From: Polytrichum commune
Lineage: Eukaryota > Streptophyta > Polytrichopsida > Polytrichales > Polytrichaceae
Assembly: GCA_950295325.1 (NCBI GenBank)
Contig: OX485804.1
Location: forward strand, 48,298,001-48,362,000
Length of the DNA stretch: 64,000 bases
Reading direction: 5' to 3'
Below are positions 1 through 64,000 of this stretch, piece after piece. The notes beneath the pieces were generated by a model. It worked only from the letters and a program-made list of their open reading frames with translations, was not told where the DNA came from and did not search any database. Each line of letters opens with the position of its first letter. Within the stretch, counting starts at the first letter, position 1. A program made the translations under genes and the position numbers.

Positions 1-355
1 TTCATAAGCTATGTGGGTGTTGTTTGGCTCTTTTTCCATGTTCTCCAACTTTCTACCGATTAGATACACATGACAAAGTGCGTGTTACTCTAGCAAATCT
101 ATGATGAAACGCATGCAAAAAAACGGAATGAAAATCGGACTTCCCTTGAGTTAGTTATGGTTATCGGAAGTGTTTGCTTGTTGATTTTGTTACTGGATAC
201 ATAGGTCGTCTCGACCGTGTTCACTTTTGAGTGTGGAATAGTTGTTAATTTTTGAAGACATAGTCCAATATCTTTTAAACATGTGTCTTTATGATGTTTG
301 CTCTTTGATCCTCACCGAACCGCATACCAATCAAATATAGGTGTTCAATTAAGAA
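1..355. repeat. Dispersed repeat A, copy 1
   Basis: This segment aligns by eye along its length with 36555-36880 in the same orientation. Shared blocks include 'catgttctccaactt', 'agcaaatcta', 'acatgtgtctttat' and 'atcaaatataggtgt'. It has no reading frame of note. It is probably a decayed piece of a longer mobile element, but neither copy shows clear ends, so the class is unknown. The window starts inside it. Confidence 0.6.
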
Positions 356-454
356 AAAAAAACCACCTGATTTTTTTTTTTGCTTGAACAAGCACACATC
401 CACAAAGGGGCCTTTCACTTAAAACCCATCTACCTTTCACGGTTTTTGGGCCCT

Positions 455-830
455 GTATGGTCACTCTTCTTAACTGGATGTTTATCTATTAGTTATATAT
501 GGCAAGGCTTGCAAGTAAGAATGGGCATCCAAAAGACGAGTGTCACCATGTCATGAGAGTAGACCATGTGCTCAGATATAGACATTGTTTAGGTTATATG
601 ATTATTACAATTGTAAGGCTCTATGTGTTTGGTACTTAAAGAGTATGAGAATGTTATACTCAATTTAGTTATCTTTAAAGTTCTGCATCTCGACCTTGAT
701 GATGAAACTAATAATGGATTTAAAATGGTAATCAACGCGATTTACATTTGCTAACTAAATGAGACAATTTATGAAACGATTTAATGACCACAATGTATTA
801 GAGTATGGAAACGCCAACAATAGATCCATC
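455..830. repeat. Dispersed repeat R, copy 1
   Basis: This is a degenerate member of a repeat seen again at about 33560-33740, 33850-34240, 35205-35580 and 35650-35860, with shorter pieces at 19100-19165 (inverted) and 19940-20080. Diagnostic blocks are 'ggtcactcttcttaac', 'ggcaaggcttg' and a later block around 'gctaactaaatgagacaa'. No coding capacity or terminal structure is visible. Confidence 0.5.
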
Positions 831-839
831 CACATTTAT

Positions 840-2010
840 TATGTATATATCTTGTATCAAGTCAGATGTATGCAAACATAGTCAAACTAATAAAAGCATT
901 GCACTCTTTAACTCATGGTTTAGATGACTTGGCATTGATGCAATGTGATTAATAGCAAATAGATATAGATGTTGGCTTGGGAAAGGTGTGTGTGGAGAGA
1001 GACTGGTGCTCCGCTAAAAAATGTGGTGTCATAAAATATAGGCTCCTATTCAATGTCGCAAGTAACAAAATAAAAAGTATTGAATTATTTTAAGGTATTG
1101 GAAATCCGATTTGAGAATAACATTCACCAATATACGCGAAGGGTGCCATGAATATACACATTATTTCATAGTCTTTTGTTGGCACAAATTGAAAATTCAG
1201 TTGCAGGAGAGGAACCAAAATACACATTATTTCGTAGTCACCATGAATATACCCTTCAATCCCATGTGGTTTATATGTCAACAAGGGATTGACCCTCTTG
1301 ACGTGTGTTGACTCCTAGTAGAGCAATATATCCCAAACAAGCATGTTAGACCTTTAATAAGCCACAGTTCAAGTAATTGGCTTTCATCTTTTTGGGGGGT
1401 TGAACAATATGGTCATCCCACTAGAAAACTTAACATTTAAGGTAGATGGGCCTCGAATGCCCCCCCCCCCTCCCCGACTAGCTCACTCCTCCTAAGATAT
1501 GAAACACACGATTAGTGCCATATGGTTAGCAAATCTAGTTCAAGAAGTGGTCATATATCGAAATGCTTTGAGCACCTAGTCCAATCTTTGTCTAAACACA
1601 TATTTTTTTAAGTACCCATTGTTGGAACCGCATCTAACCACATGCCATTCAAACATAGGTTCCCAATTATACAAGCAAAGAAGAATTGACCCTCAATTTG
1701 TCACTAGAACTAGGAGCTCATCCCAATTCTCACCTTAACCTTGTCAAGATCGGTTTTAGACAAAAAGCTCTAAAGGGGGAAGGTATAGATGACAAGAGCA
1801 AGACACACATCAATTAAATCATAATTTAATCCATTGGGTAGAGCCTTACATGATTAACACCTTTTTCTTTTTCTTTTTCTTTTGGGGGGGGGGGTAATTG
1901 TTTTTTGGAGGGAATTTTGAGGCTTTTGTTTTAGGTATTTATCTAAGACTATGTCCTAAATGAGACCGGTAATTGTAATGTGCCAAATGAAGGACTTTTG
2001 TACCTCCCAT
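840..2010. other. Non-genic stretch with homopolymer tracts
   Basis: No gene is recognisable. The stretch holds an 11-base C run at 1460-1470 followed by TCCCC, and a pyrimidine tract (CTTTTT repeats, 1859-1883) that runs into an 11-base G run at 1884-1894. The short frames on both strands near 1090-1310 look like chance frames in a region with a short internal repeat ('acacattatttc.tagtc' occurs twice). Confidence 0.5.
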
Positions 2011-2012
2011 AT

Positions 2013-2059
2013 TGTGTGTGTGTGTGTGTGTGTGTTTTGTTTTGTTTTGTTTTGTTTGG
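2013..2059. repeat. (TG)n then (TTTTG)n microsatellite
   Basis: About eleven TG dinucleotides (2013-2034) pass directly into four to five TTTTG units (2035-2059). The reading frames across it on both strands are low-complexity artefacts. Confidence 0.95.
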
Positions 2060-2084
2060 GTGGTGTGTCTTTGTATTTTTGTGA

Positions 2085-2230
2085 CATAACATTTTTCAGA
2101 TCCATAACAATGTTATGTGAGATTGACAATATTCCTATATATTCCCCCACATTTAGTTTGAATGTGGGGAATATTTTGTAAAACATTGTCAATCCCACAT
2201 GACACTGTTATGGATCTGAATAATGTTATG
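2085..2230. repeat. Near-perfect foldback (MITE-like hairpin)
   Basis: The left arm 2085-2153 and right arm 2161-2230 are inverted copies with only a 7-base loop (tagtttg). Paired blocks include CATAACATT/AATGTTATG at the tips, CAGATCCATAACA/TGTTATGGATCTG, and CCCCACATT/AATGTGGGG at the loop. The arms are about 69 bp with scattered mismatches. I found no convincing target duplication. It is either a short MITE or a hairpin that could yield small RNAs if transcribed. Confidence 0.85.
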
Positions 2231-2698
2231 AGATGTAGGCACTCACAATAGAAAATGCACTTGTAGACAAAGATGTAGCCTCCGCGTGCATGGAGACATG
2301 TCTATGAACATGGTTTTTTCACTTTTAAAGATATGCTAGATAGAGCATGTGCATTTGAAGCATGTTTAGCTTGAGAAGAAGGAACAAGCATTGATTATCA
2401 CTCTACGGCAACTTGCTTACGTATTTACAAGTGCAAGCCGGTTAAGGATGACTCACATGACATTGGAGGAATGGATAAAAAAATTTACGAGGAGATAAGT
2501 TATGGAGGATATGGATAACCTTCACCCCCACTAACCACCGATGACTATAGGTGGGCCGCATGTATCCTTAATCGCATATGCCAAAAGTTTAAACAACTTT
2601 ACCCTTACCCTATTGAAAGAATCGGTGAAGGTTTTCTTATCATACCCATCTTGTAATTATTCTCTCTCTTTCTCTCTCTAGGGGCTCAATAGGTTCAA
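2231..2698. other. Non-genic spacer
   Basis: No gene or known element is visible. The only structure is a short CT-rich tract near 2660-2680. Confidence 0.4.
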
Positions 2699-2918
2699 AC
2701 TACACCGTTTATGGTATTTAGTGTCACTCACTATTTGAAGTTACATTGTGCTATAAGTTTTACTATGGATCTCATTTTTCACCAACAAAAGTCAAATTGG
2801 TTGTTTTGATACTATATAACATTAACATCTTTACTTGGTTAAAAATTACAATAAAATTTGTTATAGCAATACATAACTCCGAATAGTAAGTGACACCAAA
2901 TACCATAAATATTGTAGT
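2699..2918. mobile_element. Foldback MITE, family F copy 1
   Basis: The terminal inverted arms start ACTACA. The left arm reads 'tttatggtatttagtgtcac' at about 2707-2726, and its inverted partner at 2889-2911 carries 'gtgacaccaaataccataaa'. The inner arms share 'ctatt.gaagtta' with the foldback at 38901-39106. The flanks GGTTCAA and GGTTGAG may be a decayed target duplication. A related copy lies at 55509-55720. It is non-coding, and the superfamily was not assigned. Confidence 0.7.
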
Positions 2919-3374
2919 GGTTGAGATCTAGACCTTAGAAAAGCATTTCTTTAAGACATGGAGAAAGTTTGAACTTCCACTAAGCCATGAGGATTTAGGA
3001 GACTAGAAAATGCCCTTGATCATGCATGAAAGCATGCGGATCACACCTAAAGTAATTGCAGTCACCGTAGTAAAAAACAAGAGCCTCTACTTTGGTTTTT
3101 TTTTTTTTTTAAAAAGGAAAAGTATGGCACTCGTGTGTGAGTCTTGTAGTAGCTACTAAATAGCAAATTTTGCAAAGGAAAGTAAATATGGAGCCAAATC
3201 ATGGCATCTTTCCCAAGAACATGGGTTGTACATAACAAGATTGAAGGTGTAAGAACATGGAGTTTGCTATTATAGTTTTAGTGCACCCATGATGTTTACC
3301 TAGTTGTAGGTGACATGAATGAAATTTGACCTTAGCATGATAGTCGCGTCACATATGAGTGTTAACCCAACAAA
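2919..3374. other. Non-genic spacer
   Basis: No gene is visible. It contains a 14-base T run near 3097-3110 followed by an A-rich stretch. Confidence 0.4.
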
Positions 3375-3600
3375 ATAAGTTTGAAGGTACTTCTAGGCTT
3401 TGATGAGTTTGGAAACAAGCAAGCAATTTTTGAAAATGTGATTTCTTGTGTTTCAAGTGTTATTAGTTGTACTTGTCATGTTGTCATTATGCATGTGATT
3501 ATATATGGACATGATGTGTAATGACATATGGCATTATAGTGGAGAAATTAAGGCGGGCGTATGTTGATAATTTAGTTTGGAATAAGCTCTTTTTTTGGGG
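3375..3600. repeat. Dispersed repeat K, copy 1
   Basis: It aligns with 40570-40770 in the same orientation. Shared blocks include 'ttgtgtttcaagtgtt', 'gtcattatg.atgtgatta', 'catgatg' and 'atagtggaga'. It ends close to the left edge of the LINE. Class unknown. Confidence 0.6.
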
Positions 3601-4111
3601 AATTATCTAAATACTAGTTACATGTTTGGCATTGGTACTTATAGATGCAACTGAGGGCGGGCCTACAAGCATTGGTTTGGGTTGTATTTGGGGGTATTTT
3701 TGTGTTAGAACATGTTAGGGAGGGGTTGTATTGCTATGTAAGGTTGAAAGGGTGGTTTTAGGGTTGCTCGCCATAGTTTTGTGAATTTGACTTTGTGGGT
3801 GTGGATTGTGTGGGGTTGGTTTTCACATGCATGTTGTAAACTTCCCAAATGTTGACTGTGAGGGTTTGAATTAGTTGTGGGTTTCTAATCTAGAGGGTAG
3901 GCTATTCCAACATTTGTTCATTTAGAGTATTTTGCTGTGAGTCTGGATGCGTTGAAGGTTATGTCACATTTGTGTGGTGACTTGTATTGTCTGAGTTGTG
4001 TTGGGCGTGTGAGTAGTGAAGATTAGTACCATTGTGTGATTTGGTCGGCTTCTATTAGTATGTTTAATGTAGAGGGCTAGAATGTTTGGTGGTTGTTGTT
4101 GGGGTTGGATT

Positions 4112-4690
4112 TTATTGTTTCTTCTTTGGTAAAATTGTGACGTATCTTTGAGTTAGCCAAAATATTTCGGTGGCTAAGTCTTGTGGAGGTAGTTGGAGGA
4201 AGCTAGCCATATGATGTGCTTCATTTTGTGTGAATCTCTCCCATAGGCACTGGAATCTTGTGAGTGGGATGGAGATGATGTATGCTCTTGTGTGGTCAAA
4301 TTTGTGTGTGTCGGGTCTTTGGATTTGGATAGTCAGTTGAGATACGTGAATGTCTTTGTCGGGGTTGCATTCTTTGATGTTTAGGGTTAAGTGTGGGCTT
4401 CTATAGGGGGGTCTAATGAATCTCTGATCTTTGGATTTGGGGAAATTTATGCATGGGTCATAGGTGACTAGTGTGTTTTTATTGTATGTGTCTTGTGTAA
4501 ATTTATGAAGTAAGAATAGGTTGTGGTCAAAGGCGATGTTGTTTGTGTGCAAAAGTTGGGATTCTTGTACCCATTTGGTGGTGATTGGGGTTTGTGTTAC
4601 ATTGGCATAGATTGATTGCTTGGGCTCCTTGTTTATCTTTGTGGGAGGTGAATTTTGTACCAATAATGACAGGTATTTGTTTTCCGACAT
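4112..4690 (-). pseudogene. LINE ORF2 C-terminal fragment
   Basis: This is a 192-residue open frame at the 3' end of the LINE, downstream of the RT and of the DNA element inserted at 4874-5369. The protein is basic and hydrophilic, with WVQESQLLHTNN near the middle and WLTQRYVTILPKKK at the end. I see no CCHC or RNase H motif. By position it should be the C-terminal extension of ORF2, but I do not recognise the fold. The frame may be open partly because this strand is poor in G and therefore in stop codons. Confidence 0.4.
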
Positions 4691-4873
4691 GTTGATTGTT
4701 GCTATTGATATTTAGAGCGTGCGTTTGTTCTTGTGGTGCCGGTGGGAATAGGATTTTAACTTGTTGTAAGGCTTCTTTGATTAGTTTTGGGGAGGCTTTG
4801 AATTTGATTTTGAAATTCTTACGAGGATAAGATATGTTGGGTGGTTGAGTTTTGGATTTGGGTGATGGTGATG

Positions 4874-5369
4874 CTCAGGGAGTGCACTATTCATTAAAAC
4901 CAACCATCACGTGCGTGCATGCCCCTTATTAAAATACCCCTGTATACATTTTATTTTTGCTAAAATCAAGCAATATACTTACAAATCTCATTGCTTCAAA
5001 ATACATTTCCATACGTACACAAGAGTCCAAAAACAAATACAGAGTTTGTATATAACATGTGTACAAATGTTTGGAAATGCAAAAATATGGCCCTATTATA
5101 TGTATAATATCAAATCATGGATTTCTAGTTATAAAGTCGTTACTTAGTGGATGAAAAAACACATGATTCTTGGTCCAGGTCTGACTTGAACGCGTAAACG
5201 CGTAAATGCGTACTTTACATATATTTTTCTATAGCCTCATGTATATCTACTTCTTGCTTAATAGCAATATGTCTCTTGTACGTACATTTTGTACATGCTT
5301 GTTTAAAATAATACCCCTTTTGTGCACCCACATGTATAAATACAGTACTTGAACAATGCACTCCCTGGG
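4874..5369. mobile_element. Non-autonomous TIR element, CTCGGGG family, 496 bp
   Basis: The left end is CTCAGGGAGTGCAC. The right end, read inward on the other strand, is CCCAGGGAGTGCAT. The element is flanked by a perfect 8-bp duplication TGGTGATG (4866-4873 and 5370-5377). The ends are related to those of the coding transposon at 43435-46416: 'gggagtgcac..ttcattaaaacc' and 'cacgtgcgt' recur at the left end of both. It is non-coding and lies inside the minus-strand LINE, so it inserted after the LINE. Confidence 0.9.
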
Positions 5370-5373
5370 TGGT

Positions 5374-5930
5374 GATGGTGGTGATGGTGGTGATGCTATA
5401 TATGTGGAGTTTGTTGAGGTATGTAGTAGCGTGTTTTTTCTCATCTTGAGAGAGTAAAGTGTATTGGGATGTGTGTTTCCATGCGTGTTCGAGAGGGGTT
5501 TGTTGTATTGGAAAATCTTTATTGGTGGTATATATTCTCTTTCTAGTAAAACCATGGTGCGAGTGATGGGTGATTGTGAGCATGCTTGATAGCTAAGTTT
5601 GGGGAGGTGTTGTGATCCTCTATGTTTAGTGGTGATATATTGGCTAATCCTTGATAGATTAGTCGTAATTGTCTTAGATCGTTGAGTGTGGATAATAATT
5701 GTTTGCCTATGCAATGTATATAGTCCGATAATAGGGATGTTGTGTTGATGCTATAATCCTCAATGGAGAGATGGGTGAGAATGTTTGTTGTGCTTTTGGG
5801 GATGTTGCATATCTCTTTGGTGAGATTGCTAAGGACTTTGTCTTATTTTTGGGTGTCAAGTTTGGAGAAGGGGATCACATATTAGACATAAGCTATGCAT
5901 GGTTTGATGACGGTGTTAAAGATGTGGATT
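5374..5930 (-). pseudogene. LINE ORF2 post-RT region
   Basis: Minus-strand translation across several frames corresponds to the thumb/connection part of ORF2. It is homologous at DNA level to the LINE fragment at 24270-24690: both carry blocks such as 'tgttgtgttgatgc', 'gatg.gtgagaatgtt' and 'ttggggatgttgcatat.tc'. It is broken by frameshifts. Two overlapping frames (5583-5215 and 5714-5247) are fragments of it that run into the inserted element. Confidence 0.5.
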
Positions 5931-5989
5931 TTTTTGTTTAATGGTGGCAAGTGATGTCATGAGTTGTTTTTTTGTTTTTTGTTTTCCCA

Positions 5990-6510
5990 TTGTCACGTCT
6001 CTTTGCAAGTTCCATTTGAGTGAGGGGACAAGATGTATGCCGAGGTATGTGTAAGCTTTGTTTTGAGACAAGGTGGGAAGGGCTTGTGTTTGAATAGGAT
6101 ATTTTGGGCTTGTATGCTACTATGTCTTGGAGTAGCTTGGATCTTTCATCAAAGTGAGCAGTCTCACATGGTCAATGGAGGCAAAAATGTTTCTAAAGTC
6201 AATGTATGTAAGGTAAATGTCATTATTTGGGAGCTTAGTGTCTTCCAACGCAATTGATTATTTATTTTTTGAATTTGTTTTTGTTTTTTGTATTCTGGTG
6301 TTTCTTTGTGGTTTAAACCCTTTTTGGCTAAAGTGTAGTATTTTGTGTTTTTCATCGTAGCTTGTAAGGAGGGTTGTAAGGGTATTAATGTAGAGTTTGT
6401 AAATAGTGTTGGCTAGGGCAATGGGTCTTTAATTATTTAGTAAAGGGTCTTCTTTCTTGTGGAGTAGTATGGTTTTATTGTGTTTCCAATAGCTTGGGAT
6501 GTTCTTTTGG
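5990..6510 (-). pseudogene. LINE reverse transcriptase, catalytic core deleted
   Basis: Minus-strand translation shows RT motifs in order. IPSYWKHNKTILLHKKEDP lies near 6502-6441, an RPIALANTIYKLY block follows, then YLTYIDFRNIFASIDHV near 6222-6165. About 70 nt later comes the thumb motif AYTYLGIHLVPSLKW near 6057-6010. In intact RTs the G-x-x-Q-G and YxDD motifs lie between the SIDH helix and the YLG block and need over 100 residues, so these are missing here. There are also in-frame stops. The enzyme would copy LINE RNA into a nicked target, but this copy cannot be active. Confidence 0.7.
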
Positions 6511-6539
6511 AGATAGCATTGCCTAAGAAAATGGTAAGA

Positions 6540-7600
6540 GCATGTCATATGGAGGTTGGGGGTAATGCTTTGAGGATTTCATTGGGAATGATTATCGAGG
6601 CCCGGTTGTTATTGAAGACTTCTCTTGTGAAATTTATGGATAAGGTGGTATTTTGGAGCCTCTTGCGTCAAGGATGAGGTCATTTGGGCCATGCTAGGGG
6701 TATTTTGTGATTACAAAATGACATGTTGAGGGATGGTCTATAGGGTCGTCACACATGTTGAGGGATTGTCTTTGGAAGGAGGTTTGTTATGAGTGTCATG
6801 TTTCTTGGACAATGTCTTGAGGGTGTGTATGGGTGTTGTTGTTTGTGTCTTTGAGGCAATCTAGAGGTGTGTTGGTGGTGGACTTGACATTTCTTTTATG
6901 TGTTGTTTTGGTTTGTTGTTTAATAAGTTTCTACATTTGGTGATGGTTTTTTTTTTTTTTTTTTTAATTTTTTACAATTTATGGATGTTTGTTTAGAGGT
7001 GATTTTGTGGGCTTCTATCTTGGCAAATTCGCCAACCCATTGTTGTTGTGTTAAGTTATGTTGCGGGGTAGGTGGTAGGATGATATTTGTGAGGGTTTGT
7101 AGTTGTTGAATGTCCGGGTGGGTAATCCAAGTGGGGTAGAGTTGGATGTTGGTTATGCGTATGGCTTTCTTTATGAGATGATATGTTTCTAGATGTTGTT
7201 CCCAAACTTTTTGTCGTTTGTAGGGGAGGAAACCTCTTTGTTGGCGGACACAATGCGGCAGGGAGAAGGGGGTTTGTTTGTTTATACATGTTTCATCAAT
7301 GTAGGTATTGTGTTTGTTTATGATGTTTTGGAATCTATCTTGGGTAGATTCCCATTCAGTGGAGATCATCAATGGGTTTTGTAGAATTGTGGTTAGTAGT
7401 TGTGATTTTAGATTGGTGGTTTCTTGGAATGTAATGAATGTTCGTATGTTTTCTTGGGGAATAGCATAAGCAATTTTAGGTTGGTAGTCGGGTGATTGGT
7501 GTGATTTTTTTGGGCTAGTTGTACGGAACTAAGTGTGAAGTTGATTGAGTAATGGCATAAGTTTTGGATTTGGTTTGTTAAGGTTTGGCATTTTGATAAG
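6540..7600 (-). pseudogene. LINE ORF2 linker between endonuclease and RT
   Basis: Minus-strand frames broken by several stops continue from the endonuclease toward the RT. The longest pieces are 7372-6920 and 7289-7056. An 18-base T run at about 6948-6965 encodes a lysine run on the minus strand. No discrete domain is visible; this part is assigned by position between EN and RT. Confidence 0.45.
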
Positions 7601-8791
7601 GTATGAAGTGGGATGGAAAAGCCATCTATAAGGCTAGTGGAGGTGTAGTTTTGGCCACCATATCATGAGAAGGTTTCATTGTTGCGGATGGGGTGAAGGG
7701 TTAGGCCTTACTTGAATTGTGCCTAATTTTTGTCCTCTCATTTAGGGATTTGGGGAATGTTGTCGTGTAGGCAACCAACTAGGAGGATGCCTTTATTGAA
7801 GTCCCTTGCTAATATCATATCATGTCTAGGGTGATTCTTGGTTAAGATTTTGATATGGTCTTTGATATTGGGATGTGAGGGCATGTATAAGTTCATCATG
7901 AGTATTGGTGTGAGTGGTTTGTTAAATATTTTTAAGACTACTAAGTATGGTGATATGTTATTTGGTGTGGCGATTTCGGTGAAAATTTTAATAGAGTCTA
8001 TGCTTTGTGGATCATGGCAAGGGTGCCGCCTCTTAGGGATTCGAATGTTGTGAATTATAGGCTCCTTCGTATATTTGTGTCAATTGTGTGATTATAGAGG
8101 ATTTTGTACTCCAAAAATCAATTGTCTTTGTAGATGGTAGATTTTTCTTTTAAGAGTTTGATTTCTTGTAGTAGAAAAATAGTAGGTTTGTATTGTATGT
8201 TTTCTATTAGTTTCATAACACCTAGGAGGCTAGAGTTGATACGGCATGTGTTCCATGTAATAATATTGGGCGTTGTGTTTAGTTGCGTTGGGTGGGGAGG
8301 TCCTTTGTGTTGGAATGGGCATGTGAGTGGGAGGGTTTCAATTTGTCTAAGGATGGCAAGGCACCTTGGGTCTAGTTGCCTAGCAAGTTGTTGGTTACAT
8401 TGGTGAAGGATGGGGCTAATAGCTATTATGAAGGCATAGAGTTGGAATGGGGTGGGTATTTCAATAGGAAGGAACTATGTCTTCTAAGGTTTGGGAGGTG
8501 ATCGTGATCATTAATATGTGTGTTGGGGGAGAGGTATGGGGTAAAAATGTCTTCGAGGTGCAAGTAGTGTGGTTTCAATCTTAGGGTGTTGGGCATGAAG
8601 TATTGCTTCTGTCTTTGTGTGTGTTCCTTTGGAAGGTTTTTTAGTATGTGTTTGAGTGGTATGGGATTTGGTTGAATGTTACCTCCATTTAGTATAAGTA
8701 GGTTGAGGTCTATTATTTGATTTATGATTGTGGATGTTTTGGATTTTTGGAGGTGTATTTTTGCAATCAAATAGTATTTGATGTAGGTCAC
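7600..8791 (-). pseudogene. LINE APE-type endonuclease, decayed
   Basis: The frame starting at 8791 carries LILNGGNIQPNP (about 8699-8664), which resembles the SGDIxPNPGP box that opens the endonuclease of CR1/L2-type LINEs. Downstream, TWNTCRINS and FLLQEIKL (about 8262-8155) match the first two endonuclease/exonuclease/phosphatase motifs. ILARDFN (about 7823-7800) matches the GDFN motif, and SLIDGF (about 7640-7618) matches the S-x-I-D motif. Stops and frameshifts separate them. The family nicks target DNA to prime reverse transcription; this copy is inactive. Confidence 0.65.
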
Positions 8792-8810
8792 ATTATTTTG
8801 TATTATGTGG

Positions 8811-9431
8811 TTATTGGTTTGGTAAGGGGTTGTGCTTTATAGGCGAGGTTATGATTTGTGGGGGGTGGATGTGCAAGGAGATGGAGGTATGAAGAGGTAT
8901 ATGTGGAGAGGTATGTGTGGGGATGTATGTTTCATTTGTGTTGGGTGGGGTGTGATGTGCCAATGTGGGTTGTGATTGATGAGGGACTATGTTGTTTATG
9001 AGGGGCATGCTATTTTTATTTTTATTTTATTTCATTTCATTTTTTTGTGGGAGAGACTTAGGAGTCTGAGGATATATATGAGATTTTTGATGCGTGTGAG
9101 TTTGTGGTTGGTTGTTTTATGTGTTTTATGTGTGGTTTGGATATTTTTGTGGTTGTGGGTGCTTTTGCGGTATTGTTGTAGAGAGTTTTGAGGATGAAGA
9201 GGCTAACAAGAGTGAGAAAAAATATAGACGTGTTAGGCTCTTTGAGGATGATGTGTTTGGTTATATGTTGACTGATGCAAGTGTGTAAGTCCTTGAGAGA
9301 AGTGTCTTTTTGTGCAAGAGTGAATTTTTGGTAGGAGTATTAGAATGGATAGTATCAAAATGAATTTGTGTGTATCGCATACTTTATTATAATGAGGGTA
9401 GAGAAAACGAACAAACAAAAGTGCACACATA
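8811..9431 (-). other. LINE inter-ORF region
   Basis: This lies between the ORF1-like frames and the endonuclease. Minus-strand translation is Pro/His/Thr-rich and repetitive ('gaggtatgtgtgg' type runs on the plus strand). No domain is visible. Confidence 0.35.
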
Positions 9432-10860
9432 CTAATCAAAGTGGACCATTATGAGGGTATAGGTGAAGAGCAATTCATTAGGAAGGTTGCAACTTTGATG
9501 GAGGTTTTGTGGGTGGTTGTGTTGAGGTGGAATGTGGTAGCCGGGTGAGGCTTGAAGTTGGAGCGGATGGCCGCCTGTGTGTGTGGATGTGTTTGGGCCT
9601 TGTTGGTAGAAATTAGGGAGAGACAAGGCAAGGTTTTGAATGATTGCATGCATTCCTTGTTGGGATAATCGGAACTTTGTAGCCGTGCTACCTATGATTT
9701 CTTGTATGTTGATGGCATGGTGGATGATGTTGTCAGTGGCCACTTCAACTTTGGTGTTGGTGGTGAGTTGTGCGAGTTTGCCATCGAGATTCTCTTCCCA
9801 CTCCCGCATGAATTTGGTGAAGAGGGTTTGGGTGAGGGCGGGATTGATGTTGGTGTTACCCATGGCCTCAAGTTGTTAGGAATTGCCTCCCAAGCCGGTG
9901 TGTGAGCAAGACAGAGGGTAGTCTTGTTGGGGTCTAATCCATCGATATTTCCTTTGTGGGATATAAAGTCAACTCATCTCCCGAAAAAGTATATGGATTT
10001 GTGAATCCATTTGGTGTAGACGGTGGTGTTCAGACATTGAAGATGGCACCAACCTACTTGCTCATCCTCAAGATGGTTGACGTTATTGCCGAAGTTGAAT
10101 CCAACTATGTTGTTGTCTCCAAATTTGTTCTCGAGGGCCATGACTATGGATGTTTGGATCATTTTTTGGGGAGGTTATTAGCAACTAAGGTAGTGCTAAT
10201 GTGAAGTTCTGAGGTTGCAGTGGCTTCCTTATCCATTGTGATACTAATTCAAATTTACTCATGTTAAAAAACTACTTCATATTTGAGTATGACATCTTTA
10301 GCTTCCTCGGGGATGAGAATAAGAAATGCAAAGTCTTTGGAGGCATCAGATTCAGTAAGGCTCATAAACTCATATTGTTTTCCCTCATAGTAACTCTCTC
10401 TTACTAATGTGTGGAAAAGACTATGAGCTTGATTGTCTCTGAATGAGTCTCCTTTGAGGTGTAGACGGAGGTTACAAGCTTGAGTGACAAGTTTGTAAAC
10501 TTTCTTTACCTTTTCTATCATCATTTCACCCCCTTCTAATTCCAATGCAAAGGCGTGAATACCTTGTAAGAGAGCCATACCATCAACATGTGGACGTTTG
10601 AGGTGCATTTTGATGAAGCCCACCCAATTTTTGGTGACCGAGCTCAGTCATGTGTCCAAGGGGTTAGTGTAATCCCTTCCAAGTAGAATTCTCATTTTGC
10701 GGAGTCTTGTGAGGCAAACACTTTTGACATTGATCTTATTTATGGGTTTGAAACTTGTATAGAATTGGATCGTAATTTGGTAGCCTTTCAAGAGGCCCGT
10801 CTCCCGGTTGACCTTCTCATGGTGTGCTACTTGGGTGTAGTGTAGGTATTGGCCTCGCAC
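9432..10860 (-). pseudogene. LINE ORF1-like protein, broken
   Basis: Three minus-strand frames (10860-10648, 10623-10264, 9863-9432) lie in series upstream of the endonuclease, where ORF1 belongs. The middle frame has acidic and hydrophobic segments (GIHAFALELEGGEMMIEKVKK), and the last is Asn/Thr-rich, then Pro/His/Gln-rich. No RRM or zinc knuckle is recognisable. ORF1 proteins usually bind LINE RNA; this role is inferred from position only. Overlapping plus-strand frames (for example 9640-9905) are shadows. Confidence 0.45.
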
Positions 10861-11019
10861 CGAATCCAGTCTCTTGTTGGGGTAGAGCTTTTGGACGACT
10901 TGCAGGAAAGCATGCCGGAGGGTGTGGAATTTAGTGGCTTCACTTGGCAGTGTTTCTAAACATTCAAACTTATAGTTAGTTTTTTTTTGGAAATTTTTTT
11001 AATGGCATTTTTCCTCTTT

Positions 11020-11433
11020 CTATGGCAATGGCCTTGTGAATGGGGAATCCGAGCCACATCTAAAAGACAATATTAATTTTGAGGGTGGTTCCCTTGCTTT
11101 GTGTTCGCAATGTGGTCTCTTCCCCTGATGGGTGTTGATTGGGGTCATCTTCTCTTTTCCATATGGTTTTCTACATATTGCACTTGGCGTGGACTCTTCT
11201 AGATTAGTGATTGCAAGTGCAACCTCAACGTGGTATTGGCTACCAATGGGACTACTTTGTGAAATTGAGTATGTTGGGGAACTACTCCCATGGGATGGAG
11301 ATACATTCTTTAAGTCAATGTCAAAATCATTAGCATTGGTAGTTGTGCTCTCTCTCCCAAGAAATCCTTCAAAAATGTTGGCTTTTGGTTGGCTCTCCAT
11401 TATGTAATCTTTTCGCCATAGCAGTCTCCTCAT
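11020..11433 (-). pseudogene. Putative LINE ORF1 N-terminal segment
   Basis: This 137-residue minus-strand frame has an internal Met-Glu-Ser-Gln start about 11 residues in, a Ser/Thr-rich stretch and a basic C-terminal half. It is the most 5' open segment of the LINE before the LTR insertion and fits an ORF1 amino terminus by position. No domain recognised. Confidence 0.35.
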
Positions 11434-11684
11434 CTGTCTTTCCGGTTGTTGGTGTTGGGTGATGTGCTATTGGTGATGGTTTATTGTTGTTGTCAACTAT
11501 AGTTGTTGGGTGACGCGTTCATGGTGTTGATACGTTGAAACTCCCAATTGTTGTTGTTATTAACGTGTTCATGGGTTTGATTTTCAATTGCTATGTGGTG
11601 TGTTCTTGGGGTTGTTGTGTTGTTGCACCTCTGCTTCCTCCTTGGTGCAAGTGCATATTAGCTAAGCTTTTGGTTGCTTGAATG

Positions 11685-12658
11685 TGTCGCACACCTCTCC
11701 ATGATGAGTGCCTGAAACATCATGGGCACAAGGGGGGCCCCGGAGTGACACCAAGGACTTGTGGCGCTGTTGGTGAGAGGGCCCAAGTGATCCTAGTGTG
11801 GGTGAGGGCCCCGGGCGTTGGGAACGCCTCCCACCTATGGAGACTAGGATGCACGAGGGTAAGGTCATGAGCTTTGCGTAGCTTGTGGTGTGTATATTCT
11901 AGAATGCTCAAGAACACCTTAATCGGAGGTGTGAGCTAGGAGTTATGGCAATTTGAGTGGGGCGCTGTCCCGGGACATCGCTTTGGTACAGCAGTGGCCT
12001 GGGAGTGGCTCCCGGGACTGCCAAGGTTTGAACAGGCATAACTTCCTCAATACTTGCCCAAATGGGGCAAGTGAGGAGTCCATGGGCATCTATGTGAAGC
12101 GTAGATGAAGATGGAGTGGTTGTTTGTTAGCGTCAGAGATCACATAAGGAAGTTATGATGGTCTGAAGCTGCTAGGGGCTTCTAGGCCCAACGGCTAAGG
12201 GAAAATGTCTACTTGGCCCCAACTCTTGGTAGAGAGACAAAAAGTTTCTTGACGGTGGGGTAGGGGCCCCGCCTAGAGTCCTAGAGGCTTATATGGGTGA
12301 GGTCGTGTGGCCTCTCCCACCCGAGGCTGAACGGCATGGCCTCCATGGGCATTGGCCCAATGTGAGGCCATAGTTGCCTAGTATGCTTCGGGTTGTTGTA
12401 GTGTTGCTCCGGCAACGCGATGATCAACATAAGATTGGACTTCCGTGGATGAAAGTCCACATCTAAGAACTGGTTACCGATTGAGGGGTGAGTCCCGAAA
12501 GTAAAGTAGGAGGGTTGGTTCCCCTCTTATAAACTATAAGGTCCGGGGTAGGAGGAGCTAACCATTAGCATGGCGGAATGCGAAGGGTTAACACTCGTAA
12601 CCTTTACTAAGAATGAAAATTGGCAAGATTGTTAAGGGGGCTAGCAAGGGTTGCGACA
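11685..12658. mobile_element. Solo LTR, 974 bp, with 5-bp duplication
   Basis: The ends are TGTCGCACACC and GGTTGCGACA, i.e. TG...CA with inverted TGTCGCA tips. A perfect 5-bp direct repeat GAATG flanks it (11680-11684 and 12659-12663). It is GC-richer than its surroundings, which are LINE on both sides. A TATA-like TTATAAACTATA lies near 12526-12537. No internal retrotransposon region adjoins either end, so it is a solo LTR left by recombination. It is a different family from the LTRs at 21198 and 59823. Confidence 0.85.
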
Positions 12659-12845
12659 GAATGTGTGTTCTTGTTGGTTTGTGTGGGTGTTGGTTGTTGT
12701 GGTTTTGAGTTAAGGTTTTGAGTGTATACAAGTGGGTTCGTGGACTTGGTTGGGTGTGGGTGTAGGTATTGTAGGCTAAGGTGTAGCATATTAGTGGCAA
12801 TGCACCATGGCCATGTAATTTCTTACTTTTTGAGGTTTTGGTATG

Positions 12846-12847
<2 letters not shown>

Positions 12848-12882
<35 letters not shown>
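12848..12882. repeat. (TG)n microsatellite
   Basis: About seventeen TG/GT units lie in the G/T-rich LINE 5' region. The valine/cysteine runs in the frames across it are artefacts. Confidence 0.95.
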
Positions 12883-12884
<2 letters not shown>

Positions 12885-13192
12885 GCTTGTTTGTTATTGT
12901 AGGGTGATTGATGGGGTTTATGTGAGATGTAGTGTATTTTTTGTTCTTGTGGGGGTGTTGGTGGCGTGGTTGTGGGGATGTATGGTGTATGCTTTTGGTA
13001 TAGATTTTGTCGGGGTGTTAACCTACCAAGTTGACTTAATGAGTAGATAGTTGTTTTAAAGTATATAAGGGGGGTTTCATAGCCTTTGGGCTCTATTGGT
13101 TCACATGTGCGGAGATAGCTTAGAAGTAGGCGTATGCTTGTGAGTTTAAATCTAGAGCTTGCACGCGGACGTAATGTTAATGAAATGACTTG

Positions 13193-13553
13193 AAAATATT
13201 ACCATATGTTGATAGGAGATTAGAGAGGCTCCATGTGGACTCGCGTTGCGAAAACCACCTCCAAAAGTTGGTTAATTTAGCAAAAAATGTTAGTTGGTTG
13301 GCAATATGAAAGTGGTTAGAATTACCAAAATCTCCACCATAGGTTGGTAAAAGGTTAGAAAGGCCAAATCTTGACGTGATTTGCAAACATTATATCTAGA
13401 AGTTGGACAATTCTACCAAACACGTCAATTGATTGGAGATATAGAAGTGGTTAGGACAACCCAAACACTCTACCGTAGGTTGGTAGAAAGTTAGAGACGC
13501 CAAATCCAAGCTTAGGTTTTGGAAACAATTTCTGAAAGCCAACCAATTGGGCT
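13193..13553. repeat. Tandem repeat, about 135-bp unit, 2.6 copies
   Basis: Units start at about 13193, 13327 and 13463 (periods 134 and 136). Each carries 'accatatgttgat' or 'accataggttggta' type starts, 'agagaggc'/'agaaaggccaaat', 'aagttgg' and 'gaaagtggttag'. The third unit is truncated. Divergence between units is substantial, so the array is old. Confidence 0.75.
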
Positions 13554-13924
13554 TAAAATGTGAGCTAGTAGGTGGTGTTCACAAGATGATTTTGGACCTT
13601 CAACGGAAGTTTTAGGGTACACCAAAGGAACAATCTAGGGATGAATGGCTAGCTTGGGAGACATTTTGGCAAGGCTTGGATTTGACTAGCGGCAAACTTG
13701 TTATTGGAGTAAAGAGTGAGGAGTGCAATCAAGACTCAACATAATTATAGACAAATGTCATATTTATACGACATTTGATATTTGGTTTCTAATTTTCATT
13801 CGTAATATTGCCTCAAACATGAGTCTTGATTTGGATCTCGAGCTTCGAACAAGGGGAACATTGTTAAGGTTAGGATCTAGGAAAGTGAACAATATGAGCC
13901 ATTGAATGTGGAGACCTGCCCTCC
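13554..13924. other. Non-genic spacer
   Basis: No gene or element is recognised. The 60-residue plus frame at 13723-13905 has no family features. Confidence 0.4.
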
Positions 13925-14112
13925 AGTTACATATAAACCGTTGATTTTGAGAAATAACCGGTTGAAGTTCAAGACATCAGGAAAATAACCGATAATTTTA
14001 GAGGAATCCATGGAATATACCAAAAACAATAAAGAAAACCCAAAAGATGTCACACATGTAACCGGTTGGACTTAGAAACACTAGGATGTTGACCGATTAT
14101 GCCCAATTGTTG
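13925..14112. repeat. Dispersed repeat N, copy 1
   Basis: It aligns with 52532-52730 in the same orientation. Shared blocks are 'gttcaagac', 'gaaaacccaaaagat' and 'aaccggttggactt', then 'aaacactagga' and 'ttatgccc'. A shorter piece lies at 14964-15030 ('ggtcaagacttcaggaaaa'). Non-coding; class unknown. Confidence 0.65.
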
Positions 14113-14601
14113 ACACCGGAATGAACTGAAAGACTCCCATACTACTTCGAGGGCCACATGTTGAGGACTCGATGGGAGTGAACACTCAAACTAGAAATTG
14201 AGTCTTGTCATGCATGTTTTACATCTTTCTCAACTAAAAGAATTCAAAAGAAAAGAAAAGAAAAAATTGCCTTCCTAATCGGTACATGTTAAAAAAGTAC
14301 CCCGTCTTCTATCTTTACTGAATTTCCTGGAAGTAGTCTTGGATTGTCCGATGTTGTGTAGATTACATCTATACACCCTAACCTTGATAATGTCACACCC
14401 TCCGTTTCACCAAAAAGTGTGATATAAACAAGGTGTGACATACTTGATAATGTCACATTTTGTGCATAATGTGATATTATCAAAAAAATATGTAGAAAAT
14501 CAAAATATAATTACAATTTTTTTTTTAAATAACAAATACGAGACTTCAATGTTCTTGAATGTAAAATCTAATTCAAAATTGTGAATAACAACAAGAGCAC
14601 A

Positions 14602-14910
14602 TCATAATGTGTCATTGAGATCAGGTAAAGACCTCTCACTAGAGACAAAGAAGCTTCTAATGTCACATTGTTTTGTTGATGTTAAATGTGCAACACCAAT
14701 TCTAATGAGTTTGTCATGGATTTTTTCCATTTCTAACAACTCATGAGTGCTGAAAATCTGAGAACCTTGGCTAGCCATAAAATTCAAAACATCTGTGTGT
14801 TTGTGAACTTCCACCTTTGGCCTCAACTTACAGACAACTGCGAGTATGTGGAATCGAGCATTTAATTTGGACTCCGAAACATGTACCGAAAACGAAATCA
14901 CACACGGCAT
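14602..14910 (-). pseudogene. Possible transposase tail inside the pogo-like element
   Basis: This 102-residue frame lies inside the TIR element. It includes STKQCDIRSFF near the C-terminus, which recalls the short Gln-x-x-Ile-x-x-Phe-Phe type tails of pogo/jerky-type transposases, but the match is weak. The catalytic DDD/DDE core is not visible. The first part of the frame is duplicated at DNA level at 15183-15305. I rate it a decayed remnant at best. Confidence 0.25.
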
Positions 14911-15305
14911 CCCACTATGCCCGCATGCAACACTTGTTCATCGATCAAGGTTGGTGCTCAATGAACAGGTAGAACCAGCTGGTAGTTACAGATGAATAGG
15001 TGAAGGTCAAGACTTCAGGAAAATTACTGATATCAACATATTTACAAGCAAGAGCAAGGACATAACTTAGAACCAAACATTCAAATTTGTGGAATGCAAG
15101 TTATAAGGGGAAGAAACCCACCACCACCACCAAGTTGCTGTGAATCGAACAATCAGCAGGAAAAATCAGCAGGAAGTGTATCTGTGTGTTTGTGAACTTC
15201 CACCTTTGGCCTCAACTTACATACAACTGCGAGTATGTAGAATTGAGCATTTGGACTCCGAAACATGTACCAAATTTGAAATTACACAAGGCATCCCACT
15301 ATGCC
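14795..15305. repeat. Direct duplication within the pogo-like element
   Basis: Segments 14795-14925 and 15183-15305 are direct copies, sharing 'tgtgtgtttgtgaacttcca', 'cctttggcctcaactta', 'aactgcgagtatgt' and 'ggcatcccactatgcc'. They are separated by about 260 bp that includes a fragment of repeat N (14964-15030). The second copy lacks a few bases ('taattt') found in the first. Confidence 0.85.
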
Positions 15306-15599
15306 GAAAGCATTGAATGAGAGCTCATTCAATGACCCCCAATATGCTTTGCTTTAGCCCATGCTCACCCATGAACAATAATATCGAACCCATGCCCACC
15401 CATACAATCCATCCATACTTGATATTATCACATTTACACTACGGATTTTGAAAAAAATTAGTGACATTATCAAGGGTGATAGGGATAATAACGAGGGAGT
15501 TTTACACTATGAAAATCGGTTTCAAACTTTTAGGTGACAATATCAAGGTGTTCAATTAACAAGGGTGACATTATCAAGGTTAGACTGTATGTGTAACTC

Positions 15600-17890
15600 C
15601 ATCCCAATGAAGCATCATAGCCAAATTTCCGCAGTAAATGCGAAACCATGAAGTAGGAGTACGACAAGCTCCCAGCTTACAATGGTTGACATCTATTTGT
15701 AAGCAACTTAGGCTCGACACATGCATTCATTACCCCCCCAGCTGGGTGGCCACTGTGGTCCACAAAGCCAGCATATGATACTGATATTATTTTATATTTT
15801 GTCATTGTCCCACCACTCAAAGGGACGCACCATTAACTTACTGCTCTCACCACCAGCGGCAGCAGCAGCAGCACCGTGCAGTATACGAAACCCCAAATAA
15901 AAATCTGTAACAATATGCGACACAGTACTAACTTACATGAACTCAAGTAAGTGTGGAAAAGTAGTGGAGTATTGCCAGGAAAATGGCTATGGCATTATTG
16001 TTAGCCAGTCGTATGTAGTACCAGTGTTAGCGGCCTCGCTTGCATGATATAAGTGAGCAATTATGCACTGAGGCAAGTTAGGAGTGACTGATGAGACTAC
16101 TTTGAGTCGCGACTTGTGTCCATTGACCATAGTTTTCCACTTCTTTGAGATAGCGTAGACGGGTGTGTTTCCATTAGGCTCCGGGCGGAAGAAACGTGGG
16201 GTCCGAAACATTTCTTGATAGTTTTTTTCCCCTCTATTTTTGGAGTGAAGATTGATTTTCCAGAATTGGGAGTGTTTTTTACTGATTGGGAGTTCTGAGA
16301 TTTGGTGGGAATTTGATGTCACATTAGCAGCATCGCTTCATTTCTTCATACCTTGGGATCCGGATTCTAGTGTAAACTCCTGGGGTCCCAACTTTTGCTT
16401 TGGGCGAAATCAAGATTGCTCGATTTTCACAGTTACTTTGGTCTTGGACCCGAGTGTAAACGCATCGTAAGTGAATGTTTGAATGATTTCAACCTTGAAT
16501 GTACATAACACTACTGCTATCCTTGGAAGGTTAGAGAGTGAATCACTAGACAAAAAAAATCACGAGTTTCATAGGGAGTTTACTCTTATATGGGTTGTCT
16601 TTCTTGTGTTAGGGCCTATAAACAAAACAATTGGTCAAAGTAAATTTTATTTTCTTTTGTTCTCAATCTCATTGGAGTTTAGCGTCAAGTTTGGTCGTTT
16701 CCCCTTGGGAACATGCACATTAAGGTTGAAAACTTTTTGGGAGCCGCAATGTTGGTGGGCTTGGTCTATCTAGACGTGGAGTGTTTGGTGGAACATGAGA
16801 GTTTTCAACTAACACACCAAAGACAATATATGCACCTCCAAACGATGCATGGTCGCCTTTTATGGATAACTTTGTTGTCAACCCAAAAACGGTTTAGGAG
16901 CCCTATCTTGCGCCTCCTATATATACATTATTCTGACACTATACAATGAGATTTTACATTGTATAATAACATTTTGATAGAGAGTGATAATTTATTGTCT
17001 TGCAAAGTTATTCCTAATCACCCTACATATTATTATTATTTCGTAATGATAGTGATGAAAATCTCATTTCATGGATATTATAAAGAGCAAATGCAAAACT
17101 ACTATGAAATTCATATTTAGAGCATATAGTGATGAACCCTCCTAAACATTTTCAATTTCAAATATACTTAACATTGTTAACCTTTGAAAGACCAAAGGGC
17201 TCAATATAGGACATATATACTCAATGTCTACAAGTCCTTACAAAGTCTCAAAATAAAATTATAGTTATATGTGACATTGACAAACAATATATTTTCATTT
17301 AAAGGCACCCATGTTGTGTATGTTAACTTAAATCTTCAATGACATTAAGGTTGTTACCACACATGTTACCAACAAACGGGTATTCTTCCACTAAGGTGGC
17401 AACCTTGTTAGCAATTTGGCATCATAAAGTAAATGTGTTGAATGGGAACATCTCCCCCTTCCACTTCCTACTATACCTTCCCAGTTCTAAGATTTATGGA
17501 CAATAATGCTTGAACGTTCTCTAATGCCATTCCTTTGCCATGTCACTTGTTTGTTCACCACATGAGATGTCCTTGCCTAAAACCAAAATATAAAAAGTTA
17601 AATGAATCATCAAGGCCGCACCATTTCCAATCCTCTCATCTGGCAACCATTTGCCTCAAACAACCAATGAGTGTTCTTTCTTTTCAAAATTTCCAATCTT
17701 GTGATAAGGACCTTGAAAAGTTCAACCGATTTGAAAAGTTCACTTGATGTACGAGTTAATTTGATGGTTTTTTATATAATTAGCTATAAATGGAAGCGTG
17801 TAGCTTGAAGATACATGTTTTGTGCATCGAGAGCCCAAGTAATGTCTCTTAGAGGCTTATAGGATTTCTTCCCCCAAGTATTGTCTCTTG
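15600..17890. other. Non-genic stretch
   Basis: No gene is supported. A short (CAG)n/(GCA)n tract lies near 15855-15872. Overlapping frames at 15987-16322 (minus) and 16252-16949 (plus) show no domain, are mutually overlapping and lack family features. A segment near 16930-17010 resembles the duplicated unit at 17895-18360. Confidence 0.4.
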
Positions 17891-17894
17891 GAGC

Positions 17895-18360
17895 CAAGTT
17901 TGGACCTTTTGTACATATGATGTTATGATATTATTTGGTGTGAATATACATTGTGATGTGTCCTTTTGGTAAAGAATGATAGCATCTTGTCGTGCAAGGT
18001 ACTCTTCTTGACACCCTCACAAAGTAACTCAAGGAAGAATTTGAAGAAGAGTTGGCATCATCCAATAAGTATATTATGAGATAATACACAAATAATAGGG
18101 AATGGATACAAGCATTTAGGGGTTAACTCTAAACATTGGAACCGAAATGGGCCCCTCATACATACGGTATTATGAAATTATACAACGTGAATATATATTA
18201 CAAATTGACTTTCTAGTAGATAGTGATAGGTTGTTGATTTGCAAGATTATTCTTCTTGGCACCCACAAAAGTAACTTGGAAGTTGGAAAGAGTGTGAGGA
18301 TTCCACATCATCTACTACAAAGAGAGAAAGCACAATTGGTATGATCATGCTAAAAGCCTT
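17895..18360. repeat. Imperfect tandem duplication, about 240-bp unit
   Basis: Unit 1 (about 17895-18140) and unit 2 (about 18145-18360) share 'acatatgatgttatga'/'acatacggtattatga', 'gtgaatatacattg'/'gtgaatatatattac', 'gatagcatcttgtcgtgcaag'-like and 'ggcacccacaaaagtaact' type blocks. A third partial relative is near 16930-17040. Non-coding. Confidence 0.6.
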
Positions 18361-18462
18361 TAAGGGGTGAAATAGTGGGGAGGTTACCCTTTAGAAAATA
18401 GGCATGGGTAGGACTTCGAATGTATGATTGAGTTTCATATCTGAAACTCATCCTAAATGGCC

Positions 18463-18482
18463 TATTATTATTATTATTATTA
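18463..18482. repeat. (ATT)n microsatellite
   Basis: About seven TTA/ATT units. Confidence 0.95.
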
Positions 18483-18624
18483 TATTAAAAAAACATTGAT
18501 GAATGGCCTATTAAGGTTCCTCAGGAAGGGTCCTTCCCATGCAATTAAAGTTTTGTAACATCTACCAAAAGGAGAGTGTAAATGTGGAGAAACATTGTGT
18601 CCCATGGTTGTTTCTATTTTACTT

Positions 18625-18650
18625 TTATTATTATTATTATTATTATTATT
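18625..18650. repeat. (ATT)n microsatellite
   Basis: About nine ATT units, some 150 bp from a similar array at 18463-18482. It produces Ile, Leu or Asn runs in overlapping frames, which are artefacts. Confidence 0.95.
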
Positions 18651-18659
18651 GGAACACAT

Positions 18660-19700
18660 GAGGCGCTTGACCACTTGGCTAGTTTTCCGTCAAGTAGAGA
18701 GACGATTTCACGGCTGGGAATCAAACTACCTTTTGAACTTTTTGATTTTCGGTCAAAAACCTCGATTTAAGCCAATGAAACCCAATGGAAATGAATTAAC
18801 AACAAATTATTTCAAATATTATGTTTATAAAATACAGTGTCTTATTTCAGTCCTTGAAAACACTCAAGGGTTGAGATATTTGTTGGATGATGGCTTGAAG
18901 TTGTAAGGCTTGTTGTGGAATCTCCACCTCCATAAACATTTTGGACCAAGAGAACAAGCCTAAAAAATGTCTCAACCAACTAGCAATTACAAATCAGGTG
19001 AGTATTTAAAGTTGCAAAAGAAAAGATGCACAAATTAGAGTAGTCCAAAGTGAAGATTATCCTTCAGTATTACTCATAAGATGCCCTCCCAACATAGTCC
19101 GATCTCATCGTAACACATGGTTTTATGGTGTTTGTTCTTAACTACAAGCCTTTGTCACTTACCACTCCATAGCTGTATATGCTTCCGATTAAGGCCCACA
19201 TACCTTGGGTTTGTGGTTCATGGCATTGTCAAAGGGCTTGTTGGAGGGGGAACTGTCATATCCAGTGTGAGGAATCTTGTTGGTGTGGCAATAATCTAGT
19301 GGCTATAACCCATAGTCATATGTCCTTGTCATTGGTGCACTAAAGACAAACCAAAAATACATAAATAAATATTTTAAGCTCTTGAAGTCTCTCTTAGCTC
19401 AATTCCTACTCAACCTGGTTATTTATTATAAACGACAAATGTCACCTAACTATGCATTATAAACATGCCCGCTCACTTCTCCGTTGCTTTGTGAAATCCA
19501 CACTTGGGCTCCTTATGTCGGTTATCATAATTGTATACTAGCAACCGGTTCACATAGGGTCCCAAGTTCTAAGTCCCAAGTCACTTGAGGTTAATCTGTG
19601 CAATCTCAATTGATGAGAATATGGAAGTTGGGCCTTACTACTTCATACGGAGTCCTAAGTCCAAAGTATGACATGGACGCCTACGTGATAACACTTTTTG
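18660..19700. other. Non-genic stretch with an inverted piece of repeat R
   Basis: No gene is recognised. Positions 19100-19165, read on the minus strand, match the core of repeat R ('ggcttgtagttaagaaca', then 'catgtgttacgatgagat'). Confidence 0.45.
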
Positions 19701-19711
19701 GAGGAGGCTTG

Positions 19712-19770
19712 GGACTTGTGTTAAGAGTTGGGTCAAGTAAAAAGCTAGACCCAACTCTCAACACAAGTCC
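19712..19770. repeat. Hairpin with 23-bp arms
   Basis: GGACTTGTGTTAAGAGTTGG at 19712 pairs with CCAACTCTCAACACAAGTCC ending at 19770. There is one mismatch, and the paired arms are 19712-19734 and 19748-19770 with a 13-base loop. There is no U run, so it is not a bacterial-type terminator. Function unknown. Confidence 0.8.
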
Positions 19771-19939
19771 TGTGATTTTTTGTGCATTAAATAATCAAGA
19801 TCCAACTTTGATGATAAACAACCATATTTTAATGGCATCTTGAGGGTCAAAATTGGAACTTTGCCTCCAAGTTGGGATTTGCTAACATGAGTGGGACTTG
19901 GGATCCATGTGAACCAGCCCAAGGTACACATGTAGCTTA

Positions 19940-20080
19940 TGTGTACACTTTCGTGAATGAAATGCCTATGTGACAAGGCTTGTGGTCAAGAACAAACACA
20001 AGAAAGACACGTATCACAATGAGATTATATTACGTGGTTAAAACATACACACCATTCTTGAAGCTCGATAGAGCACAATT
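19940..20080. repeat. Dispersed repeat R, partial copy
   Basis: It carries 'acaaggcttgtggtcaagaa', 'acacgtatcacaatgagat' and the following block, matching the core of repeat R at 33850-34240. Confidence 0.5.
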
Positions 20081-20082
20081 GG

Positions 20083-20175
20083 GAGTGTCTCTGTGACCGT
20101 TTAAAGAATGAGAGATTCTCCACACAAATGTGAGTGTCTTTGTGACCGTGTAAGAAACGAGAGATTCTCCACTTC
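20083..20175. repeat. 49-bp tandem duplication, two copies
   Basis: 'gagtgtctctgtgaccgt' at 20083 and 'gagtgtctttgtgaccgt' at 20132 are each followed by a 'gagagattctccac' block, giving a period of 49 bp. Confidence 0.85.
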
Positions 20176-20187
20176 ATACTCTTCTAA

Positions 20188-20520
20188 GGGCATCGCCAGT
20201 GGATCTAGGTAAAGCTCACTGCAAACCAAAACCTATCTTTTGACTGACCTAAAATTAGAAACTGAAATTACCATCATTAGAAGCACACCTAAATAAATGT
20301 GAGATATTTCTCAAGAAAAAGAATTGTAAAAATTTGACGTAGGTGAAATCCCTCATTGAAAACACCACATTTTCAAAATTTAGAGGGAGTGCACCAAGTC
20401 TTGCTTAAAAATGGAAAGATCCTCCCACACTCCCTCCAAATTTCTGACTATTGCATCCCTACTTTGCTATCTAAATTTGAAGAGTCAGTTCATGAGCCGA
20501 TCCAATGGCCGTACATGCCT
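20188..20520. repeat. Weak MITE-like candidate
   Basis: The left end GGGCATCGCCAGTGGATC and the inverse of the right end AGGCATGTACGGCCATTGG are partly similar, and GGGCATC ends are common in plant Tourist-type MITEs. No clear target duplication is seen. Low confidence. Confidence 0.25.
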
Positions 20521-21197
20521 CAAGGAGTTGGAATTGTCCACAAATAGTAGCACATACCTTACATCATTTGAAATCCAGCATCCCGTTGCGGAATGACAAT
20601 GTTGGTGTGGTGGTGGTGGGGAAGTTGGCTGGTCACAAACAAGTGAAACCTCCATTTTTTAAAAAGATTTTGTTGGACCATATACAAAATACAAATGTTC
20701 TTGACATGTACCCAACCTTGGGTAGTTTGATTTCAAAGTTGGGCCTTTTTTTCCCTCCTCTTATGGGTATAAACACATGTTTTCAACTCTGATCGGAAGT
20801 AGTGGTTTTGAGCCTTACAAATCCTCTGTCTTGGATCGGAGTTGAAACATACATCTCATCTTATAACTTAATCAAAACAAAAGCAAACAGACCTTGTTGA
20901 AACCAAGCTCCTCGTGGTTATTATGCGCATGTCAAGCCCAAATTAACTTAGATTTTTTTTTTTACCTTGGCATATATACTAAGAATGTGTTTTGTTCGAG
21001 CATGTGTAGTCCACATGAGCTGGCGGTCCTTCATAAATCGGTTCCTAAGTATTGATGAGAAGCTTCATTATTCCCCACTTTGGACCCGTTCAGTTTGGTG
21101 GAGAATATTGGAAGGCCCTCGTGTCCCTGGGCACTTTAATAAGTTAAAACTGACCTGACCAGGGCCGGGCAGGGCGTGGCAAAGTTGAAGGTGCCAC
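20521..21197. other. Non-genic stretch
   Basis: Nothing recognised. 'gatcggagttgaaac' near 20835 partly repeats 'gatcggaagtagtg' near 20790. The short frames (20505-20792, 20967-21158) have no family features. Confidence 0.4.
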
Positions 21198-22998
21198 TGT
21201 GAGGCCTAAACCTCCACCCTTATGCGTTGTAGTCCGGGTGAAGGCCTAATGCTTGCACATGCTTAAAGGACCGCACTTAATACATTGGACCCTGAATCCG
21301 AGGCTTCCAATGTAAATCTCAAACACCCAACTTTATTCAAAGATCATAGGGTCTCAAGTATTTAGAAATACTCTCTTCCCTTGCATTCCTCAACCCATAG
21401 CAATAACCCCTTCATTAACCTAAGCTCTAGCCTAACAACATTAAGCAATACTAAATCACACCGTGGTTTGGCCACGCCTGCAATTCAATCCCACTTACTA
21501 CTTAAGTGCCACACCATCAAAGTCCAATCCCTTCCTCTAACCCCTAGCCTAACTGAATCCTAATCACCTAATAATCAAATCCTTCGAATCAACCCCCAGC
21601 TCGATATGTGCACATCCTTCGCACTGTTATTTCCCTTGCCCTTGCTGGGCCCTTGGAATGTTGCTGCCACTTGGCAGCCGGTGGTGAAGCCTGTTACTTC
21701 CCTCGACCGGTGTGACTACCCTCTGTATTGGGTTACCTCCCCCCTCCGAGGTGATCAACGCCCTCTGTCTCCCAGCTTATCACCCAGCTCTGCTATCGCA
21801 ACGCTGGTCAAAACCATTCACCGAGGTACCCTGCCACAGATCAGGGGCTCCGCTATAATGTAGCAGGTCAATCTTTTGATCAGATTGAGGATAGTCGCTG
21901 ACCCAAAGCCCAACCCCGACGGCTTCCACCTGCCGATCCTGTGCTGCTATGGTGATTCCTTTCAGCAATTTGGCTCTGAAGGTGACAAGATGAATTCCCT
22001 TGCCTCTCTTTCCTTTGTCGCGGGAAATTATGCAGCAGATATGCACGGGCTGTACCACAGTTGCACCAAACCAACGCATTTGGGACCAACCAACATTCCG
22101 AGTCAGGCGTGAATTCCGTATGGAGGGAGAGTTCGATCTCCTTTCCACGTTCCAGGGTGCTTAGTTTAGCCGCGGCAACAACTTACATTCATTGCCCTGT
22201 TTCTGCTGAGGGACTCAGCCTCTCGAAGTCGACTCCCGATTGTGCCCTCCGAGGATGAGGCTGCGCAGCTAGATTGCTGGCCACTGTTGCCCATTCTCTC
22301 TCAAGCCTGTAATTGAGGGATTAATCCAAAACCCATACCTTTGTCTGTTATCCTGTTACCTCTCGCCCTGCCCACGTAGGTGTCTGCTAGCCGAGCCGCC
22401 TCCATTCCTGGATCCCATTCTCCCCTTCTTTCACACACACATTGATGGCACCACCAGTCTCTACCCACATAGCACAACTCAGTGGCCTCAGGGCAACTCA
22501 ATGCCCAAGCCTCCAACACCATTCGACGCCGCACGCATATCCCAGGGCCGCCATCCACAGGCATTCTCCTCTGCCATCCCCCTCGGTCTCGTACATTCGG
22601 GCCCCCTTCTCTGCCGATCTCCCCACACACACACACTCCCCCCTGCCACTCTCTGATCCAGGGGCTTAGTTTTCTCCTTGCACCGAGACCCAACCCTATC
22701 CTCTAAACCCCCCGGGCACCCCTAAAATGGACAAGGGTGGTGCTTAATTCAAATCCTAAAACCCTGGATTTGAAACTCCTAGTCCTAGGTCCTACCTAAG
22801 CCTTCACCCGTAACACAAATCTAGAGAGTTTAACATTCTAACACCACACTTAATCAAAACCCACACTTAGCTTCACTATAATCTACCCTAACAAACATCA
22901 CTCTTTTTATGTTTTAATAAAATAATAACAAAACCAAACTCAAGCCCTAATAAATCCTAACCTTTAAACACATGTGGGCACATGCTCTTGGGCTCACA
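21198..22998 (-). mobile_element. Solo LTR, 1801 bp, family L1801
   Basis: The ends are TGTGAGGCC and GGGCTCACA, flanked by a perfect 5-bp duplication GCCAC (21193-21197 and 22999-23003). The left 45 bp ('ccacccttatgcgttgtagt' and neighbours) match in inverse orientation the end of the LTR remnant at 25430, which precedes the plus-strand gag frame; hence this LTR reads on the minus strand. Its ends also match the solo LTR at 59823-62065. The middle is GC-rich and holds many short overlapping frames (21606-22706) with no recognisable domain. No PBS or internal region adjoins it. Confidence 0.9.
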
Positions 22999-23254
22999 GC
23001 CACGGAGAACAAAAAAGAGAAAAAAAAGAAAAAGGAAAAAAATTGGGTGGCAGTGATGGGAGATTGTGGTGCCCCTGCCCAAACACATCCAAGGACTGGC
23101 ACCCGCAGCCACAGCAACAGTCGGGCAACCTATGGGCCTCCAAAAATTCATCTTATTAGCCCACAAGGTAAGCAATTAGGGTAGGGTGTTTTATGCTGGT
23201 GACACGGAGGTCCTGAGAATTATAGAGTGTTTCATGAATGGTCTTACCGTCTGT
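22999..23254. other. Spacer with polypurine tract
   Basis: A long A/G-only tract lies at 23012-23042 just right of the solo LTR. It is on the wrong strand to be the polypurine tract of that minus-strand LTR. Nothing else is recognised. Confidence 0.4.
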
Positions 23255-23475
23255 CATGAGGGTGAACGAGAGGGAATTATATTGCATACGAGTAAACTTC
23301 TCTTTTTCGCATTCATCCATCCAACATAAAGCCCTAAAATAATGTAATGAAGTCCACATGCTACTTTGTTAAGTTGATTTGACATTGGAATGAGTCTAGT
23401 GCAAGTCAATAGAGATGAATGAACCGCAAACTTGTAAGGGGGTCGAGTTATTTTTTTATGCCAGAGGGATGAGAG
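23255..23475. repeat. Foldback repeat H, copy 1
   Basis: Shares 'gagagggaattat', 'catccatccaac.taaa' and 'gttgatttgac' with 51209-51445 and, in inverse orientation, with 55795-56010. The best copy (51209) has inverted ends built on 'ctcatcca(t)ccaac.taaaa'. Non-coding. Confidence 0.6.
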
Positions 23476-23735
23476 GTTTACTCATTAAGAGATGAGATTG
23501 CACGAGCAAGAATAGATACACGAAGGCATTTGAAGAATGCTTGGAGTGATATGGGTCGCCTCCATCCCTTGCCTTGGCCGTTACTGCTCATTTTCACCTT
23601 GATTGGTACAAATAATATGGGATAACTCTTCTCCCACTACGGACTAGCATTGTAGGTTTGTTATAACCTTGTTATTTCTAGTATTACATTTCTATGACTA
23701 CGAGCAATCTAATGCTTCACCTTCAACGCTCCCAC
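23445..23735 (-). repeat. Dispersed repeat J, inverted relative to 50262-50505
   Basis: The reverse complement aligns closely with 50262-50505. Shared blocks are 'gcattagattgctcgtagtc', 'atagaaatgtaatacta', 'gggagaagagttatc' and 'tattcttgct.gtgcaatctc'. This is one of the best conserved repeat pairs in the window, so it is relatively young. No frame is conserved between the copies. Confidence 0.8.
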
Positions 23736-24269
23736 TTTGCAAGTGGTCAAAGACTTGTAATACTCTTGAGTTTCTTAGTTTCTCAACCCTATATAGTGAG
23801 GTTCTAACATTGCCCATAAGGTTCCACATATTATACCTAATTGCTTCACATAATTCAAAGCACCTTCAAATATTGCTACATTGGTCCGTTCCTCATTGTG
23901 TTGAGGCAAAAAGTGATTCTTCCACCATTCTCTCGGTTGTTGCTCCCTCGTGGCATATCGCCGCTCCTCGCTTTAACTCAACAACAACGACATCGTTTGC
24001 CAGTCCTTCATGTGACTCTTCAAATGCAACTCCATTACCTCCCACTTGCTCATTGCCATCCACGGATTGTCCACTGCCATCAAACAAAGGCGATTTGTCA
24101 AATTCTTCCACCGCCACCACCATAGCGCCTTCACTTTTTTTGTTCTTGTGTGAATGTGGTGTATGTTGGGTTTACTCACCATATAGTTTCCAGTGGTGTG
24201 TTGTGGACATGGAATTTTGTGTTTGTGGTTCCTATGTAGATTTAATTTTTTTTTTCTAACATATAGAGC
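23736..24269. other. Non-genic stretch
   Basis: The longest frame (23669-24259, plus, 196 residues) starts inside repeat J, is Ser/Thr/Pro-rich with no domain, and overlaps minus-strand frames of similar length. I do not support it as a gene. Confidence 0.4.
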
Positions 24270-24690
24270 ATATGGGTTAGCAATGAGTAGATGCAAGCTT
24301 GGCATTCTAGTTTTGGGAGGTTTATGGATCCTCCGTGTTTGGCGTAGATGTGTTTTGTGAGGCCTTGGTAGACAATGCCTAGTTGTCCTCAGTCATTGAG
24401 GCTTGTGTTAATTGATGTCCTAAGCAGTTAACTAAGTCTGATAGGTGTGAGGTTGTGTTGATGCCAAAGTCTTCGTTGGATAGATGAGTGAGGATGTTGA
24501 TTGTGTTGTTGGGGATTTTGCATATTTCCTTCATGAAATTACTTATGATTTTGTCTACTTGTTTGATGTTTGGTCTAGAGAACAAGACTGCATAGTATGC
24601 AAATCTGATGCCCAGTTTGATGACTGTATTGAGGACTGTTGCCGCCACATTGAACCTGATGTAACAGAGGAAGGAAGGATTCAGAATGTG
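24270..24690 (-). pseudogene. LINE ORF2 post-RT fragment
   Basis: The minus-strand frame (24648-24379) reads PNIKQVDKIISNFMKEICK and then an ILTHLSNEDFGINTTSHL segment. This is the part after the RT palm in LINE ORF2. The DNA is homologous to 5580-5930 of the LINE at 3600-13055 and is on the same strand. Only this segment is preserved, next to the truncated LTR at 24.7-25.4 kb. Confidence 0.55.
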
Positions 24691-24699
24691 ATTGCTGCT

Positions 24700-25430
24700 G
24701 GTGTGAACTTTCAGTGAGCGGGAGGAGTACGCCTCATGTCGAACAGGGGAGCACCGAAGGCTAGGGATTGATTACGCTGGTCGCATTGCTAACTGATGCG
24801 GGGATGAGGGATAGATTCTGGTGCTATGAGGAGATCGCTGCTGTGAAGAGCAGCTGGGATGAGGAGGGCAGCCACAAAGGAGTGGAAGATCGAGGTGTAA
24901 GCACAGCGGCGGATCACCTTGCCACTGAGGCAGGGGATTGTAAATCCAAAGGGGTGCTCTGTACCAGCCAACTGTGGACTGTGGGTGACGGGGTGACGGG
25001 TTGAGATGGTTCCAGCAGAGGCTGCAGTCCAGCCGGGCAGCTAACTTCATCGAAGAACCAGTGGAGAGCACACTAAGGAATCATAGTTAATGTAGGTAGG
25101 CAGGGTTAGGAGTGGAGTTGATTAGTGCACTGATTAGTCTTTGGGTTAAGATATAGTATTAGCATGGTAGTTAACGTGTGGTGATTTATGCCCTTACTCG
25201 AATTACATGAGAGGGGGTTAGGATGGGTGTGGAATGACATTTGGTTGTAACACAAGCATTTGTTAATGCTAAAGTGTGATTTCCCTTTTATTATTTGAGG
25301 GTGTGCAAATTGTTCCCTTCACTTGCTTGTGATACGTCTAAGGGAGTCATGAGAAAATACTTTATCCTCATGTGAGTCATAGGCTTCCACCCGGACTACG
25401 ACGCATAAGGGTGGGAGTTTAGGGCTGACA
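24700..25430 (+). mobile_element. Truncated 5' LTR of the gag element
   Basis: The right end 'cgcataagggtggga...gctgaca' is the inverse of the left end of the solo LTRs at 21198 and 59823, so the last 60 bp are clearly LTR. The part from about 24700 is GC-rich like the middle of those LTRs. The matching 5' end (TGTGAGCCC...) is not found upstream, so the LTR is truncated against the LINE fragment. The left boundary is approximate. Confidence 0.6.
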
Positions 25431-25434
25431 TAAA

Positions 25435-25453
25435 TGGTGCGTCCGCCGGGAGC
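25435..25453 (+). promoter_or_regulatory. Putative tRNA primer-binding site
   Basis: TGGTGCGTCCGCCGGGAGC follows the LTR end after a 4-base spacer (taaa). TGG pairs with the CCA tail of a tRNA, and GCCGGGA resembles the complement of a tRNA T-stem. The exact tRNA was not assigned; Gly and Asp are the closest by eye. The position fits minus-strand priming for the gag element. Confidence 0.5.
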
Positions 25454-26270
25454 GAAGCGGGATTAGGAGACAAGACTTGGAGGCAATTAGGAAGGACTTG
25501 GAGACACGACCTCGTGGGAGAGGAAGGAGCACTTGGTGGGTGGTAAGTGTTCACATTGGTTTTTGAGTTTTGGGCTTGATTAGATTAGTTGCATTTCAAT
25601 TTTATTTTTACCTTTGGAATGAATTGCATTGTGATTTATGCAAATTCTTTTTGAGGAAGGAGCACGGCTAAGGTATGTCCTAAACTCTCTTGGGGATGGC
25701 ATAAGAATCTTACCCTAATAGAATTCACACTTAGCTCACTAAAATTTTAGAGGAATAATTAAATCTAGGAAGAGTCAACTTCGACACTCACCTTGGGATG
25801 AGTTTCCAAGTTAGGGGATGTTGAATTTGATGTGTAGACTAGAACTGTTGTTTTAGAGTTGTGGTGTTGTTGTCACGAGGAGTCACGGTCGAGTGTGAGT
25901 GCTGACGTGCAGGGGGAGACGAATTGCTTGAGGTATGATATTCTTCCAAGTGAATTCATTAAATTAATTAAGGAAAGACTTTTGTAACTGTTTTTGTCGT
26001 TATCCATTGGAGAGGGCAATTCCCTAGTTGTATTATTGTGCGAGGACAAGAGGGTGAAGCCTCGGTCTTCAGCATAGTGCATGGCGAAGGTCAGCCTTTC
26101 ACAATTGGTATTGTATTGAGTGTCAGTTGGAGGAAGGATTTTAGAGGTGATGCTCTAGCCCAACCAAAAATTGACATGAACATGCCCATCCTATGTTTAG
26201 GATTTTTCATTTAAGCGGGCTTGCAGGTTCTCTTCCTCACCTCCTCAATTTTTAAACCACATCAAGAAAA
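25454..26270 (+). other. Leader between PBS and gag
   Basis: About 820 bp with no gene. Retrotransposon leaders of this size are common. The minus-strand frame at 26082-25873 has no features. Confidence 0.4.
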
Positions 26271-28511
26271 GTGAAAACATTAATGAGTGAAGGTAGTGAG
26301 AAATATGTTTGGTCACGCGAGGGTCGATCAATTCCTTGGGGAATGCAAGGTAAAACTCGATCCCAAAAATCAAAATTGGAATTAGGAGTAAATAGACTTA
26401 CTTGTAGGAAGATATCATCTAGAATTATTGAGGTTGTGGAGGAAGTTGGAGTTAGATTAGAAAGTTGCTTGAATGTGGAGCCTTGTGTTAGTTCGTTGGT
26501 AGGAATAATAGAGGAAGATGCTCATGTTGAGGACGAGGATATTTTTTCTAAGTTGGGTGACGAGATATCATCAGAGACTGATACACTTAGGGAAGGCAAT
26601 TCAATAGGAATTGATAGGGACATAGGAGGGGATCCACCAGGCAACATGGCACAGCAAGGGGACGGAGATGGGCCCATACCACCGGTGGACCCCATTGATC
26701 CATTGGTTAGACTGAGAGGTCTACCAATTGTGGTTCCACAAAACTTAGCGGCGGTGGACATGCCATCCCACCTCCCTAAGTTTTATGGAACTAAGGATGA
26801 GGACCCATCTAGGCATATGGAGAGGTACATTGAGACGTTGGCTAGTTCTCTTGTGACTAATAAGGGGTATTGGTTGGTTTGGTTTCCTACCACCTTGGAG
26901 GGTGAGGCTTATGAGTGGTATAGAGACCATGCCGAGGGACATTTTAGAGACTGGGAGCAATTGCAGAGGGAGTTTCTCAATGAGTTTAGACCAGAGGTTT
27001 ACCAAAGCACGGCCTTGAGGGCATTGGCTTCATTAACGCAAGGTAGAGAGGAGGAGATCTCGGCTTACATTAAGAGGTTTGATTTAGTGTGTACACGATT
27101 TGTGGGCACCATGCTCAATGATGACATATTAAAACAATTATTCATTCAAGGTTTTTTTAAGTCGAGGACAATTAGAGGTGTTCTTGAGAGGAGTCCTCAG
27201 ACTTTGGCAGATGCTAAAAGAGCGACTAGGGAAATGATGAATTTAGATAGGGATCATGAGAGGTTGTGGAGAAGGGAGGATGAATTAATTCCTCAATTCA
27301 TCTCTATTTGGCCAATAATGGTGGAGGGGGAGCAAGATAAGTATGGGACTCAAACTCCATATGCTCTCATTGACGCAGGTCTACGTCCTTTGGCGGTTAG
27401 GGAACCGGCATTACTTTTAGCATTACCGGCTCCTAGAGTAGATCCTTATCTTGAGTAAGTGGAGACGAGGTTGGGTGCTAGTCAGTTGGGATTTCAAGAG
27501 GCCATGATTAAACAAATGCAAAGTCTTGCGGATCAAATGTCATTGATGGTTAGGAGCCAACAACCTGATCTTCCTCCTCAAATTGAGTCGGGTAGGCATA
27601 CCTCGGGATTGTGGTGTGTTCAGTGTGGCCAACCGGGTCACACTCGTCAGTTTTGTAGGAATGGACAAAACCGGGATCAAAGAATGAACAGTGGTCCATC
27701 CCCACAAAAGCCAAGAGGTCAAGGACAAATTCAGTATGAACATGGTAACAATAGAGGACCTCCTCCTAAAGGATAAGGTGGTCAGAAGGTAGAAAAGAAG
27801 GAGTTCCATCCTTTTTGTGGAAGATGACATGCACAAGGTCAATGTTTGTCCAAGGGACAAGGTTATGGTTGTAGCAATTGTGGGGGGAACCATCCTTCGG
27901 ACGAGTATCGTCAACCAGATAAAATTATTAGTATGCCTTACCCGGTGGCCAATTCACAACAACAAGCGAGGGACAACATGAGGGGTGCTAGACCACAAGG
28001 TGGGCCACCGAATGAGCTTAGGCTACCGAACTTGTATTATGACCATGGGAATGCGAGGCAAACTTTTCATCCTCCATCGGGATTGCAAACGACAACCGGA
28101 TACATCCCGATTCAGAATAGGCAAGGGGCCCCACAGAATTTCAACAATCGGAGGCAAGCTCCTCCCATGGATCCAGGTCCGTCGAATTCTCAGGATGTCA
28201 GGTTCACGGAGGGTATAGTAGAACCACATCATGATGAGTCTATTCATTTTCAAATGGGTGTTGGTGAGGAACAAAGTCAATGGCCTCCACACACCAATGC
28301 CATCACCTATGAGTTGAAGAGTTTAGATAATGAGGTTACTCATGAGGCGCCGGCATTGGCGGTCACCACTAGAGCTATGAGAGGAAGTCTTCCACGAGAG
28401 GAAGACGTGGAGCCACAGAAGGAGGATTCTTCGGGAGAGGCTCCTGAATTGTTAGATTTAGAGATCCTCCTTTGCTATTGGCATCCACAATTGCCGTGTG
28501 TGAATTGTTAA
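26271..28511 (+). pseudogene. Ty3/gypsy-type Gag with stops, pol missing
   Basis: One continuous reading frame runs from 26271 to 28511 and is interrupted by three in-frame stops: TAA at 27456, TAA at 27774 and TGA at 27825. Residues about 160-330 fit the retrotransposon Gag core, including LPKFYG, WFPTTLEGEAYEWY and FLNEFRPE. A CCHC knuckle C-x2-C-x4-H-x4-C lies at 27615-27656. A second, CSNCGGNHPSDEY (27870-27908), has Tyr in place of the last Cys, and the TGA stop falls at an expected Cys next to HAQGQC. Gag packages the element RNA into particles. The C-terminal part (28.0-28.5 kb) is Gln/Pro-rich. No protease, RT or integrase follows, so this is a dead, gag-only remnant. Confidence 0.85.
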
Positions 28512-29304
28512 TTGTTAGTGTCCTGAGGTGGGGTTTTTTGTAGATGTGTATGGGTTTTACCAAAGGGTTGGTGCTTCTTGAAGCGTGGCGAAGACAATGC
28601 TATTAGGAGGTACCTAGGAGTTGGACAATGACTAAACAATTCTTTGATGGGTTGGCAAGGCACTCCGAATAGCACATTGTTTATTGGATTGGCAGGTTGT
28701 ATTTGCCAAATTTGGTGCCTTGCAGTATGTTTCACAATTTGGATTGCTAAATTGTGGGTTCATGCAAGATGTATGAGGGTGCAATGGATCAATGTTGAGA
28801 TGAAGGATCATGTTGTGCAATCTATGTGTTGTGATGACCTAGGGTGTTTGTTGAGTTCTATGTGCTGCAAAATGACTTGCAAGTTTTTATGCTAATTGTG
28901 GGCATTTGAGGATTGGTCAGTGAGAGCCCAATGTTTTGATTGGTTGGCGGACCCTTCTATCGCTCTTTTGTGCGCTTTGGTTGTGAGTTTTTTTTGCCAT
29001 GTTCCGTGTGGAGCATGGTGCCATGTTGCATTGTACACTAATCCCATGGCTCAGGATTGCTCTGCACTATTATGTGGTTGTCTGTGGGGGCCAATGTTGG
29101 ATAGTGGGGTTGTCCTTAGGACTCCACGGCAAGTTCTTTTAGGTATTTGATTTTGGTGGCTATAGGGTGGTGTTGGTGTTTTTGGAGCAACTGGGTTATG
29201 AATTATCTAAGCAATGGCGGCGCAGGTGGTGTCATCGTGGGTTTCTCTTGACATGAGAGGTGTGTAGACTTGGATAAAGTGGGTGGGTGGATGTGTGTGT
29301 GTGC

Positions 29305-29321
29305 GGGGGGGGGGGGGGGGG
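29305..29321. repeat. 17-base G run
   Basis: A poly-G tract preceded by (TG)n. It gives proline runs on the minus strand. The length is likely unstable and prone to sequencing error. Confidence 0.9.
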
Positions 29322-29864
29322 AATGGTATGTGTGTAGGAGGTGGTAGCAATGGTGAGGATAAGAAGTTTTTTGAAGGTAATTTCTTTAAGTTTTGTGGGT
29401 TTGGTGGTTTGTTGTGATTTGAGGTGCATTCTATTATTTTTGTATGGTGAGGCTAGTGGCATTGGTAAGTTCAGTATATACTAAAAAATTTAGGTTGTGG
29501 TTGGGGGTGTTGTGTTTGGCAGGTGCTCTATTTGGGGTTGTGGTGTTGGCCCTATTGTGGTGGAGCTTGGTGGTGGTTGGAGTTCATGGGGGTGATTAGT
29601 GCATTGAGGTAAGGTGCTGGATTATGAAATGTGTTTGTGTGGAGGTTTTGCAAAGGTGTAGAAGAATGGATTTGAGTGTTTAGAGGTGTTGCATGAGGTC
29701 GGCAATTGGTCGTCTATTTGAGGGTGAGTTTGTTGATGGTTGGTAGGTTCCACTTTCAACCGATGGAGCCATGGGTGTGTATGTGTGTGCGCGTGCGATG
29801 TTGTGTGCAAGGATTGTGGTGGCTCCAAATTGGTTTCAATTTGTCCAACTGGGTCTTGGTAGGC

Positions 29865-30150
29865 ATTAGTGTAGAGGAGCAATGGACCGAGTGTGTGAGA
29901 TCTTGTAACATCAGTGCAAAGTGGCAATGGATTGAGTGTGTGAGATCCAATAGCATTTGTGGGGAGTATTGATGAGATGAGTGTGGAATGCCTTGGTGGG
30001 CATCTGCTAGTATTAGTGAGGAGTGCTGATGGACCGAACGTGTGACATCTGGTTGCATTAATGAGGAATATTGATGGATTGAGTGTATAGTGCTTCGAGA
30101 GGTTGTTGTTGGCGAGAGTGAAGAGTATTGATGAGCTAGATGTGTTGGAT
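29865..30150. repeat. Minisatellite with 45/57-bp period
   Basis: Six degenerate units have anchors at about 29881, 29926, 29971, 30028, 30073 and 30130, each with a 'ga(t/g)gga..gagtgtgtgagat' type core. Spacing alternates between 45 and 57 bp, a 12-bp expansion. The minus-strand frames 30164-29622 and 30241-29756 owe their length and internal repeats to this array. Confidence 0.75.
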
Positions 30151-30512
30151 TTGGATGTACACATAGTGTATATTTACACTGGGTGGTCTTGTGATCTGTG
30201 ACAACAACATTGCTGCAAAGGTGAACTAAAGGTTGCTCCATAGTTGTGTAGCTACCTCCCCCGCTCCGCTTGTGCTATGGTTGCTTGCTTGTTTTTGTGT
30301 TGCATTATTGCTATTCATTCTTGTGTGCTAGTTTTGTTTGGGGGCAATGCGGCTTTTAGTGCGGTTGCTGCATGCGTTGGTCTTGGTAATCATTTTGTTT
30401 TGGTTCATTCCCTCTGCTTCTAGACTCCTGCTAAAATTGTTTCTTGTTAATTGTTTCAGTCGAATATACACTTTGATTTGGTGTTGTGTTCTTCTACTTG
30501 TTTGTTCATGTG

Positions 30513-31585
30513 CCCCGGGGGTGACCTTTTTATTGGAAACGTAAATGATATGCATGGGTCAATATGAAATGAAACCCCCTATATAGGAGAAGTTTATAAA
30601 GAAAAACAAACGTATATGTACTAATAGCAAGGGATGCATGCACAGTCAAGTGGACAACTCTTGAACCCCAAATAGGTTTTAAATGAAAGTGATTCAAATC
30701 TATCTCTCAACTTTGATTTCTGTGAAGAAAATAATCATCAATAATTAAAAAAACACATTGATCTACAAAGCCAAGGAACTTATGTTGACAATTTTTTTTT
30801 GAAGAAAAGTTTGCATATATTAAGAAGACAGTGCAAGTGGTGTGCAAGTAGGTGTTATTGAACAAATACTTGTCTACTTTTCAAATATGATAAAATTACA
30901 TAAAATTGATTTTTTTTTCTACAAAACTTTGTAATGATGCCCTCAATTTATAATGGATTCCATGGATTCCATGGATATGAAGAAAAAAATCCAACTTCAA
31001 AATGTCCAAGGCCATGAAATTTACATCTAAATGTAGCCATTACTTCTCACCATCAGTTTTAATGATATGTTTTGAAGATCTCATCTTAATATTTAATATT
31101 TGAGTATTTAACACAACAATAGAGGCTGCTATGAAAAAAATCCAATTTAATCAACACTTTGCTATTACTTTTGGGTGTTTGTTCTGAAGCATTTTTTTGG
31201 TACACTTGACCGTGCTTGCACCCCAAGCTAGAAAATCGACTCATTTATCTAAACTAATCCTTTCATTTTAATGTGATAAATGCCTCCACTACATATGTAA
31301 ATTTGCAACATGAGTCAAATAGGCTTTTATTACTTATAAATTCCAAGTTTACTTTCCAATGAGAATGTCAAATGTTCAAATGTCAAATGTTCCAATGTTC
31401 CAATGAGATTGGGCCCCCTTTTGTATGTGTATCTTTAATTCAAAATTATTAATTGATATCTGAATGTACCCACTAGAAATATAATAAAACCTCTCCTTAT
31501 GTATTGTGTACATTAATGACTAAATTAATACCCCTTCTTACACTCACGTTGGTTTGTACATGGTATGAAGAATCCACCCCCCGGC
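30513..31585. mobile_element. Non-autonomous TIR element, CTCGGGG family, 1073 bp
   Basis: The left end CCCCGGGGGTG and the inverse of the right end GCCGGGGGGTGG match the ends of 43435-46416. The inner right-end block 'cactcacgt...tgtacatg...ccaccccccgg' is the counterpart of 'cactcacgta...cgtacatg...gcaccccccgag' at 46371-46416, and 'accccctatata' recurs at the left. The flanks TTCATGTG (30505-30512) and TTCATCTA (31586-31593) agree at 6 of 8 positions. The interior is AT-rich and non-coding. Confidence 0.75.
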
Positions 31586-33403
31586 TTCATCTACTGTTAT
31601 GCCCTTGCTGGAGTGAGCACTCCGCAGCTCTTTGTCATGGCTCTGAAGCTTCACACAATTTATCAGCAATTACAATTATATATATATATATATATATTCT
31701 ATTTCCACCTTTCATGGATATCAAATGACCAATGTGTGTTGCTTTGTGAAAAAATGCACATTTTGAACATTTGACATTCTTGCGCATTTAGGGGTTAATA
31801 GAGTTCACCTACAAGTGGGGCTTCCTATGGGTATTGACATGGTTAAACGGACCGATGACTGGGATTTTCCTTGCTCCACTTATATTTGTCCCAACTAAAT
31901 AAACCCTTATCTCACATTGGAGCCCCTTATCGACCCTCATATCCAATATGAGACACTGAAAAGCTATTAGATAGATAGATAGATATGCCAACTTCATGAG
32001 GAACAAAGCATGAATGAGTGTCATTGCCCATGGACTACTACCATCTTTCCATGTAACCTTATGAATCAATTATCTACGCACATTACACACTACACGAAGT
32101 ATAGCATGTTTCTATCTATCACATGCGCTTCCGAAAACAAAACTAAATCAGAGAAGCTTCGATTTTCAATCCAAGTTTTGCTGATGCTTCATCGTACATT
32201 TGCTAATGCAATGGGCTTCTTGTGTAAATCTAATTGAAAGAAGTTGGAGATCATGAAAAATGAATCGATTGACACTGACATATCTTATGGAGCCCAGCCA
32301 TACAATAACAAGCAATGCATTGTCAGCCAATGCAGAGACACACTCATGTCTCTCATCTAGTGTTTACAAATGGGTCATGAAAGGCTAAAGCTGCGCACAC
32401 ACTTGCATAGGACTGAACACACAATGATTCATACGAGATATGACCAAACTCCAAAATTTTGCCCCAAGGATAATTTACTCAAGCATTTCAAAGCATGCTT
32501 CAAAGATGACAAGGACTCAGGAGTGACGGCTATGTGAGATGAGTCCATAATGTGAGGTGGGATTTCCTTTAAGTGGGGTACTAGATGTGGAGATAATAGC
32601 ATTCTCCTATTTGTTGTTGTTTCAAATACCCATGTGAAGCACGGAAGGAAGCATCCCTTGCAGGCTAACTCGAATCGACATGTACGAAAGAAGCACACAA
32701 TTTCAATATTGAGCAAGGAAAAAGGCTTCGAAATAGGCCAGTCATCTCAGCACTTGAATGCTTGAGAAATGGAAGACAAACTATGTGCATGCATGTAAAG
32801 AGATCAAACCTTTCTTCAAAAAGAACTACTACTCCTTTGCACTTGTGCGATCACAAGCTTGCACTTCGGCCATGTGACTGGGAGTGCTTCGATTTGGTCA
32901 TGAAATGGATCACTTCGTTGATTTCGTTTTGCTAAATTTTGTTGTCCTGGGAGAGGGTACTATTGCTTCTGAATCGAACCAAATTTCCGTGCTCTTCCTT
33001 CTGGAACGAACAAAATCTTGCTCAGTTTTGACATGCTTGTCGCTCACCCAAAGTGCTTAGTTTGACTTATAACATTGTTGACACAAATTAGCAAGGACAC
33101 TTGTTCTGTACATTATAAGATCTCAATATATATTGCAATGGAATTTTTACCCCATATCTGTAACTGGTATTTGTGGTACTCAAAACTGCCCTCCACACTT
33201 GTCCGATTCCGGTGTCAGATAGATAGATAGATCGATTGTGCTATTTATGCTTCCTTCCCAAGGAAGCAAGCATAAATGAAGAGTGTCTTCTCCTCCATAA
33301 CATTGTCACCAATTGGTGGAGGGTTTTAATTCCAGTGTGTCATATTAAACCATCATTGGATGTTGGTGCTTCATTTCTTTATGACCCATGAACTGAGGTA
33401 TCT
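31586..33403. other. Non-genic stretch with microsatellites
   Basis: It holds (TA)n at about 31677-31697 and (GATA)n at 31969-31985 and 33217-33232. No gene is supported; short frames (31809-32069, 32010-32237, 32429-32716) have no family features. Confidence 0.4.
33246..33277. repeat. Short hairpin
   Basis: TTTATGCTTCCTT pairs with AAGGAAGC(AA)GCATAAA around a CCC loop. Function unknown. Confidence 0.6.
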
Positions 33404-33559
33404 GTGCCTTTTGGGGACAATGGTCTGCATCAGATGTCTCTATTTGAGTGGTATCTGACAAACCATGTTGTTAAGAACAGACGCCATAATAACATGTGTT
33501 ATGATGAACTTAATCTGTGTGCTCAAAACATGGACACCACTGTTGTGCACACAGTTGAA

Positions 33560-33740
33560 CACAAGAACCTCACTCCGGAGTCTAATTGTCATCTCTACTC
33601 CAAACCTAAAACTTAATATGATAATCTTTGTGATTCGTAATTGTTGATTGGATGAGACAATCCTCATGACGATCCAATGGTCAGAGATGCATGTGGAGTT
33701 GGAAGTGCCCACAAGAGGTATTAACATCATGAAGGCGACA
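33560..33740. repeat. Dispersed repeat R, copy 2
   Basis: It carries 'gttgattggatgagacaa', 'gatccaatggtca' and 'atgtggagttggaagtgccc', the second half of repeat R. Confidence 0.6.
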
Positions 33741-33849
33741 TGTGACTTAATTTAATACTGCACATATTCTTGTCAATGTCCCGCATTGATAAGCATGGGC
33801 ATGCTATGGCTTTACACAAAGAGAATAATCACACCACGTGATGCTAAGC

Positions 33850-34240
33850 TATTTGAGCCTTATGTGGTCACTCTTCTTAACTTTCGTACATGCATTTAGG
33901 TGGTATATGGCAAGGCTTGTAGTTAAGAACATACACTAATAGGACACATGTTACGACAAGATTGGACTATGTGCTTTGAATATAGACAAGATATAAACAT
34001 CATTCTAGAAGGCCATTGTAATATTTTCCAAATTTTTAAAGAAGGAAACAAATCTTCATGTTGATAGTCTCATATAACTTTTTGAATCTTTGGTTTTGAA
34101 ATTTGACATGACAACCTACGTGATTCAAAATTGCTAACAAGATGGGGCAATTTTTGATTTCATCCGATGATCAAAATTGTCTGTGGAGTTGGCAGTGCTC
34201 ACAATAGAGCCGCATACCTAAAGTTCATTGAGTGTCTTGA
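33850..34240. repeat. Dispersed repeat R, copy 3 (most complete)
   Basis: Contains the full order of blocks: 'ggtcactcttcttaactt', 'ggcaaggcttgtagttaaga', 'acatgttacgacaagattgg', 'attgctaacaagatgggg' and 'tgtggagttggcagtgctca'. Non-coding; no TIR or LTR end recognised. Confidence 0.65.
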
Positions 34241-35204
34241 GTTTCCAACGTCCGCTCTAGGAGGTTTTAAGTTGGCGACTTTGAGTGAGTTTACAGGTTA
34301 ACCCTTAAAGGACAAAATGTAGAGCTTTGAAGATTTCTCCCCAATTTTTTCATTTTCATAATTGGCTTGAAATGGGATGTTATTACAAGAATAAAAAATA
34401 ATCATCCTCATAGATTGAATATAGCAATCAATATGTCCTTGTATGCAAAACTTCATATTATTTGAGAGTAATTTGATTGTAGTGATTAAATCTCCACTCC
34501 CAACATGTTGGTTAGGTGGGGCCTCAACTAAAATCAATAATTTGAATCACCTTGTTGTTATTGTTAGTTTTATTGCTTTGGATCTCTAGGCTTGCTTTGT
34601 GTGCATGTCAGATATGGATTGCTTTGATAAATGTATTCCATAAAATCCCTTCAACATGTTTCCTAATTACTCAAATCTAACTGGTTAGATAAGAAGAAGA
34701 TGCATATATTTAGAAAATAAAAGTAATAAAAACGTGAGTCCATTTCATTTCTAATTGGAACTATCCACTTATGTGCTTGCCTCAATGTCAAAAGACATCT
34801 CCAATGTCCAAACATACTCAAATTTCTCATATGTCACCATGCTTTTTATATAGATACAATATAATAGATCACATTCACTTGCTTATATTTTTCAACCAAC
34901 ATGTAAAACCTTTTGAGTTCATCTCCCCAAATTTTATGTATCATTAGTTAAATTTAGAACATGGTTTTTGGACCTAGTAAAGAAATGTGCGAAACAACAT
35001 ATTTGGCCTTACGGTCCTTCAAAAATTATGCTCCTCACATCATCACAAAACTCTTGAATTAAACCTCTAAACGTACACCAATAACCTACCATGTACAAGG
35101 ACAATTATTCATCACTGAGTTGACTACCTATGATTATCTAATAACTTACACCCACGTTATCACAGGTCACTCATGAAATGTTGCAAGCCATTACAGGTGA
35201 GGTA
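34241..35204. other. Non-genic stretch
   Basis: AT-rich, no gene or element recognised. Confidence 0.4.
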
Positions 35205-35580
35205 TTTGGGCCTCGTGTGGTGACCCTTCTTAGTTGGAGGACACCTATATTTAATGCAAGGAGATGAAAAGGCTTGTGGTTACAAATGGACACTAAAACA
35301 AAATATGTTACAATGAGATTGGATCATGCACTCAAAATATTGACAACATTCTAGGTTTCTACATAATTCAATTGAAACTTGGAGGGGTTTATTTGATCAC
35401 TTCTGGAGATTAAAAACCTTCATTTAATCTTCTTACGACATTTGCATCTCAAACTTGGATTTTAGGATTTCAATCAACAATATGCATGCAATTGCTAATT
35501 GAACGAGGCAAATCCCGATCCGATCCAACAATCCAATTTGATTGTGGAGTTGGGAGTGCAAATAATACATCCACGCACCT
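35205..35580. repeat. Dispersed repeat R, copy 4
   Basis: Same block order as 33850-34240, more diverged: 'ggtgacccttcttagttgg', 'aaggcttgtggtta', 'atgttacaatgagattgg', 'tgattgtggagttgggagtg'. Confidence 0.6.
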
Positions 35581-35649
35581 TACACCTTATAGATTGAGAA
35601 TTTACATGCTTCTGGCGCATGTTGCAAGATGACAAAACTATGTTCCTGG

Positions 35650-35860
35650 AAGCTTGTGCATGGGCAAATAGAATCTAATATGATTGTTGTAGAATCCTTA
35701 CAAAAGTTGTGCACTTAGATTCTAATTCTAAAACTTGAATTGATTTTCTCTGCAATTTACGATTGCTAACCGGATGAAATAAGTTTCAAATTGATCCAAT
35801 GGTCCAAATTGTATGTGGAGTTGGACGCACTCATCATAGGGCCAAATACCTTAAAGTATA
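35650..35860. repeat. Dispersed repeat R, copy 5 (3' half)
   Basis: It carries 'gattgctaaccggatga', 'gatccaatggtccaaattg' and 'atgtggagttgga', the second half of repeat R. Confidence 0.6.
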
Positions 35861-36554
35861 ACATTCTAAAATCACTATTTCAGCCAAAACTAACACCATG
35901 AAATCTTGCACAATAAACACACATTGAATTAGTGAATGTCCACCACATAAACATCAAGTTCATGTGTTGGTTTTGGCTCGTAATACTCTGAACAATAACA
36001 CTCTAAAATCTTATAACTTTTCCATATTGAATTCAAATACGACATGCTTTGGGTGCATTGGAATGCCTTTAATGCAAAACATCTAAAACTTCATCAATTT
36101 AATGATAGTGACACACTCATCACTTAAAGTGACGATATTAGCATCATCTACCTTAGACCTTAGAGGATGACCACACGTTCTCAATATGGACACATCTTAG
36201 TCCATACTGCCAAATGAAAGCTATAATTCAACAAAACATGCCTTGTGCATTCTCACTATCACCAATTTAGAGGTGTTTTCCCTTTCTAAAGCCTTCCACC
36301 CCTTCAAATATGCAACTTTTAAAGGGGTGAGTTTCAACTCCTCTATAAGAGAATCAACTATCATTATCTCACAATCTTTGACCAAATAGAATCTTAGCTC
36401 CAATTGTTTCTATGTAGAGTCTTGTGTATTGTGAGATATTAGTTTTGACCCAGATAGAGTGAATGTCTATGACATATAGCGGAATTACTTTTCTCTAAAG
36501 TAATGTGTTTTGGTTTAGCACCCCTTTGTGTTAGTGTTTGGTGCAAGGTAAATG
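35861..36554. other. Non-genic stretch
   Basis: Nothing recognised. The 60-residue minus frame 36403-36221 is without family features. Confidence 0.4.
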
Positions 36555-36880
36555 GGTTTATTCGGTTTATTCGGTTTGTTTTCATGTTCTCCAACTTCTT
36601 CCAATTAAATTTACACTAGCAAATCTACGATGAAGCACCAATGGAAATTGGATTGAAATCGGGCCTCCCCTTATTGGGTATGATTATGGAAGTATGAATT
36701 TATCGATTCCTTAGTTGAATACATGAGTCCTCCCAATTGTGTTTGCTATTGAATGCGGTATAGTTAATAAATTTTGAATCGTAGTCCAATCTCTTTTAAC
36801 ACATGTGTCTTTATGGTGTTTGTTCTCTGATCCTCACCTAACCACAATCCAATCAAATATAGGTGTCCGGACAAGAAAGG
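36555..36880. repeat. Dispersed repeat A, copy 2
   Basis: Aligns with 1-355 (see that entry). It ends shortly before a Tourist-like element at 36935. Confidence 0.6.
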
Positions 36881-36934
36881 ACACCGAATAACACCCACAT
36901 GCATTACAAGTTACAATGCGCGGTCATGCTCTTA

Positions 36935-37491
36935 GGGCTAGTGTAGACTATGGTGAAGAAGTGCACCAGTCAAGAATTTTAGGGAAGTGAAGCAATATGA
37001 TTGGCTACGAAATGGGTTCTTCTCAAGCCAAGATCTACACTACAACCAAGACTTAGTGGGTGGAGAACTTCAAGCATGGATGAAAAAATGACATGATTGC
37101 CAACAGGGCAACACTTTTGCTAGCGGAGTTCTCTAGAGGTCACGTTTCTTCGCGCTAAAATAGCGCGAAGCATTGTATTCGAGTCCTTGCTCTTACACGA
37201 TGAACCACCAGTGCCGGTAGTTTATTTTGTATGTGATTTGATTGGCATACTGGCGAATTTATTATGTTATTTCTTATTGTTGTCCTTGTTATATTATATT
37301 ATGGTTGGGTGCTTGGACAACCTCAAACCCTCGGACAAGAAACTTGACCTCCAAAGACCTCCAACTTGAGGCCTCTTCTTTTTCTTTTTCCCATCTTGTC
37401 TACCAAACCAACCGTTGCCTCAAACAACCTTGTCTTGGGCTGAAATCCTTGACCGACCAATGCACTTCTTCACCATAGTGTAAACCGGCCC
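36935..37491. mobile_element. Tourist-like (PIF/Harbinger) MITE with TTA duplication
   Basis: The left end GGGCTAGTGTAGACTATGG continues as TGAAGAAGTGCAC. The inverse of the right end reads GGGCCGGTTTACACTATGG then TGAAGAAGTGCAT. It is flanked by TTA on both sides (36932-36934 and 37492-37494). TTA target sites and GGG-type ends are known for PIF/Harbinger Tourist elements. The outer TIR is shared with 51483-52033. Frames inside (37187-37478) are non-specific. Confidence 0.85.
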
Positions 37492-37825
37492 TTAAACGCT
37501 AGGAAAGGAGTTCACATGATGCTCCGGCCCTACCAAGACTTAGCAGGTGGAGAACTTCAAGCATGGATGAAAAAATGACGTGATTGACAAGATTGCCAAC
37601 ATGGCAACACTTTTGCTAACGGAGATCACATTTCTTGGATAACCTCAAACCCTCGGACAAAAAACTTGGCATTCTTCTTTTTTCCCATCTTGTCTACCAA
37701 ACCAACCATTGCCTCAAACAACCTTGTCTTGGGCTGAAATCCTTGCCCGACCAGTGCACTTCTTCACCGCAGTCTAAACCGGCCCTTAAAACGCTAGGAA
37801 AGGAGTTTACATGCTCCTCCGGCCC
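37043..37825. repeat. Partial tandem duplication of the Tourist-like element
   Basis: Unit 1 (37043-37530) and unit 2 (37531-37825) start with 'accaagacttag' and end with 'ctccggccc'. Both include the right TIR ('ctaaaccggcccttaaa' at 37776 in unit 2). Unit 1 has 164 bp (37151-37314) that unit 2 lacks, bounded by CTT on both sides. Unit 2 also lacks some pyrimidine-rich sequence present at 37355-37385. Confidence 0.85.
37148..37170. repeat. Perfect 10-bp-arm hairpin
   Basis: CTTCGCGCTA-AAA-TAGCGCGAAG. It marks the left edge of the 164-bp segment absent from the duplicated copy. Confidence 0.85.
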
Positions 37826-38900
37826 GTGTCAATGGTGGTGACGCTCAGTTGCACCGGGAAGCTTGTGCATGGGCAAATGAAGCTAGCTAGTACTGGACGA
37901 CTGCCATAGAATCACTAACTTCCAAGAGTGGTGCAACTGGGGTACCTGAATATACTTGTATGTGAGGAACCCATGCCTATGACGTAGTACCCTCTTAATT
38001 TGTTGGTAGCTGGAGTTGACTCTAGGACACGAGAGCAAGTGGGTTCAGTCGCGTGTCCCAAGCCTCCCTTCAAGTCACCCTTTGTTGAGCTCACCGGCCT
38101 GCTGTGGACCGTCCCCACTAATCTAGTCCTTGGGTCGCCACTTCTTTGCAAATCTTGTACATTTTCATACACCAAGGTAAACGGTGCTGCTAAAACTGTC
38201 ACTCGAGGCGTCAAGGATAGACACTATCTTTAAGATGAAGACATCGCTTTGTGTAGTGTTTTTTTCGTTAGCAATGGACAGGGGATTCCAACACACCAGA
38301 GTATGTCGTGTTTGAATTTCATGTGCGAAAGTTATCAAAGGTTAAAGTTTGAGTTATCGAGAGATGGATCAAGATCAACACGGCGGGAACTTGATGTGAA
38401 GGTGGTGGACGTTTTTTCGTGATCAACATGTGTTTCGTGTGCAGGAATTTGGAGTGTTGGTTTTAGCAACTATCTACCTTTTATGTCTACGATACGTTAA
38501 GCATGAGAGCATAGAAATGACGTCAACTGTAGGTTGGTGTGAATGGGAGAACTTCACCCTGTATCAAAGCGACGAGCTCATATGTAAAATCGATGGCGGG
38601 TTTGGGGCGCATGCTTGAGGGAGAAGGCCTACTGTCTCTTTGTCGGAGCAATCTCAACCTCTCACTAGCATACAAGTTTCAGAACACACGTGTTGTGCAA
38701 CTTAAAATTGATGAATCTACCACATCAGTAAATTTGCATGTTCTTTAATTAGTTGTGCATGATGTGTGCTCGAAAACTCGTTTGATGGTCGTGGACAGAT
38801 GTATGGCAACCATGGCACGAGTGCGATTGTTCTAAGCTTCCAAAAGGTTCAGGTAACACTTTGTTGAGCTCATCTGAATGGGAATGTCCCTACTACAATG
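37826..38900. other. Non-genic stretch
   Basis: No gene is supported. Frames at 38000-38233 (plus) and 38214-37915 (minus) overlap and carry no domain. Confidence 0.4.
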
Positions 38901-39106
38901 ATTCTCCCAATTAGTGCGTGCTACTATTCGAAGTTACGCACTGAAATAACATCTTACTCAGGAGTTCAATCTTTACTAATGAACGCTCCATAGGTTGTTC
39001 GTATATTGTATAACATAAACAACATTTCCTGGTAAATATTACATTCTCATTCAATAGTTTGAGCACTGCATAACTCTGAATAGTAACACACATTAATTGG
39101 GATAAT
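38901..39106. mobile_element. Foldback MITE, family F, with CAATG duplication
   Basis: The left arm ATTCTCCCAATTAGTG and the inverse of the right arm ATTATCCCAATTAATG are followed inward by 'ctattcgaagttacgcact' and its inverse partner. It is flanked by CAATG (38896-38900 and 39107-39111). The inner arms match the foldback at 2699-2918. Non-coding. Confidence 0.8.
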
Positions 39107-39111
39107 CAATG

Positions 39112-40569
39112 TAGTCTTCGGTCTCTGACTTTTTGCAGTTTTATACATGTAGCTTATTGGAGGGCTCGACAGACTATACCGACTCCCTACGAGCATACTA
39201 GAGTCCCAAAGCACACAACCTGCAAAGCTGAAAATTGTACATATATCACAGTGAGTCTAAGTTTACAAGAACAAAACTCATACTTACGTGTCAGGATGTA
39301 GTCACCGAATGTATATATAAACATGAATGTCATGTCATTACTCAACACCTTGGTTATGTTCCATGGGACCAGATATCGAGTGAGCATAATTCTCCTCAAT
39401 GGGCTCGTAGTTCCGAGGTTCCCCATTTATGGGGAACACTCAAGTTGTGAACCGTAGAGTTTTTAGCAAGCAACTATACCTCATCACGGTTTTCTAATCG
39501 TAACCTCTTTCTTTGGAAAGAGACCATCATCTCTAGAGATGCTTAGTAATGTAATGGGATTATGAAACTTAGTGTGTATTAACATCTTGTGTAAAATTAG
39601 CGTGTGTGTTAGTACATGCTTGTAAGTAGTCACTGGGCCTATGGAAACATGAACGTTGGGATTATTATTGGGGCACATGAGAGTACGGGTGTGTATGTAA
39701 ATTTGAGCATCTCCAAATGCAACCAACCAACCCAACCACCCGAGGAATTGAAGACCTACCCTCAAGAAAGGAGGTAGCATGTATAACTGGACTAACTATA
39801 TAATGTACATTATTTGTGCATCATAGGTAGGCGGCGTGATGATAGATTCACCAACATCCGAAAACACTCCACCAAAAGGAGGCCCACCACCCAATCAACA
39901 TACGAGCCCAACATCATGGTGATTCAAACCCACCCTACCTATTGGTTGCCCATATGACTACAAGCATGCAAGTCCCCAAGCACACGTTCCAATGGAATAG
40001 AGTGCTATTCGCTTCAATGAGTCTTCGTGGGTATCAATGTGGCTTTCATCGACCATTTTTCTCATGCACAATAGCGTTGCACAGAATCATCATTGTCACG
40101 GAGAAATCGATGTGCCTATTATTGTTATGGCCACTGCGATTGACAAAGGGTGGGGTTTGCATTAGAGTCCAAGGCCAAAGCGTCTCTTAGACTAAGCAAT
40201 GTTATTGGTTGAGGATACCAAATTGGACCCAAGGAAAGTCCAAAGTATGCAAAAATGGAAGTAGCGCTAATGCGCAGCATAATCCTCATAAGCGTTGTCT
40301 TGTACCCCGTGGACTCAAATATTCACATAGAATTAGTCTGTGAGGTTCCTTGAGGGTGTTTTTTTTACCGTATTCAGATTGGATGTTGAATTTTGTTAAA
40401 CATAGTGGGAAGTGGGCAGTTGTATGGGCAAAGGCTTGAAACTCACAGAAGCTTTCCCCGCAGGTTCCCCACCACTTAAACTATAATCTAGTACCCGATT
40501 GAAAAATGAAGTTGCTTGCTCCTGTTGGTTAATGTTATGAATTATGACATGTTGGTACTTAGGTAATTC
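39112..40569. other. Non-genic stretch
   Basis: No gene or element is recognised. Frames at 39187-39780 and 39942-40190 have no family features. Confidence 0.4.
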
Positions 40570-40770
40570 ACGACCCTTGATAAGTTTGAAACTTATTAAG
40601 CAAGTCTTGGAAATGTGAACGTTTGTGTTTCAAGTGTTGTTATTTGCACTCACCATGTAGTCATTATGTATGTGATTATATATTAAGACCGTGGACATGA
40701 TGCGCGCAAACATTTGACACCATAGTGGAGAACTCAAAGTGGGTGTGCGGCAACAATTTAGTCTGGAACT
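40570..40770. repeat. Dispersed repeat K, copy 2
   Basis: Aligns with 3375-3600 (see that entry). Confidence 0.6.
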
Positions 40771-41934
40771 ATCCAAAAGGTTTGGAATCGATTTAAATCT
40801 TCATACATGACATGACATATCCATATAATTAAAACCTTTTTAATTAAGTCCATGAGGTCCATGTAAACAAGTTCAGAAACTAAAAAAAGCTTAAAAATTT
40901 CAATCAAAACAATTAAACCTTCAAAAAAAGATAAGATTAGCTTGGGTTGAAACCAAACCAAAAAAAAGAACAAAAATGAAAAAAAGCCATATTTTTCAAA
41001 TGACAACTTACAACACGTATTTAACCCCTAAACGCTCAAGCCTTTGCACTTCATTTTCGGGCACCTCTAGCACTAGTGTTGAAAATTTATGTTATGTAGA
41101 AAAATAAGCTTTGTTTTCTTCAAGTCAAACTTGTAAAGGTATGAACTAAACTACCATATATGCTTTTTGTGAAAATTTGACATCAATCAGATTACATCTG
41201 CTAGGTCAAATTGTCATATGAATAAGGCCTTCATTCGGTGGGCAGCTAGAGAAAACTTTATTTTTATTTTTATTTTCATGATCATTTTGGTCATGCCACA
41301 AATTCTAGAAAGTTGGCAACTTTCCCATAATATGTTATGTGGATGGAAAATGAGCTACTCCCAAAAATTTGGGTTTTCTTGAGCAAATTTAGAAGAAGTC
41401 CGTCACCCTCAAAGTTGGAGAGGCCACATGAGGTCATTTCGGGAGATTTTCCCTTTTTCATGGAGCAAGCAACATGTGCACTAAGTATTTTCCAAATCCA
41501 TTTGGTTCACAACCGTCATCATGTCCTAAGGAAAAGAAAAAAAGGTAAAAGAAAAAACCCCACCCAAATTGGGCATCATATGTGAAAGATATTGGCTCCT
41601 AGATTTGGCTCTTGCATTTGAGCAACACATGGAACCGCCTCCCAAAACAAGCAATGCCAACTTATCACAAAATCCTACATGCTTGGAGCATGAGGTTTTT
41701 ATATGTTATCTTGGCCCACATGGTAGTGGGCACCACCCTACACAGTAGATACCTTTCCATCCACGTGTATTGCCACCTAGTGGGTCGCAAACCCTAGTAG
41801 AATATTAGGTGGCGACTCATTTCAGTTGATTGAGCATTTAAGGGTTAAGATCTACTAAAAACACAATGATGATATGTATATAGTATGACTAGTGTTTATT
41901 AGTGAAATAAATAACTTATCATTTAGAATATACA
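40771..41934. other. Non-genic stretch
   Basis: AT-rich. A minus frame (41006-40758) is Phe-rich because of A-rich plus-strand runs, and a plus frame (41337-41585) has no domain. Neither is supported as a gene. Confidence 0.4.
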
Positions 41935-41942
41935 GAGTTTTT

Positions 41943-42277
41943 CTCGGGGGGGGTAGTCATTGGTTGGAGTAGCAATATACGTGCGAACAAATGATAGGGT
42001 ATTCTAAAAACATGGGAGCAAAAATTTATAATTGGGCTTAAGAGTAATATAGGGTATCAAAAATGGCACTGGACATCTTTAAAGTACTATAGGGTATGGA
42101 ATAATAGGTAATTTGAAATTATAAGTAATGCAAGCCATTTTTCTATTAACCCAAAGTAGAAATTTACATAATGATAGCATGTGAAAAAAAAAATTGAAAG
42201 TAATACCCCCCTATAAAATAGTGGTTGTTCGCACCTATATCCTTAACTTTTTAACACACTGCCCCCCCCCCCCCGAG
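41943..42277. mobile_element. Non-autonomous TIR element, CTCGGGG family, 335 bp
   Basis: The left end is CTCGGGGGGGGTAG, and the inverse of the right end is CTCGGGG extended by a G run. It is flanked by a perfect 8-bp duplication GAGTTTTT (41935-41942 and 42278-42285). Inner TIR blocks 'acgtgcgaacaa' and 'ggtgcgaacaa' recur at both ends and resemble 'cacgtgcgttca' of the coding member at 43435. A 13-base C run (42262-42274) sits in the right TIR. Non-coding. Confidence 0.9.
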
Positions 42278-42285
42278 GAGTTTTT

Positions 42286-43344
42286 GGGGAAAAAAACATT
42301 AAGGTCCATAAGGTAGGAAAACCAATGAATGATCAACACTAGTGCACTAGACTAGGAGAAAAATGAGTATTGTGTGGACTCAAAATGACTCATTGTAAAA
42401 TGTTGGCATGAAAAGGATGCAGTGACCGGCCAAATAGGTCTTGTTTCACATCACTTGGGATCACTTTTGGATTTCATTAAGTTAACCATTTTGTGTGTTT
42501 TCATATGCAGAGAAGGATATTTTGATGCTCAAATTGAGGTGACTTTATTAAACAAGTAGTAGGATTTGACCTACTTACATCTTTGAGACAATGTAACTAA
42601 TTATTTACAAGGAATAAAATTATAAAACAACTTGCAGTCCTCATCATTTCCTCTCCATCTGTGAAAAACATTACACAAATTTCAAGCCACTCTTTCTTGC
42701 CAAATTAACTTAATTTCACGGTTTTCCATATTTCTACTTACATCATGAAGTTGATGATATGAGTAGGAAGATTTTAGTGTTTTTATTTATTATGCACAAC
42801 ATTTCTACTATTGTTTGAGTGGGTTTAAAAGTCATTCTAAGAATCTGTTTATGATGTTCATTATTCAGCTTCAAGATTATATTTGTTTCCAATATCGGTA
42901 GGTGGGTCATGATATTGTGGCTTGACAATTGCCTTGAAGTCACCAATTTTAGTGTTGAATATGGTACTCTGATAGAGAATATTCCTATATTGCTACATGT
43001 ATAATTTTCTAGTTATTATGAGCCAACCTAAGCATGGCCCATGGCCCATGTCTAAGTATTGTTACGTGAAGAGAGAGCCAACAACTTTCTTTTGGAGAAA
43101 ACTATTATTGAGATTGATAATTTGGTTTTTATTTCTTTTCATTTCATTTTACATACCTAAATTTGGGTCCATGTCCCCAATTCAAGGGTCAATCCAACTA
43201 AAAACATTTGTCTTTGGGCTATACAATATTTTTTACCATCTCCATCCTCCTCGGGGGGGGGGGGGGGGGGAGGGTGAAAGACTCATAGTGTCTACACAAA
43301 CTCATTTATTAGGAAGGTAGAAATGTAGCAAGCTATTTTATAAT
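42286..43344. other. Non-genic stretch with 18-base G run
   Basis: It contains a G run at 43253-43270 preceded by CCTC. The plus frame 42997-43320 runs through the G run (glycine tract) and shows no domain. No second transposon end pairs with this CCTCGGGG. Confidence 0.4.
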
Positions 43345-43678
43345 TTTGTTCTTTTTGGAGGCAAAAGGCTAAAGAACCAATGCCAATGCATTAACAACCA
43401 AGGAAGACACACCCACTTAGAGGGGAGGCAAAACCTCGGGGAGTGCACCTTTCATTAAAACCTAGAATCACGTGCGTTCACTGCATACTCTAAAAACCCC
43501 CTATATACAAGTTATTTTTTGTGAAATGAAGTAATACACATACAATTGCAACAATAAATATACAAGTGACAATATGTATACACAAAAAAAACATCCATTC
43601 ATATATAGTCATTAACATAAGTATACAAATATACTTTGGAACAATAATCAACCCCTATAATATGTATAACAAAATATC

Positions 43679-44680
43679 CTAGCTTTCATCAACAAAGTCG
43701 TTGAAAACTTTTTCATCTCCCGGATGTAACTCATAAACATTTGATTCACCAATATATGTCATTGTAGCCAATGCAATTATTGTCTCTAAGTCTACCATCA
43801 AATGATCAGTAAGATCATATGTCCACTTGTTGTTAGCCCCTTTTTGATACCAACATAAACCAATCTCCACGTTTGATGGACGGTCCATCAAGTCAATTGG
43901 ATCCCTATACTCCACCCAACGATTACAAAACTTCCTCCGCATCCTATAAACTCTCCCAACAAACCAAACCTTAACTCGAGTAGATTTTTTTGGCCTACCT
44001 CGTTTTTTTACAGTTTTAGCTTCAGGTGTGTTCAAAAAACACACACCATAGTCACAACCAAGCTTTAACAAAGTGTCATGGTTTCCAGCACTCATGAGTT
44101 TAGGCTTCATATATAATATGCCAGCTCTAATTCGAGTCAACCGATCTTTAGACAAAGAAGGATTGCCATTCAATTGACTAACAAGTGTACTTTTAAAAAT
44201 TCTAGACTCCCCTACCATTACATAAGCCACAGCTGACTTTGCATTTGATAGAGAGGGAATTTCAACACCTTCATGTTCATCAACAAGAACATCCAAAGTA
44301 TGTCGAAGTTGACTCTCCAACTCAACATCTTCATTTATGTCATCTTCAGCCAATGACTGCAACCCTTCATCCTCTATAAAAGCATCCTTGCATGAATTTG
44401 AATTGCCTCCTTCAACACCACAATCTTCCTTTTCACCACCTTGTGTAATAGGATCATCAATCAATATGTGATCATAATCACATTCATCTTCCTCCATACT
44501 TCCAAACAAATGAGCTTCAATTTTTTTTTCATGTATCCATGGTTCTACCCACCAATTGCCATCTCTCACAACATCGGGTTTCATACCCAATTCACCACAC
44601 ATTTCTTGAGCCTCTTGAAATCCCAACTTCAAAGCTAAGACAATGAGATCATCATTTTCCACACATGAATAATCTCTCAA
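43679..44680 (-). CDS. Transposon protein, downstream part, unrecognised
   Basis: This is a 333-residue frame. It is open upstream of 44680, where TTG rather than ATG occurs, so it is probably the continuation of the frame at 44692-45396 after a 1-2 base frameshift or a splice. The first 60 residues hold an EAQEMCGELGMKP segment, then an acidic linker rich in Glu/Asp. A basic KKRGRPKKS motif lies near residue 230 and resembles an AT-hook or nuclear localisation signal. The C-terminal third is Trp/Tyr-rich (VKVWFVGRVYRMRRKFC, LCWYQKGANNKWTYDL). No DDE triad was located with confidence. It lies inside the TIR element, so a role in transposition is inferred. The frame is intact, which suggests the copy is not very old. 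Confidence 0.6.
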   Translation of the reverse strand: MRDYSCVENDDLIVLALKLGFQEAQEMCGELGMKPDVVRDGNWWVEPWIHEKKIEAHLFGSMEEDECDYDHILIDDPITQGGEKEDCGVEGGNSNSCKDAFIEDEGLQSLAEDDINEDVELESQLRHTLDVLVDEHEGVEIPSLSNAKSAVAYVMVGESRIFKSTLVSQLNGNPSLSKDRLTRIRAGILYMKPKLMSAGNHDTLLKLGCDYGVCFLNTPEAKTVKKRGRPKKSTRVKVWFVGRVYRMRRKFCNRWVEYRDPIDLMDRPSNVEIGLCWYQKGANNKWTYDLTDHLMVDLETIIALATMTYIGESNVYELHPGDEKVFNDFVDES

Positions 44681-44691
44681 ATCTGCAGCTT

Positions 44692-45396
44692 CTAATGTAG
44701 AATCTTCTCCAACTCATTCCATATGTGAGTTTGTTCCTTGTGAGCCCTCACAAAACGTGGACCAGTAGGATCGGCCTCAAATTCCGCAATGCGTGCTAAT
44801 GCTCCTGCACTTTCCACAATATCAATCCCATCATAGGTCCTCTCGTTTGAAATCATACCACCAATTTTTCCGAAAAAAATTTCACAAACATCTGATCCAA
44901 GCAAGCCAAATGGAACTTCTAAGTGGTTGTACTTATCCTTGAACAACTTGATAAGCAACACAATATAATGACACGAAATCTGCATATCTAAATAAGCTTG
45001 ATGACTAATAAAATTTGTCTTCAAAGAATAAGTGTGGGTCCCTAAATGCAACCATAGTTTCCACAAACGAAGAGAGAATGATACCTTTGATGCAGCTTTA
45101 CATTTATCAAACAAAGACAAGTGAATAGAAAGAAAGATATCTATATAGGAAGATATAACCTTTAAGTAGTATTGTGGACCCTTTGTCCTCTCCTTTCGAT
45201 GTTGTGCACATTCTCGAAGTTCCAATAAACAATTTTGCATTTTTTTAGATGCAAGGCGTTGAACGGCAGTCCAATTTTGTCGATCCTCTCTCTTAATGTC
45301 TCCTTCCTGCAACCCATGTTGATCAACAGAAAAAGAAGCATATACTCTTAATGTATCCTTCTCTGCAAATGTAATTAACCCTCCAACCCCAAGCAT
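44692..45396 (-). CDS. Transposase-like protein, upstream part, unrecognised
   Basis: This is a 234-residue frame upstream of 44680-43679 on the minus strand, separated by about 12 nt and in a different frame. It reads QNWTAVQRLASKKMQNCLL, then SYIDIFLSIHLSLFDK, LRLWKLWLHLGTHTY and LGSDVCEIFFGKIGGM near residues 175-190. The Ser-Asp-x-Cys-Glu-x-Phe-Phe block recalls the catalytic Glu region in the C-terminal half of P-like and related cut-and-paste transposases. That is a resemblance, not an identification. The annotated start falls in a triplicated segment (45361-45742), so the true first exon may lie further upstream. It ends in TAG at 44692. Confidence 0.6.
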   Translation of the reverse strand: MLGVGGLITFAEKDTLRVYASFSVDQHGLQEGDIKREDRQNWTAVQRLASKKMQNCLLELRECAQHRKERTKGPQYYLKVISSYIDIFLSIHLSLFDKCKAASKVSFSLRLWKLWLHLGTHTYSLKTNFISHQAYLDMQISCHYIVLLIKLFKDKYNHLEVPFGLLGSDVCEIFFGKIGGMISNERTYDGIDIVESAGALARIAEFEADPTGPRFVRAHKEQTHIWNELEKILH

Positions 45397-45742
45397 CCGC
45401 GTTACCTAAGCAGCTTACCGCATCGTCTTCCTTTGAGATTCTCTCTCCATCCACCTTGTTTCTAAATGATGAGGCCTGAAATCTCCTAACCCACAGTCTC
45501 TGCAAATGCGGTTAACCCACAAACCCTAAGCATCTGAGCCACCCAAGGAGGTTCATAGACCATCTTCCTTTCAGATAATCTCTTCAAATCCACCATGCAT
45601 TTGAACCATGAGCCCTAGCAAGCATTTCCTAACCCCCAAATCTCTTCAAACGTCGTAAATTCACAGACCCCAAGAATTTGAGCTACTCGCAATGAGCTCA
45701 TTCGCCCTTTTCTCCCAATGAGATATTCCTAACTTACATCTT
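45361..45742 (-). repeat. Three tandem copies of the 5' exon/intron region
   Basis: Units at about 45361-45497, 45498-45639 and 45640-45742 (about 140 bp) share 'ctctgcaaatg', 'ttaaccc.c.aaccc.aagcat', 'catc.tcttcctt' and 'atttcctaaccc'. On the minus strand each reads M/I-L-x-V-x-x-x-x-x-F-(A/E)-E. The first also shows a splice-like G-GTAAGC donor and a TTTGCAG acceptor. So the amino-terminal coding/intron segment of the transposon gene has been triplicated. Confidence 0.7.
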
Positions 45743-46416
45743 CCATCCAGCTGCTCTCTTTTTCAAGTTTCCAGTCACCGCCACCGAGCAACCTCCACCC
45801 TCGCTCTTTGGGTAGCTAGTATCAATCCCCGAAGCTTTTCTGCTCGGAGAACCAAAGATTGCGTCCTCTAGCTCCGAATTTCAGAACGAGGCCATGACAA
45901 TGTCAGGACTTTCGGTGATTCCCACGGCAGCAGTAACCGCAAGGACGCTGGAAGCGCTGGAAGCAACAGGTGAAAGAAGGAAAAGTGAAGCAATTGTCGG
46001 CAAAAGAAGCAGGCTATGCGAGAAGAGAAAACAAAAACCTAGGGATGGGAGGGGAAAAGGGTCCTTGTTACTTTGAGCTGAACAAATCATTTCAAAACCC
46101 TAATACTGCCTCTTTCCCCGATATTACCTTGACACCTTGTACATGGTTCATACTACCCTATAAGGTTGCTAACGAAAATCGTTAATCCTAGTTAATCCTA
46201 ATTTCATTCAATATGAAAACTTATGATATGTAGTATAGTAACAGTACCGTACAAGTACAATTATTGTATATTTTTTAAAGGCCTTCCATATATGTACGTA
46301 ACTATAAATTATAACATGTATACCATATGTATACGTAATATGGCAAGGTCCAAATCAATACCCCTCCTATGCACTCACGTATACTCGTACATGTTTAGTA
46401 CAGTGCACCCCCCGAG
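45743..46416 (-). promoter_or_regulatory. 5' non-coding region of the transposon
   Basis: This lies between the tandem units and the right TIR. It includes overlapping frames at 45881-46090 (minus) and 45894-46185 (plus) of no known type, and AT-rich sequence toward the TIR. It probably holds the promoter of the minus-strand gene, but no specific box can be assigned. Confidence 0.3.
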
Positions 46417-46823
46417 GGCAGAACCCCTCAAACGCATCACACTGTCACGTAAAAGGTAGCAAAAGAGCCAAGTGTTAAGAACCCCTACCAGGGACAATCC
46501 ACCAACCCACTCCACCAAGGACTACCCCCACCCCATCTGCCAAGGACAACTCCGGAACCACCAAGAAGACAAAGTAACATGTAGCCAACAAACATAGTCA
46601 TGTCCAACCCCATGCAAGTTGCCACCCACAACTAGGAAGAAAAGCAAGCTTAACTAACCATGAGCACCAAGATGGTTACTTGGCCATGATCTTCCAGTTC
46701 CATGAAACTATGAGTCCTTTGCGGTGGCACAAGATGCCCTACACCCCCCAAGATGAGTCAAAATCACCAACAATGGAGGCCTTTACCGGGGGGGCATCTC
46801 TCAATGCACTTGAAAAACTTTTC

Positions 46824-47216
46824 TTAGGCCACTTTACAGTAAATACTACATTCTTCCCAAACGAGGTTCTTAATTTGGAATCCATGCCCCTGCTCATGGT
46901 TGGAAACCATGTCATTCCGCTCAATCCAAATAGTCCACATGGCAATGCCCCAAAGGAGGTGCCAAATTCCAAACCAAGTTTTGTATTTCTTTCGGATGCC
47001 ATCTCCAAAAATGTCATTTTGCCAGTTAAATTCATGGAACAGGTAATGTCGGCCACTGTTAAGTTCAAAGAGGATTTGTAAAGTCCATAGCCAAAGTCTT
47101 TGAGCTTGGATGCAATCCCAAAATCTATGCTTGAGGGTCTCTTTGGTGAAGGGGGGGGGGGGTGGGGACAGTATGTGCATTAAGCTGAGATGTTGACCGA
47201 AATCTTGGCACGCCAT
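46824..47216 (-). pseudogene. L1 ORF2 C-terminal zinc-binding (zf-RVT-like) tail
   Basis: The minus frame reads ETLKHRFWDCIQAQRLWLW and then WHLLWGIAMWTIWIERND, typical of the zinc-binding domain after the RT in plant L1 ORF2 proteins (ETxxHxxxxC ... WxxWxxRN). A 12-base G run at 47151-47162 on the plus strand encodes a Pro tract that replaces the normal start of the domain. The plus-strand frame 46680-47081 is a shadow. Confidence 0.65.
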
Positions 47217-47248
47217 TCATTGACCGCCACTACTTGGTGCCAAATGGA

Positions 47249-48103
47249 CTAGATGAAGGTCGCCTCTTTACCAACTCTCCCTTTGTCCCAAATGCATGCC
47301 CACCTTAGTCGGTATGTATCCAGGAGGAGCCCTTGCCATTTATTAAGGGCTACTAGGGTGAGGAGTGGAGGGTCAAGGAGGTTCTGACCAATCTTACTAG
47401 TATAGTCTGGGAATTGTGTGGCGTCTTTCCAAACCCATATGTCTAGGTCCCATCTAGAGAGGCTCTTTGTCGTAGAAAAAGGATACCTCATGTTTCTTTT
47501 GGTCTCTAGTGGTTTTAGTAATCATGACTTCATGTTAGGCCCCTTCAAACTCTCCTTTTGGCTTCTTCCACTCTTGTAGGCATTTAGCATGTGGCCTCAT
47601 TTTAAAACATGGAATGGGAACTAAAAAGATCATCCAGGTCGTCTTATTGAATGGAGGGTCAAATGCAACTTCATTCTTAAATAATATTACTGGGTCTGAA
47701 AGATGGTCCGTGAGGTAACCAACCCACATTCCATGGTGGACCCTATCTATGTCTCTTTCAAGAATATCATGCCATTCATGCATGACCAACCCTATGATAA
47801 GTTCCCAATCCCTTTTTGTGTGTTTAGAAATCCAAATTTTGTTTGGGTTTCTTGCCATGAGATGAATTGGTTGTGTTCCATGTCCTAGGTGTCATCTACC
47901 ACGCAAAGGCCATTTCTATAGAAGGCTCTAGCACAAGAATAGGAGAAGCTAGACCATTGGATGCTAGAGCAGAGAACGCTGTAGAAGTCCCACGGTGGCA
48001 CTTGGATTAGTGAGTGTGCCATGTGCTGCCAAACCTTCATGATGTGGCCCCACACGTTGGACCCTGAAAAGCTATGGTGTTTGAGGATGGTAAACCAATT
48101 CAA
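47249..48103 (-). pseudogene. L1 ORF2 region between RT and zinc tail
   Basis: Three minus frames (48103-47885, 47858-47535, 47491-47249) continue ORF2 with frameshifts between them. WDLDIWVWKDATQFPDYTSK and KDWELIIGLVMHEWHDIL-like segments are hydrophobic and Trp-rich, as in this part of plant L1 proteins. Confidence 0.5.
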
Positions 48104-48479
48104 GTTGGTTCCCCACGTACTGCCTTGTTGCGGATTAAATCTTGAAAGTCTATATCTAAGAAGGATTTGAAGATCGGATTCCCCAGGTTCTATAGCATAA
48201 ATGACCCATTTGCGTAAAAGGTTGTCTTGAGTGACTTCCGGGTCAGCAAGGCCAAGGTTGCCATTGACCTTCTTTTTAAAACAAAGATTCTAGGCCACCT
48301 TGGTGCGGGCTCTTTGCTCATTTCCAAACCAAAGGTAGTTTCTAAGAATATTGCAGATTTCCCTGAGGGCTTTACTTGAGCCTCCCCATACAGAGATGAA
48401 AAACCAAAGAATGAAGAGCAACATTTGGTTCACAACAATTGCCCTACCAGCAAGGTTCAGTTTCATTGTGCTTTAGTAA

Positions 48480-49400
48480 TCTAGCTTCTTGGAGATTTTA
48501 CTAATAAAAAATTGGTCCACATCTCATATGTTGAGGTTGAGGTTGAGGCCAAACGGAATCCCAAGAAGTTTGGATAATCTCTTTTGCAAAGTCCGGTTGT
48601 AAAGATAAAGCGGGGTTGAGGATATGGCAGTCAAACTAGTATGCACACGATCTGTGCCAATTGATTTCCACACTTGTTGCCAAACTAAAGACTCCTAAAA
48701 GGTTGACTAACTCTTCAATGAATGGTTTTTTCCCTCTAATGAGAAAAGGAGAAATCATCAACATACTGTCAATTACATTGTTGTTTACCTCCTGGAAGTT
48801 TGACTCCTAATATTCTCCCTTCTCTCATTGCTTTCCTAATGATGTGGTTAACAACTTCTCCTACTATAAGAAAGAGGTAGGGTGCTAGTGGGCACCCTTG
48901 CCTAACCCCTCTTTCCTCTCTAAATTCCTTGCCTAGACTACCATTGAGGTTCACAGATGCCCATGCATTGCCAAAGAGCATCTTGGTTCATTTGATGAAA
49001 GTTTCATGCATGCCTAGCCTACGCATAGTCTCAAATAAAAAGTGCCAAGACACTTTATCATAAGCTTTGGAGAAATCTAGTTTGAGGATGATTGTGGGCT
49101 AATTGGAGGTCTTGGCCCAGTGCAGTGTCTCTTGGACCAAAATGATGTTATCAAGTATAAATTGTAGTGGGAAGAAAATTGTTTGTCCTAAACTAATGAC
49201 CTCCATCAGGGGAGGTTGAAGCTTGAGTTGCATAACCTTAGCAAAGATATTGTACATAGAGCGAGGAGAAGGATGGGTATCCAGTAGTTGAGATTCTTGA
49301 GGCCACCCTCCTTAGGGACTAAACTTACCAATCCTTTAGTAATCCGTGGGTGAAATTCTCCTGCATCCAAGGCATGAGTGATCAATATCAAAAAAACCTC
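48480..49400 (-). pseudogene. L1 reverse transcriptase, inactivated
   Basis: Minus-strand motifs appear in order. FHPRITKGLVSLVPKEGGLK (about 49350-49290) is followed by a PILLLALCT segment. Then come LDFSKAYDKVSWHFLFE (about 49085-49035), GVRQGCPLAPYLFLIVGEV (about 48915-48855) and QYVDDFSFS (about 48772-48746), the catalytic YxDD box. An in-frame TGA lies two codons before YVDD and others lie between blocks, so the enzyme is dead. In the family it synthesises cDNA at the nicked target. Confidence 0.8.
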
Positions 49401-49570
49401 TCCTACTATGTGCCAACATTCTTATAAACATTCGATGGGATGTTGTCATGCCCTAGTGTTTTGCCATTTGCCATTCCCTCAACTGCTTTAAAGAATTCAA
49501 GAATGGTAAAAGGTATGACTAGTTCCTCATCCATAGCCATAGTAGATGAGACAAGTATACCTCCTAGCAC

Positions 49571-49777
49571 TTATGTGATAGCCTCTTTTGAGGATTGTTG
49601 ACCTCTGTAGAGTGGTCCAAAGAAATCATAACAAATTTCCTCTAGGAATCTCCTTTTGGTTGAGGCTTCCCCATTTTTGCATGTTAACTCCAAAATGATT
49701 GAGTTTGAGTTTTTTCTTGGGTTGCTTGAAAAAAATAGCTTGAATATTTGTCCCCTACATGCTCCCATTGAACCCAA
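49571..49777 (-). pseudogene. L1 ORF2 linker between endonuclease and RT
   Basis: This 68-residue frame with IFKLFFSSNPRKNSNSI and YDFFGPLYRGQQSSKE matches the region that precedes the RT in plant L1 elements (FFxxFxxxRxxxN ... FYxxLY). It ends the recognisable 5' side of this LINE. Confidence 0.55.
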
Positions 49778-49910
49778 TATCTAATGGTAGTACCCTTGGC
49801 CTTTTGCTTCCCAATGCCTCTCATTTTGTCCCTTAGCCTACTGACTTCCGTTTGCAAATCCTTGTTGTAGATATCTTAATGTAGCTAGTTTAAAACTTAG
49901 AAGCATTTAT

Positions 49911-50261
49911 TTCCAAGCAATTGGAATCCGAAAATAGCATATGAGACAATGAATCAAAATAGTAAGGTCAAACGGAAATGAATCAGCCTCAACATGTACA
50001 TGGCTTGATCTTATTCTAGCCCCTTAATCCACAATGGGTGAGTTTACATAGACACCGCGAACCCATGCCTCTGCCATGGGAAGTGTCACAAAAATTTACG
50101 TAAAATCTTGGGGAAAATAAAGTTTCGCATTGGAAAAGAGATCTTTGAAAAATGCGCGCAAACAACTTTTTGGTTCTTAGGGGTTAAGATTCAAGGAATT
50201 GGCATGCAATTTTATTTGAATTCTTAAAAACGTTTCCAAACTTCCCAAAGTCACAATTCTA
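49911..50261. other. Non-genic spacer
   Basis: Nothing recognised apart from 'gggtgagtttacatagacac', a phrase that recurs near 55485 and 55742. Confidence 0.4.
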
Positions 50262-50505
50262 GTTGTTGAAGGTGGAGCATTAGATTGCTCGTAGTCATAG
50301 AAATGTAATACTAAAAGGAATATGGTTGTAATAAGCCTACAAGGTTGGTCTGTAATGGGAGAAGAGTTATCACATATCGGTTGTATAAAGCAAGTTGAAA
50401 ATGAGCAATAAAAGGCAAGGGGTGGAGGAGACTATCTCACTCCAAGCATTGTGCGTATGTCTTTGTGTATGTATTCTTGCTTGTGCAATCTCATCTCTAG
50501 TCCTA
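50262..50505 (+). repeat. Dispersed repeat J, copy 2
   Basis: Inverse copy of 23445-23735 with high similarity (see that entry). The plus frame 50395-50634 begins in it and is not conserved in the other copy. Confidence 0.8.
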
Positions 50506-51208
50506 TTGAGTTCCAATACTAGTAACTCAAATATCGAGGATCAACCCCCAAATGCCGAAAAGGACTTCCTTTGGTCCAAGCAGCCATCTATGCCCAACCA
50601 TACCATGGCACAATTTTATGTTATAATATTATGATTCATGCCACATGGACGGCTAAAATTTTGTGTGAATAAGGCCAAGGGGTCCATAGTCAACCATGTC
50701 CATTTAAGTACTCGCTAGGGTCATGTAATTCTGACATAAATGAGACCTATATTTTTTAGACGAACAAAGTTGAGGTTTATGTGGTTGACTTGTGACTAAT
50801 TACCCCCACATAAGGGTTTTGATAATTGTCATAGCGAAGGAGTAGCATTGAGATGAGTGGTTATGGGTTAACCGATAGATCAACTATGTGCAACCCTAAA
50901 ATTTACTCTTCAAAAATTGTAGCAATTTCCACATGCATAGATTGCTTATAACAAAAATGCATTCTCCTAAAAGTATGTTTCTATTTGCAAGAAAAAAAAT
51001 TCACCACTAGTACTCCTCCCAAACATATGCAAACTCTCTTATTTTATCGAACAAAAGATGCCTCAAGCACAATCCTACCTACGCAAAGATGTCGTCCGTA
51101 TGGTAAGATCCCCCATCAGAAGTACAAAGCTTATTTAATAGCTTGATGAATGGGGATGAAAATTATTGTGGAAAACCTTCTACACAAAAGATTCTATATT
51201 CCACTTGG
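50506..51208. other. Non-genic stretch
   Basis: Nothing recognised. Confidence 0.4.
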
Positions 51209-51431
51209 GAGAGAAGGAATTATCGTATACGAGCGTACCTCTCATCCATCCAACCTAAAAGCCTTGAAATAGTGTGCAACCAGGACATTGTTGTTTTTAA
51301 GGTTGATTTGACTCAGGAAATAGCTCTAAAGACCCGAATTAGATTACTCGAGGTCATTTAAGATGAATCGGCAACCAAACCTATAAGGGGGGATCAAGTT
51401 TTTATGTTGGATGAATGAGATGTATATTATA

Positions 51432-51445
<14 letters not shown>
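51209..51445. repeat. Foldback repeat H, copy 2
   Basis: The inverted ends are 'cctctcatccatccaacct' near 51237 and, in inverse, 'catctcattcatccaacat' near 51418. Copies are at 23255-23475 and inverted at 55795-56010. It abuts a (CT)n array. Confidence 0.65.

Positions 51446-51469
<24 letters not shown>
51436..51469. repeat. (CT)n microsatellite
   Basis: About seventeen CT units next to repeat H, as also seen at 56011-56038. Confidence 0.95.
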
Positions 51470-51473
<4 letters not shown>

Positions 51474-51482
51474 ATCCGCTTA

Positions 51483-52033
51483 GGGCCGGTTTACACTATG
51501 GACCATGGAGTCGGACCAGGGCGATGGAAGAGCATTGATTGGTTGTTGAACTCGTCCCGGGACCACTTCGGTTTACACTAAGGGGAAAATGACAGAGGGA
51601 TCATGGAGGTCGAGGTCCCCAAAATACAATATTCAAGGCCTAATAAATGTATTGACATGGTCCAACGGGTTTTGCAGTGAGAGAGGCAAGAGAGTTGGTC
51701 TGGTAGGAAAAGGCAAGGGCCCATGGCAGAGAAATGCCGTCATAATTCTTCTGAATGAAATTCTTTTTGGGGTCTTTGTATTCAAGAAAATGGTCCAACT
51801 TGATTTTTATTTTATTTTCAAAATTACCCTTTTTGGGCATGTATTAAAAAAAATTCAGCACATTCACTTTTTGGTGCATGGTCATTCTTCTTGGTCCACA
51901 TTCAATTTACACCTAGTGAGGGGCCCAAGGCTTTCCAAAATAATTTATTAAGAAGTCGGACCATGAAAGTTGGACCATGAACTTGGACCATTGAAAAAGG
52001 CCCTCTCCCATGGTCCATGGTGTAAACCGGCCC
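51483..52033. mobile_element. Tourist-like (PIF/Harbinger) MITE, 551 bp
   Basis: The left end is GGGCCGGTTTACACTATGG then ACCATGG, and the inverse of the right end is GGGCCGGTTTACACCATGG then ACCATGG. It is flanked by TTA (51480-51482 and 52034-52036). It shares the outer TIR with 36935-37491. 'ggaccatg' motifs recur many times inside near both ends. The plus frame 51589-51951 has no domain. Confidence 0.9.
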
Positions 52034-52036
52034 TTA

Positions 52037-52531
52037 GTAGGCTAGAAGAGGTTTGAACTTCATAAGCAATTAACCCTCCACATGGGAGAAGGGTTGCCAA
52101 AAAGCAAGCCAGGTGGGGGGGGAGTTATACTACAAGATATTCCCACATTCAATGGGCCGCCGACATAATTGGTCCTAGAATGTCCCAATGGATAGTTGGC
52201 CCCATGTTCACTTTAACAAAAACACTCTCAACTGCAAACATGTGAGTCAGCTCATAGACATAAGTGTTGAGTATATATGAGGAAGCCAATACATGATCAA
52301 CTATCATATAGCATAGCAGCCTATTCCCCTGGGCCCTACAATAGCCACCAACTCTTGTATTCTAGTAGTTAAGTTATTAAGCCTTTTTCCTTCGGTGTAC
52401 CTACCTCCCCAGCTTCTAACTTCTCCTCCCATTAAGAAAGGAAGCCCTTCAATGCCCTTCAAATAATTACCCCACTTGAGGGTAACTTTTGCCCACCTTT
52501 CCCCCCACTCATGTAGTGCAATGAATGGAGA
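52037..52531. other. Non-genic spacer
   Basis: Nothing recognised. A short G run lies at about 52112-52120. Confidence 0.4.
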
Positions 52532-52730
52532 GAACCAACCGCTAGTTACGGATGAGCCGGTTGCGTTCCAAAACCAACCGGTTGGAGTTCAAGACTCCCA
52601 GAAAAATTCCCATCATTTAAGAGAAATCTATGTAATATACGTCAACTTGATGAAGAAAACCCAAAAGATAACAACATGGAACCGGTTGGACTTTGGAAAC
52701 ACTAGGATTTTGACCAGTTATGCCCCTAAA
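52532..52730. repeat. Dispersed repeat N, copy 2
   Basis: Aligns with 13925-14112. AACCGGTTGGA occurs at both internal positions (about 52575 and 52680). Confidence 0.65.
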
Positions 52731-52746
52731 CCTCTCCCGACACTCA

Positions 52747-53108
52747 GGGTCACTTCACACACGAGCCAAGAGCCGTAACTGTGAAATTGTGAGAGTACAA
52801 AAGAAAGTGTCCAAAGGCCGTCCCAAGACACCTCCAAAATCATGTACTGTGGTCACGGGCCCTCAAGTGTAGTGTGAAGTCATATGTGATTGGGTTCTCA
52901 ACTAAATGCTATTTCAATGAATATCTATTCATGCACGTCTTCACACATGATAAATTAGAATAAATCAACGGTTGTGAGCGTTCGGAGTGCCATGGTCTTC
53001 CGGTTTTGTGTTAGGCCTACCTCGAAGAGGTGGTTTTTGAAAATATTCCAAGTGACCATGAAACATGATCCATTCAATGCCATGTAGGAATCCATGTAGA
53101 CTATACAT
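52747..53108 (-). mobile_element. MITE Z, truncated inverted copy
   Basis: The reverse complement matches 54610-54965. It begins GGGTCACTTCACACACGAG, the Z terminus, and continues through 'gaccatgaaacatgatcc' and 'gccatgtaggaatccatgta'. Similarity stops near 53108, so one end is missing. Confidence 0.75.
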
Positions 53109-53812
53109 CTACAATGGGATTCAATATTTTGCCATTCAATGTACCTCTATAACCTTTTTCCCCAATTGTGGTAGATGGTGCTAATTTTTTCACTTCAACC
53201 ACTTGACCATATACTCTACATATTAGATTTTGAAGTTGAAACGACATGGATTTCAATGCACCCAAGCATGTCTTATTTGAATTATATATGCAAAAGTTAT
53301 AAGGTTTAAAGTTCTTTGGTAGATTATCTAAAAGCAACATGGGAAACTGATCATTATGTCTTATGCAAGATTTGAGGGTGTTGGTTTCAATACCATCTTA
53401 CCTTAAGGTCATTCGGGTTGAAATGAACGGATTTAGTTATGCACCCGGCGCCCATTTCTCCTATGATAGCAAATATGCAATTGGTACTACAAGCTGAGTA
53501 GCAAATCCAAATTGAAGTTGTAGTCATTCTCCTCATGATTTCTAGAATTTATATGAATTTCTTAACATTATCAAAGTGAAGATTCATTTTTTGATTGAAT
53601 GGTCATATAAGTGTGTCCCCAATTATGTTGATTGTTGATTGTTGATTGTTGAACCCATGACAATTACCAAAATTGAGCAAATCATCCAATCTTTCCTAGA
53701 TATACAATGCACAATTAGCACACAACATTCAAATATAGGTGGTTAATGAAGACATGTAGTTGAATTAGGCTCAATATTTATAGCTTTAACTTTTAGATTA
53801 GTACAAAGGGAC
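53109..53812. other. Non-genic stretch
   Basis: Nothing recognised. 'ttgttgattgttgattgttga' near 53628-53650 is a small tandem repeat. Confidence 0.4.
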
Positions 53813-53815
53813 TTA

Positions 53816-54061
53816 GGGTGAGTTTCCATGTAGGCTGCTTGCCCAATAAAGCATTTTTTAACCTACAAGTGCCGGTCACTGAAGGATTGAAGACTGATTT
53901 TGGGAGGAGGAGGTTAGAAGGTGGACCTGGATTTGAGAAGATGAGAGTAGCTAATTGGCACATACGAACCCTACCCCACCATATTCCATCTACATTTGGA
54001 CAATTTTATTCTTATACCCACTAGAATATGATGGGCGAGTAGCCTACATGGGAAATTACCC
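53816..54061. mobile_element. Tourist-like MITE Y, 246 bp, uninterrupted copy
   Basis: The left end is GGGTGAGTTTCCATGTAGGC, and the inverse of the right end is GGGTAATTTCCCATGTAGGC. It is flanked by TTA (53813-53815 and 54062-54064). It represents the paralogous empty site for the Z insertion in the second Y copy at 54256-55114. Confidence 0.9.
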
Positions 54062-54255
54062 TTATCATTGACTCTCTAAAAATAATTTTAATTTTAATAG
54101 TTTACCTCAAACACTAAATAAATTTAAACAATGCTTGTTAATTTATGATGTGGAAAACACTGATTCTTTTGAAGTTCTACCTCACAATTATGGATTACCA
54201 AGAGATAGGACCAAAAAAAAAAGTCAATTTGTTGCTCATGTACGCCGTTCATAAA

Positions 54256-55114
54256 GGGTGAGTTCCATGTAGGTCACTCGCCCACTAGATTCTAAACAAT
54301 AATGGGTTGGAGGTGTTCAACATGTCAGCCAACCACATTCTAGTGCCCTACAAGAATGTGGAAGGCCATGGACACGGGCCGCTAGACTTCCATGCACCCA
54401 CAAAAGCATTTTCTAACCTACAAGTGTTGGTCATGAATTTTAGGAGGTGGGGGGAGGAGGTTAGTAAGGGCCACTTCACACACGAGACCGAGAGCCTGTG
54501 ACCATTGCACTTCAAGCACTCTTATTGGTGGAAAAGCCGGAGCCGGTCCAAGTTTGCTTCCACCACGCTTGAGGGACCAATGGAGTATGTAAATGCAACA
54601 TGGATGTAAAGTCTACATGGATTCCTACATGGCATTGAAAGGATCATGTTTCATGGTCACTTGGACTAATTTCAAAAACCACCTCTTGGAGGTAGGCCTA
54701 ACACAAAACTAGGAGACCATGGCACTCCAAATGCTCACAACCACTGATATATTCTATCTTATCATGTGTGAGGACCCACATGAATAGGAATCCATTGAAA
54801 TAGCAATTGGTTGAGGGCCCGGTCACATATGGCCTCACACCACACTTGAGGGGCCGTCCCCACACTACATGATTTTGGAGGTATGTTGGGACGGCCTTTG
54901 GACACTTTCTTTTGGGCTCTCACAATTTCATGGTCATGGCTTTTGGCTCATGTGTGAAGTGGCCCTAGGTGGGCATGTATTTGAGAATACGAGAGTAGCT
55001 AGCAGGTTGGCACATATGAACCCTACCCCACCAAATTCCATCTACCATGTGGGCATGTTTGTCCTTATTCCCACTAGAATATAGTAGGCGAATGGCCTAC
55101 ATGGAAACTCACCC
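54256..55114. mobile_element. Tourist-like MITE Y with nested MITE Z
   Basis: The left end is GGGTGAGTTCCATGTAGG, and the inverse of the right end is GGGTGAGTTTCCATGTAGGC. The right flank is TAA; the left flank is TAA plus one extra A. The outer parts (54380-54467 and 54966-55114) align with 53816-54061, but the middle is occupied by another element (54468-54965). Confidence 0.85.
54468..54965. mobile_element. MITE Z, 498 bp, nested in MITE Y
   Basis: The left end is GGGCCACTTCACACACGAG, and the inverse of the right end is GGGCCACTTCACACATGAG. The flanks are TAA and TAG, where the empty-site copy reads 'ggttagaaggtgg'. GGGCC ends and a 3-bp site fit a Tourist-type element. A truncated copy is at 52747-53108, and a 35-bp end piece lies inside the solo LTR at 60970-61004. 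Confidence 0.85.
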
Positions 55115-55117
55115 TAA

Positions 55118-55508
55118 GCATGCTCTACTTTACTACATCAATGAGAGTACATCAATCCAAGACAATTACTTTCAAACTATAGAATGACAAGTGGCATATT
55201 TACTTATTGTCACCTTCCTAATGGATCAGTTTGTCGGTGAAGCTTCACAACACCTACCAAAGGGGTGGGGGGTGGGGGAAACCAGGGATGGGAAAAGATG
55301 AAAACAATGATTACTATTGTAGAGTCAAGTGGGTATTATTTGTAACTAAATTGACTTGTAAATTGGGCTCAGATATCCCTAACTAATCTAGTGAACTTAA
55401 ATTGGGATGAATCAACAACCAACCTATTGTCTTTTTTCTTTTTCTTTTGATTACCCCCTTTGGTAGGTGTGAGGAAGCCAAATTGAGTTTACATGGACAC
55501 CACAAAAT
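55118..55508. other. Non-genic spacer
   Basis: Nothing recognised beyond a G-rich tract at 55262-55278. Confidence 0.4.
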
Positions 55509-55720
55509 GATGCACCATTTATGGTATTTACCATCACTTACCATCTAGAATTATGCAAGACTAGAACTTCTTACCATAGATTTCATTTTTTGAAATAAAA
55601 ACAACTGAATAAATTTTCTTAACATTATACAACGTAAATTACTTTACTTGATAAAAGCTTACATTCTTAGTGAAAAGTGATACCATCACATGTCTCCAAA
55701 TACCATAAAAAATGTAGTCA
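55509..55720. mobile_element. Foldback MITE, family F copy 3
   Basis: The inverted arms are built on 'tttatggtattta' near 55519 and, inversely, 'aaataccataaaa' near 55698, as in 2699-2918. No clear target duplication. Confidence 0.6.
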
Positions 55721-55794
55721 CATATGGGTGCTCTTCCTAATGGATGAGTTTACATAGACATGATGAAGCTCTAACCATGCATGGGTGCTCTTCC

Positions 55795-56007
55795 TAATGG
55801 GAGAGATTGTACCTCTCATCCATTCAACATAAAAACCTGACCCCCTGTAGGTTCCTTGCCGATTCATCTCATATTACCTCGAGTGAACTAATTCGGGATC
55901 TTTAAAACTAATTATGATGTCAAATCAACTTGAAAAAACTTCCAAGCTGCATATTATCTCAAGGATTTCATGTTGAATGAATAAAAAATACACTTATTTA
56001 TGATAAT

Positions 56008-56010
<3 letters not shown>
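55795..56010 (-). repeat. Foldback repeat H, copy 3
   Basis: Inverse copy of 51209-51445, sharing 'ttgccgattcatct', 'acctcgagt', 'ctaattcggg' and 'gtcaaatcaact'. It again abuts a (CT)n array. Confidence 0.7.

Positions 56011-56038
<28 letters not shown>
56011..56038. repeat. (CT)n microsatellite
   Basis: About fourteen CT units beside repeat H copy 3. Confidence 0.95.
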
Positions 56039-57009
56039 AACTCCTTCCTAATGAATGGGTTTATGTAGACTCTACAAAGCTCAAGGGATATGTGTATGGG
56101 AGTACTTGGAAGTGATGATTTCTAGAAAAAGGATGATAAGGTAAGGGGAGCCATGAACACGAAGTGGGGGTAAGTTACACCCACAAACACACGTTTTTGT
56201 ATGACTGCAAAAATCGCAAATTGTACGAAAAAAAGAGTACAAATTGTTGTGAACCAAGGGCGTGTGGACAAACGAGCGGAGGTCGAACTTCGAGGGGGAG
56301 AGGGGGCGGGTGAAACTTAACCTACCGAGTAAAGGGGGCATCCGGTTGAGTGCAAGTTGAGTACTTTGGTTGCAAAAGAAACTTCAATTGGAAGGAAATC
56401 ATGAAAGTGCGAGGCCAAATGACTCATTCACCCATCATCATCATGATTATTGTTGTGTGTTCTTTTTCTTTCTCTACTTTTTCTTTTTTCTTTTTTCTTT
56501 TCTCAGCTTTGAAATGTTCAAATATGGCATTCAAGCGCCCCCCCCCCCCTCCCCCATCAAGTGTGAAAAAAGCTCCGGAGAAGGAGAAGCAGGTTTGCAA
56601 ATGCCAGTGTCAGCACATGAACAGTATTAATGATTCTAAGAACTATCAATAGGTTTTCTATTGTAAACTCATAAGTGTTCGAACTATCTTCTAACTTACG
56701 GAAGGTATTCCAAGCATATTATATTATGATTGTGTAAGTTTGATGATGCGTGGCAGTAATTGTTGGAGCTATAACATTCCCAATGCAATGTGTATGTCGA
56801 ACGTGGGAAGGGGCGAATGCTCACAACACCTATGCTATTGAGGGGAGGGTGAATGAGGAATGCTATTTCATGAGCAGGCTCATGTTTTGATAATTCTATT
56901 TATGTGGAGTAGTCCCTGTGACCAAGGTTGTTTCACGGGCATGCTAAGGAGATTTTTCTACAAACCCTAGGTACTTAGTTTTTCAAAGTGTTGCTCGAAT
57001 TGCCTGGAC
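56039..57009. other. Non-genic stretch with 12-base C run
   Basis: A C run lies at 56538-56549 beside TTTTCTTTTTTC tracts. The plus frames at 56350-56652 are Phe/Ser/Pro-rich products of these tracts and are not supported as genes. Confidence 0.45.
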
Positions 57010-58560
57010 TGCATGGGGACAAGATTAAACTTTAAGTACAATACTTCATGGGTCTAACTTCTACATTGATATGTGGAATTGGGTTGCCTTTGCAAAACAG
57101 ATGACTACCCTTCCAAATCATCATGGTCAAAACTATATCACAAAAGAATTCTCTTGGAGGTTAATGTCAACTTGATGGTCCAATTGAAAGACAAACTCGA
57201 GGCTCCTTGAAACTACATTCTGAATAGTGATGGAAACTTCTCTCTAATAGGGTAGGTAGGGGACATTCCAACGCCAAATGTGCCTCATTTTCAACTACAT
57301 TCAGAGCAAAAGTGACCTAGTCCAGTATCTCTAGAGATAGGGATAGTCATCCTTTCTCTAATTTCAATGGCAAGTCTATGGTTTGAGATGCAGTAGGCAA
57401 CAATGATCTTGCCTTGTGGTGGAGTCAATGGTTGCTTCAAGGACAATTCACATTCATATTTGAGGAAGTCCTTGAGGTGGAGGTAATCTAGTTTCTTCCC
57501 TGAGAGATGGAAAGAGTTCCACTCTTTAGCAAGAAAAGCCTCATTGACATCATGACATTTGTTTTCAATGTGCTTGGGTTGTCATGGGTTTCCCAATGGG
57601 ATAGACTCCATGGTGTTTTCCACATGGTTGTTGATATGTGTTAGGTGTTAAATCCTTGTTTGGTCAAGTGTTGAGAAAGTGAGGTTGCTTTACTGACTAA
57701 CTAAGAGGGGGATAGATGGGCAAAGCATTGTTGAAAGCCCATAGTGAGCTTGTGAGTGTATAGTTCTATGGGAAGCTCTCCAAATTTGGCCAATAAAATA
57801 TGATATATAGTTGAAGAACGCACTTTGACATGACACATCATATTCATCTTCATGCCTTTCTCGAAAAGCTTCCAAGAGTTTTCCAAGTTGCCTCCCCAAA
57901 TTTCAATGCCATATGTGAAAGTTGGAAGCACCAAAGCCTTAAATAGATGGGATAGGAGTTTCCAACATGTGACTCCTACTACTGCTTCTTTCCTTAAAGT
58001 TTCCATCAAGGCTTTTGTACTTGCGATGTTTCACCTTTTACTATATGTCTCAAAGTAACCACGTGAATAAAAATCAATCCCAAGGTATTTGTATTCATGG
58101 GTTATCTTTATTTGGTTCTTATCTAGGTAATGCCTCTTGGTTTAATTTCCTTTTGTTGTGGCCAAATATCATAATTTTAGTCTTGGATTAAATGACTTCA
58201 AGGCTAAAAGAAGTGAAAAACTCATATAGCTTGTTCAAAAGTCTTTGTAGACATGATCATGAAAGAGTAGAACAACATTGTCAACAAAAAGAAGAATGGC
58301 AACCACTATGTTAAATAAACACGGAGAATCCCTATTAATATTGTCCAAATATGTTTCAAGTTCATCAATGTGCAAGCCGAATAGTGTGGGGGAGAAGGAG
58401 CATCCTTGTTTAACACCAAAGTTGGACATTGCTTCATCATGTGGGTTGACATTTATTCGAATTTTTTGTGTAGACTGCAGTGTACATGGCTTTAATAACC
58501 TGTTGTAAATGAGGTGGCACACCTTATTGTTGGAGACGTTCCCAAAACTTGTCACACGGG
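57010..58560 (-). pseudogene. LINE ORF2 fragment, family W, minus strand
   Basis: The minus frame 58555-58235 reads FGVKQGCSFSPTLFGLHIDE (the G-x-x-Q-G RT block) and ILLFVDNVVLLF at the YxDD position, with FVDN replacing the catalytic Asp pair. The frame 58009-57701 follows with VLPTFTYGIEIWGGNLENSW and FGELPIELYTHKLTMGFQQ. Near 57400-57250 a decayed C-terminal zinc-like segment reads GLGHFCSECS. The order is that of a LINE ORF2 C-terminal half. Stops and the altered catalytic box show it is dead. A plus-strand copy of the same family lies at 59120-59822. Confidence 0.75.
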
Positions 58561-59119
58561 ACTATGCCAAAAAACTTTTTGAATTCAACAAAACAAGAAT
58601 AGAGACATCGACTTGCAAATACTTCTTGTGTGTAATGGATTGCTAAAAGCCTAATCATGGGTAGGTTTTATTGCTTTGCTTTGGTTAAGTTTCATTTGTG
58701 GGACGAAAAAATAACATAAAAAGCTCAACATTGCATACCCCACCAAAGCTCAATTGACGTTGACATCGCCACATCACACCGCCATGTCAAACTCATGCCT
58801 TGAAAAGGTTGTTGTTGGTGTACAAGCTATATTGCACAAGTACCTTCCAAATGCTATTGCTATTTCAAAGAATTATGAATACCCTATACAAGTTTTGCAC
58901 ATGTTTGCATTTCCTTTGCCCTTGATATTAAGTGTTTAAAGCCTAAATCATGATTTTTGATTGCAACATAAGGAAATTAAATTAAGAGGCATTTTACCTA
59001 GGCAAGGACCAACTTGAAATAACCCATGAATATTAATACCATGGATTTGGTTTTTATTCACATTATTATTTTGAGCCATACGTAAAAGGTGACAAATTGC
59101 AAGTATAAAAGCTCTTCAG
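58561..59119. other. Spacer between two LINE fragments
   Basis: 58561-58680 may continue the minus-strand RT upstream. The rest holds nothing recognised; the plus frame 58754-58939 has no domain. Confidence 0.35.
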
Positions 59120-59822
59120 CCACCTCAAGGAAAGAAGCAGTAGTCGGAGTCACATGTTGAGAACTCAAATCCTATACATTCGAAGCTTTGGTGCTTCCAA
59201 TTTTCACATATGACATTGAAATTTGGGGAGGTGACTTGAAAAACTCTCATTGAAAGGTATTTCAGAATACATATGATGTCTCACATCAAAGTGCGTAATT
59301 TCACAACCTACCATATTTTGTTGGCCGAATTTGAAGAACTTTGCATGGATATGTATGCTCCTAAGCTAGTTATGGATTTTTAACAATAGCTTAACCACCT
59401 ACCGCCCCTTGTTTAGTCAATCATACAACCTCATTTTTTTTCAACACCTTGCTGAACAAGGATTTGACACCTAGTTGAAACTGACAACCATGTGGAAGGC
59501 ATCATGGGGTCTATCTTATTGGGAAAACAAGGACAACACAACATCATCAAAACCCACATTTAAACATCTCAAGGAGGCATTTCTCACTAAACATTAACTC
59601 TTTCTTTATGTCAGGGAAGAAACTAGACTACCTCCATCTCAAGGATTTTCTCAAATAAACCGATTGTTCTTGAAGCAACCTTTGACACCACCACAATGCA
59701 AAATTCTTGATTTTTACCACACCTTGAATCATAAACTTACCATTAAAATTGGATAGTGGTTGATTGTTCCTATCTCTAGAGATAATAGGTTATATCACTT
59801 TTGCTCAAAAAATATTATAATG
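59120..59822 (+). pseudogene. LINE ORF2 fragment, family W, plus strand
   Basis: Plus-strand translation with stops reads EAVVGVTC, then ALVLPIFTYDIEIWGGDLKN, directly comparable to the minus-strand copy at 58009-57701. A later segment (about 59775-59815) reads PISRDNRLYHFCSKN, the start of the C-terminal HFCS segment also seen near 57320. It is cut at 59822 by the solo LTR. Confidence 0.7.
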
Positions 59823-60539
59823 TGTGAGGCCAAACCCCCCACCCTTAAGCGTTCGTAGTCCGAGTAGTGGGTTTGGGCTCACATTCCTCCGTGGCATTGG
59901 CCTTAGGCTTGGATGTGTCCTTTGATGACTCAAGTGTCCAATTCCTTGCCTTGTACGCGCAAGCCCAAGCGGATATTCCCTTCTTCCTTTTACCAATGGT
60001 TACCTTCACTTCTTTAGGGTCCTTGAGCTCCTCACTAGGTTTGGTTGTTGAGTCCATAGTGCAAGGATCAACTTTTTAACCTCTACTTAATAATTCAATA
60101 CACCATGCATGGTATGGAAGCATCCAAACACACAAATCTTTATTTGACAATCCAAGTGAATAGTATTAAGAAATACTTTTCTCCAAGGCTTATTGTCTCA
60201 CAATCAAAGCATCAAGCCCAACGAGTCTACTCCTCAAGCTTCCTACCCTACCAATCACTTAAACACAACCACCCCAACCTCAAAAACTTAGGAATGTGGC
60301 TCTTGGTCCATCACAATCACCAAATCCTCATTTTTCTATCTTCCTCCATTTTTTTCATTCAAGGTGAGTAGATTCCCCCATAGAAGAACCCCGGCAGTCT
60401 CCAACAAGACCCTTCCCGAGGTCTCAGTCTCAAATCTCCGGGTGTAATTTTGCGTTGTTCTCCAATTGTTCCGCCCGTCATCGCCCGTCACTTTCTTCCT
60501 TGAGGCACTTGTTCCCCGCAAACAGAGACCAACTCCTTG

Positions 60540-60790
60540 TTAGCCCTCCTCTAGTTAGGCTAGCTTCGAATTAGCTAGCTCCTGCTTTGCTCGGCCCTTA
60601 ATTAAGCTGCTCCTAAGTACGGTAGCTAGCTCCTGATTTGCTTGGCCTTGATTAGCCAGCTCCTACGTAGCTAGCTCCTCTCTGGCCTAACTTCAAATAG
60701 TCCGGTTTCTAATTTGCCAGCTCCTTAGTTAGCTCAACTCGCAATTAGCCTATCTCCTAATTAGCATGGCTCATGATTGGCCTAGATGTC
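60540..60790. repeat. Degenerate TAGCTAGCTCCT minisatellite
   Basis: About ten irregular units of 20-30 bp carry variants of '(a/g)g(c/t)tagctcct...ttgc(t/c)(c/t)gg', e.g. 'agctagctcctg', 'ggtagctagctcctg', 'agccagctcctacg'. It lies inside the solo LTR and is absent from the related LTR at 21198-22998. Confidence 0.7.
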
Positions 60791-60969
60791 CTTTAAACAA
60801 TTTGTAACCAACTGCCGGTTCTCCCCGATCATAGCCACCTTCCCCTAATTAGCTGCCGTCTGGTGATTCCTTTGATCTAAGCTTGGTTAGTGCAGCTCCC
60901 TTGATTTAATTAATGCAGTTCCCAGTCTCGGCTTCAGTTGCCACCAACAGTCTCGGCTCAACATTACAA

Positions 60970-61004
60970 GGTCACGGCTCTTGGCTCATGTGTGAAGTGG
61001 CCCT
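60970..61004. repeat. 35-bp end fragment of MITE Z
   Basis: 'cttggctcatgtgtgaagtg' and its flanks match the right terminus of MITE Z (54930-54965) but nothing else of Z is present. It lies inside the solo LTR. Confidence 0.7.
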
Positions 61005-62070
61005 GACCAACAACTGCAGCTAACTAGGCCCAGCTGCAGAGCTAATCCCAGCTTACAGCTTACCCAGTCTCGGACTCCCAGCACCTTCTCCAAAAGTCCT
61101 GCTCCTTCTTCAACAATTCAGGCCTTTGGCCAAATATTAAACCATTCAAAATAAGTACCATCATCTAATACCAACTGAGTGCGCCAATTTAATGGTTCAA
61201 ACTAAGCTCCATAAACTAAATGCTATGAGGTGAACACTATGAACTAAACACTATCACCAAATGCCTTAAGTCAAATACTATATCTAAGCAATGCAAAACC
61301 AATCTAAAAACTAGTTTGCCTCGGTTCTCTACCTAGAACCTTGCACCAGCCAAGAGAGAGAGACTAACTAACTACACTAATTCACCCCACTAATTTCCCA
61401 CACATTGCCTCTAAGTACAAGAGTTTTCCCTACTAACTAAGTCACATCCTCCTCATGAGCTCTAAGAGCTTCACTTCCTAACATCAACAAGAGAGAGCGA
61501 GAATGAGAGCAATCCCCCACCTTACCTCGGACCCCCTTGGGAGTGCTCAACCCAAACTTAGCCTCCTCCACTTTCCGCCGCCATAACTTTCTCCCCTTAC
61601 CTTCCCAAATTGTCACTCACCACTTTAATTCAAACCACGATGCTTACATCGTAATTTGATTGGTGCTTTTAGAATTTGCTTATCCTCCATCTTGCATTCT
61701 TCCTTGGACCTTCCCCATTAAGTGGCCACGATGAGGTGGTCCACTTGTGCGCTCAATGTGATCCTCCATTCATCCCAATTCGAATGCACTTGCTTCTTGA
61801 GTCACCTTGGTTGTCTCCATCCATTGTACTAGCCTACTCACTAACTATTTGATTTAAGCCTTTCCTATCTACCCTACTTCACTCCAATCCTTTTCTAAGG
61901 TAAAAATACAATAACCACTCACATGCTAGCCTCTTACAACATTGTACTTCTAAGGCTAACATTTCACTCTTTTTATATTTTTGTGAAGTGATACACCACT
62001 TCAACGCACACCAACTAATATTTTCTAACGCTAAGACTAAATGTGGGCACCGCTTTGGGCTCACATAATG

Positions 62071-63020
62071 TTAAGCAATTTCTTTACAAAGTTTTGAAAG
62101 ACGTGTATAATTCTAATTGTCTTGTTGAATACTAATTGTAAACTACGGTATAGTGTCACCAAAACTAAATGTTGACCCAACATTATTTGTCATTCCTTGT
62201 AAATGTTTTTGGGGATTACAGATTCACAGTGTAGCGATTACTGTCACTTACCAAGTGACTTTCCATCCAAGGTTTAATCATCCATGACAATAGTTCATCA
62301 CAAGTCGCCGATAAGAGAAGGTAGGGTTTTGGCCAACGAATGAACTCATCCATCATCCATGACAATATTTGTTCACTTATTCATAAAATAAAGTGTCATC
62401 CAAAAAGTTACCATAGTGACATTAAATACCATATGACAACAAATATCATCTTTGGTGTAGCTCCGACATAAATTACACTAGATTAATGGCCATTGGGAGG
62501 AATCATGGCGGATGTTCATAACACCTACACGGGGGAGGGGGGGAAACGAGGAGACAATGGGTGAGCATGTTGTTTAATATTGTAGATTCCGGATATTACG
62601 ATGTAGTATGAATTAACCCCTAAATCGAGATCCAAATTATGAATCGATCCAAGGATACACCCGTTGAATGGGCTCATGGCTTGGCCGGGTCCACCCAATG
62701 GCCATTAAGTTATCTCTTGAGTACATAGTACTTTTCTATCATCCCCGATTTTGTGATTCTCGTGAACATATTCTCCCGCGGATCACCTCTTCAAGTTCCT
62801 CCAATGATAGAGGATTTACTAGGCTAATCCTCACCCTCGCTCCCAGATTAGATAACACTAATCATTGAACCGGAGGAGGCCGGGAAATTGGAAACCCCGA
62901 ATTTGAGGTGTTGTCCGCAGCCGGTTCAAATTTGCCTCCAAAAACTCCGAGGAGAGAGACACGATTCATGGCAAAACATTCTCCTTCGCATGTTGGAGCC
63001 CCAAATGTGGAGGATAATTC
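62071..63020. other. Non-genic stretch
   Basis: No gene is supported. A segment at about 62222-62455 has weak similarity to foldback family F ('actgtcactta', 'taaataccatatgacaa'). Frames at 62668-63246 run into a GC-rich inverted repeat and have no domain. Confidence 0.4.
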
Positions 63021-63025
63021 ATCCC

Positions 63026-63395
63026 CCGGGCCCGCCCCGGGGCCACATCACATCTTCATTCGGCTGGGCCCCGCCCCCTCCCACGCTTCTTTCACTGCCC
63101 GGTCTTTTTGTCCGCACCTGCGTGGGGATTTTTCCCTGTTGAAAACCAATGTGACAATAACTGGTCACTTAAGTCATTACGCTCCTTTCGCATGTGAAAG
63201 AACTTCATTAATTAACTTGGGAATAATGAAAGTGATGTCAACTTGAATTTTTGTAATTTTGACTGGGTATTGTTACATTGGTTCCCAATGAGGAAGAGTT
63301 CCCACGCAGGTGCGGGCAAGAAGACTCGGCGGTGAAAGTGGCGTAGGAGGGGCAGGGCCTAGCCGAATCAAGATACGATCTAGCCCGAGGCCCCA
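63026..63395. repeat. GC-rich inverted repeat, about 125-bp arms
   Basis: The left arm 63026-63155 and the inverse of the right arm 63272-63395 share 'attcggct.ggcccygcccc', 'ccgcacctgcgtggg' and 'aaccaatgt.ac'. The spacer is about 116 bp and AT-rich. The frames across the left arm are Pro-rich artefacts. It is a MITE-like foldback or a small-RNA hairpin candidate; no target duplication was seen. Confidence 0.75.
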
Positions 63396-63407
63396 GGCTC
63401 AAACCCG

Positions 63408-63427
63408 AGCCTAGCCTAGCCTAGCCT
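63408..63427. repeat. (CTAGC)n short tandem repeat
   Basis: About four CTAGC units, just left of the telomere-like tract. Confidence 0.85.
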
Positions 63428-63445
63428 CTTGTTGTTCTTGGCCTA

Positions 63446-63475
63446 CCCTAAACCCTAAATCCTAAGCCCTAAACC
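63446..63475. repeat. Interstitial telomere-like tract
   Basis: Four heptamer-like units CCCTAAA, CCCTAAA, TCCTAAG, CCCTAAA, ending CC, match the plant telomere repeat. It is too short to be a telomere; a telo-box cluster or interstitial relic is likely. Confidence 0.7.
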
Positions 63476-63499
63476 TTAGACTAAGCTTCTTTGTTACCC

Positions 63500-64000
63500 A
63501 TCAGAAGCCAAAAAGAAGGCATGTAAAATCTGAAATTAATCTTTCATGTTATGGAAAAAAAAGCGAAATGAAATAATGCTGTCACATGGAAAGAAAGAAA
63601 GGTCCATTAAAAGAAAGGTCCATGCAACCATTATTCATCAACCATATCCCATAACTATGGCCAAACAATGTTGTATTGTGTAATATATAAGTAATCCTTT
63701 GATTTCATAATGATTTAAGAGATAAGAATCAACTTCTACACTTGTAAGTGACACCCAACTAAACCCATTTGAGCGTGTGTTGAGTTCTCAATGAGATTGT
63801 GATCATTGAAGAGGGTTTCGTAGAAGAATCTAAGAGTAAATGAGAGCTAATTGAAAATTACAACCATTTTCCAAAAACTAAGATGCACTGATGTTTCCAA
63901 AAGCAAAAGCAAGTCACTATGACAATACATCCTACGTTATATAAAACTTGAGAGTTGAATAATGTTCTAGATCAATTACAATTTGTGAGGTTTGTTATAG
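63500..64000. other. Non-genic stretch at window end
   Basis: AT-rich, no gene or element recognised. 'aaagaaaggtcca' is duplicated at 63595-63622. Confidence 0.4.

Follow-up and report, generated by a model that had tools for sequence, protein, structure and literature searches.

Structure of the window copy

The element at 43435-46416 lies in a stretch of 64,000 nucleotides of Polytrichum commune DNA, which we refer to as the window. Its left terminal inverted repeat (TIR), CTCGGGGAGTGCAC, occupies 43435-43448, where most other copies carry CTCGGGGGGTGCAC, and the right TIR at 46403-46416 reads CTCGGGGGGTGCAC in reverse complement. The element is bordered by GGCAAAAC at 43427-43434 and GGCAGAAC at 46417-46424, a target site duplication with one mismatch (7 of 8 bases match). 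Between the ends, two long adjacent frames are found on the minus strand: a C-terminal transposase frame of 344 aa (43679-44713), with an AT-hook-like KKRGRPKK motif for which the Pfam AT_hook match is below the cut-off, and an adjoining frame of 237 aa (44692-45405). The ends, the imperfect flanking duplication and the two frames had all been pointed out in the initial annotation and are read directly from the sequence. At 43250-43270, about 165 bp to the left of the element, CTC precedes a stretch of 18 consecutive G; it resembles the end motif of the family and has no partner with a matching flank.

The end part of an RNase H-like catalytic domain is encoded at 44701-45348 (minus strand; family alignment A4) and contains the last part of a helical insertion and the SDVCEIFF block. 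This is the SDxCExFF block that had drawn attention in the initial annotation, and it is indeed a transposase hallmark that holds the third catalytic acid. In the numbering of the catalytic core modelled below, the window copy enters at residue 382, with D183 and D302 preceding that point and E544 inside. The window copy therefore lacks the first two catalytic acids and is unable to encode a working enzyme; because the protein part with these two acids is missing, it cannot move by itself.

The parent of this copy, 9.15 kb long and with the same ends, is located on contig C4 of the assembly (locus L003) and is flanked on both sides by the perfect duplication GTTTATTT. In the flank before its 5' end (L056) GTTTATTT repeats every ~45 bp, which puts the parent at the border of a tandem repeat. 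Alignment with the parent resolves the window copy into 1911 bp from the parent's 3' part (43435-45345, minus strand, 97.6% identity), a 677-bp filler that is absent from the parent (45346-46022) and 394 bp from the parent's 5' end (46023-46416, minus strand, 97.2% identity). This composition identifies 43435-46416 as an internally deleted, non-autonomous (Ds-like) derivative of the 9.15-kb element. The reading of 43435-46416 as an intact coding element must accordingly be abandoned: the copy is internally deleted, and the opening 19-20 residues of the 237-aa frame derive from the filler, since the DNA match to the parent stops at 45345. The stronger matches of relatives to this frame begin at residue 20, and several weaker ones that reach residues 2-7 are taken as chance extension.

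Both window frames run as one frame in the C4 copy (736 aa), and the break between them is for this reason most simply explained by a later frameshift in the window copy; the gene of the parent is also broken, further upstream. As to the filler, at least ~610 bp of its 677 bp are present at six other genomic places, and part of it is a diverged (~73%) repeat in some copies. It may originate from the 5' region of another subfamily or from captured host DNA.

Copies, miniature derivatives and intact relatives in the genome

In the 408-Mb assembly containing the window (G000), 40 scored candidates yielded 76 matches to the element. They include a second full-length copy (96%) as well as numerous copies of ~1.4 kb, in which element positions 1-830 and 2442-2982 are retained. 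We checked 25 other copies together with their flanks, namely five long copies and 20 short ones out of the 34 for which both halves were listed; the short copies were taken by right-half score, skipping the top one, the match of which stops 4 bases before the end. Both ends were present in 22 of the 25, and 21 of these 22 are flanked by a perfect 8-bp duplication and one by a duplication matching at 7 of 8 bases, a count from which a separately fetched fragment of one copy (L006) was left out. When duplication lengths of 5-10 bp were tried, 8 fitted alone. For L002, L003 and L004 the fetched stretch contained the left end only, and the far end of L003 was later found, with a perfect duplication. 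With the window copy and the parent added, all 24 duplications are distinct, and A is mildly favoured at position 6 (15/24). A TIR transposon with 8-bp duplications, as initially proposed for 43435-46416, is thereby borne out, including the constancy of the ends and of the duplication across genomic copies that the initial annotation had suggested examining.

Comparison of the 20 short copies among themselves bears on the age of these insertions. Eight of the 190 pairs are 100% identical over ~1.4 kb (gap columns ignored), and the least similar pair still shares 95.3% identity. Given the identical pairs, the family has apparently moved recently and would count as recently active.

The window contains a further, smaller element. 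At 41943-42277 (plus strand), 1.2 kb from the element described above, we find a 335-bp MITE with the TIR CTCGGGGGGGG and the perfect 8-bp duplication GAGTTTTT. Compared with the two ends of an ORF-intact relative on contig C5 (L063, L007), its halves show 91.6% and 86.6% identity, and on this resemblance the MITE is assigned to a sister P-type subfamily. A first look across the genome yielded 1,482 candidates, which is a rough count; all 40 candidates that underwent scoring have an identity of 97% or more. Both strict ends were found in 16 of 20 fetched copies, all 16 with perfect and distinct duplications; the other four, without both strict end motifs, were excluded from the duplication count. 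Another copy of the 335-bp type lies in L010 at 488-819. Near a distant relative of 1,189 aa, a scan with its minimum set below 300 bp also found a 286-bp MITE (L014:5381-5666) with the ends CTCGGGGGGTTCACT and the perfect duplication CCAACAAG.

Genome searches with the two window frames returned 148 and 123 matches (E <= 0.001), with identities ranging from 22% to 100%. Seven translated loci (L007, L008, L009, L010, L011, L015 and L041) contain stop-to-stop frames of 1,493-1,543 aa; L008 and L007 have different N-termini, and the frame in L010 reaches the edge of the fetched stretch. Within the stretches initially fetched for 21 relative loci, no CYCGGGG pairs with matching flanks were detected (300-bp minimum), and three of the 21 gained paired ends once more flank was fetched. 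In L007/L063, L009/L061 and L045/L062, the 8-mer next to the 3' end is present a single time in the 5' flank, where in all three cases it immediately precedes CTCGGGG or CCCGGGG. These perfect 8-bp duplications are GTTTAAGG, AAAGAAAC and TGCCAACT, respectively; the frames of L007 and L009 are intact, while that of L045 is broken. A scan of seven loci for any TIR with an 8-bp duplication gave one pair, in L008, the ends of which are part of a 350-bp inverted repeat and lack the family end motif.

The transposase and its predicted fold

At the level of sequence, the protein has no close counterpart among the collections that we searched. With E up to 10, Pfam gave nothing credible either for six relatives' proteins or for the two window frames, and NCBIfam (three proteins, E up to 1) and PHROGs (two proteins, E up to 1) gave no match, in agreement with the initial annotation, which had been unable to connect the transposase to a named family. 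Searched with the family profile, PDB sequences yielded nothing credible, and the Drosophila P element entry 6p5a was not recovered. A direct hhalign comparison with the P transposase was not significant (E 0.43), with E 0.025 to an out-of-register stretch, and in a profile Smith-Waterman test against P, 26 of 300 shuffles reached or exceeded the observed score (27 of 200 at a lower gap cost). The Pfam P-transposase insertion model (PF21788) gave 0 matches in the genome and none in any control either, and the P RNase H C-terminal model gave 8 short, weak matches (E up to 10), one of them over the cut-off and covering positions 1-18 of 35. Among the Pfam matches of six proteins (E up to 10; L003 being an N-terminally cut fragment) there is no THAP domain. 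The hAT dimerisation domain, PF05699, is likewise absent from the Pfam results for six relatives' proteins and the two window frames; in the same genome this model has 150 scored matches, and hAT proteins are thus abundant. The Pfam transposase models for Zisupton/KDZ and Merlin had no match in six proteins at E up to 10, in a search that included no positive control member. When the pattern of alignment A2 was used, neither the 31 pattern matches in viral contigs nor the 66 in prokaryote genome contigs could be confirmed.

The predicted structure points to a specific relationship. We modelled a 661-residue core of the relative L007, using an alignment of 28 rows (27 other sequences, 26 from the same genome and one from the window). 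The model has a mean pLDDT of 74.9 and a pTM of 0.74, with 114 of its 661 residues at pLDDT below 50, some of them near the first catalytic acid. In Foldseek, the first two ranks are taken by the Drosophila P element entries 6p5a and 6pe2 (E 1.5e-8 and 1.8e-8), the next being RAG1 at 0.019. VIA gave Z scores of 25.2 and 25.0 for P, compared to 11.2 for Transib, ~10 for RAG1 and 8.9 for Hermes; its alignment with P extends over 327 residues at an rmsd of 3.4 and places model residues 146-575 on P residues 200-565, passing through the insertion domain. A viral fold library gave no match at E <= 0.001. It should be noted that the P-type core is seen in the predicted model of a relative; most of the corresponding part is missing from the window copy.

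The putative catalytic acids are highly conserved. Counting rows of the 28-row alignment that have a letter at the position, D183 is kept in 19 of 19, D302 in 20 of 21 and E544 in 22 of 22, and all three occupy fitting strand and helix positions in the model. D230, D303 and E531 are given as the catalytic residues of the P transposase, along with its GTP contacts, in the account of PMC7776569, and the aligned range of P (200-565) includes all of them. By motif and range, we infer that LAEDETKV pairs with LAFDEMKV of P (D230), SDGDSRR with SDLGTGN (D303), YIDIFLS with WFDIFNS (D444) and GSDSCEIFFS with NQDIVEHFFG (D528 and E531). D541, which resembles D528 of P, is found in 20 of 22 rows, and D451, which resembles D444, in 18 of 22, these two likewise being paired by motif. 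Lysine 400 of P seems, from the motif register, to be replaced in the family. The likeness in fold is no demonstration that the family uses GTP.

The N-terminal region could be modelled less well (pLDDT 55.9, pTM 0.31). Residues 1-84 retrieved mostly ubiquitin-like folds at Z ~7, where matches also arise by chance, and in the transposase of L007:4697-6268 (minus strand) these residues are tentatively predicted to form a ubiquitin-like (beta-grasp) domain. Zinc-finger-like motifs are present in the N-terminal part of the family protein.

Assignment and relation to known transposons

From the fold and the duplication length, we consider it very probable that the family is a deep P-type branch of plant cut-and-paste DNA transposons, of which the window copy is a non-autonomous derivative. 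We speak of a P-type family and not of an ordinary P element because sequence comparison with P gave no significant similarity and a THAP domain was not detected. More tentatively, and with somewhat less than even confidence, the family may represent an undescribed plant branch that is still moving, in which zinc fingers and a ubiquitin-like N-terminal domain have taken the place of THAP, the GTP site has been remodelled, and a MITE burst has produced more than a thousand near-identical copies.

Other readings have to be weighed against a P-type origin. Short inverted repeats could by chance surround a degraded repeat that is no transposon at all, and the mismatch in the window copy's own duplication might be cited in favour of this; the 22 other copies with identical ends at 22 different sites, 21 of them with perfect duplications, have already refuted it. 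A divergent hAT element is a more serious candidate, as hAT transposons likewise make 8-bp duplications and have an RNase H domain with a helical insertion, the duplications are present here, Hermes is among the fold matches and hAT proteins are abundant in this genome. However, the dimerisation domain is absent from the six relatives' proteins and the two window frames, even though the same model finds many genomic hATs, the fold match to P stands at Z 25.2 against 8.9 for Hermes, and the CYCGGGG ends are presumably unlike those of hAT elements, so that we regard this placement as highly unlikely. A Transib/RAG type was also considered and rejected on the core fold match (Z 11.2 compared to 25.2 for P).

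It is somewhat less improbable, though still unlikely in our judgement, that the family forms a superfamily of its own outside P, having converged on a similar core or being linked to the P/RAG/Transib/hAT group through nothing more than a deep ancestor. The lack of significant sequence similarity to P, the absence of any credible Pfam, NCBIfam or PHROG family and the different N-terminus would all be in line with such a position, but the P match is more than twice as high as that of the next family, its alignment passes through the insertion domain, and the order of the motifs and the 8-bp stagger are as in P. We therefore retain the P-type assignment. The initial annotation had presented the element as an unplaced and potentially novel system, and had reasoned that a strong match to a known family would remove the novelty. 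Such a match to P now exists in the fold and permits placement, and none that is significant exists in the sequence; what remains is a deep and unusual branch of the P type, not a new kind of transposon.

On the P-type reading, full-length copies would produce a transposase of ~1,500 aa from a single uninterrupted frame. Its core would be a split RNase H-like DDE domain, the helical insertion of which can be superposed on the one that binds GTP in P, and N-terminal zinc fingers together with the C-terminal AT-hook-like segment might bind subterminal DNA and the CYCGGGG ends. The three acids D183, D302 and E544 would excise the element and join its 3' ends to the target, and an 8-bp stagger at this joining would account for the length of the target duplications. 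Both ends are retained in the window copy, in the 1.4-kb copies and in the 335-bp MITEs, all of which could thus be moved in trans by such a helper. DNA binding, activity and any use of GTP by the family are all inferred.

P elements in plants are not new as such, because a survey table lists P-element in all groups studied, land plants included (PMC4438587). Elsewhere the P superfamily has been called mostly restricted to Drosophila (PMC5791352), and a table in a review of land-plant transposons has six TIR superfamilies, with P absent from that table (PMC9033089). The small part of the literature that we searched, Repbase lying outside it, holds no description of the present family. What is new, as far as these searches go, is the family itself, along with its unusual protein and the scale that it has reached in one genome; it is a family that curated protein models have missed rather than the first hint of P in plants. 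According to PMC7776569, no transposase other than that of the P element is known to employ GTP as a cofactor, and a plant P-type branch that has intact genes and near-identical passengers, perhaps numbering over a thousand, would test how general this use is. A different N-terminal end on a P-type core would furthermore allow one to ask how the recognition of DNA ends was swapped, and the family opens the question of whether P-type elements shape plant genomes.

Among known systems, the Drosophila P element (6p5a, 6pe2) is most similar in its predicted core fold, including the insertion domain, and in the presence of three catalytic acids in the same order. Internally deleted P derivatives are moved in trans in Drosophila, a further likeness to what is proposed for the plant family. 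The two differ in that sequence similarity is not significant, that the plant protein shows no THAP domain but zinc-finger-like motifs and, by weak prediction, a ubiquitin-like fold at its N-terminus, and that it is about twice as long. According to PMC7776569, P elements also make 8-bp duplications and have 31-bp repeats, whereas the plant family, besides its different host, has CYCGGGG ends of ~14 bp. The zebrafish P-like element and THAP9 are described in the same source with short TIRs (13 bp), 8-bp duplications and internally deleted copies, all as in the plant family, a likeness drawn from that description; unlike the plant family, THAP9 bears a THAP domain. The hAT elements Hermes and Ac share the 8-bp duplications and an RNase H core with a helical insertion, but their dimerisation domain was not found in the plant family and the fold match is weaker (Z 8.9). 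Transib and RAG1 belong to the same structural class (Z 11.2 and ~10), with a far weaker match than that of P, and their duplications are 5 bp long.
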